Below are positions 1-64,000 of a stretch of DNA of 64,000 nt, piece by piece. The notes below the pieces were generated by a model that saw only the letters and a program-made list of their open reading frames with translations, was not told where the DNA came from and did not search any database. The DNA comes from Ilumatobacteraceae bacterium. GTDB lineage: Bacteria > Actinomycetota > Acidimicrobiia > Acidimicrobiales > Ilumatobacteraceae. The position numbers and the translations under genes are program-made. Numbering within the stretch: the first letter of the stretch is position 1; each line of letters starts with the position of its first letter. Where the stretch lies: NCBI GenBank assembly GCA_025358075.1, contig JANYKU010000097.1, positions 1 to 64,000 on the forward strand, given 5' to 3'.

Positions 1-309
1 GAGGGCTGCCGCGAAGCGGTCCGAACGGAGGTCGCAGACCCAGCCCTCGAACGGCAGGACGCAGAGCGCTGCTTCGCAGCCCGCGTGTAGCCCTATCAGT
101 CGAACCGTCTCAGAATGACGTTTTTCTTCGTTCTCGTTCGCCAGATGAGTCACACACCGTCTCGGGGTGGTTCTACTTCATCCTTTCGACCACTTGCGCA
201 ATCACGGACTCCTCTACTTAAACAGCAAGTAATGTTCATCCGGCCTCACAAACTCCCTCATCACCCAAAGACGTTTGCTGTTTAGCGATTTCGACGTCAT
301 ACTCTGCAT

Positions 310-1344
310 GTGCCTGATCTGCAGCTCGACCTACCTTGGATCAGGCCGTTTCAACGGCTTGGCGAGCTCAGTGTGCGACGTGCTGCCACGAGTGTTCTGA
401 CCTACGAGGATGGGATCGATCTAGCTGTCCGTCTTGTTGAGCCATCGGACTTCTTGTCAGCGGACGAGCTTGTCGCGTCCGAGCGACACGTTGATGTTCC
501 CGGAACCGTGGTCCTCGTAGCGGGCGTGATTCCCGTCGCGTGGCGTCCCAAACTGCGCGCAGCCGAGATCAGCTTCGTCGACGTGTCAGGCGTTGCAGAG
601 ATCAATTGGCCCCGATTGAGAGTCAGTACCGGCCAGTTCGCCCATGAGGCGCAGCGACGACGCGAGGTTCTACCAATGCAGAAGGGACATGCCGTCGTCG
701 TCCAGGAGTTGCTCAGCGCCACCTTTCGAGGGGACCATCCAACGATTGGCGAACTGGCGAGCCGGGCGGACATCGGGTTGCCGACAGCATCTCGTGCGAT
801 TGCTCAACTCGCACAACATGGCCTCGTTGAGAAGAAAAGGACAGGGTCCAGCGTGCATGTTGAAGTTGTCGATGCCGTTGCTGTTGCGGAACTCTTAGCG
901 GCGCGCACCGGCTGGCCCCAAGGGCCGACCGTGTCGGGCTACCTCTGGGGGAGGAGCATCTGGGAGGTGGCATCGTCTCTCTCGTCGAGCGCGGGTCGGT
1001 CTGAGATTCCAGTCGCGGTCACCGGCCGCACCGCCCTGGCGTTCACGGGTGTCTTGGGGACCTCGTCCCCGAGACAGACGCGATGTTGGGTCGCCGGCCA
1101 GAGCCGGGACTTGGAGCGGCTCGGTCGGCAGATCGGCTTGGAGCCAGCCCCAGCAGAAGAGAGCAATGTGATCCTCGCGGCAGATCCCTGGAAGGTCGGA
1201 CTGCATGGTCGTGAGTCGCGGACATTTCAGGATTGGACCGCGACAGTGGCGCACCCACTGCGGATTTGGTGTGACCTGCGCGACGAGCAACGCGGGATTG
1301 AGTTCGCGGCACAACTCTGGAAGGAGATCAGTCGGCGTGGATGA
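310..1344 (+). CDS. AbiEi-like antitoxin / winged-HTH protein (putative type IV toxin-antitoxin)
   Basis: 344 aa ORF; internal HTH-like segment (TIGELASRADIGLPTASRAIAQLAQHGLVEKKRTG); overlaps a following nucleotidyltransferase-like gene. Confidence 0.6.
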   Translation: MPDLQLDLPWIRPFQRLGELSVRRAATSVLTYEDGIDLAVRLVEPSDFLSADELVASERHVDVPGTVVLVAGVIPVAWRPKLRAAEISFVDVSGVAEINWPRLRVSTGQFAHEAQRRREVLPMQKGHAVVVQELLSATFRGDHPTIGELASRADIGLPTASRAIAQLAQHGLVEKKRTGSSVHVEVVDAVAVAELLAARTGWPQGPTVSGYLWGRSIWEVASSLSSSAGRSEIPVAVTGRTALAFTGVLGTSSPRQTRCWVAGQSRDLERLGRQIGLEPAPAEESNVILAADPWKVGLHGRESRTFQDWTATVAHPLRIWCDLRDEQRGIEFAAQLWKEISRRG

Positions 1345-2248
1345 TCGAGCCACAGCTCACGACTACTCGGACCCAATGAGCGAGCAACTGCTCGGTCTGG
1401 CAGCCGACGTTCTCCGGTCGTTCGGAAGTGCGTTCGGCGGCCGCCATCTTGCGATCGTGGGCGGTGCCGTTCCGAGCCTTCTCGTCGGCAACATTCCCAC
1501 AGGCATGGAGGCACACGTCGGCACCGCTGACCTCGATCTTCATCTGTCGCTTCATCTGCTCGATGGTGAGACCGCGGACTACTACGACGCCATCATCGAT
1601 GGCCTGACAGAAATGGGTTTGGCTCCGGACAAGCGCGACGACGGTCGCGAGGTGAAGTGGCGATGGATCGGCTCGCATCGAGGTGTTCGGCTTCAGGTCG
1701 AGCTTCTCTGCCCCATCCGTTCAAGGGGCGGGCTGCCCGAACAGCCCGCCGCCGCTACCGCTGCCGAGAAGAACATCGGCCCGGTCGGACAGATCACGGC
1801 TCTCTCTGTCGGATTCGGTCATCTTGTTCCGATTGACACCGTCTCGGTCGACAGGATGGTTGAGACAAGTCGCGGAAGGCTGCGCTTTGAGTTTCCAGTA
1901 GCGGGAGTTGCTTCATGGCTTTGCCTGAAGTCGGACGCGATCATGAGGCGCGACAAGCCGAAGGACGCGTATGACGTCGTTTGGCTCATCGCAGGACTGG
2001 GGCCAGAGGCCGCTGCCAAGAGCGTCCTGGACAGTCCGCTGATAGGGAGCGCATTCAATGACGAGGTTCGTTCTCAGTTGGCTCGGCTGGTTGAGCAGTT
2101 CGCGGATGGTGACTCGGTCGGCGCCCGCTCCTACGTTGACTTCATGGCATCGGGCAACGAGGAGATCGATAGCAGGTTCGCCGTCGGCGCAGTCTCCCAG
2201 TTCGCTCGCCATCTTGGGCCGCTGCTCTCCGAGCCCCGGGCGTCCTAG
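1337..2248 (+). CDS. AbiEii-like nucleotidyltransferase (putative type IV toxin)
   Basis: GTG 1337 (or ATG 1376) in the frame of ORF 1205..2248; 'LAIVGGAVPSLLVG...HVGTADLDLHLSL' fits a GG...DxD nucleotidyltransferase core; 8-nt overlap with upstream ORF. Confidence 0.6.
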   Translation: MDDRATAHDYSDPMSEQLLGLAADVLRSFGSAFGGRHLAIVGGAVPSLLVGNIPTGMEAHVGTADLDLHLSLHLLDGETADYYDAIIDGLTEMGLAPDKRDDGREVKWRWIGSHRGVRLQVELLCPIRSRGGLPEQPAAATAAEKNIGPVGQITALSVGFGHLVPIDTVSVDRMVETSRGRLRFEFPVAGVASWLCLKSDAIMRRDKPKDAYDVVWLIAGLGPEAAAKSVLDSPLIGSAFNDEVRSQLARLVEQFADGDSVGARSYVDFMASGNEEIDSRFAVGAVSQFARHLGPLLSEPRAS

Positions 2249-2457
2249 AAGAAAGGCCTGTCCGGGTTCGCCTCAGGCGGGCAGAAAGGTTGCTCGTTTC
2301 GCCGTTCTTGTGAGCGCCACGTAGTGCATGCCGACGGCCCCGGGCGCAATGCGTGTTTGAGCCACGCGATGCTGGTGGAACCAGAGCGATGAGGATGGGC
2401 CAGGCGAAGTGACTGACGGATTGCCGCACGACGAACTCAGCTGGGACCTTCTTCGGG

Positions 2458-3639
2458 ATGACCTCCCGATCGGCGAACACCGAACGGCGCAGAACTCTCG
2501 GCTGGATGATCGATGTGCTCGAGAGGTGGCTCGGGCCAGAATGGCCCAATCGGGTCGCAAGATCGGACAGCAACCTGACCTCGACGGTCATTGGGATGAC
2601 CGGCTACGTGGCTGCATTGGCGACGTGGCTTGAGCTTGCGCTCCGTGTCGAGAGATTCGATGGCACGCCTGGAATCGCCAAGCTGAGGAAGATGATGAAC
2701 GACCTCGACCTGGGTCGTTTCCTGCACGTTCGAGCCGCGTTGGAGATTGGCGCCCTCGCCGAGGGGATGTGCGCCGGGATCGCGTTCGAACCGGAGTTGG
2801 GTCCGGCCGCCGGCCCCGGGGATGTCCGGCTGACGTTTGTAGACAGGGCGCCACTCGACATCGAAGTGCGGGTGCTCCTTGCGAGCGAACGCTGGCGCGT
2901 CGTGTACGACTGGGGTGAACGACTGCGCGACGTGACGATGGCGCATAGCTACGAACACAGCGTGCGCTTCACTATCGACGCATCCTCGGTTCGGAACGCG
3001 GAGCAGTTCGAAGACCTGGTGCATACCATCGAAGACATCGCGGTCGCCGTACGCGCGACCCGATCGAATGCTCGAACCGTCCTTGAATCCGGCCCCAGCG
3101 TCGCCGCCGAGTTGGTTGACGAACCGACGCCATTCCATGACATCGACTACCCGCCCTACTTCGAGGAGGATGGCTTGCGCAGGCTGCGCGGGGCGCTGCG
3201 CGACAAGGCGGAGAAGTACGTCGATTGCGCCCCGGTCTGGATTCGCCTCGACGTGCTCGACGGGCTGTTCGCGTTCTCACCGTGGGCACAAGATCCGCTC
3301 GGCGTCCAACTGGCGGCGATCAGCTCAGCGATCCGAGAGGTCCTGTCCGGCTACCCAGGGGCGGCCGGCGTTGTGATGTCGTCGGCCGCGACCTCGCACG
3401 ACAGTGGATCCGACGACGACAATGCGACCGTCGAGGGAGTCAAGCACTCGGTTGCTGTTTCCCGACGGCTTCCGCTGCTGCGTCGTCGCAATACGTTCAT
3501 CGTCCCGCTCCACGAGAAGGCGGTGGCCGACGTTGCCTTCTGGACGTCCATGTACGAGAGGGAACCCGAATGGCTGCCAGCGATGCTCGAAGCGCTCGAC
3601 CTTCCCACGGTGGCTCAGATCAATCCACGATCGGAGTGA
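2458..3639 (+). CDS. hypothetical protein, 393 aa
   Basis: long ORF with plausible codon usage; no family recognised. Confidence 0.55.
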   Translation: MTSRSANTERRRTLGWMIDVLERWLGPEWPNRVARSDSNLTSTVIGMTGYVAALATWLELALRVERFDGTPGIAKLRKMMNDLDLGRFLHVRAALEIGALAEGMCAGIAFEPELGPAAGPGDVRLTFVDRAPLDIEVRVLLASERWRVVYDWGERLRDVTMAHSYEHSVRFTIDASSVRNAEQFEDLVHTIEDIAVAVRATRSNARTVLESGPSVAAELVDEPTPFHDIDYPPYFEEDGLRRLRGALRDKAEKYVDCAPVWIRLDVLDGLFAFSPWAQDPLGVQLAAISSAIREVLSGYPGAAGVVMSSAATSHDSGSDDDNATVEGVKHSVAVSRRLPLLRRRNTFIVPLHEKAVADVAFWTSMYEREPEWLPAMLEALDLPTVAQINPRSE

Positions 3640-3684
3640 CGACTCCTTACTCGGCACGAACCGGCCCCGATTGGCGAGATGTCA

Positions 3685-5613
3685 TCACGTCGAGTCGGAC
3701 AACCGCAAGGTCAGTTCGCTGGTTCGGGTCGTTGCCCCTTCAATGCTGAGGTTTTCGAACCGTTCGGTGGCGTCGCCCCTTCCCGGTGCGATCGACACGT
3801 GAAAGCCTGTCTTGTCGCGCGCGACGGATACGCGATCCGTCTCCCAACCAACGCTGTCGTACGGGCCATCCCAGATGACGAATACTCCGAAGCCGTTCGA
3901 TTCAGAGCGCAGGCGCGCGACATGATCGATCTCGGAGAGTGACTGGGCGAGGTCGGCCAGCTCTGGTTGGCGCTCGCGCAGAGTGGCGATCGTTCGCCTC
4001 CACGCTTCTCTGGTCGATACGTCACCGTTCAGCACGTCGGTTGCGAACTGCTTCACCTTCGGGTGCACTTCGGCTGCGATGACGCTTGTCAGCGCCGACT
4101 CGGCGTTGGGCGGCCAGTTCGCTCGCTGCCAGCCTTGGAGCGCACGCAATGCGCCATTGCGATTCTGCACAGACGCACTCCGAAGCCCAGTATCGACGAA
4201 GTCCCAACCTTGTCCCGGGAACGCCCTCAACGCCTGCAGGAACCAGCCGAGCTGCATGTGCTGCCGGAACTCGGCACCCACGCCGATTGCCATAGATGGC
4301 CCGGTTGCTATCGCCGAAAAGTCGATCTGCTGCCGACCGAGCGCAAGGCTTCGAGACAGCCGATCAGGAGTTGCGGATTCGAGCAGGAACGACCAAAGAG
4401 GGTGTTCGTCCATATGAGTTTCGATCCGTCGGTAGACGGCATCGAAGATGTCGATTCCAAGGTCGCGAGCTGCTGAGCGCGCGTCCCAAAATGCTTGTCC
4501 ATCGGGATCGAGGAGGGCGGTGGTGACGTCTTCTCTGAAATGAGTTCGTCCGAGGAACTCATCAGCGACCGCAAGCAACCGATCCTTCTTCACCTCGTCC
4601 ATCGTGAGTTCGTCGCCCTCCACGAGCGCATCCCGAACGGTGCTGACGATGCGTCGTTGCGTGAGTGATCCGCGCCGCTTGCTGACATGAGTGAGATACC
4701 CCTCGACGGCCTTGTGCGCATCCTCGTACGCGCCGATCGATGGGCCTGGCCCTCCCGCGATCAGCGCGGCGATGATGTCGCCGGCACCGGCCAAAAGCTG
4801 ATCGTCGATCGACTCCTCCGTCAGCGCCAATGCGAGGCCGCCTGTGGTCGCGCAGGTCATCGCCAGGTACTCGTACATCACACCGTTTTGGTAACCCTCG
4901 ACGAGCATCCATCGTCGAATCTCCGGGTCCGTGGATCCAGCGAGGCGTTCAACGGACTGAACGCGGCCCCATCCGTGAACTCGCTTGGCGAGTTCGAACA
5001 GGACCCGCTCGGATGCGCCCGAGTTTCGCAGGGCCACTGCCACGAACAACGTGAACTCGTCGTGCGCTCCGAGGGTCAGAAGCACATCGGTTTCGGATGA
5101 CTTCGCTATCCCCAGCATTGCGATGCCAACCTTCACGGCCGACCGGTCGCGTGATCTCGTCGCCAGCCATCGCCCGATGGCCTCGACGCGTCGAGGGTCG
5201 AGACGTCGGTCAATGATGCGTTGGAGAACGTCGTCGACGACGTGAAGAACTTCGGCGTGCGCCACGAGCGAGTAGAGATGGCGGGACCGACCTTCCGTCG
5301 ATTGAGCCGCCAAGTCCGAGATGGCGTCTGCAATGGTCTCGGCGTTGTCGACGTCGCTCTCCCTCGCCATAGGGATGCCATCAAGCGCACCTGCGCTCCA
5401 ACCGATTGATGTCGGATCGCGTCGCTCGTCGGGGAGCTCTGGTGGGTTCTTGCCGTAGCTGCGATCGCTCTGCAAAAGCGCCACGAGGAACTCGTAGATG
5501 CTCGGCGTTCTCGTCCCGCTGTGCTCTGAGATGGGAAGCTGCCACTCGGTGGCTGGTGTCACCGGCGCGTTCGCACTCGTTGCCGAGGCTGCCTTCTGCC
5601 GCCGTTTCCACAT
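3685..5613 (-). CDS. hypothetical large alpha-helical protein, 642 aa
   Basis: long single ORF; helical repeat-like composition; no family recognised. Confidence 0.6.
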   Translation of the reverse strand: MWKRRQKAASATSANAPVTPATEWQLPISEHSGTRTPSIYEFLVALLQSDRSYGKNPPELPDERRDPTSIGWSAGALDGIPMARESDVDNAETIADAISDLAAQSTEGRSRHLYSLVAHAEVLHVVDDVLQRIIDRRLDPRRVEAIGRWLATRSRDRSAVKVGIAMLGIAKSSETDVLLTLGAHDEFTLFVAVALRNSGASERVLFELAKRVHGWGRVQSVERLAGSTDPEIRRWMLVEGYQNGVMYEYLAMTCATTGGLALALTEESIDDQLLAGAGDIIAALIAGGPGPSIGAYEDAHKAVEGYLTHVSKRRGSLTQRRIVSTVRDALVEGDELTMDEVKKDRLLAVADEFLGRTHFREDVTTALLDPDGQAFWDARSAARDLGIDIFDAVYRRIETHMDEHPLWSFLLESATPDRLSRSLALGRQQIDFSAIATGPSMAIGVGAEFRQHMQLGWFLQALRAFPGQGWDFVDTGLRSASVQNRNGALRALQGWQRANWPPNAESALTSVIAAEVHPKVKQFATDVLNGDVSTREAWRRTIATLRERQPELADLAQSLSEIDHVARLRSESNGFGVFVIWDGPYDSVGWETDRVSVARDKTGFHVSIAPGRGDATERFENLSIEGATTRTSELTLRLSDST

Positions 5614-5793
5614 GCTGGCAGTATCGCGGAGTCGGCGGGCCGTTCCGCCGACATTGTTCTGAGACCAGTGCGGTTCACGAACTGCCGCATGCTGCGCGAC
5701 CCTCGCTTGTTACTCCGACGTTGCGTGTCGGTGTCCGCAAGATCAGGACAGTCGAGGTCGATGTGAACTTGGTCACAGCCAATTGTCCGTTGA

Positions 5794-5828
5794 GTACCGT
5801 GGCGTACCCCTACGTACCGTGGCGTACC
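5794..5828. repeat. two direct repeats GTACCGTGGCGTACC with 20-nt period (iteron-like)
   Basis: 5794-5808 and 5814-5828 identical 15-mers; each has terminal GTAC...GTAC. Confidence 0.7.
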
Positions 5829-5907
5829 TTCTAGTGTCATCCAGTCCCAAACCCTTTGAAATCAAGGGCTTGCGGACCGAATGACATCGGTGTAATCAGA
5901 ACGGTCC

Positions 5908-6186
5908 ATGCCTTCGTTGGATCCGCTCACCGAAGCAGGGGAGCCTCATCCGCTGCTTACCGTTGACGAAGCGGCGCGCATGATGCGCGTTGGCCGGTCC
6001 CGCGCCTACGCCCTCGCTCACGAGTACATCAACTCGGGCGGCACGGCCGGCATGCCCGTGATCGTCTTCGGACCGGGTTGCTTTCGCGTTCCCCGCTGGG
6101 CGCTGATCGAGCTCATCGCAACGGGCCGCGTTGTCAGGCTCTGCGACGCCATCGTGCAGCCGACCGGAGTGCCCGTTGCCCGCTGA
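5908..6186 (+). CDS. helix-turn-helix/excisionase-like DNA-binding protein
   Basis: 'LLTVDEAARMMRVGRSRAYALAHEYI' MerR/excisionase-type HTH. Confidence 0.7.
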   Translation: MPSLDPLTEAGEPHPLLTVDEAARMMRVGRSRAYALAHEYINSGGTAGMPVIVFGPGCFRVPRWALIELIATGRVVRLCDAIVQPTGVPVAR

Positions 6187-6577
6187 GGCGTCGGTGCGCT
6201 CCATCGTCGTCGGAGCCGCATCGAGTGAGTTGCGACGCGCACTCGGTCCGACGTCGTGGGTCGTGCTGGAGGAGTTACTGCTGCGCTCACACGGCACGAC
6301 CGGCGATTGCGTCGCGTGCGTCTCGGTGCGCTCGTTGGCCGCGTCGCTCGGCCTCGCGAAGGACACAGCGGCGCGAGCGATCCGCCGGCTCCGCGACGTC
6401 GGCCTCGTGACCGTCGCACAGCAGAGGACCGAAGCCGGCATCTTCGACACCGGCAGCTACGACATCGCGATTCCCAATGGCGTCACGCTCATCGCCTCAC
6501 CACCAGTCGCACCGCAGCCACGCGCTCGCGTTGGCCGACGCGAGTCCTCACAACTCTCGCTCGCGATCGAGTCCTGA
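6131..6577 (+). CDS. winged-HTH regulator
   Basis: 'VSVRSLAASLGLAKDTAARAIRRLRDVGLVTV' wHTH; sits between the HTH gene and relaxase; true start is probably internal, near 6177-6195. Confidence 0.6.
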   Translation: MSGSATPSCSRPECPLPAEASVRSIVVGAASSELRRALGPTSWVVLEELLLRSHGTTGDCVACVSVRSLAASLGLAKDTAARAIRRLRDVGLVTVAQQRTEAGIFDTGSYDIAIPNGVTLIASPPVAPQPRARVGRRESSQLSLAIES

Positions 6578-6655
6578 GGCACCACTCGTGACGACGACCC
6601 GAACCACCGCACCCATGAATGACAGACAGGTGCCCGCGCGAGGGAGGGAGTCCTG

Positions 6656-9271
6656 ATGCTGCGGGTGACGACGCTCTACGCGGGCTCGGCTGCAGCGACG
6701 GCGAAGTACTACACGCAGTACCTGACGCAAGCGCCAGGGGAGGAGCCGGGACGGTGGATGGGAGCGCAGTCGGCCGGGCTCGGTCTCGCCGGTGACGTGT
6801 CGACCGATGCGCTCGAGTTGTTGCTGTCCGGCCGTGACCCACTCACTGGCACAACGCTCGGCTACCCGCTGAAGGACCGTACCCGCGCCAACGGCGGGGT
6901 CATTCGTGCGGTCGCCGGCTTCGACGCAACGTTGTCGGCACCGAAGTCGCTGTCGGTGTGGTGGGCGCTCACCGGCGACGCGGGATTGGCCGAGTGCCAC
7001 GACGTCGCTGCGCGGGCGGTCATCGACTACCTGGAGCGGTTCGGATCGACGACACGGGTGCGCTCGAACGGCGGACGTCTGCACCCCGATAGCCAAGGGC
7101 TGACGATCGCCGCGTTCCGGCAGACGACCTCGCGTCTCGATGACCCACAGTTGCACACCCACCTGGTGATCTCGGCCAAGGTGCAGACCGATGACGGTCG
7201 CTGGCTCGCGCTCGACGCACGCGTGTTGAAGCATCACCAGCGAGCGCTCGGCGGCCTCTATCAGTCGGTGCTCCGCGCCGAGCTCACCAACCGCTACGGA
7301 GTCGCGTTCGGCGAAATCGTGAAGGGCCAGGCCGAAGTCTCCGGCGTTCCGGTTGAGCTGATGCAGCAGTTCTCCAAGCGCGCCGCCCAGGTCGACGCGG
7401 CCTTGCAGGACAAGATCGACGAGTTCCGCCAACGTGAGGGTCGGCACCCGTCGAAGTTCGAGCATGCTGCGCTCGAACGCGAAGCAGTGGCGGACACCCG
7501 CCATCGCAAGACCGGCCACGGTGTCCCGGATTTGCGGGCACGGTGGCGAAGCGAGGCGGCCGACATCGGCGTCACCGCCGACACTCTCAATCGGTCGATC
7601 GCCGATGCCGCTCGGGTCGCCTTCTCTCCGGCGAAGGTGTCGGTTGCGGACGTCATCGAGGACCTGTCGGCGAAGCGGTCGGCGTGGCACCGCATGGATG
7701 TGGTGGAAGCGGTGACCGACCGGCTCCGCCCGCAACCCGGTGTTTCCGGTGAACGGTGGGCACGACTGGTCGATCGAGCGGTCGAGCGGGTTCTGGACGA
7801 ATGCGTCGATCTCGACCCCGTACGCGGCGACAGCCGGATGCGGGCATCAGATGGTCGTTCGCTGTGGATCGAGCCGGTCGCGGGCCACGTCACCAGCCGC
7901 CAGGTGATCGCCCAGGAGGAAGCGATCCTGACCTGGGCGCTCGACGCGCAACTCGACGGGCCTCAACCGTCGATCACTGTGAGGCGTGATCGACTCGACG
8001 TGCTGCAGGCCGACGCCGCCGCAGCGGTCGCCGGCGGCGACCGGGTCGTGGTGATCGTCGGCCCAGCCGGTGCCGGCAAGACCACAATGCTTCGTGCTGC
8101 CGTGACCGACCTTGAAGGACACGGTCGACCCGTGTTCGGCGTCGCCCCCACGGCCAAGGCAGCGAGGGTTCTGGACCGCGAGACCGGCATGCCCGCCGAC
8201 ACCGTCGCCAAGCTGCTCTATGAGTGGGCTCGCACCGAGGGACCACGCCCAGAATGGCGACTATCCCAGCGCACGACGCTCGTCGTCGACGAAGCAGGCA
8301 TGCTCTCCACGCCCGACCTGCACCGTCTCACCCAACTCGCCTCCAGCCAGCAGTGGCGGCTCGCGTTGGTCGGCGATCATCGTCAGTTGCAGGCCGTCGG
8401 ACGCGGCGGGATGTTCGCCGAATTGTGCGCTACGTGCCGCACGACCGAGCTGGAACGTATCCACCGCTTCACGAACAAATGGGAGGCAGCCGCGTCTCTG
8501 CAATTGCGACACGGCGACATCCGCGCACTCGACGCCTACGAAGCCCATGGGCGGATCATCCCCGGCACCATCGACGAGCACCTCGACGCAATCGCCGATG
8601 ACTGGATCGAACGTCATGCGGCCGGTGAGACGGTGGCGATCACGACCACGACCAACGACCACGTCGACGCGATCAACCACCTCATCCAACAACGCCGCAT
8701 CGAGCAAGGCGACCTCGACCCGACTGCGGCGGCGATGACCGCCGACGGCGAAGCAGTTGTCGGCGACATCGTCGCCACTCGCCGCAACCAACGCCAGCTG
8801 CAGACGACCACCGGAGATGTCGTCCGCAACCGTGAACTGTGGACCGTGACTCAGATCAGCGACGCTGGCGACCTGACCGTGACCCAACTCGACGGACAGG
8901 GCACCGTCACACTGCCCGCCGAGTACGTCTGCGACCACGTCCGCCTCGGCTACGCGGCGACGGAACCCGGCAACCAGTCCGACACGCAGACCGGCAGCAT
9001 CACCCTCGCCACGCCAGCCACCACCGGCCGCGGCTTGTACGTGGCGATGACCCGAGGGCAGCAAGACAACTCCGTCCACGTCGTCACGGAGACCCACGAC
9101 ATCGCCGAGGCCCGCGACATTCTCGAAGGGATCGTCACGTCCGACCGCGCCGACGTCCCTGCCGTCGCACAGCGTCGCCAGCTGGCCCAACAAGACCGGC
9201 AGCCGACACGCCTCGAACCCAGATGTGAGGTCCCCGCCTGGTTCGACGACCTTCGTAGCGAAGCCGCCTAA
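6656..9271 (+). CDS. MobF-family (TrwC/TraA-like) conjugative relaxase-helicase, N-terminal and helicase portions
   Basis: 'FDATLSAPKSLSVWWAL', 'DPQLHTHLVISAKV' histidine motif, Walker A 'VIVGPAGAGKTTM', 'LVVDEAGML', 'YVAMTRGQQ'. Confidence 0.9.
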   Translation: MLRVTTLYAGSAAATAKYYTQYLTQAPGEEPGRWMGAQSAGLGLAGDVSTDALELLLSGRDPLTGTTLGYPLKDRTRANGGVIRAVAGFDATLSAPKSLSVWWALTGDAGLAECHDVAARAVIDYLERFGSTTRVRSNGGRLHPDSQGLTIAAFRQTTSRLDDPQLHTHLVISAKVQTDDGRWLALDARVLKHHQRALGGLYQSVLRAELTNRYGVAFGEIVKGQAEVSGVPVELMQQFSKRAAQVDAALQDKIDEFRQREGRHPSKFEHAALEREAVADTRHRKTGHGVPDLRARWRSEAADIGVTADTLNRSIADAARVAFSPAKVSVADVIEDLSAKRSAWHRMDVVEAVTDRLRPQPGVSGERWARLVDRAVERVLDECVDLDPVRGDSRMRASDGRSLWIEPVAGHVTSRQVIAQEEAILTWALDAQLDGPQPSITVRRDRLDVLQADAAAAVAGGDRVVVIVGPAGAGKTTMLRAAVTDLEGHGRPVFGVAPTAKAARVLDRETGMPADTVAKLLYEWARTEGPRPEWRLSQRTTLVVDEAGMLSTPDLHRLTQLASSQQWRLALVGDHRQLQAVGRGGMFAELCATCRTTELERIHRFTNKWEAAASLQLRHGDIRALDAYEAHGRIIPGTIDEHLDAIADDWIERHAAGETVAITTTTNDHVDAINHLIQQRRIEQGDLDPTAAAMTADGEAVVGDIVATRRNQRQLQTTTGDVVRNRELWTVTQISDAGDLTVTQLDGQGTVTLPAEYVCDHVRLGYAATEPGNQSDTQTGSITLATPATTGRGLYVAMTRGQQDNSVHVVTETHDIAEARDILEGIVTSDRADVPAVAQRRQLAQQDRQPTRLEPRCEVPAWFDDLRSEAA

Positions 9272-9274
9272 TAG

Positions 9275-9931
9275 TACCGAGAGGCTCGGCACGCGCTAGA
9301 AGACTCCGAAGCGAAGCGTCAACGCTTGACCGAAGCGGTGGACGTCGCTGAGCAGCGATTTGCGGAAGCGAACACCCTGTGCGCTCCCTTCGACGCCTTC
9401 TTTCAGAAGGCCCTGGACGCGGTGAAGCACGCCGAGACGGAGCGGCGTGTGGCTGAGCACAAGCTCGCCGAGTCAGGCATTCGAGGCCGTCGACAGCTTC
9501 GTGCCGAGCATGCCGTCGCGGGCGAGGGACTGACGGTGGCAGAGGAGCAGCTGATACGAGTGAAGGAGAAGGCGTACGGCCCCAACTGCATCCGAACAGA
9601 GGCACGGCAGGACCTTGAAGCCGCCCGCCGCGATCTGCGGAGCCACGATCAGATCGGGCGGTGGAGCTACCTCCCCGAGCGACTCCAGGCGATCGAGGAC
9701 GGCATCGATGCTCTCGACACATGGCGCGACTGGGCCAACGGCAAGCCGATCGACGGCGCACGCCTCGTCACTGCGGTCTCGTACCTGCATGAACTCTCAT
9801 CGATCTCGTATGCCAACGGCACTCGGCTACTCGCGGAGGCCACGTATCGCTGGGCCGCCAGGAAAGGCATCGAACTTCAGCCAATACGACAGCCAGCCGT
9901 CGAGCCAATCGGCATCGAACTCGACCTCTGA
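9275..9931 (+). CDS. continuation of the relaxase C-terminal coiled-coil region, separated by TAA TAG in the same frame
   Basis: 9272 and 9326 are in the same reading frame as 6656; translation after the stops reads YREARHALEDSEAKRQRLTEAVDVAEQRFAEANT... without break to 9931. Confidence 0.7.
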   Translation, partial: YREARHALEDSEAKRQRLTEAVDVAEQRFAEANTLCAPFDAFFQKALDAVKHAETERRVAEHKLAESGIRGRRQLRAEHAVAGEGLTVAEEQLIRVKEKAYGPNCIRTEARQDLEAARRDLRSHDQIGRWSYLPERLQAIEDGIDALDTWRDWANGKPIDGARLVTAVSYLHELSSISYANGTRLLAEATYRWAARKGIELQPIRQPAVEPIGIELDL

Positions 9932-9963
9932 GAGCCGGTCGTTCTTGAGCAAGCACACACTTC

Positions 9964-10962
9964 GTGGTCGCTTCTGGACACGCGAACGCGACGCGATGCA
10001 GCACTGTCTCGCCGTTCGACCGGGAGTCTCTCCGCTCAGTCGGAGGCGTCATCGACGCGCACCTTGCTCGCACACCGCCGCGCATCTGTGCGACGCTCCT
10101 CACCGTGACCTCTGTCGAAGCGGAATTGCCGGAGCGACATGGCCCTGAGTGGGCGGCGTTGGAAGCATCGTCAACAGAGGACCCGTTCATGGTTGAGTCG
10201 GTAGAGCTTCTGAAGGAGGCGGCCGCGCTCTCTGTGCTCACGTGCGGGATTGTGCCTTCGGTACCACATCAACGGAATCCCGCAATTCGGTGCGCGCTGC
10301 TGGTTCGAGCAACCAAGCTGGCCCGATCACTCGTCATCGACACTTGTGTCGCCGACGGCGATCAGCAGCTCGTGTTGAGTCGTCAAGTCATCGAGACGGT
10401 GGCGACTCTCGCGTACCTCCTGGAGGACGAAGATGGGTCGCGCCACGAGAGCTACGTCGCCGACAGCTTGGTTGGTGAGCGTGAGATGATGAAGGACATT
10501 GCCGCGCGCCAAGCCGACGGTGACGGCGCGTGGCCTATCGAGGAGCGGATGATCAGGTCGATCAGACGCAGCGCAGCGGCCGCCGAAGTCGATCTCGACG
10601 ATCTGCCGTCCAGGAAGTCGATTGGCTGGCCGACCGCCGAAAGACGCATCGAGCTACTTGGACCACAGGCATATGTCGCCTATCGGTCCGGATCGGGGGC
10701 CGTGCACGGCGGTTGGCACGACCTCTACGCGAGGCACCTGACGACCGTGGACGGCGGGTTTGTCCCCGATGCGACACCTGGTCCGGCGCGCCCGCAGCCC
10801 TTGTTGATGACCGGTGTGTTGCTCGCCGAAATCAGCGCTGCTTACTTGCGGCTTCGTCCGGCGGAAGAACTGGTCTTCTTCGAGTCACGTCTCACCGACC
10901 TCTTGGAGCGATTGAAGCGCGTCGACGAACTTCACGAGACATGGCTCCAGCGCCGCGGGTGA
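9964..10962 (+). CDS. DUF5677-like hypothetical protein
   Basis: 'SRQVIETVATLAYLLE...YVAYRSGSGAVHGGWHDLY' resembles DUF5677; true start possibly GTG 10105. Confidence 0.5.
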   Translation: MVASGHANATRCSTVSPFDRESLRSVGGVIDAHLARTPPRICATLLTVTSVEAELPERHGPEWAALEASSTEDPFMVESVELLKEAAALSVLTCGIVPSVPHQRNPAIRCALLVRATKLARSLVIDTCVADGDQQLVLSRQVIETVATLAYLLEDEDGSRHESYVADSLVGEREMMKDIAARQADGDGAWPIEERMIRSIRRSAAAAEVDLDDLPSRKSIGWPTAERRIELLGPQAYVAYRSGSGAVHGGWHDLYARHLTTVDGGFVPDATPGPARPQPLLMTGVLLAEISAAYLRLRPAEELVFFESRLTDLLERLKRVDELHETWLQRRG

Positions 10963-10986
10963 CAGCGAGGGGATACTGTGCCTCGC

Positions 10987-11178
10987 ATGACTTCGCTTCT
11001 TCGTGAACTCGCAACCAAGAGAGAAGCGAGCGAGGAGATAGCGATTCGCTACGACTCCGCTCGCCAGATCAGCGAGGTCTTCGAGGACGGTCGATGGGTC
11101 CCGAGTTGGGCCTCGCGCGCCCTTCAGCAGACCAAGAAGTGCGACCACGAGACAGGTGAGGATCAGAAGGGGACGTGA
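10987..11178 (+). CDS. small peptide, candidate RiPP (graspetide-like) precursor
   Basis: 63 aa from ATG 10987, C-terminus ...WASRALQQTKKCDHETGEDQKGT; stop overlaps ATP-grasp start (GTGA at 11175-11178). Confidence 0.55.
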   Translation: MTSLLRELATKREASEEIAIRYDSARQISEVFEDGRWVPSWASRALQQTKKCDHETGEDQKGT

Positions 11179-12104
11179 GCGGTACGCGAGTTGTCGTTCT
11201 CACCAATGAACGGGACTTCGCCGCCGACGTCGTCGTCGATCGACTCCAGCGGTTGGGAGCGATCGTCAGCCGCCTCAACATTGAGTCGGCGCGATCTGAA
11301 GCCGTGGCGCCTTGGTCTCCGGCGGCCGGCGAAGTTCCAATGGATGATCAGCCGACGGTCGTCTGGTGGCGTCAGTTCGAGACGGACGACCATCCGAACG
11401 ACCTTGCGGGCGTTGACGAGCTGTTGGTCGAGAGAGCTCAGTGGAGGTCGTGGGTGGCGACCATGTGCGGGTCGAGGGCTGTCTGGATGAACGATCTCTG
11501 GGCGGCGAGGCGAGCCGAGAACAAGGTCGAGCAACTGCGAACCGCAACCGATGTGGGGTTCTGCGTTCCGCGAACGCTCGTCACCAACAATGCTGCTCAG
11601 GCTGCCGAGTTCGGCCGAAGCGTTGGCGGAGCAGTCGTGAAGACTCTCTCGTCTGGATACTTCTCGTTCTCAGATCAGTCGTTCGTATTCACCGAACTCC
11701 TCGACGACGCCGTGCTCGACAGGGTTGAGGCCTGGTCCGCGGCGCCCCTTGTCGTCCAGCAGCATCTCAGGGGTGCGCTCGATGCTCGGGTGGTTTCGTT
11801 GGGCTCTCGCTGTTTCGGAGCTCGTTGTCGGAGCAAGGGCGTCGATTGGAGGAAGACGCCGTTCGATGCAACGCTCTGGTCTACGTGGGAAGTACCGCCG
11901 GACATTGCATCTCGTTGTAAGAACTACCGTGCGCAGCTTGGACTTGAGTTCGCTGCGTTCGACTTCATGGTGACGGACGAGGCGACGTACTTCCTCGAAG
12001 CGAATCAGGCCGGCGAGTGGATGTTTCTCGACAGAGTCCTCGAACTTGGCATCGGACCCGCGATCGCCGACCATCTGCTCGTCATGGGGAGTGCTCGTGA
12101 CTGA
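11175..12104 (+). CDS. ATP-grasp ligase, MvdC/MvdD/TgmB-like
   Basis: 'NDLWAARRAENKVEQLRTATDVGFCVPRTLVTNN...AVVKTLSSGY...LEFAAFDFMVTDEATYFLEANQAGEW' is an ATP-grasp layout; SD-like AGAAGGGG upstream of GTG. Confidence 0.8.
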   Translation: MSGTRVVVLTNERDFAADVVVDRLQRLGAIVSRLNIESARSEAVAPWSPAAGEVPMDDQPTVVWWRQFETDDHPNDLAGVDELLVERAQWRSWVATMCGSRAVWMNDLWAARRAENKVEQLRTATDVGFCVPRTLVTNNAAQAAEFGRSVGGAVVKTLSSGYFSFSDQSFVFTELLDDAVLDRVEAWSAAPLVVQQHLRGALDARVVSLGSRCFGARCRSKGVDWRKTPFDATLWSTWEVPPDIASRCKNYRAQLGLEFAAFDFMVTDEATYFLEANQAGEWMFLDRVLELGIGPAIADHLLVMGSARD

Positions 12105-12960
12105 CCCCACCGATCCAGAAATCGGTGTCGAGGAGGCTGTCCCTACCCTCGCCCCGATCGACCCAACGCCATCAGTTCAGCCGCTTCCGTCACCTCAATC
12201 TGCCTGGTTACTACGAGGCCTTGGGCACGTATGCGGCTTGTGTCGCTCATACGACTTCAGTGCCAGAGTGACTCCTCCCGATGCCTCCGCTCTCCTGGCG
12301 TACTGGACGGTCGAACTCACAGAGCCCGACGTAAGGAAGGCACGCGCAGAGTCAATCGGCCGAGCGTACGACGGAGCGAACAACCGAGGAACCCGCGTTG
12401 AAGCTAAGGCAGTCGGGTATGTGCAGGCGCTTTCGATTGGGTTTGCCATTGTCACTCTCGTCCTCACCCGGGACTCGGTGATCCTTCGCCTGATGTCTTT
12501 GGCTGCGCTTCTCTTCTTCAGTACCGCAACATGGGGAGCACTCGACGTGCTCCGAGTCCGTGCCCGACAACAGCTCTTGGCCAGGGATGCCACCTCCATC
12601 ACGGACGGGCTGGCCGAGACAGCAACTGCGGCAGCTTGTATGGAGATCCAACACATTCGGTCCTCGAACTTCATCTCAGGCGCGGCCCATGACCTGGCTA
12701 TCGGTGGGCTCTTCGCGCTGACCTCGCTTGTACTCATGGTGTTTGGAGTCGGATCGGCGAATGGCAAGTCGAATGACGAAGGGCCCACGACGCCACCCGT
12801 GGTATCGCTGACGACCGAGGTCGCCACGTCCACAACGTCGGACTCCCAAGTCAGCTCGACCACGTCGGTACTCGGCTCGACCGCTACTCCGCCAGTTTCC
12901 GGCGTAGCGGAGACAGCCCCGATCGATTCCACCTCGACGACGGCACAAACGAGCGGATGA
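12097..12960 (+). CDS. membrane protein with Ser/Thr-rich C-terminal tail
   Basis: GTG 12097 overlaps ATP-grasp stop; three hydrophobic segments; tail PPVVSLTTEVATSTTSDSQVSSTTS. Confidence 0.65.
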   Translation: MTDPTDPEIGVEEAVPTLAPIDPTPSVQPLPSPQSAWLLRGLGHVCGLCRSYDFSARVTPPDASALLAYWTVELTEPDVRKARAESIGRAYDGANNRGTRVEAKAVGYVQALSIGFAIVTLVLTRDSVILRLMSLAALLFFSTATWGALDVLRVRARQQLLARDATSITDGLAETATAAACMEIQHIRSSNFISGAAHDLAIGGLFALTSLVLMVFGVGSANGKSNDEGPTTPPVVSLTTEVATSTTSDSQVSSTTSVLGSTATPPVSGVAETAPIDSTSTTAQTSG

Positions 12961-13153
12961 GCGAGTTGCGAGCTGCCGCGCAACCGAAGTGCTGGGTTGC
13001 AGGACCTCAAAGATCCGCAGACCTTCGAGGTCGTCCCTAGTCCTGATCCCTAGAACTGTCCGGACAAACCAACACCCGCCGTCACGGGTCTGCGCGAGGA
13101 CGCAGCTCAGAGCAGCTGAGCATCACAGTCCACCACCCAGAGAATCCAGGACG

Positions 13154-13237
13154 GTGATCCACACGATCTTCGAAGGCACGTCGGAGATCCAGCAACTGGT
13201 GATCGCCCGGGCGATCAGCGGCATGCGCATCGAATAA
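13154..13237 (+). pseudogene. acyl-CoA dehydrogenase C-terminal remnant
   Basis: VIHTIFEGTSEIQQLVIARAISGMRIE* matches the highly conserved ACAD C-terminus; no upstream ACAD coding. Confidence 0.8.
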
Positions 13238-13240
13238 TGG

Positions 13241-13287
13241 AAGTGCGTAGTTTCGATGCACACAGTGCGCATCGAGATTACGCACTT
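13241..13287. terminator. 21-nt imperfect inverted repeat, likely terminator of the truncated gene
   Basis: AAGTGCGTAGTTTCGATGCAC (13241-13261) / GCGCATCGAGATTACGCACTT (13267-13287), 5-nt loop, 18 Watson-Crick + 2 G:U pairs. Confidence 0.65.
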
Positions 13288-13325
13288 CCCGTCGGAGTCA
13301 TCTTGGGTTGTCGCAGACGAGCGTC

Positions 13326-13355
13326 TGAGACGAGGCGTCTGCAACACTCGTCTCA
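13326..13355. promoter_or_regulatory. inverted repeat TGAGACGAG-N12-CTCGTCTCA reaching the ATG of the truncated VOC gene
   Basis: 9-bp perfect arms 13326-13334 / 13347-13355. Confidence 0.55.
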
Positions 13356-13489
13356 TGCCCCCTGCGGGATTCCACTCTGTGACGCCTCGCATCTTGGAGT
13401 CCGACGTCGCCGCGCAGGTTCAGTTTCTTCGGAGCGTCTTCGATGCGACCGGCGAGGCCGTCGCTCACCCGATCCGTCCAGGCCGTTGA
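13355..13489 (+). pseudogene. VOC/glyoxalase-like protein, N-terminal fragment
   Basis: MPPAGFHSVTPRILESDVAAQVQFLRSVFDATGEAVAHPIRPGR* resembles the N-terminus of PhnB/VOC proteins, then stops. Confidence 0.65.
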
Positions 13490-13491
13490 CC

Positions 13492-14205
13492 GTGTACGGG
13501 CCGATCTGCCCGGTGCCGGTGAAACGTGCCGCGATGGTGCATTGGTGGGAGGAACTGACCTTCATCCATTGGCGCTTCGACCCGGAGGTCGTTCAGCGAC
13601 TGCTCCCTCGTGGACTCACCGTCGAGACGTTCGACGGCACTGCTTGGGTGGGTCTCGTGCCCTTCTTTCTGCGTGTTGGTCTTCCCAAGGTTCGACCGAT
13701 CCCGTGGCTGTCGAGGTTCCCAGAGACGAACGTGCGGACCTACGCCCGCAGTGCCGACGGCACGAGCGGGGTGTGGTTCTTCTCGCTCGACGCCGCTCGC
13801 GCCGGTGCGGTGATAGCGGCCCGCAGCACCTATCGCCTGCCGTACTTCTGGTCGAAGATGAGCATCGAGCACTCCGGATCGACGATCTCGTACCAGTCGG
13901 TTCGCCGTTGGCCGCGTCCTCGGGCGGCGAGTGCCGCGACGATCGACATCGGGACGCGCTACGCGCCCGACGAGTTGACCGAGCTCGATCATTTCCTGAC
14001 AGCGCGATGGGCGTTGTTCAGCGCTCCGCGAAGTGGCTTGCACCAAGCTCGGGCATTTCACGACCAATGGCCCTTACACCGGGCGCGCCTCGTGGATCTC
14101 GACGATTCGTTGGTGATCGCGGCCGGGCTGCCGAGTCCGCAGGGTTCGCCGTTGGTGCACTATGCGCCATCGGTAGAGGTACGCATCGGATGGCCGACGA
14201 AGTGA
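13492..14205 (+). CDS. DUF2071 (YqjF-like) protein
   Basis: 'WWEELTFIHWRFDPEVVQRLLPRGLTVETFDGTAWVGLVPF' typical DUF2071; GTG 13492. Confidence 0.8.
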   Translation: MYGPICPVPVKRAAMVHWWEELTFIHWRFDPEVVQRLLPRGLTVETFDGTAWVGLVPFFLRVGLPKVRPIPWLSRFPETNVRTYARSADGTSGVWFFSLDAARAGAVIAARSTYRLPYFWSKMSIEHSGSTISYQSVRRWPRPRAASAATIDIGTRYAPDELTELDHFLTARWALFSAPRSGLHQARAFHDQWPLHRARLVDLDDSLVIAAGLPSPQGSPLVHYAPSVEVRIGWPTK

Positions 14206-14234
14206 CGGCTGATCGAACGGCTCGAGTAGAGCGG

Positions 14235-14423
14235 CTACCCGCGCTTCTTGGACTTCTTGGTCTTCTTCGTTGATTCGGGACTCGGTGGCGGGGGCGCCTC
14301 GAACTGTTCGGCAAATTCGCGCAGCGACGAAGGCGGAGCCACGTGACCCGACACCAGGTCGTCGATTTGGCGTTGCAGCTCCTGGGCGTGTGCCTCTTGC
14401 TCGCGGCTCAGTTTTTGCTTCAC
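14235..14423 (-). CDS. 62-aa peptide with Pro- and Lys-rich C-terminus
   Basis: MKQKLSREQEAHAQELQRQIDDLVSGH...PPPPSPESTKKTKKSKKRG; 4 nt downstream of the preceding operon gene. Confidence 0.5.
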   Translation of the reverse strand: MKQKLSREQEAHAQELQRQIDDLVSGHVAPPSSLREFAEQFEAPPPPSPESTKKTKKSKKRG

Positions 14424-14427
14424 GGGC

Positions 14428-15285
14428 CTAGTTGATCAGTTCGGCGATCCGCGTCTCGAGTTCTTGCGCCCAGGATGCGGATGACTTGTCGACCGACGAC
14501 TTGCCCTTCTTCGGAGCGCCGGCGCTGAGTTGGACCATGGCGGTCTGCATGAGGCCCTTTGGTGCCGCGTTCCGCATCGGCTTGCCACGGATCATCTCGG
14601 ACGAGCGGTCGGAGAACTCGCGCAGGCTGAACCCGCCCGGAATAGCGCCGCGGTCGACGATCTGGCTCTTCGTTCCTTGAACGAACTGCTGGAACAGGTG
14701 CTGCGACACGGGGTCGTACCAGCTGATGTAGCCGCCATCGAGGACCTTCCGCGGCGCTTTGACGGCACCGGTGTAGCTGTAGCGAACACCCGATGTAGAC
14801 GTCGGGTCGAAGAAGTGTGGTGTGTAGAAGTCGGAGACGAGGACGCCGTCAGCGGTGTAGCCGTACTTCGCCTCTTCACTCGGGTCGCAGACCTCGACGA
14901 GGTACAGGACTCTGCCCTGGCCGGCCTTCAGCGAGTTGCTGGCGACGGTGCGGTTGCCCGATGGGTCGGCGAGCATCTCGAGACACTCGTGGCTCGCGGT
15001 GAGCGCCCAGTTGGTGTCGAATTGAACGAGGGCGAACGGTTGACCGTTCTTCTTGTTCGAGTGGAAGCCGGCCGCGCCCTGCTGCTTGATGTCGTCACGC
15101 ACGATGACGGGCCAGTACCCGAGTGGCACGTGCGCCAACTTGCTGAACGCACTGACCGAAGCGTGGATGTTCCAGATCGGACCGAAGTCTCTGGTCACCT
15201 GCTTCTGCAGTGCGGCGGCAACCACACTCACCTCGTCCAGTCCAACCTTCGTGGTCTGGGAAACCAGAGCGACTTGCGCAATCAT
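14428..15285 (-). CDS. hypothetical protein, putative metallopeptidase-like (TASHECLEMLADP)
   Basis: 285 aa; 'ALTASHECLEMLADPSGN' HExxx motif; 4-nt overlap with upstream ATP-grasp gene. Confidence 0.6.
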   Translation of the reverse strand: MIAQVALVSQTTKVGLDEVSVVAAALQKQVTRDFGPIWNIHASVSAFSKLAHVPLGYWPVIVRDDIKQQGAAGFHSNKKNGQPFALVQFDTNWALTASHECLEMLADPSGNRTVASNSLKAGQGRVLYLVEVCDPSEEAKYGYTADGVLVSDFYTPHFFDPTSTSGVRYSYTGAVKAPRKVLDGGYISWYDPVSQHLFQQFVQGTKSQIVDRGAIPGGFSLREFSDRSSEMIRGKPMRNAAPKGLMQTAMVQLSAGAPKKGKSSVDKSSASWAQELETRIAELIN

Positions 15286-16286
15286 GATGCACTCCCCTTG
15301 GTTGAGTAGTCAGATGTTAAGCATGTTGAACTCGCGTGGCAATGGCCTCGGTCCGCGTTGTGCAGCTCCTCGGCGATTGCCAGCGCGATGGGTTGGCCGG
15401 TGTTGCGCTCGTAGTACGAGAACGCCGGCGAAGGATTGACCTCGAAGCAGTACCACTGGTCGTCCGACGTGCGTCGAAGGTCGACGCCGCCGACGGTCAG
15501 CCCCATTCCGCGGACCATCGATACGCAACGATCGGCCACGTCGCCCGGCAGCAGGTACGGCTCCAACTCGACATCGGCACCTTGGCGCGAGGCGTAGCGA
15601 TAGTCGTCGGCGTCGCTGATCGCCTCCGTGGCGAAGGTCGACGAGCCGATCACGTGGACTCGAACATCGACGCCCGGCACGTACTGCTGAAACTGGGTCG
15701 GACCGCTGGCGACGTCGTCGAGCCGATCTACGTGAGTCGCGCCAAGCTGCGAGACGATGCTGCGGACACCGCTGACCGACTTGTAGATCAGCCGCTCGTG
15801 TTGCGCCCAGAACGCTCGAACCTCATCGGCGTCCGTCGTGATCAAGGTGTCGGGCACAGCGAAACCGTGCGTGGCGATCATTGCCAGTTGGAACGGTTTC
15901 GATCCGTTCGCCGCCATCGCAGCCGGTCGGTTCACGACGAGTGCATCGCCGAGGTCGGCCCAGGTGAGTAGCGCCAAGTCGGATCGCATCGCCCGTTCGT
16001 AGCTCGGTGTCCCAGGCGAGGACGACGATGCCCGGCACACCTCCTGGGTCGAGTACGGACGCACGTAGACCGCCCGAACTTCGTCGAGCGAGATTGCCGG
16101 TTGTGTCGAGCAGTCGTAGGTGACGGTGCCGCGAAGTCGACCGCGGTTCGGTGCGCACGACAGTTGGACGTCGCACGCGGCATTGAGCCGTTGGTCATGG
16201 ACTTGTACGTCGGCCCCGAGGGTTGACAACGCGTTTCGAACATCGTCGAACGGGGCATCGCCGGCGACTCCCCACAGCAAGATCAT
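15282..16286 (-). CDS. ATP-grasp ligase (MvdD/RimK-like)
   Basis: 'NRPAAMAANGSKPFQLAMIATHGFAVPDTLITTDADEVRAF...LIYKSVSGVRS...VGGVDLRRTSDDQWYCFEVNPSPAFSYYE'. Confidence 0.8.
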   Translation of the reverse strand: MILLWGVAGDAPFDDVRNALSTLGADVQVHDQRLNAACDVQLSCAPNRGRLRGTVTYDCSTQPAISLDEVRAVYVRPYSTQEVCRASSSSPGTPSYERAMRSDLALLTWADLGDALVVNRPAAMAANGSKPFQLAMIATHGFAVPDTLITTDADEVRAFWAQHERLIYKSVSGVRSIVSQLGATHVDRLDDVASGPTQFQQYVPGVDVRVHVIGSSTFATEAISDADDYRYASRQGADVELEPYLLPGDVADRCVSMVRGMGLTVGGVDLRRTSDDQWYCFEVNPSPAFSYYERNTGQPIALAIAEELHNADRGHCHASSTCLTSDYSTKGSAS

Positions 16287-16945
16287 CGTGTCACGCGCTC
16301 GGAGCTACGGAGATGGTCGAGCACGAGCTCGCGCCACTGCGGGTCGTCGAGCGCCGGCCGGGCCGTCGCCGCGCACATCTTGCCGTCGATGAAGCGCGCC
16401 GCGAGCATGGTGACCCCGGCCTCGGCCGCGAGACGTAGCGCGGCCTCGGACTCTTCGCGCCGCGGCGTTCCGATCGTGGTCGTACCGCAGACGAGAACAT
16501 CGGTTGTATCCGCATCGTCGGTCGCTGCGGTGTGCCACGGAACGTCTGCCCGCGATGCGGCGAGTTGCCAGTGCACGTCGCTCCAAGGCGGCCCGCACAG
16601 GCAAGTTGTGGTCGGACGGTTGACGACCGGGCAGGTCAGCGCGGAGAGCCACGCCACGAGAAAGGCATTGATCTCGGCAGTGAGGTATGCACGGTCGGCA
16701 TCGTCGATGGCCACGAGCTCGTCGCTGATCACCGCCGGGCGACGCGTGACGACGGCGCGAATGTCGCGCACGTCGACCACCGACCCTGACACCACCGCAC
16801 GTCCGCCGTCGGGATCGCCGACTCGAAACGACCACCCCGAACGGCAAAGATCATCCGCGCTGAGCAGTTCCGCGCCTGCTGCAGACCACGCTGTGGCGAG
16901 TGCCGACGCCGCAGAATCGAAGGCACTCGCCACGATCGCGATCAC
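16283..16945 (-). CDS. 221-aa partner protein of the ATP-grasp operon
   Basis: GTG 16945 overlaps the kelch stop by 4 nt; stop overlaps the ATP-grasp start by 4 nt; MvdD-type N-terminal-like text 'VNRPTTTCLCGPPWSDVHWQLAA'. Confidence 0.65.
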   Translation of the reverse strand: MIAIVASAFDSAASALATAWSAAGAELLSADDLCRSGWSFRVGDPDGGRAVVSGSVVDVRDIRAVVTRRPAVISDELVAIDDADRAYLTAEINAFLVAWLSALTCPVVNRPTTTCLCGPPWSDVHWQLAASRADVPWHTAATDDADTTDVLVCGTTTIGTPRREESEAALRLAAEAGVTMLAARFIDGKMCAATARPALDDPQWRELVLDHLRSSERVTR

Positions 16946-18768
16946 CGTCCGGCTCCACGCTTTCGCGGTGCGCTCTTGGCGGGTGCAGCCTTCTTCGCCG
17001 AACCTCGCGAGCTCGAGCCCTTGGGCGCGGCCTTGGTGACCTTCGATGCTTTGGCTGCGGTTCCGGCTCGGCTGCGCGGGGCCGGTGCGGGCTCGCCGAC
17101 GGAATCGGGCAGTGTGCCGACTTCGGGACGCTCCGACGTGCGGACGAAGGATCGAAGCGATCGCACCTCCGACTCGATGGCATCGCTGCGTTCGATCAAG
17201 ATGCGCGTGACCTCTTCCCAACCTTGATCCCCGAAGTGCTCGATGCCGTCGATCTCGCTGATCTTGCGAAGATCCTCGAACACCAGCTTCAGGTTCTCGT
17301 GCTCGAGCTTGAAGTTCTCCTTGATCTCCTTGATCTCCCACTTCAGTTCCTTCCACCGCTTGTGCGTGACGGCGACGCTCACGGATTCGGACGGGATCCC
17401 GTTGGCGATGACGACGATGCTCGATCCTCCGAGGGGCGCCGCCGATGGAACCGTGAAGCGGGTGGTGTGGATCGCTGCTCCGGTCTGGATGCCCATCGTC
17501 GAGTGATCGTGCGTACGGCAGTACGTCACCGTGCCCGTCGCAATGTGCGTGATGCGCACGATCGGGTAGTTGGTGGCCATCGCCCCTTCGTCGCCGTAGA
17601 TGACGGCTTGCGAAAGGCCGTTGAGCTGCCGGCCGTGCAGCGTGTAGGTGGAACCTGGTTGCAAGGCCGAGCCCACCGACGTGATGCTTGGCCGCCAGGT
17701 CGGGTCGTAGGTGCCGTCGGGTGAGTAGATGGCGACAACGCTCGAACCATCCGTGTGCAGAACCTGGCCTGTCGGCAGCAGCATCAGCCTCGATGTGAAT
17801 GGGCTGCCGGTGCCGTTCACCGGGCTTGGGACTTGCGTAAGCGTGCCGGCTGCGGGATCGAACTCGTAGAAGTACAGCGGGTTCCCCCACGTGCCGGCGA
17901 CTGGGTCGTAGGGAGCCACGACGGCCAAGACGCGACCGTTTGGCAGCAGCGCGGCCGGAGCGTCCTTGGCCCCGGTCGTGAGACCGGCGACGACCACCGG
18001 GAAGTCTGGACCGGCTGCCCAGGTGCCCGGCTGATTGGCGATTGACGGAGGCGTGTAGAGAGCCGTGTGGTTCGTTGCTCCGATGGCGAACACGCGGCCA
18101 TCGGGAAGCGCCATCGCTGCCCCGACTTCCTCCGATCCGGCGTCGACCAGCGTCACTGGAGTAGCTCCGGCCGTGACCCAGAGGTCGGCGGCGGGGACGT
18201 ACTTCTCGGTACGCGGCCGGTTGTCGCACTCGATCGCCAGCACCGTCTGATCGCCGAGCAGCACCCAGGTCTCCTCGGTGCTTCGCGAATCTTCCTTGTT
18301 CGCAGCCGCCGTCCATGCATTGGTGACGGGGTCGTAGATCGCCGACCGGTTCGACCCGATGTCGCCGAGCAGCACGCGGCCGTCAGGCAGCAGTACCGAC
18401 GGCGCGTCGCCGATCTCCGTCCACCCTGTCGGCGTGGGAATGGTTGTCCAACTGTCGGCCAGGGGATCGTAGATCTCCGCCGCCAAGAGCTCGACCTGCG
18501 CTCCATTGTTGTACTCGCCACCGGCGACGAAGACGCGGCCATCGGCGAGCACGGAGCAGGCGAAGTACAGCGGCGAGTTGGGGCCGTCGGCGAGTTGTCG
18601 CCAAGTTCCGTTGCGATAGTCGCCAGTCGAGTCGGGGCTCAGCGCGTACCAGTGGTTCGTCCCGTTGTTCGACTCGTCGTGACAGAGCACCGAGCCGTCC
18701 GTGAGCAGGAGCATCGTGCCCGCCCCGAACGTCGGTTGATTGATCAGTGTTTGCCAGGTTCCAGCCAT
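16942..18768 (-). CDS. kelch / galactose-oxidase-like beta-propeller protein with DUF1929-like domain and Lys/Ala-rich tail
   Basis: repeats 'LLTDGSVLCHD', 'VLADGRVFVAGGEYNNG', 'LLPDGRVLLGDIG', 'ALPDGRVFAIGA', 'LLPNGRVLAVVA'; good SD before ATG 18768. Confidence 0.85.
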   Translation of the reverse strand: MAGTWQTLINQPTFGAGTMLLLTDGSVLCHDESNNGTNHWYALSPDSTGDYRNGTWRQLADGPNSPLYFACSVLADGRVFVAGGEYNNGAQVELLAAEIYDPLADSWTTIPTPTGWTEIGDAPSVLLPDGRVLLGDIGSNRSAIYDPVTNAWTAAANKEDSRSTEETWVLLGDQTVLAIECDNRPRTEKYVPAADLWVTAGATPVTLVDAGSEEVGAAMALPDGRVFAIGATNHTALYTPPSIANQPGTWAAGPDFPVVVAGLTTGAKDAPAALLPNGRVLAVVAPYDPVAGTWGNPLYFYEFDPAAGTLTQVPSPVNGTGSPFTSRLMLLPTGQVLHTDGSSVVAIYSPDGTYDPTWRPSITSVGSALQPGSTYTLHGRQLNGLSQAVIYGDEGAMATNYPIVRITHIATGTVTYCRTHDHSTMGIQTGAAIHTTRFTVPSAAPLGGSSIVVIANGIPSESVSVAVTHKRWKELKWEIKEIKENFKLEHENLKLVFEDLRKISEIDGIEHFGDQGWEEVTRILIERSDAIESEVRSLRSFVRTSERPEVGTLPDSVGEPAPAPRSRAGTAAKASKVTKAAPKGSSSRGSAKKAAPAKSAPRKRGAGR

Positions 18769-18903
18769 CGATCCTCCTCGATTCGTACTCTTGGCTCAAG
18801 AGTGTTGTGTCAGAAGGAGTCGTCGACGAGGTGGCGAGATACCGCCGATGACAACCGTCACGCGTGGCGGTTCGGGTCGTTGCCTCGCACTGCTTGCTGA
18901 GGG

Positions 18904-20244
18904 TTAGCCGAGCACGCTGTTGGTGGTCGAGTGCACGGCACGGGTCCGCGAGAAGTGGCCGGCATCGATGACGTTGCAGGTGAGAGGACAGTTGACCGCG
19001 ACCGGATCGGCATCGTGGTCGCGGCCGGCCTCGCACGCGGCGATGATCTCGGCCATGATCGGGCCGACCATTGGCGCGTTCTTGAACTGGTTCCCGCTCG
19101 TGCCAATCGCAAGGTAGAACCCGTCGAGATCACTGCGGTCGTAGATCGGCACCCAATCGCTTGACACGTCGTAGAGCGCGGCAACCCCGGTCGGTCGCAT
19201 CGGAACACCGATGTCGGGCAAGCGGCGCGCAACGCGTGTGGTTTGAGCCGCCCAGACCTCGGCGGTGGGCATGTCGTTGTAGCTGTCGGGATCGTCGACC
19301 CACTCGAGTGTGTCGCATTCCGGTTCAACACCGCCTGCAATCAACGTGCCACCGAGGTGCGGCCGGAAGTAGGTGCCGAGGTCGGCGTCGGTCACGATGA
19401 CCCCACCGTCGTCGATCGAGAACCCGTGGGGTGCCGGAAGAACGTCAACCTCCTGCCGTAGGGCTCGTGTTGTAACGCCCTTGGCAGCCGCCAAGCCGGC
19501 GAGCCTGTTGACCCTCGACGAGTACGGACCGGCCGCGTTGACGACGATCGCGCACGGCAGCACTCCGCCGTCGTCCAACTGCACCGCGCAGATGCGCCCA
19601 TCGTGTTGGCGGATGCCGACCACCTCGGTATGGAATCGGAACGTCGCCCCCGCCGCGATCGCTGCGACCATCAGGTTGTGCGCGGCCAACGCCGGGTCGT
19701 CGATGAATCCCGCATCAGGGGTGAGGTATGCGGCGAGCTCTCCGTGGTTGTCCTCCCAGAAGGCCTCGTCGTCGACCGGCTTGGGCGGGTAGTAGCGCCC
19801 GAGGTCGAGGCTCGGGAAGCGTTCGTGCAAGTTGGCCGTGTTGAGCGATTCGTACGGAACACCGACATCGTCGAACAGCGCCTGCACCTTGCACAGTGGT
19901 GTTGCCGGCGAGTCGAGAACCAGCTGACCGGTACGCAAGAAGCGCGCCATTCCCAACTCGTCGGTGACGCCGAGGTAGTCGGCCCACTGCGACCACATGT
20001 GGGCGGACTCCCACGCCAGCTTGACGGCGTCGGGTGTGGAGTAGTTGAAGCGGATGATCGCCGACGACGAGCTCGTCGATCCCGCTCCAGGTCCCGGACC
20101 CTTGTCAAGCACCAACGGCGAGTATCCGCGCCGGGCGAGCTCGAGAGCGATCGAGCAGCCCATGATGCCGCCACCGATGATGACCGCACCGTGAGGCACG
20201 TCCGACGATCCGCTCGTGCTGTCGTGAGAGGTCGAAGCATTCAT
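18904..20244 (-). CDS. FAD-dependent oxidoreductase (DAO family, sarcosine/glycine oxidase-like)
   Basis: 'AVIIGGGIMGCSIALELARRGYSPLVLDKG' GxGxxG; 'VVNAAGPYS'. Confidence 0.9.
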   Translation of the reverse strand: MNASTSHDSTSGSSDVPHGAVIIGGGIMGCSIALELARRGYSPLVLDKGPGPGAGSTSSSSAIIRFNYSTPDAVKLAWESAHMWSQWADYLGVTDELGMARFLRTGQLVLDSPATPLCKVQALFDDVGVPYESLNTANLHERFPSLDLGRYYPPKPVDDEAFWEDNHGELAAYLTPDAGFIDDPALAAHNLMVAAIAAGATFRFHTEVVGIRQHDGRICAVQLDDGGVLPCAIVVNAAGPYSSRVNRLAGLAAAKGVTTRALRQEVDVLPAPHGFSIDDGGVIVTDADLGTYFRPHLGGTLIAGGVEPECDTLEWVDDPDSYNDMPTAEVWAAQTTRVARRLPDIGVPMRPTGVAALYDVSSDWVPIYDRSDLDGFYLAIGTSGNQFKNAPMVGPIMAEIIAACEAGRDHDADPVAVNCPLTCNVIDAGHFSRTRAVHSTTNSVLG

Positions 20245-20486
20245 TCGACGATTCTGGGCGTTGCCCTGCGTGCGGCGACAGGGTCCTTGTACCCGTCGGG
20301 GCGTTCGAGGGCCGAACGACCCTAACTCCGACGGCTCGTCGAGAGTACGACGAGAGCGAAGGACGAGGAGGGTTCGTCCAACAGTAGGGACGGATGCCGA
20401 CCGGCCGAATGCGAGAGCAGGCGACCGGTCGGCGGTCATGCCCTTGCCTGTCGGGCCATCCGGGACAGAGCTAGGGAGGGACGGTC

Positions 20487-22816
20487 ATGAAGATCTCGAG
20501 GCGTCGGCTGCTTGGTATGGGAAGCATTGTCGGGGTGGGGGCGGTACTACCGTCCATCATTCGGAATGATGCCAACGCCGCGGTGACCACACCCGGAAAC
20601 GGGCAGATGTCCGGTATGACCGATATCACTCGTATGAAGAGTGCGGCAGTTCCGACGCTGACTCCCTACGTCTACGTGTCGAGTCCGCCACTGTCGAAGT
20701 TCAGCCAGGCCTTGCGCGGTGTGTATCCGCTGGATCCGAACGGCATCCCGGTTGCCGTGCCGGACGGGACCGTGAAGTATCTCAACGGTCGGCTGATGGC
20801 TGACCACTATTCGATCGACATCGCCGAATACGAAGATCTGCTTCACCCGGATCTGCCATCCAAGACCCGACTGTGGGGGTTCCATTCGCACAAGAACCTC
20901 GGTGACACCGCAACGAAGAAAGTTGCCCAGCGGCACCTCGGTGGGATCATCGTCGCCCAGCGGAACGTGCCCGTGCAGATCACCTTCAAGAACAAGCTCC
21001 CGCGCCGTCACGTACTTCCGGTCGACCCAACGATCATGGGAGCAGAGGGCGCGCCGAACCGAACCAGCGTCCACCTCCACGGTGGAGCGGTTCCGTGGAT
21101 CAGTGACGGCGGTCCGTTTGCGTGGTTCCGCCCGAACGACGACCCCACCGACACGACTCCTTTGTATGGGCCGAGCGCGGCGAGCGGGGCACTGAACATC
21201 TTCAAGGTGCTCAATCCACAGCTCGCCGCCGGCGAGGCCGAGTACTACTACCCGATGAATCAGTCTGCGCGCTTCTGTTGGTATCACGACCACTCCGTCG
21301 GAATCACGAGGCTCAATGCCTACGCCGGCATCGCCTCGGGCGTGATCATCCGCGACGATTTCGAGCGGAGCCTCGTGAAGAAGTTCGGTCTGCCCGACTT
21401 CATCGAGAACGGCGGTCGCGAGCTGCCAATCGTGATCCAGGACAAGATCTTCCAGGATGTGGCCCAGGATCCTGCGTATCCCGGCAGCAGGGCCACGGGC
21501 AGCCTGTGGTATCCGTATCGCTACACCGATCGCTGGGATTCGGCCCCCGGTAGCGACGCCGCGACCCTGCCGATCTCGTGCATCCCGGAGATGTTCGGCG
21601 ACACCATGTTGGTCAATGGTGTCGTGCACCCGAAGGTTGCGATCGAGCCGCGTCGCTATCGGCTGCGGCTGCTCAACGCGACGCAGGCACGGTTCCTGAA
21701 CTTCCAGCTCTACGAGGCGAAGGGCCCCGTTGGAGCCCAGTTACCGGCGTTCTCCAAGCCCGGCCCTGACTTCTTGGTGCTGGGCACCGAAGGCGGCTTC
21801 CTGGCTCATGCCGTCAAGGTCGGTTCGGGTCGTCGTCTCAAGGTCACGACTGACGCGACGACGGATGACCGGTCGGTCGACCCTGCCGACCCGGGTGGCA
21901 GTCTGTTGACCGGACCCGCCGAGCGGTGGGACTTGGTCGTCGATTTCTCCGCATTCGCCGGGAAGAGCCTGATCCTCTACAACGACACGCCCGCACCGTT
22001 CCCCGGTGGAGATCACCTTGACGACGGACCGGTGGCGATCGATGGTGCCGGGCGCACGATCCTGCTCAACCAGATGATCATGCGCTTTGACGTCGCCGCC
22101 ACGATCACGGGTCCGGCCGACCCACCGTTCGGGATCACCGACGGGTTCCGGCTCGCCGCCAATCAGAGCTCGGGCATCGACCCGGCTCTGGCGTCGGCGT
22201 GGGGACGGATCACGGCTTCGCACTTGCTGCACCTGCCGGCGTCCGCGTCCGCAAGCTCACCCTCAATGAGCTGTTCGACGAGCACGGCCGCCTCATCCAG
22301 ATGGTCGGCACGAACCAGCTCGGCAACCCACTGCCCGGCTTCACTCTCGACCCGGCGGCCCCGGGCGCCGATCTCCACAAGACCACGGCCTTGGCCTACA
22401 TGGACCCAGTGACCGAGTCGCCGCCTGTGGGAGATGTCGAGGTATGGGAGATCGCCAACCTCACTGCCGACGTGCATCCCATGCACTTCCACCTCGTCAA
22501 CGTGCAGGTGCTTGCCCGCCTACAGTTCACCGGCTACGAGTTCAACGCCGCCGGACGCGGCAACCCGACCGGGCTGGGCCGCGAGCGTGGTCCCGACGCG
22601 ACCGAGCTCGGATGGAAGGAAACGGTACGCATGAACCCCGGCGAGGTGACACGAATCATCATGCAGTTCAACATGCCGCCGGTCCCCTTCGCCGTGCCCA
22701 AGAGCCCTCGCGTCGATGACAACGAGTTCGTCTGGCATTGCCACATCCTCGAGCACGAGGAGCACGACATGATGCGGCCGCTCGTCGTCCGCGGCGCCCA
22801 TCCACGAATGACGTGA
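20487..22816 (+). pseudogene. multicopper oxidase (CotA/bilirubin-oxidase-like), split by a frameshift near 22200
   Basis: frame 1: TSVHLHGG, FCWYHDHSVG; second frame: DVHPMHFHLVNVQVL, FVWHCHILEHEEHDMMRPL; switch at G4 run 22201-22204. Confidence 0.85.
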
Positions 22817-22830
22817 ACCCTCCAGGTCGC

Positions 22831-23553
22831 CTATGTCGTGTCGTGAAAGCGCAGTAGGCCGACGCCGACCTGGTCGGCGAGTGCCACCGCAGCATGGCGC
22901 TGATCAGTTGTCAGCGTGACGCCGACGGTGTCGAAGGGGAACGCCAACACGAGGTGCCCTTGTAGCCGCCCATGCGCCCGAACCGGAAGCGCGACCAAGG
23001 CGTGTGCGGCAGGATCGACGCCGGCCGGTACCCGGATCGAGTTGTGCCGCAACTCCGGCATGGTCAGCGGTGCCGGCCCGGGGACGTATCGACACGACTT
23101 GAGGTCGAGCAGACGGGTGAGCTCTTGCGCGGCGAGGCTGATCAGCTGTCCTGGGCTCTCCGCTCCAGCGGCGAGCTCGGCGCGTCGGTAGACGGTCTCC
23201 AGCTCGGATCGAGTGGCCGCAGCCTTGGCGCTGCTGCGTCGAACACGTTCGACCAACTCGCTGGCGATCACGCCGATGAGGACGAGGAGCACGGTCGTCT
23301 GGACATCGTTCGAGCCGGTGATGCGGAGCGAGTTGAACGGCCGGGTCAGGAAGAAGTCGAACGACACCGCCGCCGAGATCGAGGCCGGGATCGCTGCCAG
23401 TCGACCTCCGAGCGCGGCAGCGAACATCACGACGACAGCAAGACCGAGGGCGACATTGGTGTTCTCGACGTGAGCTCGCACGGGCACGATCGCTGCAACG
23501 ATGGCGAGCGGAACGGCAACACCACCGAACACGCTGACGATCGGGCGACGCAT
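22831..23553 (-). CDS. DUF4118 (KdpD-like) membrane sensor protein
   Basis: TM helices, 'AAIPASISAAVSFDFFLTRPFNSLRI' typical DUF4118, GAF-like C-terminus; ATG 23553. Confidence 0.75.
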   Translation of the reverse strand: MRRPIVSVFGGVAVPLAIVAAIVPVRAHVENTNVALGLAVVVMFAAALGGRLAAIPASISAAVSFDFFLTRPFNSLRITGSNDVQTTVLLVLIGVIASELVERVRRSSAKAAATRSELETVYRRAELAAGAESPGQLISLAAQELTRLLDLKSCRYVPGPAPLTMPELRHNSIRVPAGVDPAAHALVALPVRAHGRLQGHLVLAFPFDTVGVTLTTDQRHAAVALADQVGVGLLRFHDTT

Positions 23554-23669
23554 CGCGTCAGGTTGGCCGCGTCCACACCCGCCGCACAAGTCGACAGTCA
23601 CAGGTCGTCCTGGCACGTACTCCGGCGGGCGTAGTACCACTATTGCTGCCAGTCGTGCGCTGACGCACG

Positions 23670-26123
23670 ATGGGGCCCGTGCGCGCCGTCTGGTTCTACT
23701 TCCTGTCGTCGGCACGTCGCCACTGGGGTTCGTGGTTGGTCCTGGCGCTGGTGTGCGGTCTCGCCACGTCACTGTCACTCGCCGCCGCCGGAGATGCGCG
23801 GCGAGCGTGGTCGGCGCTGCCCCGCGCACTGCATGCCGGCGAGGTGGCCGACGCCGACGTCAGTGCCGATGAGTCGGCGATGTCGCCTCACGATGCACAG
23901 GCGTTCCTCGACGCGGTGGACGATCTCGACTCGGTCACCGCCAGCTCGCGATGGGGTGGTGTGACGTTGGCCGAGGTTGCCAATGGACAGCTCGACACCC
24001 GGCTGTTGTCGACGTCAGCGCTCGGCAAGCTGCTGGATGATCGGGCGGCAAACGTCGACAGGTTGCGAGTGCTACACGGGCGGCTGCCTGCGCCTGGTCA
24101 TCCGGAAGAGATCGTCGTGAATCCGACGGTGCTGCGCATCACCGGCTGGCACGTCGGCGACGAGATCACGACCCTGCGTCTGTTCAGGCGAGGTGACGTC
24201 GACGAGAACCAGGCGCCGATTCCGACAAAGGGCTCGCCCCTGCGGCTGCGAATCGTCGGCGAGGTACGCAGGCCGGACGAGCTCTTGAGCGATGCCACCA
24301 TCAGGCCCCCGCAGATCTATCTGTTCCCCGACTTCGCCCTGGCGTATCCGGAGTCGACGTTCTACATCGGGTCGTCCATCCGCTGGAAGCCGGGCACCGA
24401 TCCGACCGCGTTCGGTGACGCCGTGTCCGCGTTGGCCGACCCGTACGGGCGCAACCAGACCTACGTCACCGAGGTCGGCGCGGCAGTATCGGTCGTGCGC
24501 AGCTCGCTACGCCCGCAGGTCGTCGCCGTGTGGTTGCTTGCCGCGGTGCTCTTCTTGTCGGGCGCCGTCATCGCCGCGCAGATGATCGGCCGCCAGTTGC
24601 TTGCTCGCCATCGCGATCTTCCCGATCTCTTCTCGCTCGGCATGACACCGAGTCAGCTCCGCGCTGTCGTCATGATGCACGCAGCAGTCGTGGCGGTGTT
24701 GGCTGCGATCTTCGCTGCGCTGGGTGGGTTGGCCTCCAGCGTGCTGACGCCGTTCGGTTCGACCCATTCGATCGATCCACAACTGGGACTGAGGTTCGAC
24801 GGACCGGTCGTCATGGTCGGCGCAATCGTCGTGATGACTGCACTCGTCGCAGCAGCCGCGGTGCCTGCATGGCGCTTGGCGGGCGCGGCGACTCGACGTT
24901 CGCAGCGACTACCCGACGCATCGAGTCGTCCCTCTTGCCTCGCCGAACTGCTTGCCCGAGTGGGTGCCGGCCCGGCGCTGATGACGGGAGCGCGATTCGC
25001 GTTCCATCGCGGTCGCGGCCGTACCGCCACGCCCGTTCGCAGCGTCATGGCCGGCATCGCCCTGGCGACCGCCGCACTCACCCTCGCCCTTGCCTACAGC
25101 AGCAGCCTCGATCACCTCATCACCACTCCGCAGCTGTACGGCTGGGATTGGGATGTCGCCGTGAAGAACGACTTTGGTTCGATCCCCGATGACGCAGTCG
25201 ACGCAATCAGCAAGAGGCCGGAAGTCTCCGCCGTCGCGGCGTTCACCGTCGGCACGCTGCGAATCGACGGCCACGACATCACGGCGCTCGGCGTCGATGA
25301 GATCGAGGGGACGGTCTACCCGACGCTCGATCAAGGCCGCATCGCCGAATCCGATCAGGAGCTGGTGCTCGGCCGCCGGACCCTCGCCGAGATCCATCAC
25401 TCGGTGGGGGACTCCGTCATGGTGATCACCCCGAGCGGCTCGCGGTCCATGACCATCGTCGGGGTTGCGACCTTCTCTGCGCTCGGCCAACTCCGCGGTC
25501 ACTCCGCCCTCGGCCACGGCGCGGCAACGGTCGCCTCGGTGTTCCCGCCAAATGATCCGAACTTCAGTGGCCGTTACAACGGCCTGCTCGTGCGCATCGG
25601 TACGACTTCCGACAAGGCTGCTGCGATCGCCGGTCTCCGGTCCTTCGTCGCCGGATTGGGGTGTGACGACTCGTGCTTCACGCTCGACGCCAGACCGAAC
25701 GAACTGAGCGGCTATGCGGGGATCACCAATCTGTGGGTCCCCTTCGTCGCCGTGCTCGGGCTGCTGTTGGTGATCTCCCTCATCCATGGACTCGTCAGCG
25801 CGACGCGCGCCAACCGGCACGATCTGGCTGTGTTGGCCGCACTCGGGTTCGGTCGCCGGCAGATCACCGCAGTCGTCGTGTGGCAGGCGGCGATCATCGC
25901 CACGATTGCGTTGGCGATCGCGATCCCGGCCGGCCTCATCGCCGCCGGCGCCGGTTGGCACATCTTCACCCACCCGTTCGGAATCGAGCCACCAGCTCGC
26001 ATCCCGGGGCTAGCCCTGTTGGCGGTCGCCGCGGGCACCATCACCGCAGCCCTTGTGGTCGGTGCCGGTTGTGCCCTTTCGACACGATCCGGCACCGTCA
26101 CAAGGGCTTTGGTGGACGAGTGA
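23670..26123 (+). CDS. FtsX-like ABC permease, 817 aa
   Basis: two FtsX-type TM blocks, 'ALGFGRRQITAVVVWQAAIIATIALAIAIPAG'. Confidence 0.85.
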   Translation: MGPVRAVWFYFLSSARRHWGSWLVLALVCGLATSLSLAAAGDARRAWSALPRALHAGEVADADVSADESAMSPHDAQAFLDAVDDLDSVTASSRWGGVTLAEVANGQLDTRLLSTSALGKLLDDRAANVDRLRVLHGRLPAPGHPEEIVVNPTVLRITGWHVGDEITTLRLFRRGDVDENQAPIPTKGSPLRLRIVGEVRRPDELLSDATIRPPQIYLFPDFALAYPESTFYIGSSIRWKPGTDPTAFGDAVSALADPYGRNQTYVTEVGAAVSVVRSSLRPQVVAVWLLAAVLFLSGAVIAAQMIGRQLLARHRDLPDLFSLGMTPSQLRAVVMMHAAVVAVLAAIFAALGGLASSVLTPFGSTHSIDPQLGLRFDGPVVMVGAIVVMTALVAAAAVPAWRLAGAATRRSQRLPDASSRPSCLAELLARVGAGPALMTGARFAFHRGRGRTATPVRSVMAGIALATAALTLALAYSSSLDHLITTPQLYGWDWDVAVKNDFGSIPDDAVDAISKRPEVSAVAAFTVGTLRIDGHDITALGVDEIEGTVYPTLDQGRIAESDQELVLGRRTLAEIHHSVGDSVMVITPSGSRSMTIVGVATFSALGQLRGHSALGHGAATVASVFPPNDPNFSGRYNGLLVRIGTTSDKAAAIAGLRSFVAGLGCDDSCFTLDARPNELSGYAGITNLWVPFVAVLGLLLVISLIHGLVSATRANRHDLAVLAALGFGRRQITAVVVWQAAIIATIALAIAIPAGLIAAGAGWHIFTHPFGIEPPARIPGLALLAVAAGTITAALVVGAGCALSTRSGTVTRALVDE

Positions 26124-26126
26124 CTG

Positions 26127-27110
26127 TTAGTAGGTGTTGGCTTCGCTGGCGTAGCTGTCACTGCCGGGATACGCCGGGAAGACCAGCGGTCCTTCCGACG
26201 TGGGCGGCTCGGTCGAGATGACCGTTCCGTGCTGCGGAGGCGCAAAGCCAGTGCCGCGTGGGGTGTACCGCCGTTCGTATTCGTTGCGGACCACCTTCTT
26301 CGGCTTGGCGTGGATCCATCCTGCGTACCACGTCGTCCAAGCACGCCTGAGGTAGGTGGCCCGCGGTGGGCGATACGCGGCGCTCCGAACGATCAGCGTG
26401 ACGGCCATGATGAACCCGAGGAAGACGAGCATCATCGCCGGATCTTCGATCACCTTGGCGGGCTCGATCGTGCGGATGTACGGCGCGACTGCAATTGCCA
26501 GAGCAGCCGAGGTACCTGCCGCCACGATCGTTCGCCACGACGGCGTGCTCGGCCGAACACCGATGGTTCCGTCGGCGATGGCGAAGAGCAGCACGAGCTC
26601 CATCACGAGGTAGAAGCACGACGGATTGACCTTGCCGGCCATGATGAACACCACGTTCAGCAGAAACCCCCATCGCAGGGCGAGCCGCATCGGCTTTCCG
26701 ATCGCGATTGCCAGACCGATGGCGATCTGTGTCACCACGACGACGATTGCCACGGTTCTTGCTCCCGGTGCGATGAGGTGATCCATGATCGGTTGGAAGA
26801 ATGGAAGTGCTTCATTGTGCTGTGCCTTGAGGAAGCCGCGGAGCTTGTCTCCGGTCCACCACTGTGGGTCGATCACCTTCTCGGCGCCGGCACGTAGCCA
26901 TCCGGCGGCAAGAAAGAGGCGCAACGGCAGCAGCACCACGACCGCCAGATGATGATGGGGTTGGTGGGCCAGATGATGGGGTTGGTGGGACGGAGCACGC
27001 GATGGGGTAGCCGCGTGGTTGGGCGATGCTGCAGGCCGCCCCGATGGGGCACCCTGACTGCGCATCGACCGCGGCAACTCGCGGGCGTCATGGTCGAGGA
27101 CGTCGATCAT
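26127..27110 (-). CDS. DoxX-like membrane protein with His-rich N-terminal repeat
   Basis: 'PLRLFLAAGWLRAGAEKVIDPQWWTG' DoxX-like; HQPHHLAHQPHHHLA. Confidence 0.75.
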   Translation of the reverse strand: MIDVLDHDARELPRSMRSQGAPSGRPAASPNHAATPSRAPSHQPHHLAHQPHHHLAVVVLLPLRLFLAAGWLRAGAEKVIDPQWWTGDKLRGFLKAQHNEALPFFQPIMDHLIAPGARTVAIVVVVTQIAIGLAIAIGKPMRLALRWGFLLNVVFIMAGKVNPSCFYLVMELVLLFAIADGTIGVRPSTPSWRTIVAAGTSAALAIAVAPYIRTIEPAKVIEDPAMMLVFLGFIMAVTLIVRSAAYRPPRATYLRRAWTTWYAGWIHAKPKKVVRNEYERRYTPRGTGFAPPQHGTVISTEPPTSEGPLVFPAYPGSDSYASEANTY

Positions 27111-27291
27111 GAGGTATCTCTCCTTGTCGTCGTTTGTCGATGCGTTTCGGCACGCGGATGTAGACCCGAGAGGTTTAGGGGTCCATCGCATTACATGTCG
27201 AACTCATGACAAATATTGCGGATACGTTACGAATAGAACGTTTCACGCACGGGGAATGTTTCGAACCCTCCAAGTGGCAGTCGTCACATTG

Positions 27292-27315
27292 ATATGTAAC
27301 CATTGAGTTACATAT
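27292..27315. promoter_or_regulatory. operator palindrome ATATGTAAC-N6-GTTACATAT
   Basis: perfect 9-bp arms directly upstream of ArsR-SRPBCC gene. Confidence 0.8.
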
Positions 27316-27324
27316 TCTGACCGC

Positions 27325-28077
27325 GTGGACAACGTGTTCAAGGCCCTTGCCGATCCGACGCGACGTGCGTTGCTCGACGAGCTGTTTCGTCGAGACGGCC
27401 AGACGCTGAGCGCGCTCGAAGGGCACTTCTCGATGAGTCGAATTGGCGTGATGAAGCACCTGAAGCTGCTGGAACAGGCGGGCTTGGTGGTCACCAAGCG
27501 GCGAGGTCGCGAGAAGTTGCACTACTTGAACCCTGTCCCCATCCGGCAGGCCCATGACCGATGGGTGAGCAAGTACACCGAGCCGTGGGCCGCTGCGCTC
27601 ATCGAGCTCAAGAAGCGATTGGAGAACCCTATGGAGAAGGTCTTCGAGATCTACATCCGCACCACCCCCGAACGACTCTGGGAGGCGATCACCGATCCGC
27701 AGACCAGAACCAAGTTCCAGTTCGGCAACACGATCACGTCGACGTGGGAACCGGGCTCGCACTGGGAGATGCGCAACCCCGCGGCGCCGTTCGTGTTGGG
27801 CGAAGGCGAGAACCTCGAGGTGGATCCGCCTCGCCGGCTCGTGCAGAGCATGGTTGCTCTTTGGGGCGACGACGTGAAGCGCGAGGGAACCTCGCGGGTC
27901 ACGTGGGAGATCGAGCCAGTCGGCGATTCGTGCCGGTTGATCGTCACGCATGATCAGCTCCGCGATGGCGCTAACGCTCAGCTCTACGGTGGCTGGCCGA
28001 TGATCCTCTCGGGCCTGAAGACCTGGCTCGAGCTCGGCGAGGTGCTGACAACACCGGGGTCGTTGATGTACAGCTGA
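27325..28077 (+). CDS. ArsR-family HTH fused to SRPBCC/AHSA1 domain
   Basis: 'KALADPTRRALLDELFRRDGQTLSALEGHFSMSRIGVMKHLKLLEQAGLV' + 'EKVFEIYIRTTPERLWEAITDPQ'. Confidence 0.9.
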   Translation: MDNVFKALADPTRRALLDELFRRDGQTLSALEGHFSMSRIGVMKHLKLLEQAGLVVTKRRGREKLHYLNPVPIRQAHDRWVSKYTEPWAAALIELKKRLENPMEKVFEIYIRTTPERLWEAITDPQTRTKFQFGNTITSTWEPGSHWEMRNPAAPFVLGEGENLEVDPPRRLVQSMVALWGDDVKREGTSRVTWEIEPVGDSCRLIVTHDQLRDGANAQLYGGWPMILSGLKTWLELGEVLTTPGSLMYS

Positions 28078-28118
28078 GACCCGCGGTTCGGGCCATCGTC
28101 GCCAAGTAGGAAACGAGG

Positions 28119-30179
28119 TCAGGCTGACAGGTCGTACAGCGAGACTCCGTCGATCGTTCTTGCCCGGTAGTTGTCGCTGACCCATTGGGCGATCTGCCGA
28201 GACTCGTTGCTGCCGCCCATCTGCGGCCCGAATCCGCCGCCGCCGGCGATGAAGTAGTGGATCTGTCCGTTTGCTACGTAACGCTGGAATTCGGCGAGGG
28301 TCGGTGACGGGTCGGAACCGTTGAAGCCACCGACCGCCATCACCGGCTTTTGTGTTGCCAGCTGGAAGCCCGAGGCGTCGTTCGAACCGATGGCCGCGGC
28401 GACCCAGGTGTAGCGATCGCTGTTCTGCAGCAGCGCGGCAACGACCTGGGCGCTCGGGTTGCTGCTGTTCAGCAAGCCACCACCGGCCGGTCCGCGACCG
28501 CCGTTGCCGACACCCGGGAACCTGCCGGCGCCAGGGAACCCGCCAGGGAACCCGCCAGGCGGTCGGCCCTGCCGACCCTGTCGAGCGCCGGGCAAACCGA
28601 CTGGAGGTTGTCCCGGACCACCGCCCGGGAAGCGTCCACCGGGACCGCCACGTGCAGCTTGCACGGTCGGGCCGGCGGTCACGATCGAACCGGAGTGCGG
28701 AGTCGACACGGTCTGCAACGCCCATGCCGTCGGGCCGGCGAGACACACCGCAGCGGCAGCGACCGCCGATGCGGTCAACAGCTTCGGAGACACCCGCGGC
28801 CCGACCAGCAACGCCGCGGCGGCAATGAGGCCACCAACCACGACAGCGTTGCGCAGCCACGGGTGCCAGCCGGCCGAACGGGCGAGCAACCGCGACGACC
28901 ACAGTGTGGTGGCGATGACCGCCGCGGCGAGAACGACACGAGCCGTCAGGTTGCGGCGGTGCCGCCACAACACGTCGGCACCGACGCCGATCAGAACGGC
29001 GATCGCGGGTGCGAGCGCGACCGTGTAGTACTCGTGGAAGATCCCCTTCATGTAGCTGAAGACCAGTGCGGTGACGACCAGCCAGCCACCCCAGACGATG
29101 ATCATCGCCCGGGTGTGGTCGGTGCGACCGGCGCGCCGTGTGATCCACAGAGCGGCGACGGCGAAGATCAGGGCAGCCGGGATGAGCCAGGCGACCTGTC
29201 CGCCCATCACACCGTCGAACATTCGAGTGATGCCGGTCTTGCCCCACACACCCGTGCCGACGCTGCCGGTCTCGTTCCCGGTCAAGCGCCCAAAGCCGTT
29301 GTAGCCGAACGTCAGATCGAAGATGTTGTTGTTCTGCGAGCCGCCGATGAATGGGCGCATTCCGGCCGGTGTCAACTCGACGATCGCCAACCACCAACCG
29401 GCGGCCAGCACCATCGCTGCACCACCGATGAAGAGGTCGGCGACACGACGACGCAAGCGCTGCGGGGCGGCGACCAGATACGCCAACGCCAGTGGCGGAA
29501 GCACCAGCAGGATCTGCAACTGCTTGGTCAGGAAGCCGAACCCGATGAGTGCGCCGGTCAGCACGATCCAGCGCCGTCGTCCATCTTCGATGCCGCGCAT
29601 CGTCGCGTAGGCCGCCAGCGCCATGATCAACGTCAACATCGCATCGGGGTTGTTGAACCGGAACATCAGCGCCGCAACCGGACTGGTGGCCATCACCACT
29701 CCGGCGAGCAGAGCAGCCATCGCCGAGAACCTGCGGCGCACGGAGGCGTACACCACGCCAACGGTGGCGACGCCCATCAATGCCTGCGGGACGAGGATGC
29801 TCCACGAATTGAGGCCGAAGATGCGAACCGACAGGCCCATGATCCACAACGACGCCGGCGGTTTGTCGACCGTGATCGCGTTGGCTGCGTCGGACGAGCC
29901 GAAGAACCACGCCTTCCAACTCTGCGAGCCCGCTTGCGCCGCGGCGGAATAGAACGAGTTCGCCCAGCCGGAGGCGCTGAGACCCCACAGGAACATGACG
30001 GCGGTGAGGCCCAGCAGCGTGACCAGGGCCGGGCGCTCCCAGCGGGCGCGCATCGGCGAGGTGCCGGTGTCCATCGGTGCGGACGGCATTTCGACCGGGT
30101 ACTGAGTCTGTGGCGACGGGGGTGGCCACGGCGGATCCACAACGAGTGGTTCGGCGGCGGTTCCGCCGATGGTGATCAT
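28119..30179 (-). CDS. GT39/ArnT-like glycosyltransferase with Gly/Pro-rich insert
   Basis: 'ITVDKPPASLWIMGLSVRIFGLNSW...RFNNPDAMLTLIMALAAYA'; ATG 30179. Confidence 0.85.
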   Translation of the reverse strand: MITIGGTAAEPLVVDPPWPPPSPQTQYPVEMPSAPMDTGTSPMRARWERPALVTLLGLTAVMFLWGLSASGWANSFYSAAAQAGSQSWKAWFFGSSDAANAITVDKPPASLWIMGLSVRIFGLNSWSILVPQALMGVATVGVVYASVRRRFSAMAALLAGVVMATSPVAALMFRFNNPDAMLTLIMALAAYATMRGIEDGRRRWIVLTGALIGFGFLTKQLQILLVLPPLALAYLVAAPQRLRRRVADLFIGGAAMVLAAGWWLAIVELTPAGMRPFIGGSQNNNIFDLTFGYNGFGRLTGNETGSVGTGVWGKTGITRMFDGVMGGQVAWLIPAALIFAVAALWITRRAGRTDHTRAMIIVWGGWLVVTALVFSYMKGIFHEYYTVALAPAIAVLIGVGADVLWRHRRNLTARVVLAAAVIATTLWSSRLLARSAGWHPWLRNAVVVGGLIAAAALLVGPRVSPKLLTASAVAAAAVCLAGPTAWALQTVSTPHSGSIVTAGPTVQAARGGPGGRFPGGGPGQPPVGLPGARQGRQGRPPGGFPGGFPGAGRFPGVGNGGRGPAGGGLLNSSNPSAQVVAALLQNSDRYTWVAAAIGSNDASGFQLATQKPVMAVGGFNGSDPSPTLAEFQRYVANGQIHYFIAGGGGFGPQMGGSNESRQIAQWVSDNYRARTIDGVSLYDLSA

Positions 30180-30181
30180 GA

Positions 30182-31417
30182 TCAGATTCCGATTTCGTAG
30201 GCGCGTCGATGGGGGAAGACCCACAGTCGGAAAGCGAGGAAGCGGCCGACGGTGGTGACGAGGTTGGCGAGGATCAAGACGGTCAGTTCCACCCACACCG
30301 GCGCGGCCGGCCAGGTGGCGGCCAACAGTGCCAGTGACCCAGCCGTCAGCGCCAGCCCGATGAGGAACACGAAGAGCCCCTGGGCGTGGTGGCGCAGCGC
30401 CCCCTCGGCTCCGTGCACACCGAAGGTGATCCGACGGTTGGCCGCCGTGTTGCCGATGGCCGTCAGGCACAGCGCCACGAAGTTGGCCATCTGCGAGCCG
30501 AGCGGCTGCCGGAAGAGGAGGAACATCGCGGCGTAGGCGATGGTGCTGGCGATTCCGATCGCGCCGAATCGAAGCACTTGGAGACTGAACGTCGGAGGTG
30601 GGTCGGTCGGGTTCCCGGCACGGCGGCCGAAGCGGTGACGGATCAACGAGGTCTTGATCGAGCCCGTGGCGAACCCACGCACGAGCCGCACCACACCCTT
30701 GAGATCGCCGATCGCCGTCGCGGCGATGTCGACCCGGCTGTCGGGGTCGTCGATCCAATCGACCGGCACCTCGTGGATCCGAAGCCCGCAACGCTGAGCC
30801 AACACGAGCAGCTCGGTGTCGAAGAACCAGCTGTTGTCCTGGATGAGCGGCAGCAGTTCGGTGGCGACGTCTCGTCGGATCGCCTTGAAGCCGCACTGCG
30901 CGTCGGTGAAGCGCGCCGCCAGGGTGCCCCGCAGGATCACGTTGTAACAGCGTGAGATCAGCTCTCGCTTCACGCCCCGAACGACGTTGGAGCCTCGTGC
31001 GAGACGGCTGCCGATCGCCAGATCGGAGTGGCCCGTCAGCAGGGGAGCGATCAACGGCAGCAGAGCCGCCAGGTCGGTGGACAGATCGACGTCCATATAG
31101 GCGAGCACGGTGGCGTCGGATGCCCCCCAAGCAGCGCGCAGTGCCCGGCCTCTGCCCTTCTGGTCGAGACGGAGGTAGACGACATCCGTCAGTTCGTCGA
31201 CGAGTTTCGTAGCAATGGCGCCGGTGCCGTCGGTGCTGGCGTTGTCGGCGATCGTGATTCGGAACGTGACTGGCAGCGAATCGCTGAGATAGCGGTGCAG
31301 GCGGCGCACCGAGGGCTCGAGGTCGGCCTCTTCGTTGTACACCGGAATGACGACGTCCAGCGTCGGCGGGGCCTCGTCGAGCAGGTCTGCTGCCCGCGCG
31401 TCCATCGTCGCTGTCAT
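30182..31417 (-). CDS. GT2 glycosyltransferase fused to GtrA domain
   Basis: 'LDVVIPVYNEEADLEPSVRRL...YMDVDLSTD' plus four-TM GtrA-like C-terminus. Confidence 0.9.
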   Translation of the reverse strand: MTATMDARAADLLDEAPPTLDVVIPVYNEEADLEPSVRRLHRYLSDSLPVTFRITIADNASTDGTGAIATKLVDELTDVVYLRLDQKGRGRALRAAWGASDATVLAYMDVDLSTDLAALLPLIAPLLTGHSDLAIGSRLARGSNVVRGVKRELISRCYNVILRGTLAARFTDAQCGFKAIRRDVATELLPLIQDNSWFFDTELLVLAQRCGLRIHEVPVDWIDDPDSRVDIAATAIGDLKGVVRLVRGFATGSIKTSLIRHRFGRRAGNPTDPPPTFSLQVLRFGAIGIASTIAYAAMFLLFRQPLGSQMANFVALCLTAIGNTAANRRITFGVHGAEGALRHHAQGLFVFLIGLALTAGSLALLAATWPAAPVWVELTVLILANLVTTVGRFLAFRLWVFPHRRAYEIGI

Positions 31418-31574
31418 GCGATGACTGTAAAAAGGCCCCGTAAGACGAGTCCTTGTGGAGTTCAAGAACTGGGTGAGAGGCTGATCATCGCATCACCGAT
31501 GAGTTTTGGAGCGCGGCGGCGTTTCAACGAATTCAACATCGGCAACCCGCCGAAAACAACAAGGAGGATGCAAC

Positions 31575-31991
31575 GTGGATTGGAAGCTCGAACTCGTGAT
31601 GGTACCCGTCTCGGATGTCGATCGCGCCAAGGCGTTCTACATCGAGCAGGCCGGGTTCGACCTGCTCGTCGACCACAGCGCCGGTGAAGACTTTCGCGTC
31701 GTGCAGCTGACGCCCCCCGGCTCTGCCTGCTCGATCGCTGTCATGAAGTCGCCGACGGCGCCCGGATCCGTGCACGGCCTGCACCTGGTCGTTTCCGACA
31801 TCGATGCGGCGCGTGCCGAGCTGGTAGGCCGAGGTGTCGACGCCAGCGAGCTGTACCACTTCGCGGAGACCGGACAGATGCCTGGGCCGGATCCCGACCG
31901 TCGCGACTACAACACCTTTATCTCGTTCAACGATCCTGACGGCAACTCGTGGCTGGTCCAGGAAGTGAAGCGGACGGCGCCGCGGGTCTGA
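31575..31991 (+). CDS. VOC family protein
   Basis: 'LVMVPVSDVDRAKAFYIEQAGFDLLVDH...FNDPDGNSWLVQEV'. Confidence 0.9.
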   Translation: MDWKLELVMVPVSDVDRAKAFYIEQAGFDLLVDHSAGEDFRVVQLTPPGSACSIAVMKSPTAPGSVHGLHLVVSDIDAARAELVGRGVDASELYHFAETGQMPGPDPDRRDYNTFISFNDPDGNSWLVQEVKRTAPRV

Positions 31992-32071
31992 CAGCGCTCG
32001 AACTTTGTCGCTCTCAACCCGTGCTCGGTCGGAGCGACGAAGTTGGCGATGGTTCTGTAAGGTGCCAGGCG

Positions 32072-33052
32072 ATGAAGCTGGCGATCGTCGGAGCCGGTGG
32101 CATGGGTTCGTTTCACGCCCGATCACTCGCCGCCCTTCCAGGTGTCGAGATCGTGGCCATCGCCGACTTGCGGGTTTCCGCTGCTGAAGCGTTGACGGCG
32201 GTGGTCGGCGGCACACCGTCGGCCGACGGTCTTGCCGTTGCTTCGATGAGCGACCTCGATGGGCTGGTGATCGCTTCGCCCGAAGACTCGCACGAAGCGT
32301 TGATCCATGCTGCGCTGGCCCAAGGCACCCGCATCCTGTGCGAGAAGCCGCTCGCCGTCGGCGTCACAGCGTGCCGGCGAATCGTCGATGCCGAGGTGGC
32401 GATCGGTCACCGCATGCTCCAACTCGGCCTGATGCGAGTGTTCGACCCAGCGCATGTCCAGTTGGCCGCCGAGGTGGCCGCACTCGGCGAGCTGCATCAT
32501 GTGCGTTGCGTGCACCGCAACGTGCACGAGGTGCGCCGCACAGCGCAGCTCATCCTCAACCAGTCACTCGTCCACGACATCCACAGCTTGCGGTGGCTCG
32601 TGGGCCGCGACATCACTCGGGTGACGACACTGGCCACTCCGAACCCCGATCATGTCGAGCACCTGATGTTGACGGCGGAGTTCGAGGGTGCAGGGCATGC
32701 CGTCGTCGAGTTCAGCGAGCACGGCTTTGCCTACGAGGTCACGGTCGAGGTCGAAGGCGAGCTCGGTGATGCTGTCATGGCACCGGTGATGCGCCCCACG
32801 GTGCGGCGCGGGGGCTCGGCGTACGTCAACATCGGCACCGACTGGTTCGGGCGCTTCGCCGAGGCCTACCGCATCGAAGCGGCGGTGTGGCTGGACTCGA
32901 TCGCCGGTCCGACAGCGATTGGTCCCTCGGCGTGGGACGGATTGGTCGCCGAGCGGGTGGTCGAGGCAGCGATCGAGTCGATACGAACGCGCCAACCCGC
33001 CGAGGTGACGAAGCTGGAGATGGCCGATTTCTACCGATCGTCGGCGCCGTGA
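32072..33052 (+). CDS. Gfo/Idh/MocA oxidoreductase
   Basis: 'MKLAIVGAGGMGSFHARSLAALPGVEIVAIAD...ILCEKPLA'. Confidence 0.9.
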   Translation: MKLAIVGAGGMGSFHARSLAALPGVEIVAIADLRVSAAEALTAVVGGTPSADGLAVASMSDLDGLVIASPEDSHEALIHAALAQGTRILCEKPLAVGVTACRRIVDAEVAIGHRMLQLGLMRVFDPAHVQLAAEVAALGELHHVRCVHRNVHEVRRTAQLILNQSLVHDIHSLRWLVGRDITRVTTLATPNPDHVEHLMLTAEFEGAGHAVVEFSEHGFAYEVTVEVEGELGDAVMAPVMRPTVRRGGSAYVNIGTDWFGRFAEAYRIEAAVWLDSIAGPTAIGPSAWDGLVAERVVEAAIESIRTRQPAEVTKLEMADFYRSSAP

Positions 33053-33142
33053 TCGCTTTGGAACACGTTCCGACCCCGACTCCGATAGCGTGACAAGAGG
33101 CTCGCTGAATCTGGCGGGCCATTTTCATGAGATGAGAGACAG

Positions 33143-33343
33143 TTGACTACAGGTACCGTGAAGTTCTTCAACGCCGAGAAGGGCTTTGGATTCATTGCTC
33201 GTGAGGGTGGCGAAGACGTCTTCGTGCACTACTCGAACATTCAAGGCGATGGCTACAAGTCGTTGCAAGAGGGACAGAGCGTCGAATTCGACATCGCTCC
33301 CGGCCGCAAAGGCGAAGAAGCGCAAAACGTCAGGCCGCTCTGA
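33143..33343 (+). CDS. cspA: cold shock protein
   Basis: '[31 protein letters not shown]'; TTG start. Confidence 0.95.
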
Positions 33344-33431
33344 CACCGCCACATCCACAAGTTGAAACGGACCGCTGATCCTTCGGGGCCGGCGGTTCGT
33401 TCGCGTCAGGGGTCAGTCGCGAACCGCGGAA

Positions 33432-34499
33432 TCAGGTGACGATGACCTTGGTACCGATCTGGGCGAAGTCCCACATGAAGCTGGCGTCGAGGTCAGCCTG
33501 GCGTGTGCACCCACCCGACAGACGGGTACCCAACTCGGAGTCCTTCATGTAGCGCGATCCGTCGGAGACGTGAATTGGGATCCCGTGAAAGCCGATCGCG
33601 CCGATCTTGGTCTTCGTGTATCTGATCATCTTCGGCAGAATTGCCTTGCCGTTCCATGCCGTGGAGACCGCCGAGCGGCTGTACACCACGTGCTCGCCGG
33701 GCACTTCGTTGTTGTACTTGCTGCCCGAGACCAGCCATGAGCGGATGACTCGATCGTTCTTGTCGATCGCCCAGACTCGCTGCCCGGCTCGGTCGTACAC
33801 CACACGCTTGCCACTGCCGGAATTGGCGGGGAGCGGCGGCGCATCGGGGCCGCTGACGGCAACGTACGAGAGTGGGTAGCCGAGGAGATCCACGGCACCA
33901 GGGGCCGGAGGCGGTGTATGGATGACCAGTGACGCTTCGTCGGGCCAGATGCTGAGCGAGAGTGCGGTCTCACGACCGACGACGCCGTCGACGAACATGT
34001 CCTTGTCTTTCTGGAGCTTGTTGACCGCGCTGAACGTGGGGTTGTCGAACGTGCCGCTGGCCGTACCAGTGAGGTAGCCGGCGGCGACCAGCGCATTCTG
34101 CAGGCAGGTGACGGCGGTGCCCGTGTCGCCGATGCGCAGCTCGCGCTTGTCGATCTTGCAGGCGGCGGCGGTGGACGATGGTTCGTCGCCGACCAGGTCT
34201 TGGGCGCCGGATTGGGCGGGCTGAGCCGGATTGATCGTCGTGGTCGGCCCACCGGCGGCAGCGGCCGAATTCCCACCGGTGGAACCCGGGGTGGCAGCAA
34301 CCGTGGGCGAGGCGTTGTTGGCGGCTTGCGAATTGGGAGCGGCAGCCGTGACCCGCGAGGGCGGGCTCTTGAAGATCGACTGCCCCAGCGAGATCATGCC
34401 GATCAGAACGGCACCCGCGGCGAGCACCGCGAGCGCACGGCGAACGTCTTGCTGGGCGCGCGAGATCGGTCGGTTCGGTCGCCGTGTCTGTGGTGCCAT
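33432..34499 (-). CDS. L,D-transpeptidase with peptidoglycan-binding domain
   Basis: 'IGFHGIPIHVSDGSRY...LSGGCTRQADLDA' YkuD motif; PG_binding_1-like 'LRIGDTGTAVTCLQNALVAAGYLTG'. Confidence 0.9.
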   Translation of the reverse strand: MAPQTRRPNRPISRAQQDVRRALAVLAAGAVLIGMISLGQSIFKSPPSRVTAAAPNSQAANNASPTVAATPGSTGGNSAAAAGGPTTTINPAQPAQSGAQDLVGDEPSSTAAACKIDKRELRIGDTGTAVTCLQNALVAAGYLTGTASGTFDNPTFSAVNKLQKDKDMFVDGVVGRETALSLSIWPDEASLVIHTPPPAPGAVDLLGYPLSYVAVSGPDAPPLPANSGSGKRVVYDRAGQRVWAIDKNDRVIRSWLVSGSKYNNEVPGEHVVYSRSAVSTAWNGKAILPKMIRYTKTKIGAIGFHGIPIHVSDGSRYMKDSELGTRLSGGCTRQADLDASFMWDFAQIGTKVIVT

Positions 34500-34620
34500 C
34501 AGTTCGGGAAATCGGGGGACCGGAACATGCCAATGGTGATTCTAGCGAGGATCGGCACCAGAAGCCCGACACCAACGAACCAGGCCCGTCGGGTGCTTCC
34601 GGGTATGGCAAGGTGGCGGG

Positions 34621-35160
34621 ATGGCGACGTGGATTGTGCTGCTACGCGGGGTCAACGTGGGGGGAGCGAACAGGCTGGCCATGGCCGATCTGAGGGCATT
34701 GATGGGTTCGCTCGGCCACACGTCGGTGTCGACCTACATCCAGAGCGGCAACATCGTGTTGACCTCGGCACGGTCGGATCGAACTTCGCTTGCGGCAGAG
34801 ATGTGCGCCGGCATCGAGCAAGCGCATGGATTGTCGGTTTCCGCGGTGCTGCGCACTCCCGAGGAGTTGCGAGCAGCTCTCGCGGCCAATCCGTTCACCA
34901 CCGAGCCAGAGGCAACGAAGGTGCTGATCACCTTCTTGTCGGATGTGCCCGCTCCAGAGCACCTGGCAACGCTGGAACGCGATCGGTTCACTCCGGATCG
35001 GTTCCAGTTGCTCGGCAGCGAGATCTACATGCACTACCCGACCGGCGTCGGGCGTTCGAAGATGACCCTCGATTACTTCGAGAAGCGTCTGGGCGGCGTG
35101 CGGGGCACGGCACGCAACCTCAACACCGTGTCAAAGCTGATCGAGCTCGCCGACCCCTGA
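34621..35160 (+). CDS. DUF1697 protein
   Basis: 'WIVLLRGVNVGGANRLAMADLRALMGSLGHTSVSTYIQSGNIVL'. Confidence 0.9.
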   Translation: MATWIVLLRGVNVGGANRLAMADLRALMGSLGHTSVSTYIQSGNIVLTSARSDRTSLAAEMCAGIEQAHGLSVSAVLRTPEELRAALAANPFTTEPEATKVLITFLSDVPAPEHLATLERDRFTPDRFQLLGSEIYMHYPTGVGRSKMTLDYFEKRLGGVRGTARNLNTVSKLIELADP

Positions 35161-35175
35161 CACTACGATCGCCGC

Positions 35176-35544
35176 ATGCCTGCGATCGCCACGCTCACTG
35201 TCTTCGCCCTCGACTGCGCAGAGCCGCAACGTCTCGCCGAGTTCTATGGGGCAATCACCGGGTGGGGCCTGGACCGTGACCATGGCGATTGGGTCCAGCT
35301 ACGCAGCGATGGTGGCGCAACGCTCGCGTTCCAGTTGGCCCCCGATCATCAGCCGCCGGTGTGGCCGAGCACCGATCAACCACAGCAGGCACATCTCGAT
35401 TTCGACGTCGACGATCTCGAGGTCGGCGAAGCAGCTGTGATCGCGCTCGGTGCTCGCAAGACGCAAGTGCAGCCCGAGCCCGACGCCTTCCGTGTGTTCC
35501 TCGACCCAGCAGGTCACCCGTTCTGTTTGGTGCTCGCCGGTTAG
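35176..35544 (+). CDS. VOC/glyoxalase-like protein
   Basis: 'VFALDCAEPQRLAEFYGAITGW...FLDPAGHPFCLV'. Confidence 0.9.
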   Translation: MPAIATLTVFALDCAEPQRLAEFYGAITGWGLDRDHGDWVQLRSDGGATLAFQLAPDHQPPVWPSTDQPQQAHLDFDVDDLEVGEAAVIALGARKTQVQPEPDAFRVFLDPAGHPFCLVLAG

Positions 35545-36077
35545 GGCAACTGGCCGACGTGGGCCAGCGCCAGGCGGATCAACCGATCGTGACCGCCGGT
35601 CATCTCCCGGCGCAGTTGGTCGCTCATGACCTGTGCAGGCGTGTACCAACCGAGATCGAGGGCCTCTTGCGTCGGTTGGCAGTCGCCGTCGACCGGAACG
35701 ACGAACGCCAGGCTGACTGCGTGGTGTCGCGGATCGTGGAAGCCGCTGACATCGGGATCGGGGAAGTACTCGACTACGGTGAAGGGGGCGATCGCGGGCG
35801 GGATCCGTGGAAGGGCTACGGGACCGAGATCCTTTTCGAGATGACGCAACAACGCGTCACGAACGCGCTCGCCGTAGAGCACGCGGCCCGTGACGACCAT
35901 GCGACTGATCGTGCCATCGGCAGCCTGGCGCAACAGCAGACCGATCTCGGTGACGACGCCGATCTCGTTGACGCGCACCGGTACGGCGTCGACGTACACG
36001 AGTGGCACGTTGGCACGGATGTTTTCGAGCTGCTCGCTTTCGAGCCAGCCGGTCTTGGTATCGAGGTTGTCGTTCAC
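35541..36077 (-). CDS. NUDIX-like protein (DUF4916-like)
   Basis: 'IGLLLRQAADGTISRMVVTGRVLYGERVRDALLRHLEKDLGPVALP'. Confidence 0.7.
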   Translation of the reverse strand: MNDNLDTKTGWLESEQLENIRANVPLVYVDAVPVRVNEIGVVTEIGLLLRQAADGTISRMVVTGRVLYGERVRDALLRHLEKDLGPVALPRIPPAIAPFTVVEYFPDPDVSGFHDPRHHAVSLAFVVPVDGDCQPTQEALDLGWYTPAQVMSDQLRREMTGGHDRLIRLALAHVGQLP

Positions 36078-38929
36078 GCTGTTCCTGTGAAGTAGCCGTT
36101 GACATCGATGATGACATGTGTGGCGACGTTGACGAAGGTATTCAGGGCTCCGCCGGCCGACACTTTGATGAGGCCTGCGTTCGCCACCGGCGTCGCGGCG
36201 ACGTAGTTGAGGCTCGACGCGAGCGGAAACTGCCCGTCGGCGGGATATGCCGTGAGATAGCCGGCGCCCGTTGCCTGGTCGGACGTCAAGTTCATCGAGA
36301 CTGCCGAAGCGCCGACGGGAATCCCCAACGGGGCACCGGCCAACTGCACGGTCACGGTCGACATCCCGGCATGGATCGAGTGCGGCGCTTGCCGGCTGTC
36401 GTAGTAGCGGTCGGGCGTGACCGGTACGAAGAGCCCCACGCCATCGGCCGGGCTGGTGCCGTTGGTGATGTAGCCCATGACGTCGACGATGATGTGCGAC
36501 GAATTGGAGGTGAACACACTGATCGTCCCATCGGCGCCGAGTGGCACGATCGCGTGAGTTGCGGCGGTTTCACCCGTCGCGTAGTTGACGTTGGAGGTCT
36601 GCCCGGGCGCGGCGCCGGTGGGAAGCCCCTGCATGAATCCCGCGCCCACCGGTTCGGTGGCGGTGAGGTTGACGACCAGTGCGGCCACCCCGGTGGGCGG
36701 TACGCCGGCGTCGGCCGGCACCTCGACGCGCACGGTCTCACTGGCCGCCGGTTTGTGAGGGATCCAGCCGGCGGGCACGGGTCCCGGCTGCGATGGGCGC
36801 GTGTCGAGGACGCGATGCGGGTTGACCGGCACGAACCGCCCCGCTGCCGTGGTCATTGGCGTCGGCGATGGCGTGAAGTAGCCCATCGCGTCGACGATGA
36901 CGTTTCCACCCGTTGGAATGAAGATCGAGATCGAGCCCTGGGCGATTGGCACGATGGCGAAGTTCGGTCGGATCTGTTGAGGCGTGGCGACGTTGATCGT
37001 CGAGAACGCTCCGATGGCGCCGCCGAGTGTCGGCAGTGCCTGAACGTAGAACGGGGTCGCCGAATCGGTGGACGTGACGTTGATGGCGACCGCCGTCGCC
37101 GTTGTCGGGATCGTGCCGGACGCCGAGACGGGCACGTCGAGAATCGCGAACTGCGGATACGGCCCGACCAGGTTGCCGGGCCCGACGAACGACGACGGCC
37201 TCGTGTCGAGGAGGCGAACCGGCGCGCCGAGCGCGGTGAACGCGCTCGGCGCAGGGACGATCGGAACCGGTACGGCAGGCAGCAGGATCTCGCCGGCTCC
37301 GTAGGCGTTGTCGGGGCCGGGCGGACCGAGGTCGCGCACCAGGTGTTTGGTCAACGCGGCAAGCGGCATGCCGGGCACCGCCAACCCCTGGCCGAGCAGC
37401 AGCGCGGCCATGCCGGCCGCGGCGGGTGAGGCGGCACTGGTGCCGTTGAAGCAGAACGGCAACGGGTAGATCGTGCTTCGCACGCACGACGGTGCGGTGA
37501 TGTCGGGCTTGATGCGGCCGTCGTTGGTCGGTCCCTGCGATGAGTAGAAGGCCACGCCGCCGGAACCGTTGGCCGGGTCGATTGCGCCGACAGAAATCAG
37601 TGAAGGGTTGCGCGAGTCGACCACGGGCTTCGCCGCGCTGTACGCCACGGATTGCCGGCCTGGTTCAATCTGACCGAAGAACGTCGCCACCTCGATCGTG
37701 TCGGGGGCCGATGGCGAGTAGTGCGCGTTGGCGTGAATGCGAATGAAGAGGGCGTTCCCTGCGCTGACACTGAAGGCGGCGTCGACGGCTTCGAGTGGTG
37801 GCGCGCCGCCGACTTGCGACTCGTCCAACGTGAGCTGCAACGTGCGCGAGGTCTCGCTGGTGCCCTCCCAGATCTCGACCGAGTAGTCGGTGACCGACCT
37901 CGTTGGCAGGTTCCAGTCGTTCGCCCAGCGGATGCCATCGAACGAGACGCCACCCTGTGATGGATCGATGCGCAGCACCGTGTCAACACCGGGGCCGGTG
38001 TCGAAGTCGACGTATCCGCTGGCATCGACGCCGTCGGTGTAGCGGCCGTACCCGAACGCCGCGTCGTTGCCGCCTGAGTTGAACCACGTGATTCCCCGAG
38101 CTGCTGCGTAGTCGACGACCGTGTCGAGCGGGCCCGTGCCATCGCCCGGGCCGTCGTATGGTGCGCCGAGCGATCGAGTGATGATGTGCACGCCGTTGGC
38201 GACGAACCAATCGATCGCTGCTTGGGTTTCGGCGGTTGTCGCGGTGGTTGCCAGGAAGAGCTCGGCGCCGGGCGCCATGTCCTTGACGATCTCGGCCACG
38301 GCCACGCCATGCGGGTCACCGCCAGGTGAGTAGATCTGGCCCGCTGCGGTACACAGGCCCTCGGTGCGGTCGGGGCAGAACTGATGCGCGGCGTCGGGCA
38401 CCGGACCGTGTTCAGCAGGGTTCCACACCGTGAGGTCGAAGAAGTCGATGATGCCGACCCTGACGCTGCCGGTGAAGCCTGCACTTTGCCATGCGGCGGC
38501 GTTGGTGAGCGCGACCTCGTCGCCGACAACCGATCCGGTGCCCACGGCTTGTGTTGGCGGCAACCGATTGACTCGCACCGGTCGCTGCACGTAGCGAGCT
38601 CCGTCCGCGAGGGACAGCGCATCGACGGAACCCGCCGGCATCCACGCCTGCACCAACTGGCCGGTGACGGAGCCACTGACCGTGCCGCCGAGATGGTTGA
38701 CCTGTCGTTCAACGGCGAGATTGTCGGAGGTCAGCACCTCGACAGAGATCAGCGGATCGCGGCGACCCTCGGTGTGGTGGCTGAGCACCCGATCGACGTC
38801 GGCGCGAAGCCGGGGGTCGATTCCGGCCGCCTTGGTCGCAGCGCTCGGCTGAGCCGACACTCGGTGAACCGCGCCGGGGCCCACAAGCATTCCGATCAGC
38901 AACACCGCACCCACGGTTGGTCGTTTCAT
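36074..38929 (-). CDS. S8 subtilisin-family serine peptidase with repeated C-terminal domain
   Basis: 'RVGIIDFFD', 'DPHGVAVAEIVKDMAPGAEL', 'NGTSAASPAAAGMAALLL'; C-terminal repeats with 'VDAMGYFT', 'IIVDVMGYIT', 'VIIDVNGYFTG'. Confidence 0.9.
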   Translation of the reverse strand: MKRPTVGAVLLIGMLVGPGAVHRVSAQPSAATKAAGIDPRLRADVDRVLSHHTEGRRDPLISVEVLTSDNLAVERQVNHLGGTVSGSVTGQLVQAWMPAGSVDALSLADGARYVQRPVRVNRLPPTQAVGTGSVVGDEVALTNAAAWQSAGFTGSVRVGIIDFFDLTVWNPAEHGPVPDAAHQFCPDRTEGLCTAAGQIYSPGGDPHGVAVAEIVKDMAPGAELFLATTATTAETQAAIDWFVANGVHIITRSLGAPYDGPGDGTGPLDTVVDYAAARGITWFNSGGNDAAFGYGRYTDGVDASGYVDFDTGPGVDTVLRIDPSQGGVSFDGIRWANDWNLPTRSVTDYSVEIWEGTSETSRTLQLTLDESQVGGAPPLEAVDAAFSVSAGNALFIRIHANAHYSPSAPDTIEVATFFGQIEPGRQSVAYSAAKPVVDSRNPSLISVGAIDPANGSGGVAFYSSQGPTNDGRIKPDITAPSCVRSTIYPLPFCFNGTSAASPAAAGMAALLLGQGLAVPGMPLAALTKHLVRDLGPPGPDNAYGAGEILLPAVPVPIVPAPSAFTALGAPVRLLDTRPSSFVGPGNLVGPYPQFAILDVPVSASGTIPTTATAVAINVTSTDSATPFYVQALPTLGGAIGAFSTINVATPQQIRPNFAIVPIAQGSISIFIPTGGNVIVDAMGYFTPSPTPMTTAAGRFVPVNPHRVLDTRPSQPGPVPAGWIPHKPAASETVRVEVPADAGVPPTGVAALVVNLTATEPVGAGFMQGLPTGAAPGQTSNVNYATGETAATHAIVPLGADGTISVFTSNSSHIIVDVMGYITNGTSPADGVGLFVPVTPDRYYDSRQAPHSIHAGMSTVTVQLAGAPLGIPVGASAVSMNLTSDQATGAGYLTAYPADGQFPLASSLNYVAATPVANAGLIKVSAGGALNTFVNVATHVIIDVNGYFTGTA

Positions 38930-38936
38930 CGCCGTC

Positions 38937-39242
38937 TTATCTTCGCCTGCGTCGTCGTCGCCGACTTGCTAGTGGGTCGGATCTCGGCTGAGGTGGAGCG
39001 ACGATCGACATCTGCTCATCGACCGGAACGGTGATGCCCTCGTGATCGATGTCGACCGGCTTGTCGCTGGCCGCGACGACGATCGGCACTTCTTCTTTCG
39101 GCTTGCGCCCAAGGGCCTGGTCGAGGCCGAACATGCCGGCGGCGACGATCGCCCCAGCGGCACCGTGGCGGCGCCGGGCGGTGCGCACCGGATCGAACAT
39201 GCCGAGCGGTTCGATCTCGGCGTCGTCGTCGGGGCCGGGCAT
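38937..39242 (-). CDS. hypothetical small protein with Arg-rich C-terminus
   Basis: 101 aa ORF between subtilase and nei-like gene. Confidence 0.5.
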   Translation of the reverse strand: MPGPDDDAEIEPLGMFDPVRTARRRHGAAGAIVAAGMFGLDQALGRKPKEEVPIVVAASDKPVDIDHEGITVPVDEQMSIVAPPQPRSDPLASRRRRRRRR

Positions 39243-39304
39243 GAACCAACCTTACCGCTGACCATGCCGCGGCGGTCCGTGGTCGCACGACTACGATCGC
39301 GCTC

Positions 39305-40201
39305 GTGCCCGAAGGGGAAGCGATTCACCGCACGGCCGCGGCATTGCGAACGGCCCTGGTTGGGAGGGCCGTGCTGTCGTTCGAGGGCCCCCATGTCGAC
39401 GGCCCGATGCCGGCGCCCGGACGAGTCATCGAACTCGTCGAGCACCGAGGCAAGCAGCTCGACATCAGGTGGGACGACGGCCTGATCCTGCACACCAATC
39501 TGCTGTTCGGCGGAGCGTGGCACCTGTATCGCACCGGTGAAGGCTGGCGCAAGCCGATGTCGCAGATGCGGGTCGGCATCACGGTCGACGACTTCACCGC
39601 GGTGTGCTTCGGTGCCCGAGTCGTCGAGACCTACCGCGAGTTCGATGCGCACCGCCATCCGGGGTTCGGGCGCAGCGGTCCCGATCTCTCTGCAGAGGCT
39701 GCCGACCTCGGTGCTGCGGTCGAGGCGCTGTGTCGGTACGACGCGCTCGACGCGTCGATCGCCGAAGCGTTGCTCGATCAACAAGTGGCCTGTGGTGTCG
39801 GCAACGTCTATCGCAGCGAGATCCTGTGGGCGTGCCAGCAGCATCCGCTGGCGCCCGTCTCGATGCTTGCCAAGAGCGACATGGAACGAGTCGTCAGTAC
39901 TGCGGTCCGTGTGCTGCGCGCCAACCTCAAGCCAACATCGACAGATGATGCCGATCCGCGTTCACGCCTTGCCGTCTACGGCAGAAACGGACAACGATGC
40001 CGACGATGCGGCGACACCATCGAAGTACGCCGCATCGGCGAGCACGCCCGGTTGCTGTACTGGTGCCCCGGATGCCAAGTGCGCCGCGGGCCTCGGCCGG
40101 TGCCTGCCCCGATCGATCAACGCGAGATGGATCCGCATCCCGCAGCCGCCAAGTTCCTCTCGGAGCTTCCGTGGCGGCGCCGCGACACGTTGGCTGGCTG
40201 A
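39305..40201 (+). CDS. nei: Fpg/Nei-family DNA glycosylase
   Basis: N-terminal MPEGEAIHR; C-terminal zinc finger CRRCGDTIEVRRIGEHARLLYWCPGCQ. Confidence 0.9.
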   Translation: MPEGEAIHRTAAALRTALVGRAVLSFEGPHVDGPMPAPGRVIELVEHRGKQLDIRWDDGLILHTNLLFGGAWHLYRTGEGWRKPMSQMRVGITVDDFTAVCFGARVVETYREFDAHRHPGFGRSGPDLSAEAADLGAAVEALCRYDALDASIAEALLDQQVACGVGNVYRSEILWACQQHPLAPVSMLAKSDMERVVSTAVRVLRANLKPTSTDDADPRSRLAVYGRNGQRCRRCGDTIEVRRIGEHARLLYWCPGCQVRRGPRPVPAPIDQREMDPHPAAAKFLSELPWRRRDTLAG

Positions 40202-40244
40202 TCCCGGAACGTGCACTCGCCGCGATTCCGGCCGCGCCAGCTCG

Positions 40245-40351
40245 TGTGGAGTGTTTCGAGTGACCCTGGGTGCCGCCAACAACTCCACACCCAAGTCTCC
40301 GCCTCCTGTGGAGTTGCTCGTGCCCACCTGGGTGCGTCGAAACACTCCACA
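40245..40351. repeat. two 45-nt hairpin units in direct repeat (62-nt spacing)
   Basis: 40245-40289 and 40307-40351, both TGTGGAGT...CTGGGTGC...ACTCCACA; also 16-bp outer inverted repeat GTGTGGAGTGTTTCGA/TCGAAACACTCCACAC. Confidence 0.85.
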
Positions 40352-40391
40352 CGGACCCGGTGGGAGCGTTGCGGTGTGGGGTGTGCCGACG

Positions 40392-43300
40392 TCAGCGCGA
40401 GCCGACGGGCAGGTTGCCGATCACGGTGAGCCAGCCTGATTCGAGCTGTGTCGGTTGATCGAACGCCGGGTGAGGTCGTCCGATCAGATGCTGATAGGCG
40501 TTGGTCGCCAGCGCGATTGCCACCACATCGCCGACGTCGAGCGCTCGAACCACGGCGGCCTCGATCGAGAGCGTCGTTTGAGCTTTGTCGTCGAGTTGGG
40601 CGTGCGCGCTGGCGGCGCCGATGTAGGCGAACACCTCATCGAGATACGTGGCACCGGCGGCGTGGGAGACGTCGTCGGAATGCTCCAGGGCCTGCTTCGG
40701 CAGACCGAGGGTGGCATAGAGCAGCGTTGCCGCCGCGTTGGTGAAGGGATGGACGAGTGCCAGTGGCGGCAGCTCGGCGAACGCGATGCGGGCATCATCG
40801 ATGCGACCGAGCTGCATGAGCCCGACCAGCCGGGCGATGTGCGGCTCGAACGCCGCGCCATTCATCTCGTCGGTCACCGAGAGGGCTCGTTCGGCGATGG
40901 CGACGGCCGTGGCCCCGTCGCCTCGGTGCATGGCCGCGCCCGCCACAGCCATGAGCGGGAACGGTCCTTGCACCGACACGTCGGCCATCGTCAGCAGTTC
41001 CTCGGTGCTTCGCTGCGCAGCGCCCGCCTGACCGAGGGCGATTTGGGCGCGCAACAGCGGAGCGGTCGCTTGCATCAACCCGTACTTGTCCTTGAGCTTC
41101 TTGAAACGCGAGCGCGCTTGCTCGGCAAGGTTCGCTGCGTCGGCCAGATCGCCCTGCCACAACCGCAGATCGGCGAGCAACGTCTGCATCATGCCGACCG
41201 CCCACTCGTCGCCGCGTTGGTCGGCCTCGCGGATGACCAGCTCGGCCAGCGCCTCGGCTTCGGCGAAGTGACGTTCGAAGAACTCGACGAATGCGAGCAA
41301 GCCGAACGCCCAGCCGACTCCGCTGCGGTCACCCAACTTGTCGAATGCGTCGGCGGCGTGGTTGAGCCGGTCGCGAGCCAACCCCATGTCGCCGGAGAGG
41401 AAGGAGATCCACGCTCGATGCTGTTCGAGCCATGCCAGACCGCGCTGATCGTCGAGCAAGCGATACAGCGTGTCGGCCTCGCCGAAGAACCATTCGGCGT
41501 CGATCAACGACCCACCGAAGAGCTCGATGAACCCGCGAGCCCTCAAGGCGCGGGCAAGGCGGTCTGGCCGGTCGACCGTGCGCAGCAAATCCACGGCCTG
41601 ACCGAGCTCGAGGCGTGCCTCATCGAGTCGGCTGCCGGCGTGATGCATCGAGCCGAGCAGGCGATGGGCGTCGCCCTCCGACGCGACGTCGCCGCGCTGC
41701 ACTGCGCTGGCCAGCGCGCTGTCGAGGTCGGCCTTCGCCGCGTCGAAGTCGCGGAGATCGAGCAGCGCCTCAGCCCTGATCAGCTGCAGCTGCACGCGGT
41801 CTTCTTCGTGCTCGGGCCCGTGTGGCAGCAGCTCCAACGCACGACTGGCGTGGCGGACAGCGGTACGTAGGCTGCCGCTGTCGTCGGCACGTGCAGCGGC
41901 GTCGGTCAACAGCTTGATGGCCTCGGCTCTGATCGTGCTGGAGACGCCTTCGACCGGGCCGAGCTCTTTGACCAACTCTGCGGCAGTCGCGGCGTGATGG
42001 GCGCGATCGTCGAGACCGGCCGGGAAGTTGGCCATGCCCATGGCCTTGGCGACACCGGCATGGCGGCGCGCCCGGGCGGCCTTGGTGAGCGTCTGGTACG
42101 CAGCGTCACGAACGGAATCGCTGCGGAACTCCCACCGCCTGCCTCGCAGCTCCAGCAGACCCAGGTCGTCGAGCTCGCGGGCGTGTGCCGGGTCGAAGCG
42201 TTGTCCGAGCTCGTCGGCGAACGTCTGCAGCGAGGCCATCGAACCGGAGGTGCCCAAGATCGCAGCGTTCTCGATGATCTGCCGCTGCGCCGATGACAGC
42301 TGATCGAGCCTGGCGATGATCAGTGCCCTGAGCGAGTTGGGCAGCTCGCGGATCCCGCCTCCGGCTGCCGCGAGCGCGGCCAACTCGTGCAGGAACAAGG
42401 GGTTGCCACCGCTTCGCTCGTACAACGCCGTGAGCAACTTGGGGTCGGCGCATTGGTCGCCGAGCAGCTGGGCGGCAAGTTCTTCCGTGGCTGCCTGGCC
42501 GAGTGGTTGCAAGTTCAACGACACGACGGTGGCTCGCTCGTTGTGCGGTGGCCAGGCGACGTCGCTACCCGGGCGCATCGCCGTGATGAGTGCGAACGGA
42601 TGGCGACTGAGTGATGTGACGAGGTGCTCGAGGAGGCCGATCAGCGCCGGGTCGGCCCAGTGCAGGTCATTGATCGACAGCACGATGGGCCGTTCCTTCG
42701 TGCGCAGTTCGATCACGCGCGACACGGCTCGATGGATGGCTGCTCGCGCCGCCGGAGCCTCGAGCTTGTCGATCGGGGACGGATGCCCGAGGAGGTGGAT
42801 GAACACGTCGACCATACGTTCGATCTCGGCATCGTCGACGTTGGCGAGCAGTTCGACGGCTCGCTTGCGGGCGAGGGCGCGGATGCCGTCGACCGGCAGC
42901 GTGGGATCGAGATCGAGATCGCGAGACAGTGCGTTGGCGATGGGGAACCACACGTTGGCCTCGCCGTAGGGCACGCAGGCCCCCTCGACGATGCCCGCGT
43001 CGACCGTGTTGTGCAAGTAGTCGATCAACTCGTCGGCGAGACGCGATTTGCCGACGCCGTTGTCGCCTGAGATCGCCAACAAGACACTTCGGTGTGCGGT
43101 GCTGACGAGGTCGAGCGCGGCGCGCCCGATGGCACATTCCGGCTCGCGGCCGATGAGCGGACCGTTGCGCCCGCGCCGCGATCGGCTCCCCGGTGGCGCC
43201 GTGGCCTCGACGGCGAGCCACGCCCCGACGCACTGTTCGCGACCCTTGGTCTCGAGTTGGCCAGCGGGCTCGAAACGAATCGCCTGCGATGCCAGCGCGT

Positions 43301-43835
43301 ACGTGGATTGGCCGACCAGGATCCGGCCAGGCGGTGCCACTTCTTGCAGCCGTGACGCTGTGTTGACCACGTCACCCATGGCCGTGTACTCGGTGCCGGC
43401 GACCGCGCCGACGAGGACCTCGCCGGTGTTGATGCCGACGCGCATGCGGATGCCATCGCTGCCAGATAGCCCCGACGTTCCGACGAAGTGGGCGAGGGTC
43501 GTCTGCATGCGCAGTGCCGCCCGTACGGCTCGCTCGGCGTCGTCTTCATGAGCGACCGGCGCGCCGAACAGCGCCAAGATGCCGTCGCCGAGGATCTTGT
43601 CGACCCGACCGCCGAAGGCGGTGATGTCGTCGACGAGCAGTTGGAAGCACGAGTCGATCAGCCGCTTGACCGCCTCAGGATCGCGATGCTCCGCCAACGT
43701 GGTGAACCCGACGAGGTCGGCAAAGAGCACCGTGGTGATTCGGCGCTCCTCCCCTCGAGACGTGACGGAGTACCCGCACGACGAGCAGAACCGGGCATCT
43801 GCCGCGATTTCGAAGGCGCAGGACGGGCACAACAT
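40392..43835 (-). CDS. adenylate/guanylate cyclase domain + AAA ATPase/TPR regulator
   Basis: 'ERRITTVLFADLVGFTTLAEHRDPEAVKRLID'; P-loop 'ISGDNGVGKSRLADE'; zinc-ribbon N-terminus CPSCAFEIAADARFCSSCG. Confidence 0.95.
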   Translation of the reverse strand: MLCPSCAFEIAADARFCSSCGYSVTSRGEERRITTVLFADLVGFTTLAEHRDPEAVKRLIDSCFQLLVDDITAFGGRVDKILGDGILALFGAPVAHEDDAERAVRAALRMQTTLAHFVGTSGLSGSDGIRMRVGINTGEVLVGAVAGTEYTAMGDVVNTASRLQEVAPPGRILVGQSTYALASQAIRFEPAGQLETKGREQCVGAWLAVEATAPPGSRSRRGRNGPLIGREPECAIGRAALDLVSTAHRSVLLAISGDNGVGKSRLADELIDYLHNTVDAGIVEGACVPYGEANVWFPIANALSRDLDLDPTLPVDGIRALARKRAVELLANVDDAEIERMVDVFIHLLGHPSPIDKLEAPAARAAIHRAVSRVIELRTKERPIVLSINDLHWADPALIGLLEHLVTSLSRHPFALITAMRPGSDVAWPPHNERATVVSLNLQPLGQAATEELAAQLLGDQCADPKLLTALYERSGGNPLFLHELAALAAAGGGIRELPNSLRALIIARLDQLSSAQRQIIENAAILGTSGSMASLQTFADELGQRFDPAHARELDDLGLLELRGRRWEFRSDSVRDAAYQTLTKAARARRHAGVAKAMGMANFPAGLDDRAHHAATAAELVKELGPVEGVSSTIRAEAIKLLTDAAARADDSGSLRTAVRHASRALELLPHGPEHEEDRVQLQLIRAEALLDLRDFDAAKADLDSALASAVQRGDVASEGDAHRLLGSMHHAGSRLDEARLELGQAVDLLRTVDRPDRLARALRARGFIELFGGSLIDAEWFFGEADTLYRLLDDQRGLAWLEQHRAWISFLSGDMGLARDRLNHAADAFDKLGDRSGVGWAFGLLAFVEFFERHFAEAEALAELVIREADQRGDEWAVGMMQTLLADLRLWQGDLADAANLAEQARSRFKKLKDKYGLMQATAPLLRAQIALGQAGAAQRSTEELLTMADVSVQGPFPLMAVAGAAMHRGDGATAVAIAERALSVTDEMNGAAFEPHIARLVGLMQLGRIDDARIAFAELPPLALVHPFTNAAATLLYATLGLPKQALEHSDDVSHAAGATYLDEVFAYIGAASAHAQLDDKAQTTLSIEAAVVRALDVGDVVAIALATNAYQHLIGRPHPAFDQPTQLESGWLTVIGNLPVGSR

Positions 43836-43975
43836 CGGACTTGAGCGTAGGACACATCGGCGCGACTGCGAACTCGTAATCCGTCGAATACTCCCTCGAA
43901 AGCGGCATCGTTCCGACGCACGTCACCAAAACTACTGATGCATGCCACGGTCGGTTATTGATACAACTTAGGTCT

Positions 43976-44719
43976 ATGACAGAGACATTGACGACGAGCA
44001 CAGCCGCGGGCGCTGTCGATGCCGTGAAGATCTACGGGGAGGGCGACAGCGAAGTTCGGGCACTCGACGGCGTGACGGTCGCCTTCGAAGCCGGGAAGTT
44101 CACCGCCATCATGGGGCCGTCCGGATCCGGGAAGAGCACGCTCATGCACTGCCTGGCCGGACTCGATTCGCTGACCTCGGGTGCCGTCTACATCGGCGAC
44201 ACCTATCTCGCCGCACTCAACGACAAGGCCCTCACTGTGCTTCGCCGCACCGCTGTCGGATTCATCTTCCAGGCCTACAACCTCGTGCCGACGCTGAACG
44301 CCTACGAGAACATCACCTTGCCATTGCTTCTCGGCGGCTCAGATGGCGACCAGGCGTGGATCGACAAGGTCATCGACACCGTCGGCCTGCGTGATCGGTT
44401 GAAGCACCGCCCTAGCGAGTTGAGCGGCGGACAGCAGCAACGTGTGGCGGTGGCTCGGGCGATGGCCAGCAAGCCCACGATCATCTTCGCCGACGAGCCG
44501 ACCGGCAACCTCGACAGCCATGCAGGCGGCGAGATCCTGGCCTTCATGCGCAGCGCAGTCACCGATCTCGGCCAGACCATCGTGATGGTCTCTCACGATC
44601 CCAACGCGGCGAGTCACGCCGACCGGGTGATCTTCCTCGCCGACGGGAAGGTGGTCGATGAGATGCTTGCGCCGACTGCCGACAGCGTGCTCGACCGGAT
44701 GAAGCGATTTGGTGACTGA
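43976..44719 (+). CDS. ABC transporter ATP-binding protein (MacB/LolD-type)
   Basis: Walker A GPSGSGKSTLMH, signature LSGGQQQRVAVARAMA. Confidence 0.95.
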   Translation: MTETLTTSTAAGAVDAVKIYGEGDSEVRALDGVTVAFEAGKFTAIMGPSGSGKSTLMHCLAGLDSLTSGAVYIGDTYLAALNDKALTVLRRTAVGFIFQAYNLVPTLNAYENITLPLLLGGSDGDQAWIDKVIDTVGLRDRLKHRPSELSGGQQQRVAVARAMASKPTIIFADEPTGNLDSHAGGEILAFMRSAVTDLGQTIVMVSHDPNAASHADRVIFLADGKVVDEMLAPTADSVLDRMKRFGD

Positions 44720-44722
44720 GCG

Positions 44723-47263
44723 ATGTTCAAGCTGGCGCTGAAAGGCATCATGGCTCGCAAGGGCCGGTTGCTGCTCACTTCTCTTGCCGTCATCCTCGGC
44801 ACCTCGTTCCTGGCCGGTACGTTCATCTTCTCCGACACGCTGACCAAGTCGTTCCACGACCTTTTCGCGGGAGTGTTCGAAGACACCGATGCCTACGTCC
44901 GTTCGTCGCAGGTGATCGAAGGCGATTTCGGTGCACAGGAACGACAGCGCATCCCCGATTTGTTGACCGCCGAGGTTGCCAAGGTGCCCGGCGTACGAAT
45001 CGCCGAGGGCAACGTGTTCGGGTTCGCCCGCGTTGTCGGAAAAGATGGCAAGCCCGTCGGTTCCAGCGGCAACGGCCCGCCGACGTTCGGGTCGTCGATC
45101 GCGCCAGACGAGGCGTTCTGGACGATCACGGAAGGCCGGCTGCCGAAGAGTGGCGACGAGGTGGCCCTCGACGCTGGGGTGACCAAGAAGGCCGGCTACA
45201 AGGTCGGCGACAAAGTGAAGGTGGTTGCCCAGGCCGGCTCGCGTCAGTTCACCTTGGTAGGCGTTGCCAAGTACGGCGATGTATCTTCTCCAGGCGGTGC
45301 AACGTTCGCGCTCTTCGACCTGGCAACAGCACAGGCGTTCGTCGGGCGCCCGGGCTTCATCGATGCCGTGGTAGTGCGTGGCGACGGCAGCGTGTCGGAT
45401 GCGCAGCTCGCCAAGACAATTCAGGCGTCGCTGCCGGCGAGCACCAAGACCGAGACCCTCACGGGCGCGCAGATCACCAAGGAGAACCAGGACGCGATCG
45501 AGAAGGGTCTGAGCTTCTTCAAGATCTTCCTCACGGTCTTCTCGCTCATTGCCATGGGCGTCGCCTGCTTCGTGATCTACAACGTGTTCTCGATCACGGC
45601 CGCCCAGCGCCAGCGCGAGAACGCGCTGCTGCGCGCGGTCGGGGCGCAGCGCGGTCAGGTCACTCGAGCGATGCTGCTGGAATCCGTGGCGGTCGGAGTG
45701 ATCGGGTCATTGCTCGGTCTGGTTGCCGGCCTCGGCGTTTCCATTGGGCTGAAGGGCTTCCTCGGCGTCATCGGTGTCACCTTCCCGTCGACAACGTTGC
45801 AGCTCCTGCCGCCCACCATCGTGACCACGATGGTCATCGGCACACTCGTCACGGTGCTCTCAGCGGTCATGCCGGCGTTGCGCGGCGGGCGCGTGTCGCC
45901 GTTGGCGGCGATGCGCGAATCGGCGATCGAGCACGTCGGCAGCAGCCGCAAGCGTGTGCTCGGTGGGTTGATCGTTGCGGCGATCGGTGGGGTCGGTATC
46001 GCAGCCACGCTCGCCGGAGCCAGCACCATCTTGCTCGGCCTCGGTGTGTTGATGGTCTGGATCGGCGTGTTGATCCTCGGTCCCGTCCTTGCGCTGATCG
46101 CGGCCAGGGTGATCGGCAAGCCAGTCGCTGCAGCATTCAAAGTGACCGGCAAGATGGCCCAGGGAAACGCCTCGCGCAATCCGAAGCGCACTTCTCGGGC
46201 GGCCGCGCCGGTTCTGATCGGAGTCGCGCTCGTTACCGCCGTCGCCCTGTTGGCATCGACCCTGAAGGCCCAGGTCCGCGAGATCTTCAGCAAGCAGTTC
46301 GTCGGCGACTACGTCGTGAAGACCAACGACTTCTCCGGGTTCGGTGGGCTCAGCCCGGATCTGGCCGATCAGCTCAACAAGATTCCGCAGGTCGAGGCCG
46401 CAGCCGGAATCGGCGTCAAGCTGGCACGTGTCAGTAACAAGGGTGCCACCGTCACTCTGGTCAACCCAGACACCGTGGGTGAGGTCTTCGATCTCCACCT
46501 CACCATTGGCTCGTATTCGAAGTTGTCGACCACGTCGATGATGGTCTCCGACAAGCGCGCCAAAGCGGATCACCTCAAGATCGGCGACGTGCTGAAGGTC
46601 AACTTGTCGGCACTCGGCGACGTGCCCCTGACGATCGTCGGCACCTACTCATCCGACGAACTAGCCGGCAGCTACGTGATCAACCGCGCTCTGTACGCGA
46701 ACACGTCGGGTAGCTACTTCGACTTCTCCGTGTTCATCAACACGGCGCCAGGCGTGAGCCCCGCCCAAGCGGAGGCGGCCATCAAGCCACTGGTCGCCCA
46801 ATATGGAACGGGCGAGTTGCAGAGCCGCAGTCAATACATCGACGATCAGGCATCTTCGATCAACACGCTGTTGGCGTTGATCTACGGGTTGCTCGCCTTG
46901 TCGATCATCATCGCTGCAGTCGGCATCGTCATCACGTTGCTGCTCTCCGTCTACGAGCGGCGCCACGAGATCGCGCTGCTTCGCGCCGTGGGAATGACGC
47001 GAGGTCAGGTGCGATCAACCGTCCGCTGGGAGAGCGTCATCACCAGCTTGCTCGGCGCCGTTCTGGGTGTGATCCTCGGCCTGCTCAGCGGTTACCTCTT
47101 CGTGCTGTCGCTGCGCGATCAAGGGGTGACAGTGTTCACCGTGCCAGTGCTCAGCACCATCGTGATCCTCGTGGTGGCGTTCATCGTCGGGGTCATCGCC
47201 GCGATCCTCCCCGCTCGTCAGGCGACCAGGGTCAACATCATCGAGGCGATCGCCACAACATGA
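44723..47263 (+). CDS. FtsX-like ABC permease
   Basis: 846 aa, FtsX motifs 'ENALLRAVGAQRGQVTRAML', 'HEIALLRAVGMTRGQVRSTV'. Confidence 0.95.
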   Translation: MFKLALKGIMARKGRLLLTSLAVILGTSFLAGTFIFSDTLTKSFHDLFAGVFEDTDAYVRSSQVIEGDFGAQERQRIPDLLTAEVAKVPGVRIAEGNVFGFARVVGKDGKPVGSSGNGPPTFGSSIAPDEAFWTITEGRLPKSGDEVALDAGVTKKAGYKVGDKVKVVAQAGSRQFTLVGVAKYGDVSSPGGATFALFDLATAQAFVGRPGFIDAVVVRGDGSVSDAQLAKTIQASLPASTKTETLTGAQITKENQDAIEKGLSFFKIFLTVFSLIAMGVACFVIYNVFSITAAQRQRENALLRAVGAQRGQVTRAMLLESVAVGVIGSLLGLVAGLGVSIGLKGFLGVIGVTFPSTTLQLLPPTIVTTMVIGTLVTVLSAVMPALRGGRVSPLAAMRESAIEHVGSSRKRVLGGLIVAAIGGVGIAATLAGASTILLGLGVLMVWIGVLILGPVLALIAARVIGKPVAAAFKVTGKMAQGNASRNPKRTSRAAAPVLIGVALVTAVALLASTLKAQVREIFSKQFVGDYVVKTNDFSGFGGLSPDLADQLNKIPQVEAAAGIGVKLARVSNKGATVTLVNPDTVGEVFDLHLTIGSYSKLSTTSMMVSDKRAKADHLKIGDVLKVNLSALGDVPLTIVGTYSSDELAGSYVINRALYANTSGSYFDFSVFINTAPGVSPAQAEAAIKPLVAQYGTGELQSRSQYIDDQASSINTLLALIYGLLALSIIIAAVGIVITLLLSVYERRHEIALLRAVGMTRGQVRSTVRWESVITSLLGAVLGVILGLLSGYLFVLSLRDQGVTVFTVPVLSTIVILVVAFIVGVIAAILPARQATRVNIIEAIATT

Positions 47264-47685
47264 CCGCCGGATACTCAGGCACGCCGTTGCCGAAGAAGCT
47301 CGGCATCGTCAGCGATGCGGTGTTCGTCGTGGTCGACCCGCCCGATGGCTTTGCCACGACGCTCGGTGACTACGGCGACGCGGTCTGGCAGAAGTCGTTG
47401 ATGGCGCCGGTCGACGTGGTAGTGGCGTTCTTCACCTCTCGATCGAAGCTGGTCGCCGCGTGGCCGAAGCTGACGGCGGCCGCCGCCACCGATGGCGGTG
47501 TGTGGATCGCCTGGCCGAAGAAGTCGAGCGGAGCGCCGACCGACATCACCGAAGACGTGCTGCGCGCCGAACTGTTGCCGACCGGGTGGGTCGACAACAA
47601 GGTCTGCGCGATCGACGACACGTGGAGCGGGTTGCGCTTCGTGTTGCGCAAGGAGCTGCGTCGGCCCGGCGACAAACGGCGCTGA
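47260..47685 (+). CDS. DUF3052 protein
   Basis: 'YSGTPLPKKLGIVSDAVFVVVDPPDGF...WIAWPKKSSG'. Confidence 0.85.
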   Translation: MTAGYSGTPLPKKLGIVSDAVFVVVDPPDGFATTLGDYGDAVWQKSLMAPVDVVVAFFTSRSKLVAAWPKLTAAAATDGGVWIAWPKKSSGAPTDITEDVLRAELLPTGWVDNKVCAIDDTWSGLRFVLRKELRRPGDKRR

Positions 47686-47697
47686 CGCGCCGACCGG

Positions 47698-48333
47698 TTA
47701 CTTGTTCGGTTGGGCGACAACTCGCAGGTACGGCTTGATCGTCTTCCAGCCCTGGGGGAAGAGCTTCTCGGCTTCTTCGTTGGTGACGGGGCCGCCGATG
47801 ATCACGTCGTCGCCGTCGACCCAGTTGGCCGGGGTGGCCACCCGGTACTTCGCGGTCAACTGCAGGCTGTCGATCACTCGCAGGATCTCGTCGAAGTTAC
47901 GACCGGTCGAGGCCGGGTAGGTGAGGGTCAGCTTGACCTTCTTGTCGGGGCCGATGACGAACACCGAACGCACGGTCATCGTGTCGCTGGCGTTGGGGTG
48001 GATCATGTCGTAGAGGTCGGCCACCTTGCGATCCGGGTCGCCGATCATCGGGAAGTTCACCGGCGTGCCCTGTGTCTCGGCGATGTCTTCTTCCCACCTG
48101 ACGTGGCTCTCGACGGGATCGACGGACAGACCGATGACCTTGACGTTGCGCTTGTCGAACTCCGGCTTGATCTTGGCGACGTAGCCCAGCTCGGTCGTGC
48201 AGACCGGCGTGAAGTCCTTCGGGTGGCTGAACAGCACCCCCCACGAATCGCCGAGCCAATCGTGGAAGTGGATCTCGCCCTGCGTGGTGTCGGCGGTGAA
48301 ATCCGGAGCGGTGTCTCCGAGGCGAACGGTCAT
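47698..48333 (-). CDS. 1-Cys peroxiredoxin (Prx6/AhpC-TSA)
   Basis: 'HFHDWLGDSWGVLFSHPKDFTPVCTTELG'. Confidence 0.95.
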   Translation of the reverse strand: MTVRLGDTAPDFTADTTQGEIHFHDWLGDSWGVLFSHPKDFTPVCTTELGYVAKIKPEFDKRNVKVIGLSVDPVESHVRWEEDIAETQGTPVNFPMIGDPDRKVADLYDMIHPNASDTMTVRSVFVIGPDKKVKLTLTYPASTGRNFDEILRVIDSLQLTAKYRVATPANWVDGDDVIIGGPVTNEEAEKLFPQGWKTIKPYLRVVAQPNK

Positions 48334-48446
48334 GACGGTTCCTTTGCTCGATGTGGCGGTGGCGTACTGATCAACACTAGGCGGATCAACACTAGCCAAT
48401 ACCCGACTATTCCGGTCAAGATTGAATCCTCGACGTGAGGGTTGAC

Positions 48447-48466
48447 ATGTGACTAATTGGTCACAT
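48447..48466. promoter_or_regulatory. operator palindrome ATGTGAC-N6-GTCACAT
   Basis: perfect 7-bp arms upstream of ArsR gene. Confidence 0.8.
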
Positions 48467-48478
48467 ATTATTGCCTCG

Positions 48479-48835
48479 ATGGACCCAGAGATGGACCCAG
48501 ACATGGACGCGGTGTTCAGAGCGCTTGCCGACCCGACCCGACGGTCGATCCTTGACGCGCTGTTCGATCACGACGGCCAGACGGTGCAGGCGTTGTGCAA
48601 CCGCTCTCCGGAGATGACCAGGTTCGGCGTGATGAAGCACCTCGCAGTGCTCGAAGCGGCCAATCTGGTCACCACCAAGCGGGTCGGGCGCACCAAGCAG
48701 CACTTCCTCAACCCGGTCCCGATCGGCGAGATCGCCGACCGGTGGATCAGCAAGTACGCCCAGCCATTCACACGCGGGATGGTTGACCTGCGTCACGACC
48801 TCGAGCGCGGCCCAAGTAGAGCGAACACGGCATAG
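48479..48835 (+). CDS. ArsR-family transcriptional regulator
   Basis: 'ALADPTRRSILDALFDHDGQTVQALCNRSPEMTRFGVMKHLAVLEAANLVTTKRVGRTKQHFLNPVPI'. Confidence 0.95.
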   Translation: MDPEMDPDMDAVFRALADPTRRSILDALFDHDGQTVQALCNRSPEMTRFGVMKHLAVLEAANLVTTKRVGRTKQHFLNPVPIGEIADRWISKYAQPFTRGMVDLRHDLERGPSRANTA

Positions 48836-48843
48836 GAGCCCCG

Positions 48844-49749
48844 ATGGCCATCACCAGGCACGTCTATCAGACCTTCATCAAAGCAACACCCGAACAGGTG
48901 TGGGATGCGATCGTCGAGCCCTCGTGGACACGTCGCTACTTCCACGGCACCGCCTTCGATTCGCCGCCGATGCAAGGCGAGGCGTATCGGACTTCGCTCG
49001 CCGACGGCCGACCTGCCATCGACGGAGTCATCGAGGAGATGGACCCGCCGAAGCGGCTGGTCATGACGTGGCACGTTCTGTACGACACGGCGATGTCGGC
49101 GGAGCCACCGAGCCGCGTCGAATGGCTCGTCGAATCGGTGGGTGACGGTTTGACACGACTGCGGCTCGAACACGGCGACCTCGGCCTCAGCCCGCTCACT
49201 TGGGCCAACGTCAAAGACGGTTGGGCGTGGGTGCTCGATGGCCTGAAGACGTTGATCGAAACCGGCGCGACCCTCCCGGCGTTGACCGCCGTGCTCACGC
49301 CGATCGACGACACGGCCGGCGAATGGCATCGCGCTCAGGGCATCGAGTGCAACAACTCGACGTGGGAGATGATCGAAGCCGAGCGGAATCCGGAGAACGA
49401 CGAGGAGATGTTGCGCCGCGCGTATGCGTCCTCGTATCACTGGGCACGCGCGGCGCGTCGTGGTCCGGTCAACGATGCCCGCGGAGCGTGGTTGTTGGCC
49501 AGGGTGCAATTGCTGGTCGGTCAACCCGGGGTTTCGTTGCGTTACGCCGATCGCTGCATGGCCGTGTGCAGCGAGAACGGTCTCGAGGATTTCGATCTGG
49601 CGTACGCACACGAGTCCAGAGCTCGCGCCTTGAAGGCCCTGGGCGATGACGTTGGCGCAGCTCAGAGCTGGGAAATGGCCAAGGCGGTGCCGGTTGCCGG
49701 GGCAGAGGACAAGGCCATCCTCGACGCCGACCTCGCGGTCGGTCCGTAG
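48844..49749 (+). CDS. SRPBCC/AHSA1 domain protein with C-terminal TPR-like extension
   Basis: 'HVYQTFIKATPEQVWDAIVEPSWTRRYFHGTAFDS'; C-terminus 'ARGAWLLARVQLLVGQPGVSLRYADRC...'. Confidence 0.85.
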   Translation: MAITRHVYQTFIKATPEQVWDAIVEPSWTRRYFHGTAFDSPPMQGEAYRTSLADGRPAIDGVIEEMDPPKRLVMTWHVLYDTAMSAEPPSRVEWLVESVGDGLTRLRLEHGDLGLSPLTWANVKDGWAWVLDGLKTLIETGATLPALTAVLTPIDDTAGEWHRAQGIECNNSTWEMIEAERNPENDEEMLRRAYASSYHWARAARRGPVNDARGAWLLARVQLLVGQPGVSLRYADRCMAVCSENGLEDFDLAYAHESRARALKALGDDVGAAQSWEMAKAVPVAGAEDKAILDADLAVGP

Positions 49750-49900
49750 GGTTGCGCATCGAACTACGCCGGGCGCGCTACGGGTGCCCGCGATCGTGGC
49801 AGGCCAATGGGGAACTTTGCCTCTAGCCCTGACGGAATCTTGCCGATACTGTTTTTGACGGGGCGGATCCCTGTCACGTCAATCTCACGGGAGCGCGTAC

Positions 49901-50527
49901 ATGTTCTGCACCGGATTCCATCGTCGAACAGTTGTCGGTATCGCGGCCGCGCTGACGGTGGCGATCAGTGCGATGGCGTACGACCAGGTTCATGCCGCGC
50001 CCACCGCCATCGCCAGGTTGGAGCTTGCGGCAACCGCGCTGAAACCGGCGAAGCGCTTGGCGTTCCCGGACACGCTCCAGACGGGTCCGATCATGTTCCC
50101 GATGGATCCGTTGCCAGTGTGCGCGCTGAGCAAGACCAGCTTCGGTCAACCCCGCAGCAACGGGACTCGCACGCATGAGGGAATCGACCTGATGGCCAGC
50201 CTCGGCCAGCACGTCTACGCCGTCGACAACGGTGTGCTCTGGAAGCAGGCGATCGACGGCCCAACAGCGTTGCTGTCGGGCAATGCCTGGTATGTGAAGC
50301 TGGCCGATGGTACGTACTACTTCTACGCCCACCTCTCGGCGTTCGCGCCGGGGTTGAAAGTGGGCGACACGGTGACCAAGGGCCAGGTGATCGGTCTCGT
50401 CGGTGACACCGGCGACGCGGGCCCGGGCAACTACCACCTGCACTTCGAGGTCCATCCCAAAGGTGGTGCCGCGGTGGATCCGTATCCGCTGCTCACCATC
50501 CCCTCGACTTGCAAGGTCTCTGCCTGA
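49901..50527 (+). CDS. M23 family (LytM-like) peptidase
   Basis: 'NGTRTHEGIDLMASLGQHVYAVDNG...GPGNYHLHFEVH'. Confidence 0.9.
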   Translation: MFCTGFHRRTVVGIAAALTVAISAMAYDQVHAAPTAIARLELAATALKPAKRLAFPDTLQTGPIMFPMDPLPVCALSKTSFGQPRSNGTRTHEGIDLMASLGQHVYAVDNGVLWKQAIDGPTALLSGNAWYVKLADGTYYFYAHLSAFAPGLKVGDTVTKGQVIGLVGDTGDAGPGNYHLHFEVHPKGGAAVDPYPLLTIPSTCKVSA

Positions 50528-50557
50528 CTCACGATGGTCGGCAAGTAGTGTCGAAGC

Positions 50558-50869
50558 GTGAGCATCGCCGTCGCCTTGGAAGAACTGGCCGCAAAGGTCG
50601 CCGACTATCCCTACTGCTACCTCGTCACGACCGGTGAAGAGCGGTCGCATCTGCTGGCGGTGAAGCCGACCGTCGTCGAAGCAGGTTTGCGTTGCGAGAC
50701 CGGTCACTCCAGCCGCGCAAACGTGGTGCGCAACCCGTTGGTGGTGCTGCTGTTCCCACCGGTCGAGCCCGATGGGTTCTCGATGATCGTCGATGGCGAG
50801 GGTGAGGTCAACGGCGACGGGGTCGTCGTGACCCCGACGTGGGCCGTGCTGCACCGTCCTGCGATGTGA
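50558..50869 (+). CDS. pyridoxamine 5'-phosphate oxidase-like protein
   Basis: 'CYLVTTGEERSHLLAVKPTVVEAGLRCETGHSSRANVVRNPLVVLLFPP'. Confidence 0.7.
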   Translation: MSIAVALEELAAKVADYPYCYLVTTGEERSHLLAVKPTVVEAGLRCETGHSSRANVVRNPLVVLLFPPVEPDGFSMIVDGEGEVNGDGVVVTPTWAVLHRPAM

Positions 50870-50879
50870 GGCTGACGCC

Positions 50880-51755
50880 TCAGCTGCTGGAGATGTCGAG
50901 GCCGAAGGCCGAGGCGAACGCGGCGAAGTAGTCGGCGTCGTCGTCGGGTGCGCCGAGGGCCACCCACGCTTCGTCCGACATGCCCTGGCGCCCGGCGACG
51001 ATCTCTGGCCCTGCCCAGCTGACCGCGTAACGCAGCTGCGGTTCGTCGGTGGTGATCGCATGATGGATCAGCCGACCGACCTCGAACGGGTCGGTCGCGT
51101 GCGCATGGCCGGCGGCGTAGAACTGGAACATGCGTCGATACTGAGCGTCGTAGGCGCCGGTCTGATTCGGCGCGTCGATGTTCTTGGCGAAGATGGCGCT
51201 CTTGGTGACGCCGGGCTCGATGATGACAACGCGAATGCCGAATGGCGCCAACTCCTGGGCGAGTCCTTCGCTCAATCCTTCCAGCGCCCACTTCGACGTG
51301 ACGTAGGGCGACTGGGCGAGGGCGGCGATGCGGCCGGCGATCGAGGTGATGTTGACGATCGCACCGCTGTGCCGAGCGCGCATGCCCGGCAGCACTTGTT
51401 GCAGGCAGCGCACAGCACCGCAGAGGTTGACGTTCATGATGTCGAGGTACGACGACGGCGGACATTCCTCGGCCACGGCGTTGCCACCGATACCGGCGTT
51501 GTTGACGAGCACGTCGGCGCGCCCACCGGTCTCGTCGAGGATCCGCGCAAAGCCGGCGCGCACCGATTCGTCGTCGGCCACGTCGAGCTCGACGAGGTTG
51601 ATCTCGACTCCGGCATCGGCTGCCATCGCCAGCAACTTGCCTGCCTTGTCGACACTCCGCACGGTGCCGTAGACGTCGTGGCCTTGTTGGGCGAGGTGAA
51701 TGGCAGTGGCGCGGCCGATGCCGCTGTTGGCGCCGGTGACGACGGAGATGGTCAT
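50880..51755 (-). CDS. SDR family oxidoreductase
   Basis: 'VTGANSGIGRATAIHLAQQGHDV', 'NNAGIGG', 'YVTSKWALEG'. Confidence 0.95.
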   Translation of the reverse strand: MTISVVTGANSGIGRATAIHLAQQGHDVYGTVRSVDKAGKLLAMAADAGVEINLVELDVADDESVRAGFARILDETGGRADVLVNNAGIGGNAVAEECPPSSYLDIMNVNLCGAVRCLQQVLPGMRARHSGAIVNITSIAGRIAALAQSPYVTSKWALEGLSEGLAQELAPFGIRVVIIEPGVTKSAIFAKNIDAPNQTGAYDAQYRRMFQFYAAGHAHATDPFEVGRLIHHAITTDEPQLRYAVSWAGPEIVAGRQGMSDEAWVALGAPDDDADYFAAFASAFGLDISSS

Positions 51756-52591
51756 CGAGCCATGGTAAGTCGCTTGATGTGGAACAGTGCGCAGGCCCCG
51801 TACGGATGGGCGAGGTCGTTGTAGCTGACCTCCACGTCGTCGAAGCCGGCCTCACCGAGCACGGCCAAGATGTCGTCGAGCTCCATCCACACTGCCGAGT
51901 CCTCCGGGCCGCCGCAGAAGCCGGCGAACTCCAGCGACTCGAGGTAGTTACGACGGTGCATCGTGCACTGACGACCGGCGGCCTCGACGGTGAACGGCGG
52001 ATCGAAGAGCCGATCGAAGTACTGGTTGCTCGCCATGGTTGCGGCGTCGAAGTGGTGGGTCCACAACCCGATGCTGTCGCTCACCCTGGCCATCGCCCGC
52101 AACAGCCGCACCGGATCCGGCGCGTGGTACAGCACACCGCTGGCGACGAGGAGATCAACCCGTTCGGTCGTGGTTTCGAGGTACGGAAGGAAGTCGCCGA
52201 AGAGGAACCGCGCCCGGGTCAGCGGCACCAGCTCCTTGACGATCAGACACTTGAGGAAGGCGTGACTGTTCGCTTCGATCGCGGTCACGTGCGCGCCGGC
52301 CTGTTCGAGCATGTAGGTGTGGCCGGCCTCGAGCGGGCCGAGCTCGAGGACCGATCGATCAGTGACCCCGCCGGCGCGCTCGATGAAGAAGTTGATGCGC
52401 GGGTCGGCGTACAGATACATCGCGCCGGCGGTGGCGCCGACCTCGGGCGGCAAGGCCCCCGACCACTCGCCCTCGAAGATGTCGACGGCGAGTTGCGACG
52501 ATGGTGCCACGTGTGCGTACCAGGCAAGCACCGACGGAGCCTTCTCGGCCGGAACCTCTTGCTGGGCAGGTGCACGCCTGAATCGCATCAC
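51752..52591 (-). CDS. SAM-dependent methyltransferase-like protein
   Basis: 'RSVLELGPLEAGHTYMLEQAGAHVTAIEANSHAFLKC...DLLVASGVLYHAPDPVRLL'. Confidence 0.85.
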   Translation of the reverse strand: MMRFRRAPAQQEVPAEKAPSVLAWYAHVAPSSQLAVDIFEGEWSGALPPEVGATAGAMYLYADPRINFFIERAGGVTDRSVLELGPLEAGHTYMLEQAGAHVTAIEANSHAFLKCLIVKELVPLTRARFLFGDFLPYLETTTERVDLLVASGVLYHAPDPVRLLRAMARVSDSIGLWTHHFDAATMASNQYFDRLFDPPFTVEAAGRQCTMHRRNYLESLEFAGFCGGPEDSAVWMELDDILAVLGEAGFDDVEVSYNDLAHPYGACALFHIKRLTMAR

Positions 52592-52645
52592 CGAGTTCTA
52601 GCTGATTCGATCGTGCCGACCGGGCGCTGTGTACGGCGGCGCCCG

Positions 52646-53155
52646 CTACGCCGCCTCGATCGGGGCGAACTCGTCGAACCACACCGCATCGGGGTCGCAG
52701 GCGATTGCCAGGCTCTGCACGCGCTCGTGGTCGACGAGCAACACGTCGAGCAGCAGTAGTCCCTGCAGCATGTGCAGACGACGAAGCTCGAAGTAGCCGA
52801 GGCGATCGGTGGTGTCGGGGGGACGATCGACGACGGCAGCAGTGACGCAGATCGTCAGGGTCTGTGAGAACGGAACTTCGAGACCCGGTCCGTCGCACCA
52901 GCCGACGAACAGGCCGAGCTCGGTGGGCGGATCGGCGAACAGCGCCGTGACCCGGCGACGCTCGTCGAGCAGCACGAGCACTTCGTTGTCGACGGGCATG
53001 TCGACCACGGCGGAGGCAAGGTTGGCGGCGTCGGCGAAGTCGGCGATGACCAGCGGCTCGTCGGGGTCGGGCAGCCAGACGCTGCACGGTTGGTTCCCGT
53101 AGTGGATGTCGACGATGTGCCTGCGACTGCGCAGGTGTGGGCGGCGGAACGACAT
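52646..53155 (-). CDS. hypothetical protein
   Basis: 169 aa ORF, no competing gene. Confidence 0.6.
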   Translation of the reverse strand: MSFRRPHLRSRRHIVDIHYGNQPCSVWLPDPDEPLVIADFADAANLASAVVDMPVDNEVLVLLDERRRVTALFADPPTELGLFVGWCDGPGLEVPFSQTLTICVTAAVVDRPPDTTDRLGYFELRRLHMLQGLLLLDVLLVDHERVQSLAIACDPDAVWFDEFAPIEAA

Positions 53156-53212
53156 GATTCCTCCCGAACGAAGGATCGAGGTGGGGTTCGGGGGAACGCG
53201 CTGTGGCGGACC

Positions 53213-55615
53213 CTATCGGCCTGCCGGCGGATCCTCGCGCCGGTGCCAGCGAGTTGCCACTCGACTTCCCAGCTCGAGCAACGGGTAGGCCACGACGATG
53301 AAGGCAGCGGCTACGCCGTACGACCACACAGCGGTGAGGGGCAGCTCGAACATGTGACGGGTCCACGGCGTCAGGAACGCCAACGCGAACAGGCAGATCA
53401 TCGTGATCACCAACGCGGCGCGCATCCGGTTCATCGGGCGAGCGACGCGGTAGAGGTTCATCAAGGCCACCGAGCCTGCCACCAACACGGCCACGCTGCG
53501 GGCATGATCAGCATCGATCGAGGTGTCGAGTTGGATGATCGCGAACACGCTCATGGTGACGATGGCGATGACGAGGCCGGCCGGCACCGCCCTGCCGAGC
53601 ACCCGTCGGAGGAAGCCAGGACTGACCCGCTGATCGTTGCCCTCGAGTGCGAGGAAGAACGCCGGCAGGCCGATGGTGAACCAACTGAGGATCGACAAGT
53701 GGATCGGTCGCAGCGGATAGGCGAGCGCAAAGACGCCCGTGAGGATCGACAGGACCACCGAGTAGGCCGTCTTGGCGAGGAACAGGCTGGCGACCCTCTC
53801 GATGTTGTTGATCACTCGCCGGCCTTCGGCGACCACCTTGGGCATCGCCGCGAAGTTCGAATCCATCAGCACCAACTGGGCGACGCCGCGGGTGGCCTCA
53901 CTGCCCGACGCCATCGCCACGCCGCAGTCGGCGTCCTTGAGCGCGAGCACGTCGTTGACGCCGTCGCCGGTCATCGCCACGGTGTGGCCCCGTCGTTGCA
54001 GTGCCTTCACCATCGCCCGCTTCTGATGTGGCGTTACCCGGCCGAACACCGTGCTGCGTTCGACCGCGTCGGCGAGCTCTTCGCCGTCGTCGGCCGGCAA
54101 CGTGGTGGCATCGACGTTGTCCTGCCAGCCGGCCAGACCGGCGCGCCGGGCGACTGCACCGACGGTGACGTTGTTGTCGCCGCTGATCACTTTGACCGCC
54201 ACCCCTTGGTCGGCGAAGTACTTCAATGTGGCGGGCGCCTCAGCCCTGACGATGTCTTCCAACAGCACGAGTGCCACGGGTTTCACCGAGGGGAGCGCGG
54301 CTGCGGCGCCATCGGTGAACGCGCCATCTGCTGAGGCCAGAACCAGCACACGCTGACCCGACGCGGCGTGTATCTCGACGTCGGCGCGCAGCTCGCCGCT
54401 GTACGACGACGTCAACACGTTCTCGGGCGCTCCGAGCACCCAGCTGCCGTGATCGGCGAAGGTCATGCCGCTCCACTTGCGCGCCGACGAGAACGGCACA
54501 CGCCCGGTCATCGTCCAGGTGCTCGGCTCGGTGTACGCATGTTGCAGCGCACGTGCCGTCGCGTTGGGGTCGGGGTCCCGTTGCGCCAGTGCGGCAAGTG
54601 GCGCGTCGACGGTGGCGCGCTCGGCTCCATCGAGGGGCTGAACGTCGGCGAGCGCCAACGATCCTTCAGTGATCGTGCCGGTCTTGTCGACGCACAGCAC
54701 ATCGACTCGGGCAAGCACTTCGATCGCCGGCAGTTCCTGAACGAGACAACGCTGGCGGGCGAGGCGCACCACACCGGCGGCGAAGGCGACGCTGGTGAGC
54801 AGCACGAGACCTTCCGGCACCATGCCGATCAGGCCGGCGACGGTACTGATGATCGATTGCTGCCACCCTTCGTTGCGGCGCAGGAACTGACTGCTGGCCA
54901 GCAGCAGACCGACCGGGATGATGAGGTAGCCCACCCACGTGACGATGCGGTTCACGTCGTTGCGCAAGGGGGAGTTGACCAGCGTGAACCGGCGAGCCTC
55001 CTCGGCGAGCTTCACGGCGTAGTTCTCTGCGCCGACCTTGGTCACGACCATGCGGCCCGTACCGGCCACGACGACGCTGCCACTGAGTGCGTCGTCTCCG
55101 TCGGACTTCACCACCGGGTCGGCCTCGCCGGTCAGCAACGACTCGTCGATCTCCAAGTTGTCGTGGCTCAGCACGATGCCGTCAGCCACGACCTGCGCCC
55201 CGGCACGCAGTTCGACCACGTCGTCGAGCACGAGTTCGTGAACCTGTATGTCGCCGACCTGTCCGTCGCGCACGACGTGTGCCTTTGGCGCGTTGACCAC
55301 CCGAAGTTGGTCGAGCACCCGTTTGGCCCGCAGCTCCTGCACGACGCCGATCACGCTGTTGGCGACGATGACGCCGCCGAACAATGCATCCTTCGGCGAG
55401 CCGGCGAAGATGACCAGTGCAGCGAGGATGGCGACGATGAGGTTGATGGGCGTGAACACGTTGCCGCGCACGATCTGGCCGACGGTGCGCGTCGGCGCGC
55501 TCGGCACCGCGTTGGTGAGACCGCGACCCACTCGCTCGGCGACCTCGACACTGCTGAGGCCAGTGCCGGGGTCCGGACGTTGTTCGGTCACGCGCCGACG
55601 ATAGCGGCGACTCAT
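53213..55615 (-). CDS. P-type (HAD-IC) cation ATPase
   Basis: 'DKTGTITEG', 'TGEADPVVK', 'MTGDGVNDVLALKDADCGVAM'. Confidence 0.95.
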   Translation of the reverse strand: MSRRYRRRVTEQRPDPGTGLSSVEVAERVGRGLTNAVPSAPTRTVGQIVRGNVFTPINLIVAILAALVIFAGSPKDALFGGVIVANSVIGVVQELRAKRVLDQLRVVNAPKAHVVRDGQVGDIQVHELVLDDVVELRAGAQVVADGIVLSHDNLEIDESLLTGEADPVVKSDGDDALSGSVVVAGTGRMVVTKVGAENYAVKLAEEARRFTLVNSPLRNDVNRIVTWVGYLIIPVGLLLASSQFLRRNEGWQQSIISTVAGLIGMVPEGLVLLTSVAFAAGVVRLARQRCLVQELPAIEVLARVDVLCVDKTGTITEGSLALADVQPLDGAERATVDAPLAALAQRDPDPNATARALQHAYTEPSTWTMTGRVPFSSARKWSGMTFADHGSWVLGAPENVLTSSYSGELRADVEIHAASGQRVLVLASADGAFTDGAAAALPSVKPVALVLLEDIVRAEAPATLKYFADQGVAVKVISGDNNVTVGAVARRAGLAGWQDNVDATTLPADDGEELADAVERSTVFGRVTPHQKRAMVKALQRRGHTVAMTGDGVNDVLALKDADCGVAMASGSEATRGVAQLVLMDSNFAAMPKVVAEGRRVINNIERVASLFLAKTAYSVVLSILTGVFALAYPLRPIHLSILSWFTIGLPAFFLALEGNDQRVSPGFLRRVLGRAVPAGLVIAIVTMSVFAIIQLDTSIDADHARSVAVLVAGSVALMNLYRVARPMNRMRAALVITMICLFALAFLTPWTRHMFELPLTAVWSYGVAAAFIVVAYPLLELGSRVATRWHRREDPPAGR

Positions 55616-55617
55616 CC

Positions 55618-55675
55618 GTGCTAACTGTCACACCCGGAGTGCTTGCAAAAGTTAGCACTCCGGGTAGGATGACAG
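55618..55675. promoter_or_regulatory. nested inverted repeats with TTAGCACTC CIRCE-like half-site in divergent promoter
   Basis: CCCGGAGTGC (55633-55642)/GCACTCCGGG (55655-55664), CTGTCA (55625-55630)/TGACAG (55670-55675), GTGCTAAC (55618-55625)/GTTAGCAC (55651-55658). Confidence 0.7.
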
Positions 55676-55731
55676 TGAGCCCGAGAAGGACTCAAGACAG
55701 AGCCAGAAGAGGCTCAGAGGAGGTGGCGATC

Positions 55732-56082
55732 ATGACCACCGCAATGACCACCATGAAAAAGTTTCAGGACCAATACCTGACGCTGATGGCTCGCATCGAA
55801 GAGCCAGTCGTGTCGTTCACCGGTAGGGCCGCAGGGTCCGTCGCCGACTACGTGCCCGAGCTCCCGCACTGGGTGTTCCTCGAGCAGGTCCCGACGATGA
55901 CGGAGTTCGTCGACAGCCAGTTGAAGTTCCGCAAGCAGGTCGTCGATGAGCAGGCCGCCTTCGTCCGCAAGATGGTGAAGGCGATTCACCCGCTGATGAA
56001 GACCGAGCCACAGGCACCCGTCGCCAAGCGGGCAGCCGCCAAGCCGTCACCGGTTCGCCGGGTCGGAGTCAAGGCAGCCTGA
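55732..56082 (+). CDS. small hypothetical, phasin-like helical protein
   Basis: 'QDQYLTLMARIEEPVVSFTGRAAGSVADYVPELP...VDSQLKFRKQVVDEQAAFVRKMVKAIHPL'. Confidence 0.65.
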   Translation: MTTAMTTMKKFQDQYLTLMARIEEPVVSFTGRAAGSVADYVPELPHWVFLEQVPTMTEFVDSQLKFRKQVVDEQAAFVRKMVKAIHPLMKTEPQAPVAKRAAAKPSPVRRVGVKAA

Positions 56083-56143
56083 TTCTGCAAGCACAAGCGA
56101 GGGAGTGGGGTTTCGACCCTGCTCCCTCGCTTTGCTTTCGGCA

Positions 56144-56644
56144 TCACGATGATGTGAGGTGCTCGCTCATCCAGGCCTGCTCGTGGTCGACCGCTCGGCG
56201 GGTGTCTTTGGCGACGACTTCGGCGATCTTGCCGCCGATCAACGGCAGCTTGCACTCGATCCTGACGGCCGTGCTGTTCGTGCAACCCTTCGCCCCCTTC
56301 GACGCAAGACGAAGTTCGCCGTGCACTCGCACGGGTGTGCCCTTTGCCTCCACCACGAATGTGCCGGTGCGAGCACCCTTGGCGTCGACGGCCGACCACG
56401 CGTCGGTCTGGGTGACACTCTGCTTCGGTGACAGCACGCGCTTGGCAAATCCCGGTAGTTCGAGGGGTACCACCCGACGGGTGACCAGGGTAACGGAGCC
56501 GTCTTCGCCTTCTTCGCGACTCACGAGCTTCACATCGCTCTGACCCAGCGCCTCGTACTTCGCCTTGACCGCGTCGAAGTCGGTGAGCGCGGCGAACACG
56601 TCGGCCACCGGCCGTTTGTACGTGTGATTTGCGGTGAACTGCAC
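56144..56644 (-). CDS. DUF2505 protein
   Basis: 'TYKRPVADVFAALTDFDAVKAKYEALGQSDVKLV'; GTG 56644. Confidence 0.85.
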   Translation of the reverse strand: MQFTANHTYKRPVADVFAALTDFDAVKAKYEALGQSDVKLVSREEGEDGSVTLVTRRVVPLELPGFAKRVLSPKQSVTQTDAWSAVDAKGARTGTFVVEAKGTPVRVHGELRLASKGAKGCTNSTAVRIECKLPLIGGKIAEVVAKDTRRAVDHEQAWMSEHLTSS

Positions 56645-56799
56645 AGCCACCTCCTTGCCAATTTGCCTGCATCCTGCGCCAGCGTTCGCGGGGCCGGTAG
56701 GGCCGAAGGGCCGTGGCGCGGTGGCTTGCGGCTGTTGATACTGGAACAATGGCGAATCGGATTAACTCGATCGACTGATCAGCGGCGGTTGGGCACCTC

Positions 56800-57657
56800 A
56801 TGATCTTCGCGTACGTCGCCGCTTTCGCAACTGCGATCTTCTATGGCGTGAGCGCCGTGATCGAAGACCGTGCCGCCAAACGAGTTCCGATCTCGGGAGC
56901 CAGCGGCAAGCGAGCTGCGATGCGCGTCGCGGGGAGTCGGGTCTACATGCTCGGCATGGCGCTCAGTGTTGTGGCGTGGGCGGCGTCGCTCGTGGCGTTG
57001 CACACGTTGCCGCTGTTCGCCGTTCAGTCGATCGCGGCGAGCAGCATTGGTGTCGTGGTGCTGATCACCTGGGCACGCACCGGTCACGCACCTTCGAACC
57101 GTGAGGGGGTACTCCTCGTCGCCATGGGCATCGGCCTCGTTGCCCTTGCGGTGTCGGCCGCCAACACCCACGCACCCCACACCGGTTCGATGTTCCGCAT
57201 TTTGATCTGGGTCGGCGTCATCGGGGTGGCGTGGGCGGCCATTCGGGCCAGTCGCGTCGTCGGCAACCGCGGCAGCGCCCTGCTTGGCGCCGTGTCGGGG
57301 CTCTCCGACAGTGGCTTGGCATTGTGCGCCAGGGCGATCCACCTACATCGGCACCACCATCTCCGACTGTTGACCGATCCGCTGGTGCTCGCTCTGATCC
57401 CATTCGCGATCATCGGGATCGTCGCCTTTGCCGGTTCGTTGCAGCGGGGCTCCGCTTCAATTGCCCTGGCGTGTCAACAAGCCGTCCTCACCGTCGTGCC
57501 ATCGGCGATCGGTCTGATCGTGCTAGGCGATCGTGCCCGCCACGGGTTCATTCCGATCACCATCGTCGGATTCGTGGTGTCGGTTGTCGCGATCCTGGCA
57601 CTCACCTTGAGCAGCGCCCGAGACTTCGCCAAACCGGTGACCGAGAACGTGCCCTGA
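56800..57657 (+). CDS. DMT/EamA-like multi-TM membrane protein
   Basis: about nine hydrophobic segments. Confidence 0.75.
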   Translation: MIFAYVAAFATAIFYGVSAVIEDRAAKRVPISGASGKRAAMRVAGSRVYMLGMALSVVAWAASLVALHTLPLFAVQSIAASSIGVVVLITWARTGHAPSNREGVLLVAMGIGLVALAVSAANTHAPHTGSMFRILIWVGVIGVAWAAIRASRVVGNRGSALLGAVSGLSDSGLALCARAIHLHRHHHLRLLTDPLVLALIPFAIIGIVAFAGSLQRGSASIALACQQAVLTVVPSAIGLIVLGDRARHGFIPITIVGFVVSVVAILALTLSSARDFAKPVTENVP

Positions 57658-57708
57658 GTTCAACGGCCACATCACGACGACTAGATTGTCGAGCCGAGGA
57701 GGGACGCC

Positions 57709-58101
57709 ATGACAGAAGAGGAAGCCTTCAAGCAGCTTGCCGTCGAGGCCCTGGCCGGGTTCGGCTGGACGCTGACGGTTGCCGACATGCCCGACATCGA
57801 GAGCGTCTCGGCCGTGTTCAACAGGATCGTGCCGTGGTGGAACGGGCTCGATCAGTTCACCCGCGACCTCATCAGCGACTTCGACTTGGCCGACGGGTTG
57901 TGGCACGCCGGCTGGTTCTACGAATGGCCGGGGATGTACACGCTGGTATCGGGGAACCCCTTCGGTCGCTTCAACGACACGATGAACGACGTCTTTCTCA
58001 GCCTTCGGAACGCCCACGACCGGGCACCCGACTACGCCGCGCAACATGCCGTGGGCACATTGCAAGACGACCCCGCGATCCAGCCCGACCAAGGGAACTA
58101 G
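57709..58101 (+). CDS. hypothetical protein, 130 aa
   Basis: ORF with SD-like GAGGAGGGA upstream. Confidence 0.65.
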   Translation: MTEEEAFKQLAVEALAGFGWTLTVADMPDIESVSAVFNRIVPWWNGLDQFTRDLISDFDLADGLWHAGWFYEWPGMYTLVSGNPFGRFNDTMNDVFLSLRNAHDRAPDYAAQHAVGTLQDDPAIQPDQGN

Positions 58102-58155
58102 GCACCTGATTCTCGCTAGCCTGGGCTAGCTCACACGCTGGTGCGATGTGGCTTC

Positions 58156-58231
58156 GCTCCCGTAGCTCAGGGGATAGAGCATCGGTTTCCTAAACCGTGT
58201 GTCGTAGGTTCGAATCCTACCGGGGGCGCCA
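58156..58231 (+). tRNA. tRNA-Arg (anticodon CCT), encoded CCA
   Basis: GCTCCCG/CGGGGGC acceptor stem, loop TTCCTAA, T-loop GGTTCGAATCC, terminal GCCA. Confidence 0.95.
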
Positions 58232-58472
58232 GGTTTGTTGCCTTCACCAGGGCACTTGAGCAGGTCAGGGGTCGCAGGTGGCTGACCGCGAGTTGCCCTG
58301 CTGTACCGCCATTTCCTGTTGTGATTGGGAAGGTGTGGGAAGGGGTTGCGGCCCAGTCGATGGTGCGACCGTCCCTCGTTCGAGTCAGCGGCGCATCTCG
58401 ACGGGCACAGGTCGACGTCCGAGTCGGCCCTGGCCAAAGGCTCTCGACGGTGTCGAGCTCGCAGGTCCGCAC

Positions 58473-58619
58473 CTACCAGGTGTAGATGTCCATGATCAAT
58501 GCCGCAAGCGCGGCGATGCCGGCGGCGACCTTGAGGGTCCGGTGCCCTGTCTCGTTCCGGTGCACGGTGGCGAGGAGGAACACTGTCGCGAACTCATTGA
58601 CCAGGACCGTGTGAGAGGG
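58473..58619 (-). pseudogene. C-terminal fragment of a membrane protein
   Basis: minus-strand reading ...TVLVNEFATVFLLATVHRNETGHRTLKVAAGIAALAALIMDIYTW*; no N-terminal coding. Confidence 0.35.
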
Positions 58620-58652
58620 ATGTCATCGTACTGCTTTCGTGAAACGGGTTGA

Positions 58653-58668
58653 TGTAACCATGGTTACA
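58653..58668. promoter_or_regulatory. palindromic operator TGTAACCATGGTTACA
   Basis: perfect 16-bp palindrome upstream of ChrB N-domain gene. Confidence 0.85.
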
Positions 58669-58687
58669 CACCTACAGTAGGCGGTCA

Positions 58688-59158
58688 ATGGATCGACTTC
58701 GTTGGGTGTTCCTCGCGTATCGGCTGCCTCGGGAGCCGTCGACGCCGCGCATCACGGTCTGGCGGAAACTCCGCCGTCTGGGCGTCGTGCAGGTCGTCGA
58801 CGGGCTGATTGCGTTGCCGTTGGACGCACGCACGCGTGAGCAGTTGGAGTGGATCGCTGACGAGGTGGTCGACGCCGGCGGGGAGTCGTCGTTGTGGATC
58901 GCCGAAGCGGCAAGTGCGCGGATCGAGCGTGAACTCGCGACCCAGATGGCTGCCGCGGTGGCGGCCGAGTACGCGACGGTGATCGCCCAAGCGGAGACTG
59001 CAGCCGACGAATCGGTGACCCACCGCCGTCGCACGGTGGCCAGGCTTCGGCGCGAGATGCGCCGGATCCGGGCGCGCGATTTCTTCCCGCCACCGGAGGG
59101 AGATCTCGCCGCCGCGGCGGTCGAGGGTCTCGCGACGGCAGTGGAGGCCACGGCGTGA
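58688..59158 (+). CDS. ChrB N-terminal-domain-like protein (chromate response)
   Basis: 'WVFLAYRLPREPSTPRITVWRKLRRLGVVQVVDGLIALPLDARTREQLEWIADEV'. Confidence 0.8.
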   Translation: MDRLRWVFLAYRLPREPSTPRITVWRKLRRLGVVQVVDGLIALPLDARTREQLEWIADEVVDAGGESSLWIAEAASARIERELATQMAAAVAAEYATVIAQAETAADESVTHRRRTVARLRREMRRIRARDFFPPPEGDLAAAAVEGLATAVEATA

Positions 59159-59586
59159 AGTGGGCGACGCGCCAGCATTGTCACGTGGACCGTGCCGCGT
59201 GCGCGTGGCTGATCCGTAGCCGGATCGACCGTGACGCGGTGTTCGTGTTCGTCGACGACCCCGACGACGTCCCGACGGACGCGACTGCATTCGACATGCG
59301 TGGCGTGGAGCTCGGTCACCACGGCGACCGATGCAGCTTCGAAACGATCCTCGACCATTTCCACCTGGATGATCCGGTGCTGTGGGATCTGGGACGGATC
59401 GTGCATGAGGCCGACCTGGGTGACGAACGGTTCGACGCGCCGGAAGCTGCGGGCTTGGACGTGATCTGTCGGGGTCTGTCGATGATCCACGACGACGAAA
59501 GCCTGCTCGCGGTAACGGACGCGATCTTCGACGGCCTGTATGAGCATCGGCGGCGAGCGATGCTGCTGGGCAGGGATCCGGCATGA
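59155..59586 (+). CDS. ChrB C-terminal-domain protein
   Basis: 'MKWATRQHCHVDRAACAWLIRSRIDRDAVFVFV...GDRCSFETILDHFHLDDPVL'; 4-nt overlap with previous CDS. Confidence 0.85.
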   Translation: MKWATRQHCHVDRAACAWLIRSRIDRDAVFVFVDDPDDVPTDATAFDMRGVELGHHGDRCSFETILDHFHLDDPVLWDLGRIVHEADLGDERFDAPEAAGLDVICRGLSMIHDDESLLAVTDAIFDGLYEHRRRAMLLGRDPA

Positions 59587-59589
59587 CTG

Positions 59590-59775
59590 GTGACGGTCGT
59601 CGCATCTTCGCAGCACATCGCGCTCGGGCTCCCTCTGCTGATCGCAGGGACGATCAAGTCGATCTACGACCTCACGCTGTGGTCATGGCTGCGACATGTG
59701 CCTCTGCACGACGACGACCCGACCGAGGAGGTGTCCGATGATCGTCTGCTGGCGAACCGTCCGAGTGCCCCGTAG
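59590..59775 (+). pseudogene. C-terminal remnant of an MFS-type transporter
   Basis: 'ALGLPLLIAGTIKSIYDLTLWSWLRHVPLHDDDPTEE' resembles the last TM helix and tail of MFS transporters; no upstream TM helices. Confidence 0.5.
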
Positions 59776-60121
59776 CGAACGCGACGCGTTCATCGCAGGG
59801 ATCGACGACAACGCCGCCCTGCGCCAAGAGCACGGGATCATCTTCGAGTACGTCCTGCACACCTCGATGCGCCGGAACCCGGCCAAAGCCCTGCAGCCGG
59901 ACATCACGGTCCCGGTCGACGACGAGGAACTGGTCGTCATCACCGCCTGGCCCGACCACGACACCTTCGACGCCTGGATCAACACCCCCGACCGCGATCG
60001 GCTCACCGCATCCGGCGTCCACGCCGCTGTCGATTTTCGGCCGACTACCCGTCTCGACGTCATGGGCGGCTACCCCCTCAAAACTGAACCATGCACCAAC
60101 TCAACAGGAGACACCCGATGA
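59738..60121 (+). CDS. antibiotic-biosynthesis-monooxygenase-like (ABM) protein
   Basis: 'MIVCWRTVRVPRSERDAFIAGIDDNAALRQEHGII...VVITAWPDHDTFDAWI'. Confidence 0.7.
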   Translation: MIVCWRTVRVPRSERDAFIAGIDDNAALRQEHGIIFEYVLHTSMRRNPAKALQPDITVPVDDEELVVITAWPDHDTFDAWINTPDRDRLTASGVHAAVDFRPTTRLDVMGGYPLKTEPCTNSTGDTR

Positions 60122-60561
60122 AATGGGTAACCCGCGCCCGCCCCAAGACCGACCGCATCGCCTGCCCCTGGCTGATCCGCAACTTCATCGACCCCGACGC
60201 CGAGATCCTGTACGTCCCCAAGGAACAGGTCCTGACCGTCGCCGCCGAACAGGACGCACACAGCTTCGACGCACCCGGCGCCGAATACGACCACCGCGAC
60301 GGCAAGTGCACCTTCGAAGTCCTCCTCAACGAGTACCACCTCGACGACGACCCGACGCTGGCCCGTCTCGCCGAGATCGTCCACGCGGCCGACATTGACG
60401 AAGACATCGACACCCACCCCGCCGGCCCCGGCCTGCTCGCGATCGGGCTCGGTGGGCTCGACGTCGAGACCGACGACCACCGTCTGCTCGAACGGGCCAG
60501 CTTCGTCTACGACGCGCTCTACGCGTGGTGCCGGCAACAAGATGCCAAGGCCGGCGTCTGA
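60118..60561 (+). CDS. second ChrB C-terminal-domain protein
   Basis: 'MKWVTRARPKTDRIACPWLIRNFIDPDAEILYVP...GKCTFEVLLNEYHLDDDPTL'. Confidence 0.9.
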   Translation: MKWVTRARPKTDRIACPWLIRNFIDPDAEILYVPKEQVLTVAAEQDAHSFDAPGAEYDHRDGKCTFEVLLNEYHLDDDPTLARLAEIVHAADIDEDIDTHPAGPGLLAIGLGGLDVETDDHRLLERASFVYDALYAWCRQQDAKAGV

Positions 60562-61292
60562 TGGTCGAACACCTCGACTACGACGCCATCCGCGGCGAGA
60601 CCGTCGTGCAGGTCGCGAAGATGATGGCCGCCGCCGCGATCACTGCCCCCAAGTCCGGCGGCCAGATGTTCCTGCAGGGCAAGCACAACTTCATGGAGAC
60701 CATCATCGTCTCCGACAAAGAAACGAAGACGGCGCTGTCGACGTGGATGCGTGCCCGCGGGGCCGAGCGGCGCGAGACGATCTGGTACCGCGATGCCGAA
60801 GTTGCCGACGCCGTCGACGCGATCTTGTTCGTGGGTCTCAAGCCTGACTGGTATCCGCCGAACTACGACTGCGGCGCCTGCGGCTACGCCACCTGCGCAG
60901 AGTTCCTCCACGCCACCAGCGGCGTCCGCAAAGACTCCGCCGAGCTCGAATTCGCCGGCCCGGTGTGCAACCTGCGCGACATCGACCTCGGCATAGCCGT
61001 CGGCTCCGCCGCGAAGACCGCCGCCATCCACTCCATCGACTGCCGCTGCCAGACCCGCTCCGCAGTCGCCGCCCGCAAGCTCGGCATCATCACCGCCGAC
61101 CACGCCGTCGCACTCTCACTGTCGATGACCCCGAAAGCCGTCGGCTTCGACCGCCGCTTCCCCGAAGTCGACTTCGACACCATCGACTTGCCATCGACCG
61201 GCACTCTGCCGGTCGGCGTCGAGGGAGCCGCCCGCCACGGCGGCATCCGCAACCGGCAGCAACCACGCCAGCCCATCAGACCCACGAGCTGA
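60561..61292 (+). CDS. DUF2148 ferredoxin-like protein
   Basis: 'DCGACGYATCAEF' Cys cluster; 'ITAPKSGGQ'. Confidence 0.8.
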   Translation: MVEHLDYDAIRGETVVQVAKMMAAAAITAPKSGGQMFLQGKHNFMETIIVSDKETKTALSTWMRARGAERRETIWYRDAEVADAVDAILFVGLKPDWYPPNYDCGACGYATCAEFLHATSGVRKDSAELEFAGPVCNLRDIDLGIAVGSAAKTAAIHSIDCRCQTRSAVAARKLGIITADHAVALSLSMTPKAVGFDRRFPEVDFDTIDLPSTGTLPVGVEGAARHGGIRNRQQPRQPIRPTS

Positions 61293-61906
61293 CGCGTAGC
61301 GAACGTCGCCCGTCGACAGTGGGTGGCCGCTTCGGCGTTGGTGACGAGCGGCCGCAACGGGGTCCCTGTCAGCCACGTTGCGATGCGGCGCAGGAGTGGC
61401 ACGATCACGAACCATCCAACGGTGGAAACGAGACCACCCAGCGCAAGTCCCGCGAGGACATCGCCGGGATAGTGGGCGCCGACGTACACACGGGTGAACG
61501 CCATCAAGATCGCGAGGGCGGTGGCGATGATGCCCCATCGCCGGTTGGCGAACAGCAGCCCGACCGCCACGGCGCCGGCAACGGTCGCGTGGTCGCTGGG
61601 GAACGAGAAGTCGGTGGTCTTGTCAACGAGCAGGTGGACGTTGGCCATCGTCTCGTATGGTCGGGCTCGATCGATTGTGCCTCCGATGATCTGCCCGACA
61701 CCGAGCGCGATCAATGCGGCGGTCGCTGCCCATACGCTTGCGGCGACGGCGGTGAGGTCGGCGTGCTGACGTCCGTCGATGTAGGCGACCAGCAGCAGCA
61801 CGGCGAACAACACGATGCCGTATCCGGCGTTCGCTTTGAAGAGGCTGTGTGCCCAGCTGGTCCGGTCGGCAAGTCGGTTGATCCAGCGGAAGATGCTGCC
61901 ATCCAT
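60884..61906 (-). CDS. PAP2 phosphatase family protein (C-terminus extended antisense into DUF2148 gene)
   Basis: 'KTTDFSFPSDHATVAGAVAVGLL...RVYVGAHYPGDVLAGLALG'; conserved domain ends near 61330 but the frame is open to 60884. Confidence 0.75.
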   Translation of the reverse strand: MDGSIFRWINRLADRTSWAHSLFKANAGYGIVLFAVLLLVAYIDGRQHADLTAVAASVWAATAALIALGVGQIIGGTIDRARPYETMANVHLLVDKTTDFSFPSDHATVAGAVAVGLLFANRRWGIIATALAILMAFTRVYVGAHYPGDVLAGLALGGLVSTVGWFVIVPLLRRIATWLTGTPLRPLVTNAEAATHCRRATFATRQLVGLMGWRGCCRLRMPPWRAAPSTPTGRVPVDGKSMVSKSTSGKRRSKPTAFGVIDSESATAWSAVMMPSLRAATAERVWQRQSMEWMAAVFAAEPTAMPRSMSRRLHTGPANSSSAESLRTPLVAWRNSAQVA

Positions 61907-62319
61907 CAGTGAGCTCGAGTTGTCGTCGTGATCGATGCGGTCGACGGTGCCAGGCGGTCGAGGATCCGACGCTCGGCTGGCCATGCCTCGACGAGGACGT
62001 CAGGCGGGACGCGCCGCGCCGCGTACCTCAACGCCAACGCGACAACGACGATGTCATCGAGTGGGCCGATGATCGGAAGGAACTCCGGGATGAGATCGAT
62101 CGGCGACAACACCCACAGCCCGGCGATCGCCACTGCGACCTTGACCCGACGAGGGACTCGCGGGTCCTTGCGCAGCTTGCGTGCCGTGGTGACGCACGCC
62201 GGCAGCACCGAGGCGAGGTCCTTTGCCAGGCCAGGTGGCAGCCGCTTGGCCAGCACGATCATCACGATCCAGGACACAGCGATCACGATCGCGGCGATGA
62301 GCAACCAGTGCAGCAACAT
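61906..62319 (-). CDS. DUF1232 (YkvA-like) protein
   Basis: 'VPRRVKVAVAIAGLWVLSPIDLIPEFLPIIGPLDDIVVVALALR'. Confidence 0.9.
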   Translation of the reverse strand: MLLHWLLIAAIVIAVSWIVMIVLAKRLPPGLAKDLASVLPACVTTARKLRKDPRVPRRVKVAVAIAGLWVLSPIDLIPEFLPIIGPLDDIVVVALALRYAARRVPPDVLVEAWPAERRILDRLAPSTASITTTTRAH

Positions 62320-62331
62320 GTACTGAAGGAG

Positions 62332-62347
62332 TGTAACGTCTGTTACA
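62332..62347. promoter_or_regulatory. operator TGTAACGTCTGTTACA overlapping start codon of ChrB-N gene
   Basis: same TGTAAC-N4-GTTACA as 58653-58668; last A is the A of ATG 62347. Confidence 0.85.
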
Positions 62348-62898
62348 TGTCGTCGCGTGTCGGTCGTGAGGCGTGGACGGTGTTGATCGTCCGTGTCCCG
62401 TCTGAGCCGTCGCGACACCGGGTTGCGGTGTGGCGCGAGTTGCGCCGAGTCGGCGCTGTGCAACTTGGCCAAGGAAGCTGGGCGCTGCCCGACGCGCCGC
62501 CATTCGACGGCTTCGTTGACAAGATCGTCACCCTCGTCGGCCAACACGAGGGTGAGGTACTCGCGCTGTCCGCGTCCGCAATCGACGCGATCACACGCGA
62601 GCAGATCCGCAGCCTGTATGACGAGGCCCGCCGCGCCGAGTGGACCGAGTTCGTGTCCGAGTGCGGCAAGTGCCTCACCGAACTGGACAAGGAGATCCGC
62701 AACAAGAAGTTCACCCTCTCTGAGCTCGACGAGGAAGAACAGAACGTCGAGCGACTCCGCCGCTGGCACCGCGAGCTCCGCTCGCGAGACGTCTTCGACT
62801 CAGTCGACGAGGGCGAGATCCAGACCGAGCTCGACGCCTGCACCGCTGCGCTCGAGCGATTCACCGAACTCGTGTATAACGCCGTCGGCCTCGACTGA
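62347..62898 (+). CDS. ChrB N-terminal-domain protein
   Basis: 'WTVLIVRVPSEPSRHRVAVWRELRRVGAVQLGQGSWALPDAPPFDGFVDKI'. Confidence 0.85.
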   Translation: MSSRVGREAWTVLIVRVPSEPSRHRVAVWRELRRVGAVQLGQGSWALPDAPPFDGFVDKIVTLVGQHEGEVLALSASAIDAITREQIRSLYDEARRAEWTEFVSECGKCLTELDKEIRNKKFTLSELDEEEQNVERLRRWHRELRSRDVFDSVDEGEIQTELDACTAALERFTELVYNAVGLD

Positions 62899-63593
62899 AC
62901 CCAGAGGCGCCGCTTGCGAGACGCGATCGGTCACGAGGACCTCGCCCGCGGCAGTCGGGACGTTGACACTGCCATTCGTGTCGCGTCGGCGGGCCGGAAA
63001 CGGCTCGCGGGTGGCGAGTGTCGATGCGTGCCACTCGGTGCGAGCTTTGCGTAGGCGATGCGACGCTGACGTCGTTCTAGGGCTGACGGGGCAACGTCGC
63101 TGCCCGGTGTCGAGTGCGAACAGCGAAGGCACGCAGCGGAGCGGGAGCGATACCCCCCGCCGATCGATCTTGTCGGCGGGTCCGGCCAGGGCTTGGCCAG
63201 CGTGATCAACGTTGCCGTGATGCATTGCCTCGAATTGAAGCGTGCAGTCAGAACGCATCCGCCGAAGCTCCAATCGCGTGAACGCTCGCGGACTCAGGAA
63301 GGGGCGAGGCCACGTCTCGACGCAAATGGAACGAAATGTAACGAATGCCGCGTGACATTTGCGCCTGGCTTGGGTGCGAGCGATGAACCTCGAACCGTAG
63401 TTGCGAGGACCCGAGGACCAGACGTTGCGTACTCCCATAGCCTCGACCGGGAATCCGAGGTCTCGTCGGTCGAGCGGACTCGGCGGAAAGGTGCGCATCC
63501 GCCTGCGCGATGCCCGACGCACTCCGATCTCTGTACCAAGATGTCTTGAATGCAACGGCGAGAAGGAGCTCAGTCGTCGGCGGGCCGCCGGCC

Positions 63594-64000
63594 ATGAAGC
63601 CGATCCATCTGAGTGGCAATCAGTTCGAGCATTTCTACGTGGGCGGCGGCGCGATCGCGGCGTTCCGAGGCATGGGCCCTGCGCCGCCGAAGACGCCGGA
63701 GGACTGGGTTGCATCGACGACGGCGCGATATGGCCAGCAGACACTCGGCCTCAGTTCGCTACCCGACGGGCGGCTGCTCGTTGACGCCATCGCCGCCGAG
63801 CCGTTGTCTTGGCTGGGCGCCGAGCACCGGGCAGCCTTTGGTGACTCCACGGAGCTCCTTGTCAAGCTGCTCGATGCGGGAGAACGGCTGGTCGTTCATT
63901 GCCACCCGACCCGCGAGTTCGCGACCCAGCATCTTGGCTGTGCTCATGGCAAGACCGAAGCGTGGCTGGTGTTGGAGACGGCGGCTCCAGAGACGTTCGT
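63594..64000 (+). CDS. manA: mannose-6-phosphate isomerase class I, 3'-truncated by window edge
   Basis: own translation: MKPIHLSGNQFEHFYVGGGAIAAFRGMG...LVKLLDAGERLVVHCHPTREFATQHLGCAHGKTEAWLVLETAAPETF; missing from the ORF track because no stop lies in the window. Confidence 0.85.
   Translation, partial: MKPIHLSGNQFEHFYVGGGAIAAFRGMGPAPPKTPEDWVASTTARYGQQTLGLSSLPDGRLLVDAIAAEPLSWLGAEHRAAFGDSTELLVKLLDAGERLVVHCHPTREFATQHLGCAHGKTEAWLVLETAAPETF

Follow-up and report, generated by a model that had tools for sequence, protein, structure and literature searches.

The locus comprises five minus-strand open reading frames in the 64,000-nucleotide stretch of DNA analysed here (the window), encoding a kelch beta-propeller protein, p220, an ATP-grasp ligase, an HExxE protein and a 62-aa small protein (Table 1). 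An ORF check of the window placed all five at the coordinates originally given. The first four are joined by three exact 4-nt stop/start overlaps (16942-16945, 16283-16286 and 15282-15285) and the 62-aa ORF begins after an exact 4-nt gap behind the 285-aa ORF, as described in the original prediction. The second gene, listed there as encoding a 221-aa protein, is present, but its product starts at GTG and is 220 aa long. The kelch start is preceded by a strong Shine-Dalgarno sequence (GAGGAGG), and as the genes follow it without gaps the arrangement fits one operon. A promoter and terminator scan of the locus gave results at chance level. A second MvdC-like ATP-grasp gene with its own small ORF, overlooked earlier, lies at 11175-12104.

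Table 1. Features of the locus (window positions).
Feature	Position	Strand	Basis
Kelch beta-propeller protein, 608 aa, proposed substrate carrier	16942..18768	-	Pfam Kelch_1/Kelch_6; hydrophobicity scan
K/E-rich helical segment of the kelch protein, residues 469-508, HKRWKELKWEIKEIKENFKLEHENLKLVFEDLRKISEIDG, proposed crosslinking core	17245..17364	-	alignment with G1007 tail
Conserved follower of the kelch protein, residues 519-558, EVTRILIERSDAIESEVRSLRSFVRTSERPEVGTLPDSVG, proposed recognition motif	17095..17214	-	pairwise shuffles, leave-one-out HMM
Terminal Lys/Ala/Ser-rich stretch of the kelch protein, residues 570-608	16945..17061	-	sequence; comparison with G1007, G336 and G694 tails
p220, 220 aa, GTG start, proposed partner/recognition subunit	16283..16945	-	hhalign; AlphaFold model
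ATP-grasp ligase, 334 aa, graspetide-synthetase type, catalytic residues kept (CFEVNPSP)	15282..16286	-	TIGR04187; family profile; tree
HExxE protein, 285 aa, zincin-like candidate, second module	14428..15285	-	129 related loci; AF2 model
62-aa small protein, GTG start, QELQxQIDxL ... SLREF	14235..14423	-	recurrence 3' of HExxE gene

The ATP-grasp ligase matched TIGR04187 with an E-value of 1.3e-42 at 146 bits, below the curated cut-off of 350, and also scored below the cut-offs of the MvdC (92 bits, cut-off 425) and MvdD (71 bits, cut-off 475) models. The family profile matched PsnB (7drm) at E=7.5e-43 over positions 2-305, N-terminal part included, and MdnC (5ig9) at 2e-32; the match to RimK was far weaker than that to PsnB (2.6e-12). 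By these profiles the enzyme is a graspetide-synthetase relative, of the graspetide rather than the RimK type, with PsnB as its closest solved structure. This agrees with the peptide- or protein-tailoring operon with a graspetide-type ATP-grasp that had been predicted. The catalytic ATP/Mg residues K169, R209, D269, E282 and N284 are invariant in seven relatives, and in a tree the ligase groups with other p220-linked enzymes (clade support 99/98). Its partner gene encodes a degenerate ATP-grasp, or pseudo-graspetide synthetase, that has lost the ATP/Mg core. In hhalign p220 matched the ATP-grasp family at 97.8% (E=8.8e-13) and its predicted AlphaFold structure matches PruB, MdnC and PsnB; the middle part that binds ATP is missing, as are the metal ligands E and N.

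Pairs of p220 and ATP-grasp were found elsewhere, from Actinomycetota to Burkholderiales and Verrucomicrobiota, with genes in the GC-rich DNA of these relatives located by tblastn and codon-position GC. As the pair recurs in other phyla with its 4-nt overlaps, the association is more than chance. Of six loci where the pair is intact, the window among them, five have a tail-bearing gene directly upstream, and these five are all the tail-bearing loci of the p220 type known. The tailed proteins are mutually unrelated. Besides the kelch protein they comprise a PQQ-type propeller (G1007, locus L197), an M6 protease (G746, L182), a trypsin-like protease (G336, L130) and a bare K/D/E-rich protein of 208 aa (G694, L162), each directly upstream of a pair with 4-nt overlaps. 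In a verrucomicrobial genome (G685) the gene upstream of p220 and the ATP-grasp encodes a kinase without a tail, and G505 has a truncated p220 with no tail in the vicinity. Each tail consists of a K[DE]-rich segment and then a shared ALExxLxxLxxFIxxxLRPDL-like end. A hydrophobicity scan detected a signal peptide-like N-terminus in none of the tailed proteins, the kelch protein included.

Conservation of the follower was assessed using pairwise shuffles and leave-one-out HMMs. The score of the window follower was reached by 0 of 2000 shuffles for G1007, 3 for G336 and 2 for G694; the enzyme parts of the tailed proteins mostly scored like shuffles in the same comparison. No match was seen to G746 (993 of 2000 shuffles), whose tail carries an insertion. 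Each left-out tail ranked first among the non-training ORFs of 20,862, with E-values of 2.2e-7 (G694), 1.2e-6 (G336), 1.8e-4 (G1007) and a modest 0.022 for the window. Each genome tested held one strong tail match, adjoining p220, and in the genome of the window this is the kelch follower. The K/E segment of the kelch protein aligns with the tail of the unrelated propeller of G1007 (38%, 128 aa, E=1.4e-13). It is short and weakly repetitive, with three strict K[DEN] pairs in 60 aa, and is equalled or exceeded by 102 ORFs in a K[DE]-density ranking of 5,216 ORFs, the top of which is held almost entirely by ATP-grasp neighbours. Three consecutive genes in Parafrankia EUN1f specify a stand-alone protein of KD repeats (FKDFKDGKDFKDWKDSKD...), a protein resembling p220 (E=5e-7) and an ATP-grasp. 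Plasmid searches with p220, the kelch protein and the G336 and G694 tails returned no useful relatives.

Two earlier suggestions about the kelch protein are revised. Its Lys-rich tail had been named as a candidate substrate, and the tail as a possible substrate holds; the terminal Lys/Ala/Ser-rich stretch does not, as it shows no conservation in the G1007, G336 and G694 tails. The relevant part is the K/E-rich helix with the conserved FVxxxERPEV region, common to those three tails. A role as a copper-radical oxidase had also been raised, and this was not borne out. The match to GlxA is partial, limited to the kelch repeats at residues 55-134 (32.6 bits, cut-off 800), and Pfam detected no galactose-oxidase catalytic or C-terminal domain; kelch repeats are thus what the protein has in common with GlxA and galactose oxidase.

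The HExxE and 62-aa genes are a separate module captured into the operon. The HExxE protein belongs to a large, uncharacterised family with 129 related loci in GTDB genomes, whose alignment is too divergent for use in scanning. H99, E100, E103 and D107 are invariant, and the second His of an HExxH-type site is replaced by Glu. Foldseek with the predicted AF2 structure (pLDDT 88.7) gave a weak best match to a metzincin (MMP/ADAMTS, E=0.03). A small ORF with the same two motifs lies downstream of HExxE in at least 31 loci, beyond what chance would give, and that of L034 matches the 62-aa protein (E=0.003). The module is widespread and normally occurs without an ATP-grasp. HExxE was rejected as a marker of ATP-grasp systems, as the named loci have no ATP-grasp neighbour except L014, a distant homolog on a Streptomyces plasmid, with tgmA/tgmB about 0.9 kb away. 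SLR[ES]F was likewise dropped as a recognition motif common to the kelch, HExxE and 62-aa proteins, because HExxE and its small partner keep it without an ATP-grasp and because the kelch copy is just a local variant of the follower. The five genes, originally viewed as one conserved set, therefore resolve by comparison into two modules (genes 1-3 and genes 4-5). In other genomes the ATP-grasp is found without kelch or 285-aa neighbours; it is seen without kelch because the exchangeable part is the enzyme domain, whereas tail, p220 and ATP-grasp are retained.

We propose, from sequence comparison and with a probability of about 0.66, that genes 1-3 form a substrate, partner and ligase unit in which the kelch tail is its own precursor. 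The kelch protein would carry this precursor as a C-terminal K/E-rich helical core and then the follower, to which p220, the active ATP-grasp or the two in complex would bind. The active ATP-grasp would phosphorylate Asp/Glu side chains of the tail and couple them to neighbouring Lys (isopeptide) or Ser/Thr (ester) residues. The product would be a rigid, multiply crosslinked tail still attached to its enzyme. The enzyme domain would swap between lineages, with tail, p220 and ATP-grasp as the conserved machine. The crosslinked tail might serve, as a first guess, in anchoring or export of signal-less proteins or, as a second, to inhibit the protease-type members in cis. Other tails, with KFRDDPVGT or TIKEVRKDPISD repeats and a PFVL-type motif, are carried by M43 and astacin proteases encoded beside MvdC-like ligases. 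We give even odds to a broader idea, a portable core and follower cassette on unrelated catalytic domains, stapled in cis through Lys-Asp/Glu isopeptides by an ATP-grasp and a pseudo-ATP-grasp, with the same logic at these proteases.

Other explanations were weighed against the same data. The upstream enzymes could be maturation or resistance enzymes with the true precursor encoded elsewhere, in line with published views (Makarova et al. 2022, branches 7/8, PMC8939145; Carter et al. 2026, proteases, group 32, PMC13097080) and with the frequency of peptidases among the upstream genes. We consider this improbable, as neither the kelch nor the PQQ propeller is a peptidase and the G694 protein has no enzyme domain at all, yet all carry the same tail, and that tail is unique per genome and beside the ligase. 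To a similar degree we doubt that the tail, free of covalent modification, serves for oligomerisation as a coiled coil or for export as a tag, with the ATP-grasp pair acting on something else. The tail is helix-like and as a coiled coil could have another role, and the uniform lack of signal peptide-like N-termini suits export, but this leaves unexplained why the tail travels with p220 and the ATP-grasp while the enzyme domain changes.

It is unlikely that the ligase acts like RimK, attaching amino acids such as Glu to the tailed protein, at its C-terminus or at Lys, instead of crosslinking side chains. The ligase does match RimK Pfam and TIGR00768, and where many other MvdC-like ligases compared have NP.GQW it has NPSPAF; however, the whole-length profile is much closer to PsnB, MdnC and CdnC than to RimK, and in the neighbouring clade L134 comes with a precursor of the TTLAxxEE type. 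Least probable is that the 62-aa peptide or the HExxE tail, both among the substrate candidates of the original prediction, is the graspetide precursor. The peptide is small, adjacent, in the same operon and has a Lys-rich end, but its relatives go with HExxE genes at many loci that have no ATP-grasp nearby, ATP-grasp and p220 loci elsewhere have no 62-aa homolog, and it shows no repeated donor/acceptor pattern.

If the kelch tail is indeed the precursor, graspetide chemistry would serve to tailor proteins besides making peptide natural products, and nature would use it to staple or stiffen the tails of full-size enzymes. Graspetide-type ligases would gain a type of partner new to them, an obligatory degenerate ATP-grasp, and the portable tail would offer protein engineering a ready-made tag. 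With the neighbouring enzyme's tail as precursor, the "precursor-less" gap of two published ligase branches would become directly testable.

The proposed system shares with graspetides (MdnC, PsnB, PruB) the ATP-grasp family and fold and targets rich in Lys/Ser/Thr and Asp/Glu. It differs in that a large folded protein would provide the substrate as its C-terminal tail, the putative recognition motif is C-terminal and the operon has no leader-cleavage gene; a graspetide leader still works after a move to the C-terminus (PMC13003496). RimK and LysX amino-acid ligases have the ATP-grasp domain in common, but their profile match is much weaker and they lack both tail and p220. Carter et al. 2026 (PMC13097080) provide precedents for Lys-isopeptide repeats and for synthetases that depend on a partner: the large precursor of corallotide contains Lys-isopeptide motifs in repeated form, as proposed for the tails here, and the rosaritide ligase needs a partner protein, PpiC-like there and proposed to be the degenerate ATP-grasp in the window. 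Branch 8 of Makarova et al. 2022 (PMC8939145), likened to the window by the paper's text, combines a graspetide-type ATP-grasp, a truncated inactive ATP-grasp and a variable enzyme gene, a peptidase in most but not all loci. The window shares the truncated ATP-grasp encoded next to the ligase, in the form of p220. It has a kelch propeller in place of the peptidase, whereas its relatives G336 and G746 have peptidases. Branch 8 was described without any precursor, which was suggested to be encoded elsewhere; here the enzymes share a C-terminal tail, and we propose from this sequence pattern that the branch 8 precursor may be the enzyme's own tail.

The five minus-strand genes and their junctions were borne out as the original prediction had described them, apart from the second protein, which is 220 aa long (p220) and not 221 aa. 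Pfam and NCBIfam identified kelch repeats in gene 1 and a RimK-superfamily ATP-grasp in gene 3 (nearest model TIGR04187), and matched none of genes 2, 4 and 5. The source assembly comprises 4.4 Mb in 193 contigs. A second ATP-grasp, resembling that of gene 3 only distantly (30%), is encoded 3 kb away on the opposite strand. It belongs to a second graspetide-type unit, in which a 66-aa ORF ending ...TKKCDHETGEDQKGT overlaps this MvdC-like ATP-grasp by 4 nt and a 304-aa membrane protein follows. This layout recurs in Rhizobium ZX09 (L099) and genome G1153 (L201) with peptides ...ETGEDQKGE and ...EKGEDQKDR, and the three ligases clustered in the tree (98/92). A Tat-signal multicopper oxidase showed an apparent frameshift split near 22.2 kb, with its last copper motif (HCHILEHEEHDMM) in a different frame, which could be an assembly error.

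Coordinates of the features discussed, in the window and in two other loci
Feature	Location	Strand	Coordinates
Kelch protein (gene 1)	window	-	16942-18768
p220 (gene 2)	window	-	16283-16945
ATP-grasp (gene 3)	window	-	15282-16286
HExxE protein, 285 aa (gene 4)	window	-	14428-15285
62-aa ORF (gene 5)	window	-	14235-14423
Second graspetide-type unit	window	+	10978-12960
MvdC-like ATP-grasp of this unit	window	+	11175-12104
Multicopper oxidase	window	+	20487-22816
Frame with its last copper motif	window	+	22199-22816
KD-repeat operon, Parafrankia sp. EUN1f	L169		3923-7331
Plesiocin-like locus	L134		5388-6614

Searching 399 genomes of the same phylum recovered two close relatives (genomes G505 and G336), 50 of the HExxE-bearing genomes yielded G694 (a Rhizobacter MAG) and G685 (Verrucomicrobiota), and family and order searches around G694 added G746 and G1007. 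By profile comparison the active ligase family was nearest to PsnB (7.5e-43), with RimK far behind (2.6e-12). In a 25-sequence tree the enzymes of the window, G1007, G505, G336, G694 and G746 formed a supported clade (99/98) combining the window's phylum with Burkholderiales-order genomes, so that the unit seems to pass from one lineage to another. A plesiocin-like layout, an 88-aa precursor with TTLAxxEE-type repeats ahead of an ATP-grasp, was seen at L134, which fell in a clade neighbouring the p220 group. A p220 homolog precedes the ATP-grasp in G336, G694, G746, G1007 and G685, and in G505 it is cut down to 85 aa. p220 is a degenerate ATP-grasp: it aligned across the full extent of that family (hhalign 97.8%, E=8.8e-13), lacking the ATP-binding middle and the E/N metal ligands. 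The best PDB matches of its AlphaFold model (pLDDT 78) were PruB, MdnC and PsnB, all graspetide synthetases, with a TM of only about 0.4, as the loss of a domain would predict.

The gene directly upstream of p220 differs in each locus, and five of the proteins encoded there end in a tail, a K[DE]-rich segment followed by a short conserved region. These are the kelch protein in the window (RILIERSDAIESEVRSLRSFVRTSERPEVGTLP), a PQQ-type propeller in G1007 (RILAERVDAMSEELAKGRAFIRPEQRPAVGEAP), a trypsin/Nal1-like protease in G336 (LEQRLAALESQLGQLTGFIGAELRPDLSGSAF), a K/D/E-rich protein of 208 aa lacking any further domain in G694 (AQRLAALEATLAQLLHFIPSDLRPDLSAGAL) and an M6 metalloprotease in G746 (LEARLQMLEATVGA...(about 18-aa insertion)...PFIDASLRPDLDGGPV). 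G685 is the exception, its upstream gene encoding a kinase without a tail. Shuffle tests backed tail homology in most pairs (0-9 of 2000) and failed to support window-G746 (993/2000) and G1007-G746 (210/2000); the enzyme parts were at shuffle level in most pairs, except window-G336 (3/200). The window and G1007 tails share 38% over 128 residues (E=1.4e-13), and in leave-one-out HMMs the left-out tail was always the top non-training match among 20,862 ORFs. Across seven genomes strong tail matches were unique, one per genome and only beside p220 (window genome, G1007, G336 and G694); the insertion in G746 made its score weak, and neither G685 nor G505 gave a match.

When 5,216 ORFs were sorted by K[DE] density, the top was made up mainly of ATP-grasp neighbours. 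Among the leaders was a stand-alone KD-repeat protein of Parafrankia sp. EUN1f, followed in one operon (L169) by a p220-like protein (E=5e-7), an ATP-grasp and a 264-aa protein that has no Pfam match and looks like a 2-oxoglutarate-type oxygenase. The operon is reminiscent of corallotide, in which Lys is cyclised and then hydroxylated.

The simplest reading would be that the tail serves as substrate, and we give roughly two chances in three to the kelch tail being that of the ATP-grasp/p220 pair. The FI/FV...RP[DE] region would serve as a follower-type recognition element and the K[DE]-rich helix would be the core, with p220 as partner of the ligase, which may form Lys-Asp/Glu (or Ser/Thr-Asp/Glu) links in the tail. 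No tailed protein has a signal-like N-terminus, although members of several of their families are usually secreted. We speculate that the tail may help to anchor these proteins or to export them by a non-Sec route, or may inhibit the protease members in cis. As precedents for the tail as substrate, a graspetide leader stays functional after transfer to the C-terminus (PMC13003496), and partner-dependent synthetases and Lys-isopeptide repeats are documented (PMC13097080).

Genes 4 and 5 are an independent module that here sits behind the ATP-grasp operon, as HExxE/small-ORF loci elsewhere had no ATP-grasp genes around them, the sole exception being near a distant plasmid homolog (L014). HExxE homologs are widespread: nine plasmids carry them, as do 129 GTDB loci, which reach from Streptomyces and Bradyrhizobium as far as Acidobacteriota, Planctomycetota, Verrucomicrobiota and Bacteroidota. 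A small ORF (50-107 aa) lies 3' in at least 31 of them by a strict pattern, and by eye in several more. These ORFs carry a short amphipathic segment, RADxLxxxIDxL (QELQRQIDDL in the window), and S[LP]REF/SLREAVxRRMREL (SLREF in the window), and both motifs recur in reversed order at the C-terminal end of the HExxE protein (SLRxFIDxxT ... ARAxxWRxQIExL). The family has no Pfam/NCBIfam model; H99-E100-x-x-E103 and D107 are invariant, and its confident AlphaFold model (pLDDT 88.7) matched solved structures weakly, metzincins best (E=0.03). The HExxE domain is fused to an annotated phospholipase D-like domain in Rhizobium (L011) and to an extended C-terminal part in L074 and the Paraburkholderia/Burkholderia loci (L083, L086, L087, L089-L091), with an SLRSFVD-type motif at the junction in most fusions (that set and L011).

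Published 'branch 8' ATP-grasp loci combine peptidases of unrelated families with a truncated inactive ATP-grasp, and for branches 7 and 8 the precursor was not predictable and was proposed to be encoded elsewhere (Makarova et al. 2022, PMC8939145). A similar layout without p220, probably branch-7-like, places tailed M43 proteases or astacins directly upstream of MvdC-like ATP-grasps. The M43 proteases (L096, L132, L183) carry repeats of KFRDDPVGT or TLKFREDQPP (those of L096 are T/D-rich) and, C-terminally, a motif resembling PFVLSTPHHSMAW, and the astacins (L184, L175) have TIKEVRKDPISD repeats with TPFVL/TPYVL; with these repetitive cores and PFVL/PYVL-type motifs, the proteases are probably tail precursors of a 'branch 7' type. 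Diverse proteases also adjoin group 32, where maturation or resistance was suggested (Carter et al. 2026, PMC13097080). A search of open-access article texts returned no paper putting the precursor in an enzyme's own tail. The window matches the branch 8 architecture except that a kelch protein replaces the peptidase, and it presents a graspetide-type system in a new variation, with the kelch tail as proposed substrate.
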